Positions 1 through 10,508 of a DNA stretch of 10,508 nucleotides are shown here, piece after piece (the stretch's first letter is position 1; every line of letters begins with the position of its first letter). A program made the position numbers and the translations under genes. This stretch comes from Rhodanobacteraceae bacterium (lineage in GTDB: Bacteria; Pseudomonadota; Gammaproteobacteria; Xanthomonadales; SZUA-5): the NCBI GenBank assembly GCA_003233535.1, contig QIMA01000346.1, forward strand, positions 1 to 10,508, read 5' to 3'. The notes beneath the pieces were generated by a model. The model was not told where the DNA came from, did no database searches, and worked only from the letters and a program-made list of their open reading frames with translations.

Positions 1-377
1 TGGTTGTGGGTGCCGCCCTCAATGCAGATCCGGCTGGGCTCTTTCGCACTGAGCACAATCGGCAGCACGGTCTGCATCACCAGCATGGTGCTGCCCGCGG
101 TGCCGATGGCGAAATGGTGCGAGCCGGCGACCAAGGCATTCGGCGTTAAGGTCAGTTCAGTGCTGCGCAACTGCGCGCCGGTGGTGTCGGCGGCGCTAAG
201 CTGCGCAGCCGCCTGCACGCAGGTCAGATGCTGACGCATCAGGCCGGGTTTAGCGCGTCCTGCGCGAATGTTGCGCAAGTTTAGCGGTCGACCGGTGAGC
301 ACCGACAGCGATAGCGCGCTGCGCAATATTTGGCCGCCGCCTTCGCCTAGGGAACCGTCGATGTGGATGGTGTTCAT
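1..377 (-). CDS. rtcA: RNA 3'-terminal phosphate cyclase RtcA (3' part cut by window edge)
   Basis: RtcA converts RNA 3'-phosphate ends to 2',3'-cyclic phosphates through an adenylated enzyme intermediate, supplying ends that RtcB can ligate. Only the first 125 codons are visible. The ATG is at 377-375, and the protein opens MNTIHIDGSLGEGGGQILRS, the classic RtcA N-terminus. Next come the conserved RAGRAKPGLMRQHL (about residues 38-51), then FAIGTAGST and TVLP blocks and an EGGT-type motif at the edge, all matching E. coli RtcA from memory. The catalytic histidine lies in the missing C-terminal part. The start is preceded by a purine-rich but weak ribosome site (AAGAGA). It is the last visible gene of the minus-strand RNA-repair array, 174 bases beyond the stop of the preceding unnamed gene. 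Identification is firm; co-transcription with rtcB is inferred from order and strand. Confidence 0.96.
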   Translation of the reverse strand, partial: MNTIHIDGSLGEGGGQILRSALSLSVLTGRPLNLRNIRAGRAKPGLMRQHLTCVQAAAQLSAADTTGAQLRSTELTLTPNALVAGSHHFAIGTAGSTMLVMQTVLPIVLSAKEPSRICIEGGTHN

Positions 378-412
378 GGGGGTTCTCTTAAGGATTAGGG
401 GTCAATGGTTAA

Positions 413-461
413 GGGCTGAGGGCTGAGCAAAACAGTTCCAGTAGCCAGTGCCAGTGGCCAG
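413..461. repeat. Dispersed intergenic repeat: GGGCTGAG tandem plus CCAGT block
   Basis: The 15-mer GGGCTGAGGGCTGAG at 413-427 recurs exactly at 5248-5262, across the end of rtcR. It is followed at 434-461 by a run of CCAGT/GCCAGT units. Related CCAGT blocks lie at 1561-1588 (opposite orientation, next to an AGCTGAG sequence) and at 2892-2920. The pattern of short, degenerate, purely intergenic units suggests a genome-wide repeat family, which a single window cannot prove. Confidence 0.6.
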
Positions 462-508
462 AAGTGCAGTGAGAGCACCGGCGGGCCGGCGGGGTTTCGG
501 CAATGCCA

Positions 509-530
509 TCGCGAGCAAGCTCGCTGCTAC
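509..530. repeat. REP-type palindromic element, single copy
   Basis: A 22-base element with palindromic core GCGAG-CAAG-CTCGC (511-524) followed by a CTAC tail. It matches the right arm of the doublet at 10108-10129 at 20 of 22 positions when that arm is reverse-complemented. It has the form of extragenic REP sequences mobilised by RAYT (TnpA-REP) transposases in Pseudomonas and Xanthomonadales. It lies 22 bases beyond the stop of the minus-strand unnamed gene, the usual extragenic place. Confidence 0.7.
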
Positions 531-551
531 GAAAAGATCATGCAAGGGCGC

Positions 552-1268
552 TCAGGCCTTATTGCTCAATTTGTGCTTGCGCAATTCCTTGCGGTTGAGC
601 TGGCGCTTGTCGATGATTTCATAGTGTCCGAGCGCATTGCTGGTGGTTTGGATATCCATTTTTGCTACAGCCCAGCGAACTTTGCTCTGGCTTTCGTGAC
701 GGCTGATTGGTCGCAGCAAGCGCACGCGAAGCTCGAACCAGATCCCGTTCTCGCGCTGCAGCAATAGTTTGGGCGCTAGCCATCGCACGTCGCGCAATCG
801 CTCTCGCTCGGCTCGCTGTCTGTCCTGTAGATGCTGGCGATTTGTCTTGCGCTGCTTCCAGCGGAGAATACCGGTTCGTGGGTCTACATAGAGGCCCTCG
901 ACATCGCTACGCCAAGTCCAATCGTCGGGCCTGACTAAGCGACCGTCCTCAGTGCGTACGCAGTGCCGTGCGACCTCGCTTTTTACGTGATCGATCAGAT
1001 GCTGACCCACTGTCGAACGGCGATCGATTCCTTGGGATAGTTCGCTGTAGACCTTGTCCCACGGCCGATTGACCTGCTTGCGCAGCCAACGCTTGAGCGG
1101 ACTCAGGTGGTCGTCGAACCACTTGGTGCGATTGGGCAACGGTAGCGTGGGTTCGGCGAACTCTTCGCCATCCCAATCGGTAGTACGCAACCGCGGCAGA
1201 GGCTGGCGTTTGATGCGCATGCCCGACCGCGGCCGCTCGATTAGTACTTCGTGGAAATCTGCTCTCAT
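552..1268 (-). CDS. Unnamed basic protein encoded between rtcB and rtcA
   Basis: A 238-residue protein starting MRADFHEVLIERPRSG. I chose the ATG at 1268 because the N-terminal M-R-A-D...V-x-I-E-R-P-R pattern resembles conserved hypothetical proteins that I recall near RtcB or Ro60 genes in other bacteria (memory, not a search). The frame stays open to an ATG at 1355, which would add 29 poorly structured residues falling within repeat-like sequence. Visible features: RPWDKVYSEL (68-77), IDRRSTVGQHLIDHV (81-95), YVDPRTGIL (127-135), a long Arg/Lys-rich stretch (136-162) and a basic tail (221-234). There is no signal peptide or membrane segment. The strong positive charge suggests RNA or ribonucleoprotein binding, an inference only. 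Its place between rtcB and rtcA argues for a role in RNA repair. The ribosome site is weak from either start. Confidence 0.8.
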   Translation of the reverse strand: MRADFHEVLIERPRSGMRIKRQPLPRLRTTDWDGEEFAEPTLPLPNRTKWFDDHLSPLKRWLRKQVNRPWDKVYSELSQGIDRRSTVGQHLIDHVKSEVARHCVRTEDGRLVRPDDWTWRSDVEGLYVDPRTGILRWKQRKTNRQHLQDRQRAERERLRDVRWLAPKLLLQRENGIWFELRVRLLRPISRHESQSKVRWAVAKMDIQTTSNALGHYEIIDKRQLNRKELRKHKLSNKA

Positions 1269-1593
1269 GACTTTATGCGGCGCCTTAGACGCCGGTCCTT
1301 CAACTTTGAATTCGGTGGTTTTTCCAGTTCGTATGTAGCTATTGCGAGGGCCCATGGCCCTGAAAATCGTCGGGCACGCTCCGCTTTGCCCAACCTACGG
1401 GGGGGCGTGCTTTGCACGCCGGCTATTCCTTTCCTTGTGAAGACCCAGAGCACCGCGAAGCATCGAGTGCAGCAGTTGGCTGCGCCCGAGTAATCGAGCG
1501 CGGGCCACTACGGCCTACGCCAGAAACTCGGAGTGCGCCCTTCGCCCTTTCTCAGCTCTCACTGGCTCCTGGAACTGGCCACTGGCACTCGCT
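1269..1593. other. Intergenic region between rtcB and the unnamed gene, repeat-rich
   Basis: 325 bases without a convincing gene. It holds a CCAGT-type repeat block just after the rtcB stop (1551-1588), a perfect 7-bp hairpin GGCGTGC-TTT-GCACGCC (1404-1420), an imperfect palindrome with GTCGGGC/GCCCAAC arms (1369-1394) and a 6-bp hairpin AGGGCC-CAT-GGCCCT (1347-1361). None is followed by a T-run on the minus strand, so none looks like an efficient terminator for rtcB. No clear promoter was found. Confidence 0.55.
1369..1420. repeat. Dispersed palindromic element plus adjacent hairpin
   Basis: Read on the minus strand, 1399-1369 runs CGTAGGTTGGGC, then a GC-rich loop, then GCCCGAC. This is a hairpin with 7 paired positions including one wobble. 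It resembles the GTAGGTTGGGC...GCCCAAC repeats common between genes of many proteobacteria (memory). It abuts the perfect hairpin 1404-1420. Copy number in the genome cannot be seen here. Confidence 0.45.
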
Positions 1594-2820
1594 CTAACCC
1601 TTCACACAAACCACTTGCTTCAACGTATGCACCACTTCCACCAAGTCCTTCTGCGCGGCCATCACCTGATCAATCGGCTTGTAAGCTGCCGGTGATTCGT
1701 CGATGACCGCTTGGTCCTTGCGGCATTCCACGCCTTCGGTCGCTTGGCGATGTTGCTCCAGCGTGATCTCCTTTTTCGCTCGGGTCCGGCTCATGACGCG
1801 ACCGGCACCGTGCGAGCACGAGCACAGGGCTTCGTCATTACCCAGACCGCGAACGATGAAGCTGCGCGCGCCCATGGAGCCGGGAATAATCCCCAGCTGG
1901 CCTTTCTGCGCGCTCACCGCACCTTTGCGGGTCACGTACAGCTCCTCACCACCGTGCGTTTCTTTCTGCACGTAGTTGTGGTGACAGTTGACTGCGTCCT
2001 CGGTGACCTTGAAGCGCTTCGGCATGGCTTTTTGCAGCGCCTGCAGCGTTGAACGCATCATCACTTCGCGGTTGTTGCGGGCAAAACGCTGCGCCCAGTC
2101 GACCGCGAACACGTAGTCATCAAAGTGCGGCGAACCCTCCTGGAAATAGGCCAAGTCACGATGCGGCAGGTTGGCAATGTGGTTAGCCATATCGCGCTGC
2201 GCCATCTCGATGAAGTGCGTACCAATGGCGTTGCCCACGCCGCGCGAACCCGAGTGCAGCATCACCCACACGTCGTTGTTCTCATCCAGACACAACTCGA
2301 TGAAGTGATTGCCGGTGCCCAAGGTGCCCATGTGCGCCAAGTTGTTGGTCTTGTTCAACCGCGGATGCAAATCACACAGCCGCTTGAAGTCGGTATCCAG
2401 CTCGCGCCAGGCGTTCTCGGCCACGGTCGGCACCTTGCCCCACGCGCCCTTATCTCGCGCGCCGCCGCGATTTTTGCTGCGGCCGTGCGGGACGGCCCGC
2501 TCAATCGCGGTGCGGATCGCGGCAAGGCTGTCTGGCAAATCTGAAGCGGTCAGGCTGGTGCGTGCAGCGATCATGCCGCAGCCGATATCCACGCCCACTG
2601 CCGCCGGAATAATCGCGTGACGGGTGGGCACGACCGAACCGACCGTTGCGCCGATGCCCAAGTGCACGTCAGGCATCACCGCCACGAACGGGCCAACCAC
2701 CGGCACCCGCGCCAAATTGCGCAGCTGCTGACGGGCCTGTTCTTCGACCGGTACGCCGTTGGTCCACATGCGTATCGGCACGCCGTCGTGATCTTGCATG
2801 GTTTCGTATGCGGTGTTCAT
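1594..2820 (-). CDS. rtcB: RNA-splicing ligase RtcB (3'-phosphate/2',3'-cyclic phosphate to 5'-OH ligase)
   Basis: RtcB is a GTP- and Mn-dependent ligase that joins RNA 2',3'-cyclic phosphate (via 3'-phosphate) to 5'-OH ends through a guanylylated histidine; it repairs tRNAs cut by ribotoxins. The start is the ATG at 2820 (MNTAYETMQDHDG), preceded by a good GAAGGAAG ribosome site. That gives 408 residues, the length of E. coli RtcB as I recall it; the frame is open upstream to 2886 but those residues have no family counterpart. Visible metal-site residues: D78 and C81 in VGVDIGCG, H172 in GTGNHF, H189 in MLHSGSRG, H280/H281 in NCHHNYVQ. The guanylylation histidine is H337 in CSCSHGAGRVMSR, and the protein ends VVCVKG as expected. 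No catalytic residue appears missing. It lies 215 bases downstream of a terminator-like hairpin, so its expression may depend on read-through or an unseen promoter. Confidence 0.98.
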   Translation of the reverse strand: MNTAYETMQDHDGVPIRMWTNGVPVEEQARQQLRNLARVPVVGPFVAVMPDVHLGIGATVGSVVPTRHAIIPAAVGVDIGCGMIAARTSLTASDLPDSLAAIRTAIERAVPHGRSKNRGGARDKGAWGKVPTVAENAWRELDTDFKRLCDLHPRLNKTNNLAHMGTLGTGNHFIELCLDENNDVWVMLHSGSRGVGNAIGTHFIEMAQRDMANHIANLPHRDLAYFQEGSPHFDDYVFAVDWAQRFARNNREVMMRSTLQALQKAMPKRFKVTEDAVNCHHNYVQKETHGGEELYVTRKGAVSAQKGQLGIIPGSMGARSFIVRGLGNDEALCSCSHGAGRVMSRTRAKKEITLEQHRQATEGVECRKDQAVIDESPAAYKPIDQVMAAQKDLVEVVHTLKQVVCVKG

Positions 2821-3035
2821 GGTTCTTCCTTCGTTGTTGCTAATAGGTAATCCACGCGACGACGAGTTAATAGGCTGTCGCAGCATGGATTAGTTCCAGT
2901 GGCCAGTTCCAGTAGCCAGTAAAGCTCCAGAGCTAGCCCGGATATTTCATAAACTTCACACGCCCTCGCTAGGCCCTTGATCGCCCAGCGATTTTTCCTC
3001 AGTCGGGTGTATGAACCACTACACTGCTCCTGCAG
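2821..3035. other. Leader of rtcB, repeat-containing, no gene
   Basis: 215 bases between the small-RNA terminator and the rtcB ATG. They contain a CCAGT repeat block (2892-2920), a short AGCTC-CA-GAGCT hairpin (2924-2935) and a sequence around 2938-2996 with the look of an intergenic repeat. I found no convincing -24/-12 or -35/-10 promoter for rtcB on the minus strand. Confidence 0.45.
2892..2920. repeat. CCAGT-type dispersed repeat copy
   Basis: AGTTCCAGTGGCCAGTTCC followed by AGTAGCCAGT. It is built from the same units as the blocks at 434-461 and, inverted, 1561-1588. It lies in the rtcB leader. Confidence 0.55.
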
Positions 3036-3057
3036 AAAAACCACTGGACGACCAGTG
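3036..3057 (-). terminator. Candidate intrinsic terminator after the tRNA/small-RNA segment
   Basis: On the minus strand, CACTGG-TCGT-CCAGTG forms a 6-bp perfect stem with a 4-base loop, followed by GG and five Ts. The stem is short, so termination may be partial. It separates the tRNA-containing part of the array from rtcB, as would be expected if the RNAs are produced in excess over the mRNA. Confidence 0.6.
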
Positions 3058-3203
3058 TGCTGAGAATGCGTTCTGCTCGTTGAGCATCACGCCCGGACTT
3101 GAACCGGAGGCTTGCGCCCTTCCATGTATTCCCAGCGGCATTCGTACCCACTTGTTCTCTGTCGCGGTCTCCATCGCGCCGTTCAGGCGAATTCACGTAA
3201 ATA
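3058..3203 (-). ncRNA. Structured RNA segment with a T-arm-like hairpin (possible Y-RNA-like or tRNA-relic RNA)
   Basis: 146 bases follow the tRNA-Asp CCA and end at the terminator-like hairpin. On the minus strand there is a T-arm-like hairpin, TCCGG-TTCAAGT-CCGGG, at about 3107-3091. It is preceded by a GGC-GCAA-GCC hairpin placed like a long variable arm. It is followed by a hairpin GCGT-GA-TGCTC-AAC-GAGCA-GA-ACGC, whose facing GA/GA could form tandem sheared pairs. No 7-bp acceptor stem, D-arm or CCA could be assigned, so it is not a normal tRNA. Bacterial Y RNAs of the YrlA type carry a tRNA-like domain and sit beside rsr and rtcB in Salmonella, so a Y-RNA relative is one reading; a decayed third tRNA is another. 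Exact ends are unknown. I could not match it to a named RNA family. Confidence 0.4.
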
Positions 3204-3280
3204 TGGCGGGAATGCGGGGCATCGAACCCCGGACCTCCGGCTTGACAAGCCGGCACTCTATCCAGCTGAGCTACATCCCC
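3204..3280 (-). tRNA. tRNA-Asp(GTC)-like gene inside the RNA-repair array
   Basis: 77 bases with a full cloverleaf. Acceptor GGGGATG/CATTCCC (one G-U), D-arm GCTC/GAGT, anticodon stem CCGGC/GCCGG with loop TTGTCAA and anticodon GTC (minus strand, plus positions 3246-3244), variable AGGTC, T-arm CGGGG-TTCGATG-CCCCG, discriminator G73 and an encoded CCA. GTC and G73 fit tRNA-Asp. The loop has A at position 38 where E. coli tRNA-Asp has C38, an AspRS identity base, and the acceptor/D sequence is unlike E. coli tRNA-Asp. It may therefore be charged poorly or serve another purpose. It lies 6 bases after the tRNA-His-like gene. Fold and anticodon are read directly; function is inferred. Confidence 0.85.
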
Positions 3281-3286
3281 TGAATC

Positions 3287-3361
3287 TGGGGCACCCGCCG
3301 GGTATCGAACCCGGTTCTGCGCATTCACAGTGCGCTGCTCTGCCATTGAGCTACGGTTACC
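3287..3361 (-). tRNA. tRNA-His(GTG)-like gene with weakened acceptor stem
   Basis: 75 bases including the extra 5' G(-1) opposite C73, the hallmark of tRNA-His, and an encoded CCA. D-arm GCTC/GAGC with a short 7-base loop, anticodon stem GCGCA/TGCGC with loop CTGTGAA (anticodon GTG, plus positions 3328-3326), 4-base variable loop and T-arm CCGGG-TTCGATA-CCCGG. The acceptor GTAACCG/CGGGTGC carries an A4-G69 mismatch and a U2-G71 wobble, so the stem is weaker than in a housekeeping tRNA. Its first five bases overlap the stop codon region of the upstream 33-codon minigene. The histidine identity elements (G-1, C73, GTG) are all present. Whether it is charged and used in translation, or acts as bait or sensor RNA, cannot be read from sequence. 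Confidence 0.85.
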
Positions 3362-3458
3362 GCTGTTGTGGCGCACCAGCATAGGCTTGCCCACCAGCGG
3401 CATTGCGCACATCGGTCGCCGTTTGCGGTTGCGATGCGAAAAGACTGCGATTGGCCAT
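3357..3458 (-). pseudogene. 33-codon minigene resembling the N-terminus of Rsr/Ro60 (TROVE) protein; probable rsr remnant
   Basis: The first reading frame downstream of the candidate sigma54 promoter. The ATG at 3458 has a strong AAGGA ribosome site 8 bases upstream. The product is MANRSLFASQPQTATDVRNA followed by AGGQAYAGAPQQR and a TAA stop. From memory, bacterial TROVE (Ro60/Rsr) proteins of the type found in rtc operons start MAN-[KR]-xLF, then a T-D/T-V-N-x-A-G-G-x-A-Y block before the HALAQ segment. The match stops right after AGGQAYA, where the rest of the roughly 500-residue gene should begin and tRNA-His follows instead. The likeliest reading is a deletion that removed rsr but kept its start region. 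A functional leader peptide is the alternative. The ribosome site is intact, so it may still be translated. Confidence 0.55.
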
Positions 3459-3509
3459 GATTGTGATCCTTGCGTGGCGAGCGATGTCCCGCCTCTCACT
3501 TAGGACATA

Positions 3510-3524
3510 TCAGTAACCGTGCCA
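3510..3524 (-). promoter_or_regulatory. Candidate sigma54 (-24/-12) promoter of the tRNA-rtcB array
   Basis: On the minus strand, TGGCAC-GGTTA-CTGA. The -24 element is a perfect TGGCAC with the preferred following G, and the GG-to-G spacing is right. The -12 element reads CTGA rather than TTGC, so two bases deviate. Transcription would start near 3498, about 40 bases before the minigene ATG. RtcR is a sigma54 activator encoded divergently, which supports the call. Confidence 0.6.
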
Positions 3525-3656
3525 ACTTTTTTGAAACGACGTTAAAATCTTTTATTTCAGATACTTACCATATTTCATGGATTTTTCATCGACCGCTGTT
3601 AATCCGCTATTTGAATACTGAGATATAGTGTTTATCTATATTTATAGGACTTGCGA
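3525..3656. promoter_or_regulatory. AT-rich divergent control region; candidate RtcR binding sites and rtcR promoter
   Basis: This 132-base stretch is clearly more AT-rich than the genes around it. Three similar motifs, TATTTCAGATA (3553), TATTTCATGGA (3571) and TTTTTCATCGA (3582), and a partial inverted partner CTGAGATA (3618-3625), lie about 30-100 bases upstream of the -24 element, where enhancer sites for sigma54 activators are expected. An ATATAG/CTATAT inverted repeat (3623-3641) and a weak TTGAAT...TATCTA pair (3611, 3633) lie before rtcR. None matches a consensus that I know for RtcR. Confidence 0.35.
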
Positions 3657-5261
3657 ATGAACCCAAGCGTCGTCATCGGATTTTTGGGCACGCAGCTGGA
3701 CGCCGGTCGCGGCCGTGGTCGCTGGGAAAAATGGCGGCCCACCGTCAGCTTGGGTCGGTTCGAGGACTTCCTGCCCGAGCGCATCGAGCTGCTGGTCGAC
3801 ATGCGCCGCAGCACGGCGCTAGCGCAGCAGGTCAAAGCCGATCTGCTCGAAGTGGCGCCGCAAACCGAAGTGATCCTGCACGACTTCTTCGTCCCCGATC
3901 CGTGGGACTTCGAGCAGATGTACACGCGCTTGTTCGACTTCGTTCGCACCTACCCCTTCGATCCGGACAACGAGGACTATCTGGTCCACATCACCACCGG
4001 TACGCACGTAGCGCAGATCTGTTTGTTTTTGCTTTCCGAAGCGCGCTTTATTCCCGGCCAACTGCTGCAGACTAGTCCACCACGCAAGCAAAATGCGGAT
4101 TCACCGGGCAGCTACAGCCTGATCAACTTGGACTTGGCTCGCTACGATTTGATCGCCCAGCGCTTCGCCCGTGCCAGCGAAGAAAGCGCCCAGGTACTCA
4201 AGGGCGGTATTGCCACGCGCAACGCCGATTTCAATCGGATGATTGAGCAGATTGAACGCGTAGCGGTGCGCTCCAAGGCACCGATCCTGCTGATGGGGCC
4301 GACTGGCGCGGGCAAAAGCATGCTCGCGCGTAACTTGTTCCAACTCAAACAGAGCAAGCACGAACTGAAGGGCCGGTTCGTTGAAGTTAACTGCGCCACG
4401 CTGCGCGGAGACGGTGCCGGCAGCGCACTGTTCGGCCACGTGCGCGGCGCCTTCACCGGTGCTCAAAGCGAACGTGCCGGACTGCTCAAGAGTGCCGATC
4501 AGGGGCTGCTATTTCTTGATGAAGTCGGCGAACTGGGCGCTGACGAACAGGCCATGCTGCTGCGCGCCGTCGAAGACAAACGCTTCCCCCCACTCGGTGG
4601 CGACAAGGAAGTAAGCAGCGACTTTCAGCTGCTAGCAGGCACCAACCGCGACCTCACCAAAGCCGTCGCCCAAGGTCAGTTTCGAGAGGATCTTTACGCC
4701 CGTTTGAACTTGTGGACGTTCCACTTGCCGAGCCTGCGCGAGCGCCGCGAAGACATCGAGCCGAACTTGGATTTCGAGCTCGAGCGCTACGCCCGCAATC
4801 ACGGCGAACGGGTCAGCTACAGCCTAGAAGCGCGCCGCCGCTATTTGGAATTCGCCACCGGGCCGCAGGCCTCCTGGCCCGGTAACTTCCGCGACCTCGG
4901 CGCCTCGATCACCCGCATGGCCACGCTGGCTGAGCATGGGCGGATCACCGTTGACGTGGTTGACGAAGAAATCGGCAGACTGCACCGCAGCTGGGGTGAG
5001 TCGGTTCGCGAGAGCTCGCCATCGATTGCCGCTGCGGCGAAACTGCTGGGAGCTGACTGGAGCGATGTTGATCGCTTCGATCAGATCCAGCTGGCGCAAG
5101 TGATCGAGATCTGCCGCTCCTGTAAGTCTCTCAGTGATGCCGGTCGCACGCTGTTTCAAGCCAGCCGCGCGCGCAAGCAGTCGAGTAATGACGCCGATCG
5201 GTTGCGCAAGTATTTGGCGCGCTTTGGGTTGGATTTTGAGAGGATCAGGGCTGAGGGCTGA
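3657..5261 (+). CDS. rtcR: RtcR, CARF-domain sigma54-dependent activator of RNA repair genes
   Basis: A 534-residue enhancer-binding protein, close in length to E. coli RtcR. I place the start at the ATG at 3657, with AGGA seven bases upstream, rather than the TTG two codons earlier. Residues 1 to about 180 form the CARF sensor domain, with the RtcR signatures GRWEKWRPTV, NPW-like DPWDFEQMY, HITTGTHVAQIC (111-122) and SPPRK. Residues about 185-430 are the AAA+ domain: Walker A GPTGAGKS (214-221), the sigma54-contacting loop GAFTGA (264-269), Walker B LLFLDEVG (284-291), FREDLYARLN (343-352) and a WPGNFRDL sensor motif (407-414). The C-terminus (about 480-520) is the helix-turn-helix part. In Salmonella the CARF domain responds to tRNA fragments with cyclic phosphate ends. 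The stop codon falls inside the GGGCTGAGGGCTGAG repeat. It is transcribed divergently from the array it should control. Confidence 0.97.
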   Translation: MNPSVVIGFLGTQLDAGRGRGRWEKWRPTVSLGRFEDFLPERIELLVDMRRSTALAQQVKADLLEVAPQTEVILHDFFVPDPWDFEQMYTRLFDFVRTYPFDPDNEDYLVHITTGTHVAQICLFLLSEARFIPGQLLQTSPPRKQNADSPGSYSLINLDLARYDLIAQRFARASEESAQVLKGGIATRNADFNRMIEQIERVAVRSKAPILLMGPTGAGKSMLARNLFQLKQSKHELKGRFVEVNCATLRGDGAGSALFGHVRGAFTGAQSERAGLLKSADQGLLFLDEVGELGADEQAMLLRAVEDKRFPPLGGDKEVSSDFQLLAGTNRDLTKAVAQGQFREDLYARLNLWTFHLPSLRERREDIEPNLDFELERYARNHGERVSYSLEARRRYLEFATGPQASWPGNFRDLGASITRMATLAEHGRITVDVVDEEIGRLHRSWGESVRESSPSIAAAAKLLGADWSDVDRFDQIQLAQVIEICRSCKSLSDAGRTLFQASRARKQSSNDADRLRKYLARFGLDFERIRAEG

Positions 5262-5262
5262 G
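5248..5262. repeat. GGGCTGAGGGCTGAG repeat supplying the rtcR stop codon
   Basis: An exact second copy of the 15-mer at 413-427. Here it encodes the last codons and the TGA of rtcR, so the repeat lies at the gene end. The converging permease/peptidase gene begins its stop 5 bases later, and there is no room for a terminator between them. Confidence 0.7.
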
Positions 5263-5266
5263 TTCG

Positions 5267-8200
5267 TCACTGCACCGTAACGCGCCTGCGATTGTCGCCT
5301 GAAACCCGATCAATCAGCTTGTAACTGGGGTCGAATCCGGCCTCATAGGGCTCCTGATCGAGCACGACTTCCAAGTTTACCGTTTGCTCGGTGATTCGAT
5401 GACGCTCCAAGTACAAAACTTCGCCCTGTTCCTGCTCGCCTTCCGGTTCGGCATACACGCCGACCTCGATCCACTCATCGAGTTCGGCCGGCGTTTCCTT
5501 GCCGACGCCGTCAGCGTAGAGCTTGGCAGCGGAAAGCTCCAATTTCAGCACAAATTTTCCGTCTTCGCGCGCGCTGGCTTCGGCACTGACTACCCGGTTG
5601 TCGTAGAAAGTGATCTTCTCGAACAGGTCGACAATCAGCCGCTCATGCTGCGGACCGGCTTCCTCGCGAATCAGCGTGAGCAGATCAACTGACGTGGGGT
5701 AAGGCGCGGCCTTGAATGCGTACCGCCCCAAGAATCGACTCAGCGCTCGATTCAGAGCGGCCTCGCCGATCTCATCACGCAACCGGTAAAACACCAGCGA
5801 ACCCTTGCGGTAGTGGATGTAGGGCTGATTTTCGACCCGATACAGCGGTAGCTCCTCGACCAATTCCGCGCCGCGAGCCGACAGGTAGCTATCCAGTTCG
5901 TACTTGAGGAACTTGCCGATCTTGTCACGACCGTACTTCTTCTCCATCACCATCAACGCCGAATACTGTGACAGCGACTCGCTGAGCATGGTGGAGCCCT
6001 GCACGTCGGCGCCGATCACCTGATGAGCCCACCACTGATGGGCCACTTCATGCGCGGTGACGTAGTAGACGTAGTCAATCGTCTCGGTGTCGCGCAAATC
6101 AGCGATAAAGCCGATGGATTCCGAGAACGGGATCGTGTTGGCAAAACTCTGCGCAAAGCGGGCGTAGCGCGGGAACTCTAAGATGCGCACCTGCTTGTGC
6201 TGATAGGGGCTGAAGTGCTCGCTGAAATAGCTCAGCGAATCCTGCGTACCTGCGATCATATTTTCGACGTTATAGGCGTGCGCCGGGTCGTAATAGATCT
6301 CGATTGGAATCCCGCGCCACTCGTCTTTCTTGACCTCCCAGCGAGCCGATAGATAGGCCCAAAATGGCAGCATCGGCTGGTCCATGGCGTATTCGAAGCA
6401 GCGTCGGCCGGCGCGCTCGAATTCGCGCTGCAAATAGCCGGGCGCCAAGGCGATTTGGTCCGGCGCTGTGCACACGGTGGTGCTGAAATCGATCCAGTCG
6501 CCGTCGTCAGTCAGATAATTGCGCGCATAGGCCGCGGTGTCCTCTAGCTTGGCCATCCGCGGAACCTCGCCCAGATCTCGCTTTCGTCGTTCGTTGCGAT
6601 CAACGATCTGCGCACTGGCGTTGTAGCCAAGCTGCGGCAGCAGGCTGGAGGTGAAGAAGCTCCCGTTGTGCACAATCTGAGTCTGGATTATGCCGTTGCC
6701 GAAACCGCGCTCGGCCCCGAAAATAACGAAGCGCAGGGTTTGCTCCTGACCAGGCTGCAGCGGCGGCTCTAGCTTGTAGATCCGATAGCCGAGCGGCTCA
6801 TCGTTGCTAATCAACTCCGCACCCGGCAGATCCAGCGATTCCAGCTCAACCAGGGGCTGCACCTGAACGTGCAGTTCGTCGATCGGCGTGGAGTGCGGAT
6901 TGATGATGCGGTATTCACCCTGGATACGGGCAGAGAGTTCTTCCGGTCGAATATCGACGTTCGCTCTGGCAGCCAAGATTTTTGGCTGCGGCAAATCCTT
7001 GTACTGGGCGTAGTCACGCTCGTAGCGCGCCTGCAGGTCCAAGGCTGCGTCGCTGGAAACGTAGCTGTTGACGACATTGGTGTTGTAGAAAATCCAGGCC
7101 CCACAGCTGACCCAGATGACCGCGACGACGGCGACTGTGACACCTAAGGGTCCGCGCATTTTCTGCATCGCCAAGCGCCGTCGGTCGGCCCAGCTACCGA
7201 CCTGCCCGCGGACCCACAGGGCGGCAGCGAACAGCAGTAACAGCAGCGCGAACAGGGACCAGTAGACGCTGAACCAGGCCCAACCCTTGAGATAGTGACC
7301 GAAGCCATTCATCGCCGAATAGGCGGCGATCGGCGCGCCCGCGAAGGTGTACAGATTGTGCTCATAGCCCATCGCTGCGAGCACGGTTTGACTGATGAAC
7401 ACGACGATTATGAGCAGGAAGCCGACGAATTTGTTCTGCGCATAAACCATCAGTGACATGGTCAGCAGCCCGATCAGCACGAAAGGCATTAGGCCGATGG
7501 GTAGCGACGTGGCGTAGACGCCGAGTTCGATCTCGTTGTAGCCGCGGATCAATTGGAAGCCAATGCCGCTGGCGACGCCAACCAAAGCGAACAGCACGAT
7601 CACGCCGATCAGCGCGGTGGACTTGGCCGCCAGGGGCACCCAGTTGGGCACCGGCATCGCGTCGACTACCTCATTCAACTTGGCCTGGCGCTCCTTAAAG
7701 ACCAGCTCGCCGGCATAGAAGATCACGATGAGAAACAGAAACAGCCCGGTAGATCCGGCCAGTGCCTGCAACATCAAATAGGTCACCGGATACACCCGCG
7801 TGTCGAACAAACTGTCGATAAAGCTGGCGCTGCCGATGAAGTTGATCACGCTGAACACCAACATGACCACGAAGGGCACACCGGTGAGCACGCCCAGCAG
7901 ATCAAAGCGCAGCTGTCGGCGGAACATCGCCCAGCTCGTACCGAACGTGAAGTTTGGGCGCACTCGCGGCGCTCGAGACGGACGAGTGCCGCGATCTGTT
8001 GATGCACGGGCTACAGGCTGCGCCGCGACGCCCTTGCGGGCCTTGCCGGTGCCGGCCTTGTTGGTCGAAAACAAGCGCACCATGAGGCCGATCATGACTA
8101 AGGAAATAGCCCCCCAAACGGCGCGGTTAGCGAGCAAATAGCCGCTGAACGCGGGCAGCTGAGTATTTAGGTCCTCGGCGGTCCAATAGCGCATGGTTTG

Positions 8201-8851
8201 CGCCAGTGCGCGAATCGCGAAGGGATCGGTCAGCGCCGCAATGCCGACATTGTCCAGGTCGCGGGTCATCGATCCGGTGATCAGCCACAACACGAAGAAA
8301 GCAAGAATGCCCAGGTAAACCATCAACAGGCTACGCGTGACTGCCGCTAGCAGAGCGAGTAGGGCACCGCCGAAAAGCAGGTTGGGCAGGACGATCACCA
8401 GCAGCGACCAGGCATACGGCAGCAGCGAGAATTCACCCAGGCGTTTGGGGTCGATCCACGGCATGAACTGACCGAGGATCATGCCTAGCCAGACGCAGAC
8501 GAAGATCGCCATGCAGGCCACGGTTCCTGCTGCAAAGCGACCCAACAGGTAATCACGAGCCTTGATCGGACTGGCGAAGAACAGATCTGCCGTACCTAGC
8601 TCAAAATCGCGGAGTATGCCGCCGGCAATGAAAATGGCGATTACGAACATCCCCAACAGCGAGAACGTGGCGGAAAAATTGACCACCGTCGACGGCGCGT
8701 TGCGCCACACGTTGCCGACCGAGCTGCCGATAGTGATGGCATCCGAACTCGTCGCACCGAAGGCCATCAAGCCAAAGATGGCGCCGATCAGCCAGAGCAG
8801 CGGCTGACGCAGTTGAAAACCAAACTCAAAGCGAAAAAACTCTCGAAACAT
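5267..8851 (-). CDS. ABC transporter permease fused to an M1-type zinc peptidase domain
   Basis: A 1194-residue fusion. Residues 1-260 form a first permease half of about six hydrophobic helices (for example near 18-34, 58-80, 103-128, 146-195, 241-261). A Lys/Arg/Pro-rich linker follows (262-300), then a second permease half (about 314-547), a further membrane helix (569-589) and a large soluble domain with an M1 peptidase core. The zinc motif is HEVAHQWW (934-941), with the third ligand probably E958 in MLSESLSQY. The usual GAMEN exopeptidase motif is absent; the matching stretch reads NTIPFSESIGF, so classical aminopeptidase activity is uncertain. The start is the ATG at 8851, with GGAA 8 bases upstream. 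The ATPase partner is encoded 98 bases upstream on the same strand. Similar fusions are annotated in Xanthomonadaceae and Shewanella (memory). Substrate unknown; the peptidase is probably periplasmic given the helix before it. Confidence 0.92.
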   Translation of the reverse strand: MFREFFRFEFGFQLRQPLLWLIGAIFGLMAFGATSSDAITIGSSVGNVWRNAPSTVVNFSATFSLLGMFVIAIFIAGGILRDFELGTADLFFASPIKARDYLLGRFAAGTVACMAIFVCVWLGMILGQFMPWIDPKRLGEFSLLPYAWSLLVIVLPNLLFGGALLALLAAVTRSLLMVYLGILAFFVLWLITGSMTRDLDNVGIAALTDPFAIRALAQTMRYWTAEDLNTQLPAFSGYLLANRAVWGAISLVMIGLMVRLFSTNKAGTGKARKGVAAQPVARASTDRGTRPSRAPRVRPNFTFGTSWAMFRRQLRFDLLGVLTGVPFVVMLVFSVINFIGSASFIDSLFDTRVYPVTYLMLQALAGSTGLFLFLIVIFYAGELVFKERQAKLNEVVDAMPVPNWVPLAAKSTALIGVIVLFALVGVASGIGFQLIRGYNEIELGVYATSLPIGLMPFVLIGLLTMSLMVYAQNKFVGFLLIIVVFISQTVLAAMGYEHNLYTFAGAPIAAYSAMNGFGHYLKGWAWFSVYWSLFALLLLLFAAALWVRGQVGSWADRRRLAMQKMRGPLGVTVAVVAVIWVSCGAWIFYNTNVVNSYVSSDAALDLQARYERDYAQYKDLPQPKILAARANVDIRPEELSARIQGEYRIINPHSTPIDELHVQVQPLVELESLDLPGAELISNDEPLGYRIYKLEPPLQPGQEQTLRFVIFGAERGFGNGIIQTQIVHNGSFFTSSLLPQLGYNASAQIVDRNERRKRDLGEVPRMAKLEDTAAYARNYLTDDGDWIDFSTTVCTAPDQIALAPGYLQREFERAGRRCFEYAMDQPMLPFWAYLSARWEVKKDEWRGIPIEIYYDPAHAYNVENMIAGTQDSLSYFSEHFSPYQHKQVRILEFPRYARFAQSFANTIPFSESIGFIADLRDTETIDYVYYVTAHEVAHQWWAHQVIGADVQGSTMLSESLSQYSALMVMEKKYGRDKIGKFLKYELDSYLSARGAELVEELPLYRVENQPYIHYRKGSLVFYRLRDEIGEAALNRALSRFLGRYAFKAAPYPTSVDLLTLIREEAGPQHERLIVDLFEKITFYDNRVVSAEASAREDGKFVLKLELSAAKLYADGVGKETPAELDEWIEVGVYAEPEGEQEQGEVLYLERHRITEQTVNLEVVLDQEPYEAGFDPSYKLIDRVSGDNRRRVTVQ

Positions 8852-8882
8852 AGCGGCATTCCATGTCGGTCTACGGGGCGAG

Positions 8883-8900
8883 AAGCGCCTGCTAGCGCTT
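8883..8900. other. Small hairpin between ATPase and permease genes
   Basis: AAGCGC-CTGCTA-GCGCTT is a perfect 6-bp inverted repeat in the 98-base gap between the two genes. There is no T-run, so it is not a standard terminator. It could affect mRNA stability between the two cistrons. Confidence 0.35.
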
Positions 8901-8949
8901 AGCGGGGTCCTGGTTGCCCAAGCGGCTGCTCGGGCGCTGCAAAACGGGC

Positions 8950-9828
8950 TCAGGCGGCCTGTTCGAACTCACGCAGGCGTTGGAAATACACGTCCTCCAG
9001 ATCCGGATCGACCTGCACGAACCCGTCGTCTGGCTGGGTTTCGCTATAGATATTGAGCACCGGACGGCCGCCGACCAGACGGGACGAGAGCACCGTGTGG
9101 TCGCGCTGGTAGCTAGGCAAACGGTCTTTGCTAACCACCTTGCGCCAGACCCGCTGCCGCAGGGTTTCGATCGCCTGCAGCGGTTCGCCACTGAGCAACA
9201 CTTCGCCCTCGCAGATGATCGCCATGCGCGGACACAAATCGGTGACGTCCTGAACGATATGGGTGGAGAGGATGATCACCACTTGTTCGCCAATTTCCGC
9301 TAGCAGATTCAAGAAACGATTGCGCTCTTCAGGATCAAGGCCAGCGGTTGGCTCGTCGACGATCACCAGCTTGGGGTCGCCAAGCAGCGCCTGGGCAATA
9401 CCGAAACGCTGACGCATGCCGCCAGAATAGGTGCCCAGTTTGCGCTTGCGCTGATCCCACAAATTTACCTGCTGGAGCAGCCCGTCGACCACTTCCTTGC
9501 GCTGCTTGCGCTCGGTCAGCCCCTTGAGCACGGCGAAATGGGTGAGCAAGTCTTCAGCGCTGGTTTTCGGATAGACGCCAAAGTCCTGCGGCAGGTAACC
9601 GAGAATGCGGCGAACTTTGTCCTTGTCGACCAACACATCCAGTCCGTCGAATGTCGCGCTGCCGCTGTCAGCTTCCTGCAGCGTGGCCAGCGTGCGCATC
9701 AGCGAAGACTTGCCCGCACCGTTGGGCCCGAGCAGGCCGAACATGCCCTTGGGAATGTCCAGGCTGACGTTCTTTAGCGCCTGCACGCCGTTTGGATAGG
9801 TTTTGCAAAGCTCAGAAATCTGCAGCAT
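8950..9828 (-). CDS. ABC transporter ATP-binding protein, partner of the permease/peptidase fusion
   Basis: A 292-residue cytoplasmic ATPase of the exporter-type (CcmA/YhaQ-like) single-domain class. Visible motifs: Walker A GPNGAGKS (34-41), Q-loop Q81 in GYLPQDFG, signature YSGGMRQR (134-141), Walker B LVIVDEP (154-160), D-loop AGLD, and switch histidine H190 in STH. Beyond about residue 215 there is an 80-residue C-terminal extension with no family motif that I recognise. The ATG at 9828 follows a weak GGTGG ribosome site. It precedes the fused permease/M1 gene on the same strand with a 98-base gap, so the two should form one transporter and probably one transcript. Its substrate cannot be deduced. 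Confidence 0.95.
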   Translation of the reverse strand: MLQISELCKTYPNGVQALKNVSLDIPKGMFGLLGPNGAGKSSLMRTLATLQEADSGSATFDGLDVLVDKDKVRRILGYLPQDFGVYPKTSAEDLLTHFAVLKGLTERKQRKEVVDGLLQQVNLWDQRKRKLGTYSGGMRQRFGIAQALLGDPKLVIVDEPTAGLDPEERNRFLNLLAEIGEQVVIILSTHIVQDVTDLCPRMAIICEGEVLLSGEPLQAIETLRQRVWRKVVSKDRLPSYQRDHTVLSSRLVGGRPVLNIYSETQPDDGFVQVDPDLEDVYFQRLREFEQAA

Positions 9829-9845
9829 GGGTCACCACCGCGCAA

Positions 9846-9859
9846 GAGTTGATCAACTC
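9846..9859. promoter_or_regulatory. 14-bp perfect palindrome, possible operator of the ABC/M1 operon
   Basis: GAGTTGATCAACTC is a perfect palindrome ending 18 bases upstream of the ATPase ATG. It lies about 17-19 bases downstream of a TTGACG (minus strand 9881-9876), so it overlaps where a -10 element would sit. That is a typical layout for repression. No regulator gene is in the window, and the -10 itself is poor. Confidence 0.4.
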
Positions 9860-10046
9860 ACAGGGTGGACGCGTGCGTCAACGGTGATGAGTGCATGAAG
9901 TCACGCCGTGCTGTTGGTCATGCCGGACGATTGGCAGGGGTGCGGATGGGTGCGCTGGGCCGTTGTTTCTGACGTGAGCGCGATTGAGCCATGCACAGAT
10001 GAGTCAGCTTGTGATCAATGCGCAGCGCAGCTGTTGCTGAATCAGA

Positions 10047-10129
10047 TCGCGCGCAAGCACGTTCCTACACAAGCTTAAAGCACCACCCAAAAAGGAAACT
10101 GCTTTTGGTAGGAACGAGCTTGCTCGCGA
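10047..10129. repeat. Inverted REP doublet (REPIN-like)
   Basis: Two 22-base arms, 10047-10068 and 10108-10129, are inverted copies that agree at 20 of 22 positions. They are separated by 39 bases. Each arm carries the GTAGGAACG-side tail and the CGAGCTTGCTCG-like palindrome of Pseudomonas-type REP sequences; the left arm is degenerate. Paired inverted REPs of this size are the form moved by RAYT proteins. They sit 42 bases beyond the stop of the minus-strand GNAT gene. Confidence 0.75.
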
Positions 10130-10170
10130 CGGCTCCCAGTACCTGCAAGCACCTTCCACCGAGTTCCGAT

Positions 10171-10508
10171 CTACGCCGATACCGCAGACACATCCAGACG
10201 GGTTCGTTGGCTGCCGCCAGCATCAAAATTTTCCACCGCTAACCAAGCCTCCAGAGATCGGCGCAAGACTGGCCATTCGCTATCGAGAATGGAGAACCAT
10301 GCGGTGTCGCGATTGCGACCCTTATAGACGCGCGCCTGCCGGTGGACGCCCTCGAAGCGAAAGCCCAGGCGCTCGGCCGCTCGCTTGGACGGCCCGTTGA
10401 GGTTGTCGCATTTCCACTCATAGCGGCGATAGCCGAGGCCGTCGAAGACGTGACGCATGAGCAAATAGTGCGCTTCGGTCGAGATGGTGGTGCGCGCAAT
10501 GGTTGGCG
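10171..10508 (-). CDS. GNAT family N-acetyltransferase (5' part cut by window edge)
   Basis: 112 codons of the C-terminal part are visible; the frame is open to the window end, so the start lies outside. The sequence [19 protein letters not shown], the WKCDNLN segment and [17 protein letters not shown] form the acetyl-CoA-binding core of RimJ/RimL-type GNAT enzymes, which transfer acetyl groups to amino termini or small amines. It continues [20 protein letters not shown], common in this subfamily, and ends after a short non-conserved tail. The substrate cannot be told. It lies on the same strand as the ABC genes but 342 bases away, with the REP doublet between, so it is probably a separate unit. 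Confidence 0.9.

Follow-up and report, generated by a model that had tools for sequence, protein, structure and literature searches.

Why should complete tRNA genes be found among the genes with which a bacterium mends broken RNA? The question is raised by a single MAG contig (C26, in a 3.08 Mb genome of 606 contigs that is 80.9% complete), whose 10,508 nucleotides are called here the window. The original prediction was that two CCA-encoding tRNAs, directly behind a sigma54-type promoter and upstream of rtcB and rtcA, would be made when RtcR senses RNA damage, as replacements for cleaved tRNAs, as decoys for a nuclease or as bait feeding back on RtcR. The answer that we favour, in a judgement that is about evenly balanced, is that both are accessory tRNAs of the RtcR regulon, with a supply that would be induced by RtcR.

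The operon and its promoter

Judging by gene content, gene order and a promoter-like site, the window appears to hold an RNA-repair operon of the RtcR type, for which induction by RtcR is predicted. The rtcR gene (3657..5261, plus strand) codes for a sigma54 activator with a CARF-type sensor domain (PF06956, 249 bits) and scores 796 bits against the equivalog family NF038308, for which the cut-off is 650; its nearest relatives among the matches listed (84%) are in the MAGs L031 (Gammaproteobacteria) and L032 (Lysobacterales). Divergent from it, the minus strand carries in this order a sigma54-type site (3509..3525, TTGGCACG-N4-CTGAT), a 33-codon ORF that we read as a stump of rsr, the Ro60/TROVE gene (3357..3458), tRNA-His(GUG) (3287..3361, the gene proper being 3287-3360 and 3361 the G-1 position), tRNA-Asp(GUC) (3204..3280), a relative of the Y RNA YrlA with a short D arm (3049..3148), the RNA ligase gene rtcB (1594..2820, PF01139 426 bits), a gene for a protein of unnamed function (552..1355) and the 5' part of rtcA (1..374), which was detected by tblastn with the rtcA of L210 and continues beyond the window start. 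The rtcB start at 2820 was chosen by sequence reading, the longest ORF beginning at 2886. Order, strand and promoter-like motif are thus as originally described, with the tRNAs, rtcB and rtcA all opposite rtcR. The tRNAs are not directly behind the promoter, since the rsr stump intervenes, and although they do precede rtcB, the Y-RNA relative between tRNA-Asp and rtcB had gone unmentioned.

The protein encoded at 552..1355 (238 or 267 aa) gave zero Pfam or NCBIfam matches in a profile search. A protein search gave 231 matches at E <= 0.001, counting the protein itself, and relatives of it occur near rtcB in L031, L032 and L034-L036. An intergenic repeat of about 28 nt, AGTTCCAGTAGCCAGTGCCAGTGGCCAG, is located at 434-461, 1561-1589 and 2892-2932, in both orientations around the operon genes.

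The sigma54-like site has a perfect -24 part, and its -12 GC reads GA. An equivalent site with GA at -12 was found in L031, L032, L034, L035 and L036, five of the six nearest relatives examined, the exception being L033, where the pattern gave no match; over the 80 named loci a sigma54-type pattern lies within 600 nt of rtcR in 75. A crude scan of the tRNA strand between 2780 and 3680 gave zero sigma70-type promoters, and the single terminator-like site around the tRNAs was at the end of the Y RNA. The same scan detected a sigma70-type promoter ahead of the housekeeping cluster that contains tRNA-His (L012), and this difference is one of the reasons for reading the operon tRNAs as accessory. 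At the housekeeping Val-Asp pair it found a terminator after Asp and no promoter before the pair, so that it must miss some promoters. We infer that the window tRNAs are co-transcribed from the RtcR promoter.

Position before rtcB is also what would be expected if the same nuclease attacked the leader tRNAs and the resulting 5' halves fed or tuned RtcR, or if their folding or processing set rtcB expression, and it is documented, in the part of the paper that we draw on, that RtcR of Salmonella responds to damaged tRNA (PMC7790460). No observation singles out such a feedback, and in the genomes G1167 and G768, described below, the tRNAs are behind rtcB and rtcA and not in a leader; we hold it to be very improbable.

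Two tRNAs in a Y-RNA slot

ARAGORN finds exactly two tRNA genes in the window, Asp(GTC) and His(GTG), both on the minus strand, and they score 64.3 and 56.2 bits with Rfam RF00005 (cut-off 29). Both encode CCA, as the original prediction had it, both have their anticodon, and their acceptor stems have 6-7 pairs. The tRNA-His has G-1 and C73 and the tRNA-Asp has G73, which we take to be marks for the respective synthetases. Two features count against full tRNA quality, and with it against an accessory role: an A4-G69 mismatch in tRNA-His, and A38 in tRNA-Asp where the housekeeping gene has C38. On balance the tRNAs are intact and keep their fold, their anticodon, CCA and the main synthetase marks, and charging and use in translation are predicted.

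The caveat attached to the original prediction, that these might be the only His and Asp genes of the genome, was checked and does not apply: a separate tRNA-His is found in a six-gene cluster (C224) and a separate tRNA-Asp beside tRNA-Val (C91). The operon genes are not recent copies of these either, being just 74% identical to them (56/76 positions for tRNA-His, 58/78 for tRNA-Asp). As a reference, ten matched housekeeping tRNAs were 91-100% identical between this genome (G000) and its congener G045, in a comparison that omits one divergent Leu(CAG) pair and the Met pairs, whose types are unmatched; the housekeeping tRNA-Asp of G045 was not found. That the two tRNAs are intact and yet so far from the housekeeping genes argues for accessory tRNAs. 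So does the conservation of the operon tRNA-Asp, which is identical to that of G045 at 63/77 positions. The 14 substitutions, 4 of them in stems, leave 21/21 pairs, the anticodon and GCCA unchanged. Among 20,000 uniform random placements of the substitutions, a share of 0.0004 retained equally many pairs, a control that is generous because all four stem changes are transitions.

The surroundings of the tRNAs are best understood by comparison with the rsr-yrlBA-rtcBA operon of Salmonella, which in the portion of the source used here (PMC7790460) has the same regulator and a sigma54-type promoter, begins with rsr and continues through Y RNAs to rtcB and rtcA. The window differs from it in that rsr is reduced to a stump and the Y-RNA slot holds two intact tRNAs together with one Y-RNA relative. 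By eye, the 33-codon ORF starts (MANRSLFASQPQTATDVRNAAGGQAYAG) like the rsr of L032/G045 (MANRTLFNSRPQALTDTVNQAGGAAYAL), from which it follows that most of the window rsr is gone. The stop codon of the stump and the first positions of tRNA-His overlap. These 33 codons are all that the operon holds of a full-length Rsr/Ro60 (TROVE plus vWA), and PF05731 had zero matches in the 81%-complete genome. The same profile also missed G045, whose rsr is detected by tblastn, so that a copy elsewhere in the window genome is possible. With most of its rsr gone the operon may be in decay, which counts against an accessory role of its tRNAs. It also counts against this role that the window is one MAG contig, in which the junction at the rsr stump might be an assembly error.

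With the Rfam YrlA model (RF02553) the segment 3042-3148 reaches 20.2 bits, far from the gathering cut-off of 69. With a covariance model that we built from 24 rtc-operon Y RNAs, all from loci outside the genus, the window Y RNA scores 37.2 bits (E 8.9e-8), and we therefore regard it as a divergent relative. The model found three Y RNAs in L032 (31.1, 29.5 and 21.1 bits) and no Y RNA in L031/G038. It also matches, with 24.7 bits, the junction of the window tRNAs formed by the His T arm and the Asp D arm, because in Y RNAs, too, a D arm comes after a T arm. With the rsr stump before them and the Y-RNA relative after them, the tRNAs occupy the Y-RNA slot; stump, Y RNA and slot had all been missed originally. 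In L032/G045, rsr (which contains a stretch of Ns) is followed by Y RNA, tRNA-Asp, Y RNA, a short Y RNA and rtcB. In the third member of the genus, L031/G038, rtcB comes directly behind the promoter, without rsr and without tRNA, which counts against an accessory role. Two of the three genus members thus have tRNAs in the rtc operon. In L151, L157, L153 and other loci there are tandem Y RNAs between rsr and rtcB, and the D arm of one Y RNA may be scored as a split tRNA with the T arm of the Y RNA that follows (L157, 149 nt; L153), which suggests a way in which one kind of RNA might pass into the other.

Residence in this slot and the match at the His-Asp junction are also what one would see if the tRNAs behaved like the tRNA-mimicking Y RNAs, as nuclease decoys or handles for enzymes, outside translation. 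In the text available of Hughes et al. (PMC7790460), YrlA is itself suggested as a possible anticodon-nuclease inhibitor. A decoy has no need of CCA, of G-1/C73 or of an intact anticodon, yet all have been kept, and a full rsr, the usual partner of Y RNAs, is missing from the window. For these reasons we consider a decoy or scaffold function rather unlikely.

tRNAs in other rtcR loci

We compared 158 distinct rtcR loci including the window, consisting of the 80 nearest by RtcR among the matches listed plus further draws from the order, class and phylum of the window and from the order of G768, after removal of repeated loci (same 250 nt). An rtcB gene was found in 139. Within 6 kb on the operon side ARAGORN gave 63 hits on the operon strand (40 loci) and 3 antisense (3 loci), a difference with a sign-test value of 6.5e-16 if kinship of the loci is ignored. 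Most of the 63 are tRNA-like RNAs. By our judgement the loci with rtcB and intact tRNAs are four of the 139, namely the window, L032, L210 (G768) and L236 (G1167), a figure that omits L251 (no rtcB match, see below) and counts the operon tRNA-His of L210 and L236 although ARAGORN trimmed their CCA. L069 and L094 (Pro), L096 (Trp), L201 (Thr) and L308 (Met) pass a crude filter for the D-loop GG, but we assigned them to the tRNA-like groups. Such rarity counts against an accessory role. Four loci are so close to the three antisense ones that chance could account for the locus count by itself, and the case for intact operon tRNAs rests on conservation and context.

Such tRNA-like RNAs are otherwise common in rtc operons and have partly been described already. 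Operon-strand ARAGORN hits are present in 27 of the 34 loci with a band-7 gene, and at the head of many of these operons the RNAs lack CCA or have a 5-bp acceptor, which speaks for decoys or scaffolds. In L055, L070, L073, L075, L079, L087, L100, L106 and L108 the head RNA is about 330-440 nt from rtcR. Burroughs and Aravind 2016 reportedly mention, in their abstract, a tRNA-like molecule in band-7 (SPFH) rtc operons, and presumably these are the same RNAs. The window shares with them a tRNA-shaped RNA gene at the operon head. The band-7 RNAs have an acceptor of about 5 bp, mostly no CCA, and an anticodon that varies between species, which rules them out as equals of the window tRNAs; these are intact, with CCA and 6-7 acceptor pairs, and no band-7 match was found in the window operon. 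A second group has CCA-encoding genes like tRNA-Pro(UGG), placed after the promoter and before rsr or rtcB, about 245-340 nt from rtcR. It comprises seven loci (L069, L084, L085, L086, L094, L098 and L222), six of which are from Sphingomonas, Sphingobium or Sandaracinobacteroides. As equals of the window tRNAs the sphingomonad genes are doubtful: they keep CCA, but by eye their D loop is without the usual GG, a crude test that two of the tRNA-Pro(UGG)-like genes pass.

The largest set of intact tRNAs is found in G1167 (L236, C44:85800-95450), where rtcB and rtcA are followed by tRNAs for Asn, His, Gln, Cys, Pro, Lys and Leu and by the gene of an HNH protein. Beyond the HNH gene there are a tRNA-like RNA, band-7, a CCA-adding enzyme and RlaP, and farther on a second RlaP and a second RtcB. 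Compared with the housekeeping isoacceptors of their own genome, the seven tRNAs show 61-76% identity, and their place between rtcA and the HNH, band-7, CCA-adding and RlaP genes is a further argument for accessory tRNAs in the window. This large repair locus (L236 and L303) also holds an uncharacterised 314-aa protein. G768 (L210) belongs to another family and has Asn (5 differences in 75) and His in common with G1167. The tRNAs start about 720 nt (G1167) and 880 nt (G768) behind the rtcA match, so that they may have a promoter of their own, a point against the accessory reading; they and the window tRNAs look like separate acquisitions. Colicin E5 cuts tRNAs with GUN anticodons, and the His and Asp of the window and the Asn and His of G768 all belong to this class; the idea of a GUN rule was dropped since G1167 also has Gln, Cys, Pro, Lys and Leu.

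G1166 has two RtcR proteins. The first is accompanied by rtcB and rtcA (L239). The second (L251, C57:60100-69800; PF06956 194 bits) has no rtcB match on its operon side and faces a sigma54-type site, TTGGCACGAGCCCTGCA, at 787-803. The whole arrangement covers 787-2516; after the site comes an array of six tRNA genes with tRNA-Ser, a GOLLD RNA (180.7 bits, cut-off 150) that contains tRNA-Ile, and tRNA-Leu, -Pro, -Trp and -Gln, the tRNA-Ser being found by ARAGORN only. By eye a terminator-like stem with a T run precedes tRNA-Ser, which makes read-through into the array uncertain. The arrangement hints at a possible cue for GOLLD RNA; our literature search gave no paper joining GOLLD, tRNA and RtcR. 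The genes flanking L251 look, by eye, chromosomal and not phage-derived.

Another explanation to be weighed is that the tRNAs are passengers without a part in RNA repair, which arrived with a phage or other mobile element or through recombination at Y-RNA sequences that resemble tRNA. This would suit their patchy presence in the genus, the closeness of the intact-tRNA and antisense locus counts (4 and 3), the phage relatives of tRNA-Asp (37 records, 20 covering at least 80%) and the best order-level match to tRNA-His (88% over 49 nt), which is in a nine-tRNA array adjoining phage tail genes in G076. The window tRNAs have in common with phage-borne tRNA sets that they are divergent, intact and extra, and parts of both have phage relatives, but their setting is an operon of the RtcR type, and the Pfam search recognised no phage gene in the window. 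None of the 6 phage records for tRNA-His covers 80%. Against mere passengers there are also the tRNA-Asp with all its pairs at the same operon place in two species, the intact rtc-locus tRNAs of the separate lineages G768 and G1167, with Asn and His genes common across families, and the second RtcR of G1166 that faces a tRNA array. We find it unlikely that the tRNAs are passengers.

A possible replacement role for operon tRNAs

If the window tRNAs are accessory, the mechanism would be as follows. RtcR senses the ends of cleaved tRNAs and activates the operon transcript, from which RtcB and RtcA are made. Ordinary tRNA processing of the same transcript would release His and Asp tRNAs with bodies unlike the housekeeping ones, with which the cell would go on decoding His and Asp codons while RtcB religates the cut tRNAs, or in place of religation. 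The logic of replacement is plainer in the relatives, where several accessory tRNAs stand near a CCA-adding enzyme in the rtc locus. Of the three roles originally guessed, replacement gains most from these relatives, above all from the seven tRNAs of G1167, while decoy and bait stay as the rivals considered above.

A precedent exists in Anabaena, where a silent operon of 26 tRNAs and rtcB are held by one repressor and freed by translational stress (PMC10272220, as far as our extract of it goes). Together with the response of RtcR to tRNA damage (PMC7790460, in the part used here), this favours accessory tRNAs in the window. The trn operon/TrcR system shares with the window the combination of accessory tRNAs and rtcB under one stress and one regulator. 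The differences, in the same extract, are that the 26 tRNAs are plasmid-borne, that rtcB is located apart from them, that the repressor belongs to a different family and that a homologue of RtcR is absent (PMC10272220); the window has two tRNAs, and the adjacent regulator is RtcR.

More tentatively, and as a possibility that we would put somewhat short of even, RtcR signalling in several proteobacterial lineages may have an arm for tRNA replacement, in which divergent accessory tRNAs are switched on by RtcR along with the repair enzymes (the window, G045, G768 and G1167) or from a separate RtcR-linked locus with a GOLLD RNA (G1166), so that cells would both mend and replace tRNAs cut by nucleases. 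If this were true, RtcB operons, seen until now as repair systems, would have a sensor that also makes substitute tRNAs, bacterial RNA repair would be connected with the use of extra tRNAs by phages and by the Anabaena trn operon, and the existence of some accessory tRNAs would be explained. It also becomes testable whether the tRNAs of the operon survive the nucleases by which the response is triggered. Among the titles and abstracts that our literature search covered, which did not extend to Burroughs and Aravind 2016, none dealt with intact tRNA genes in operons under RtcR; we claim no priority.

A minor observation concerns another locus of G045 (L187, G045:C241), where positions 1411-1574 hold a tandem of tRNA-Leu(GAG) and tRNA-Leu(CAG) of just 77 nt, with short variable arms, that are unlike the other tRNA-Leu genes of that genome.
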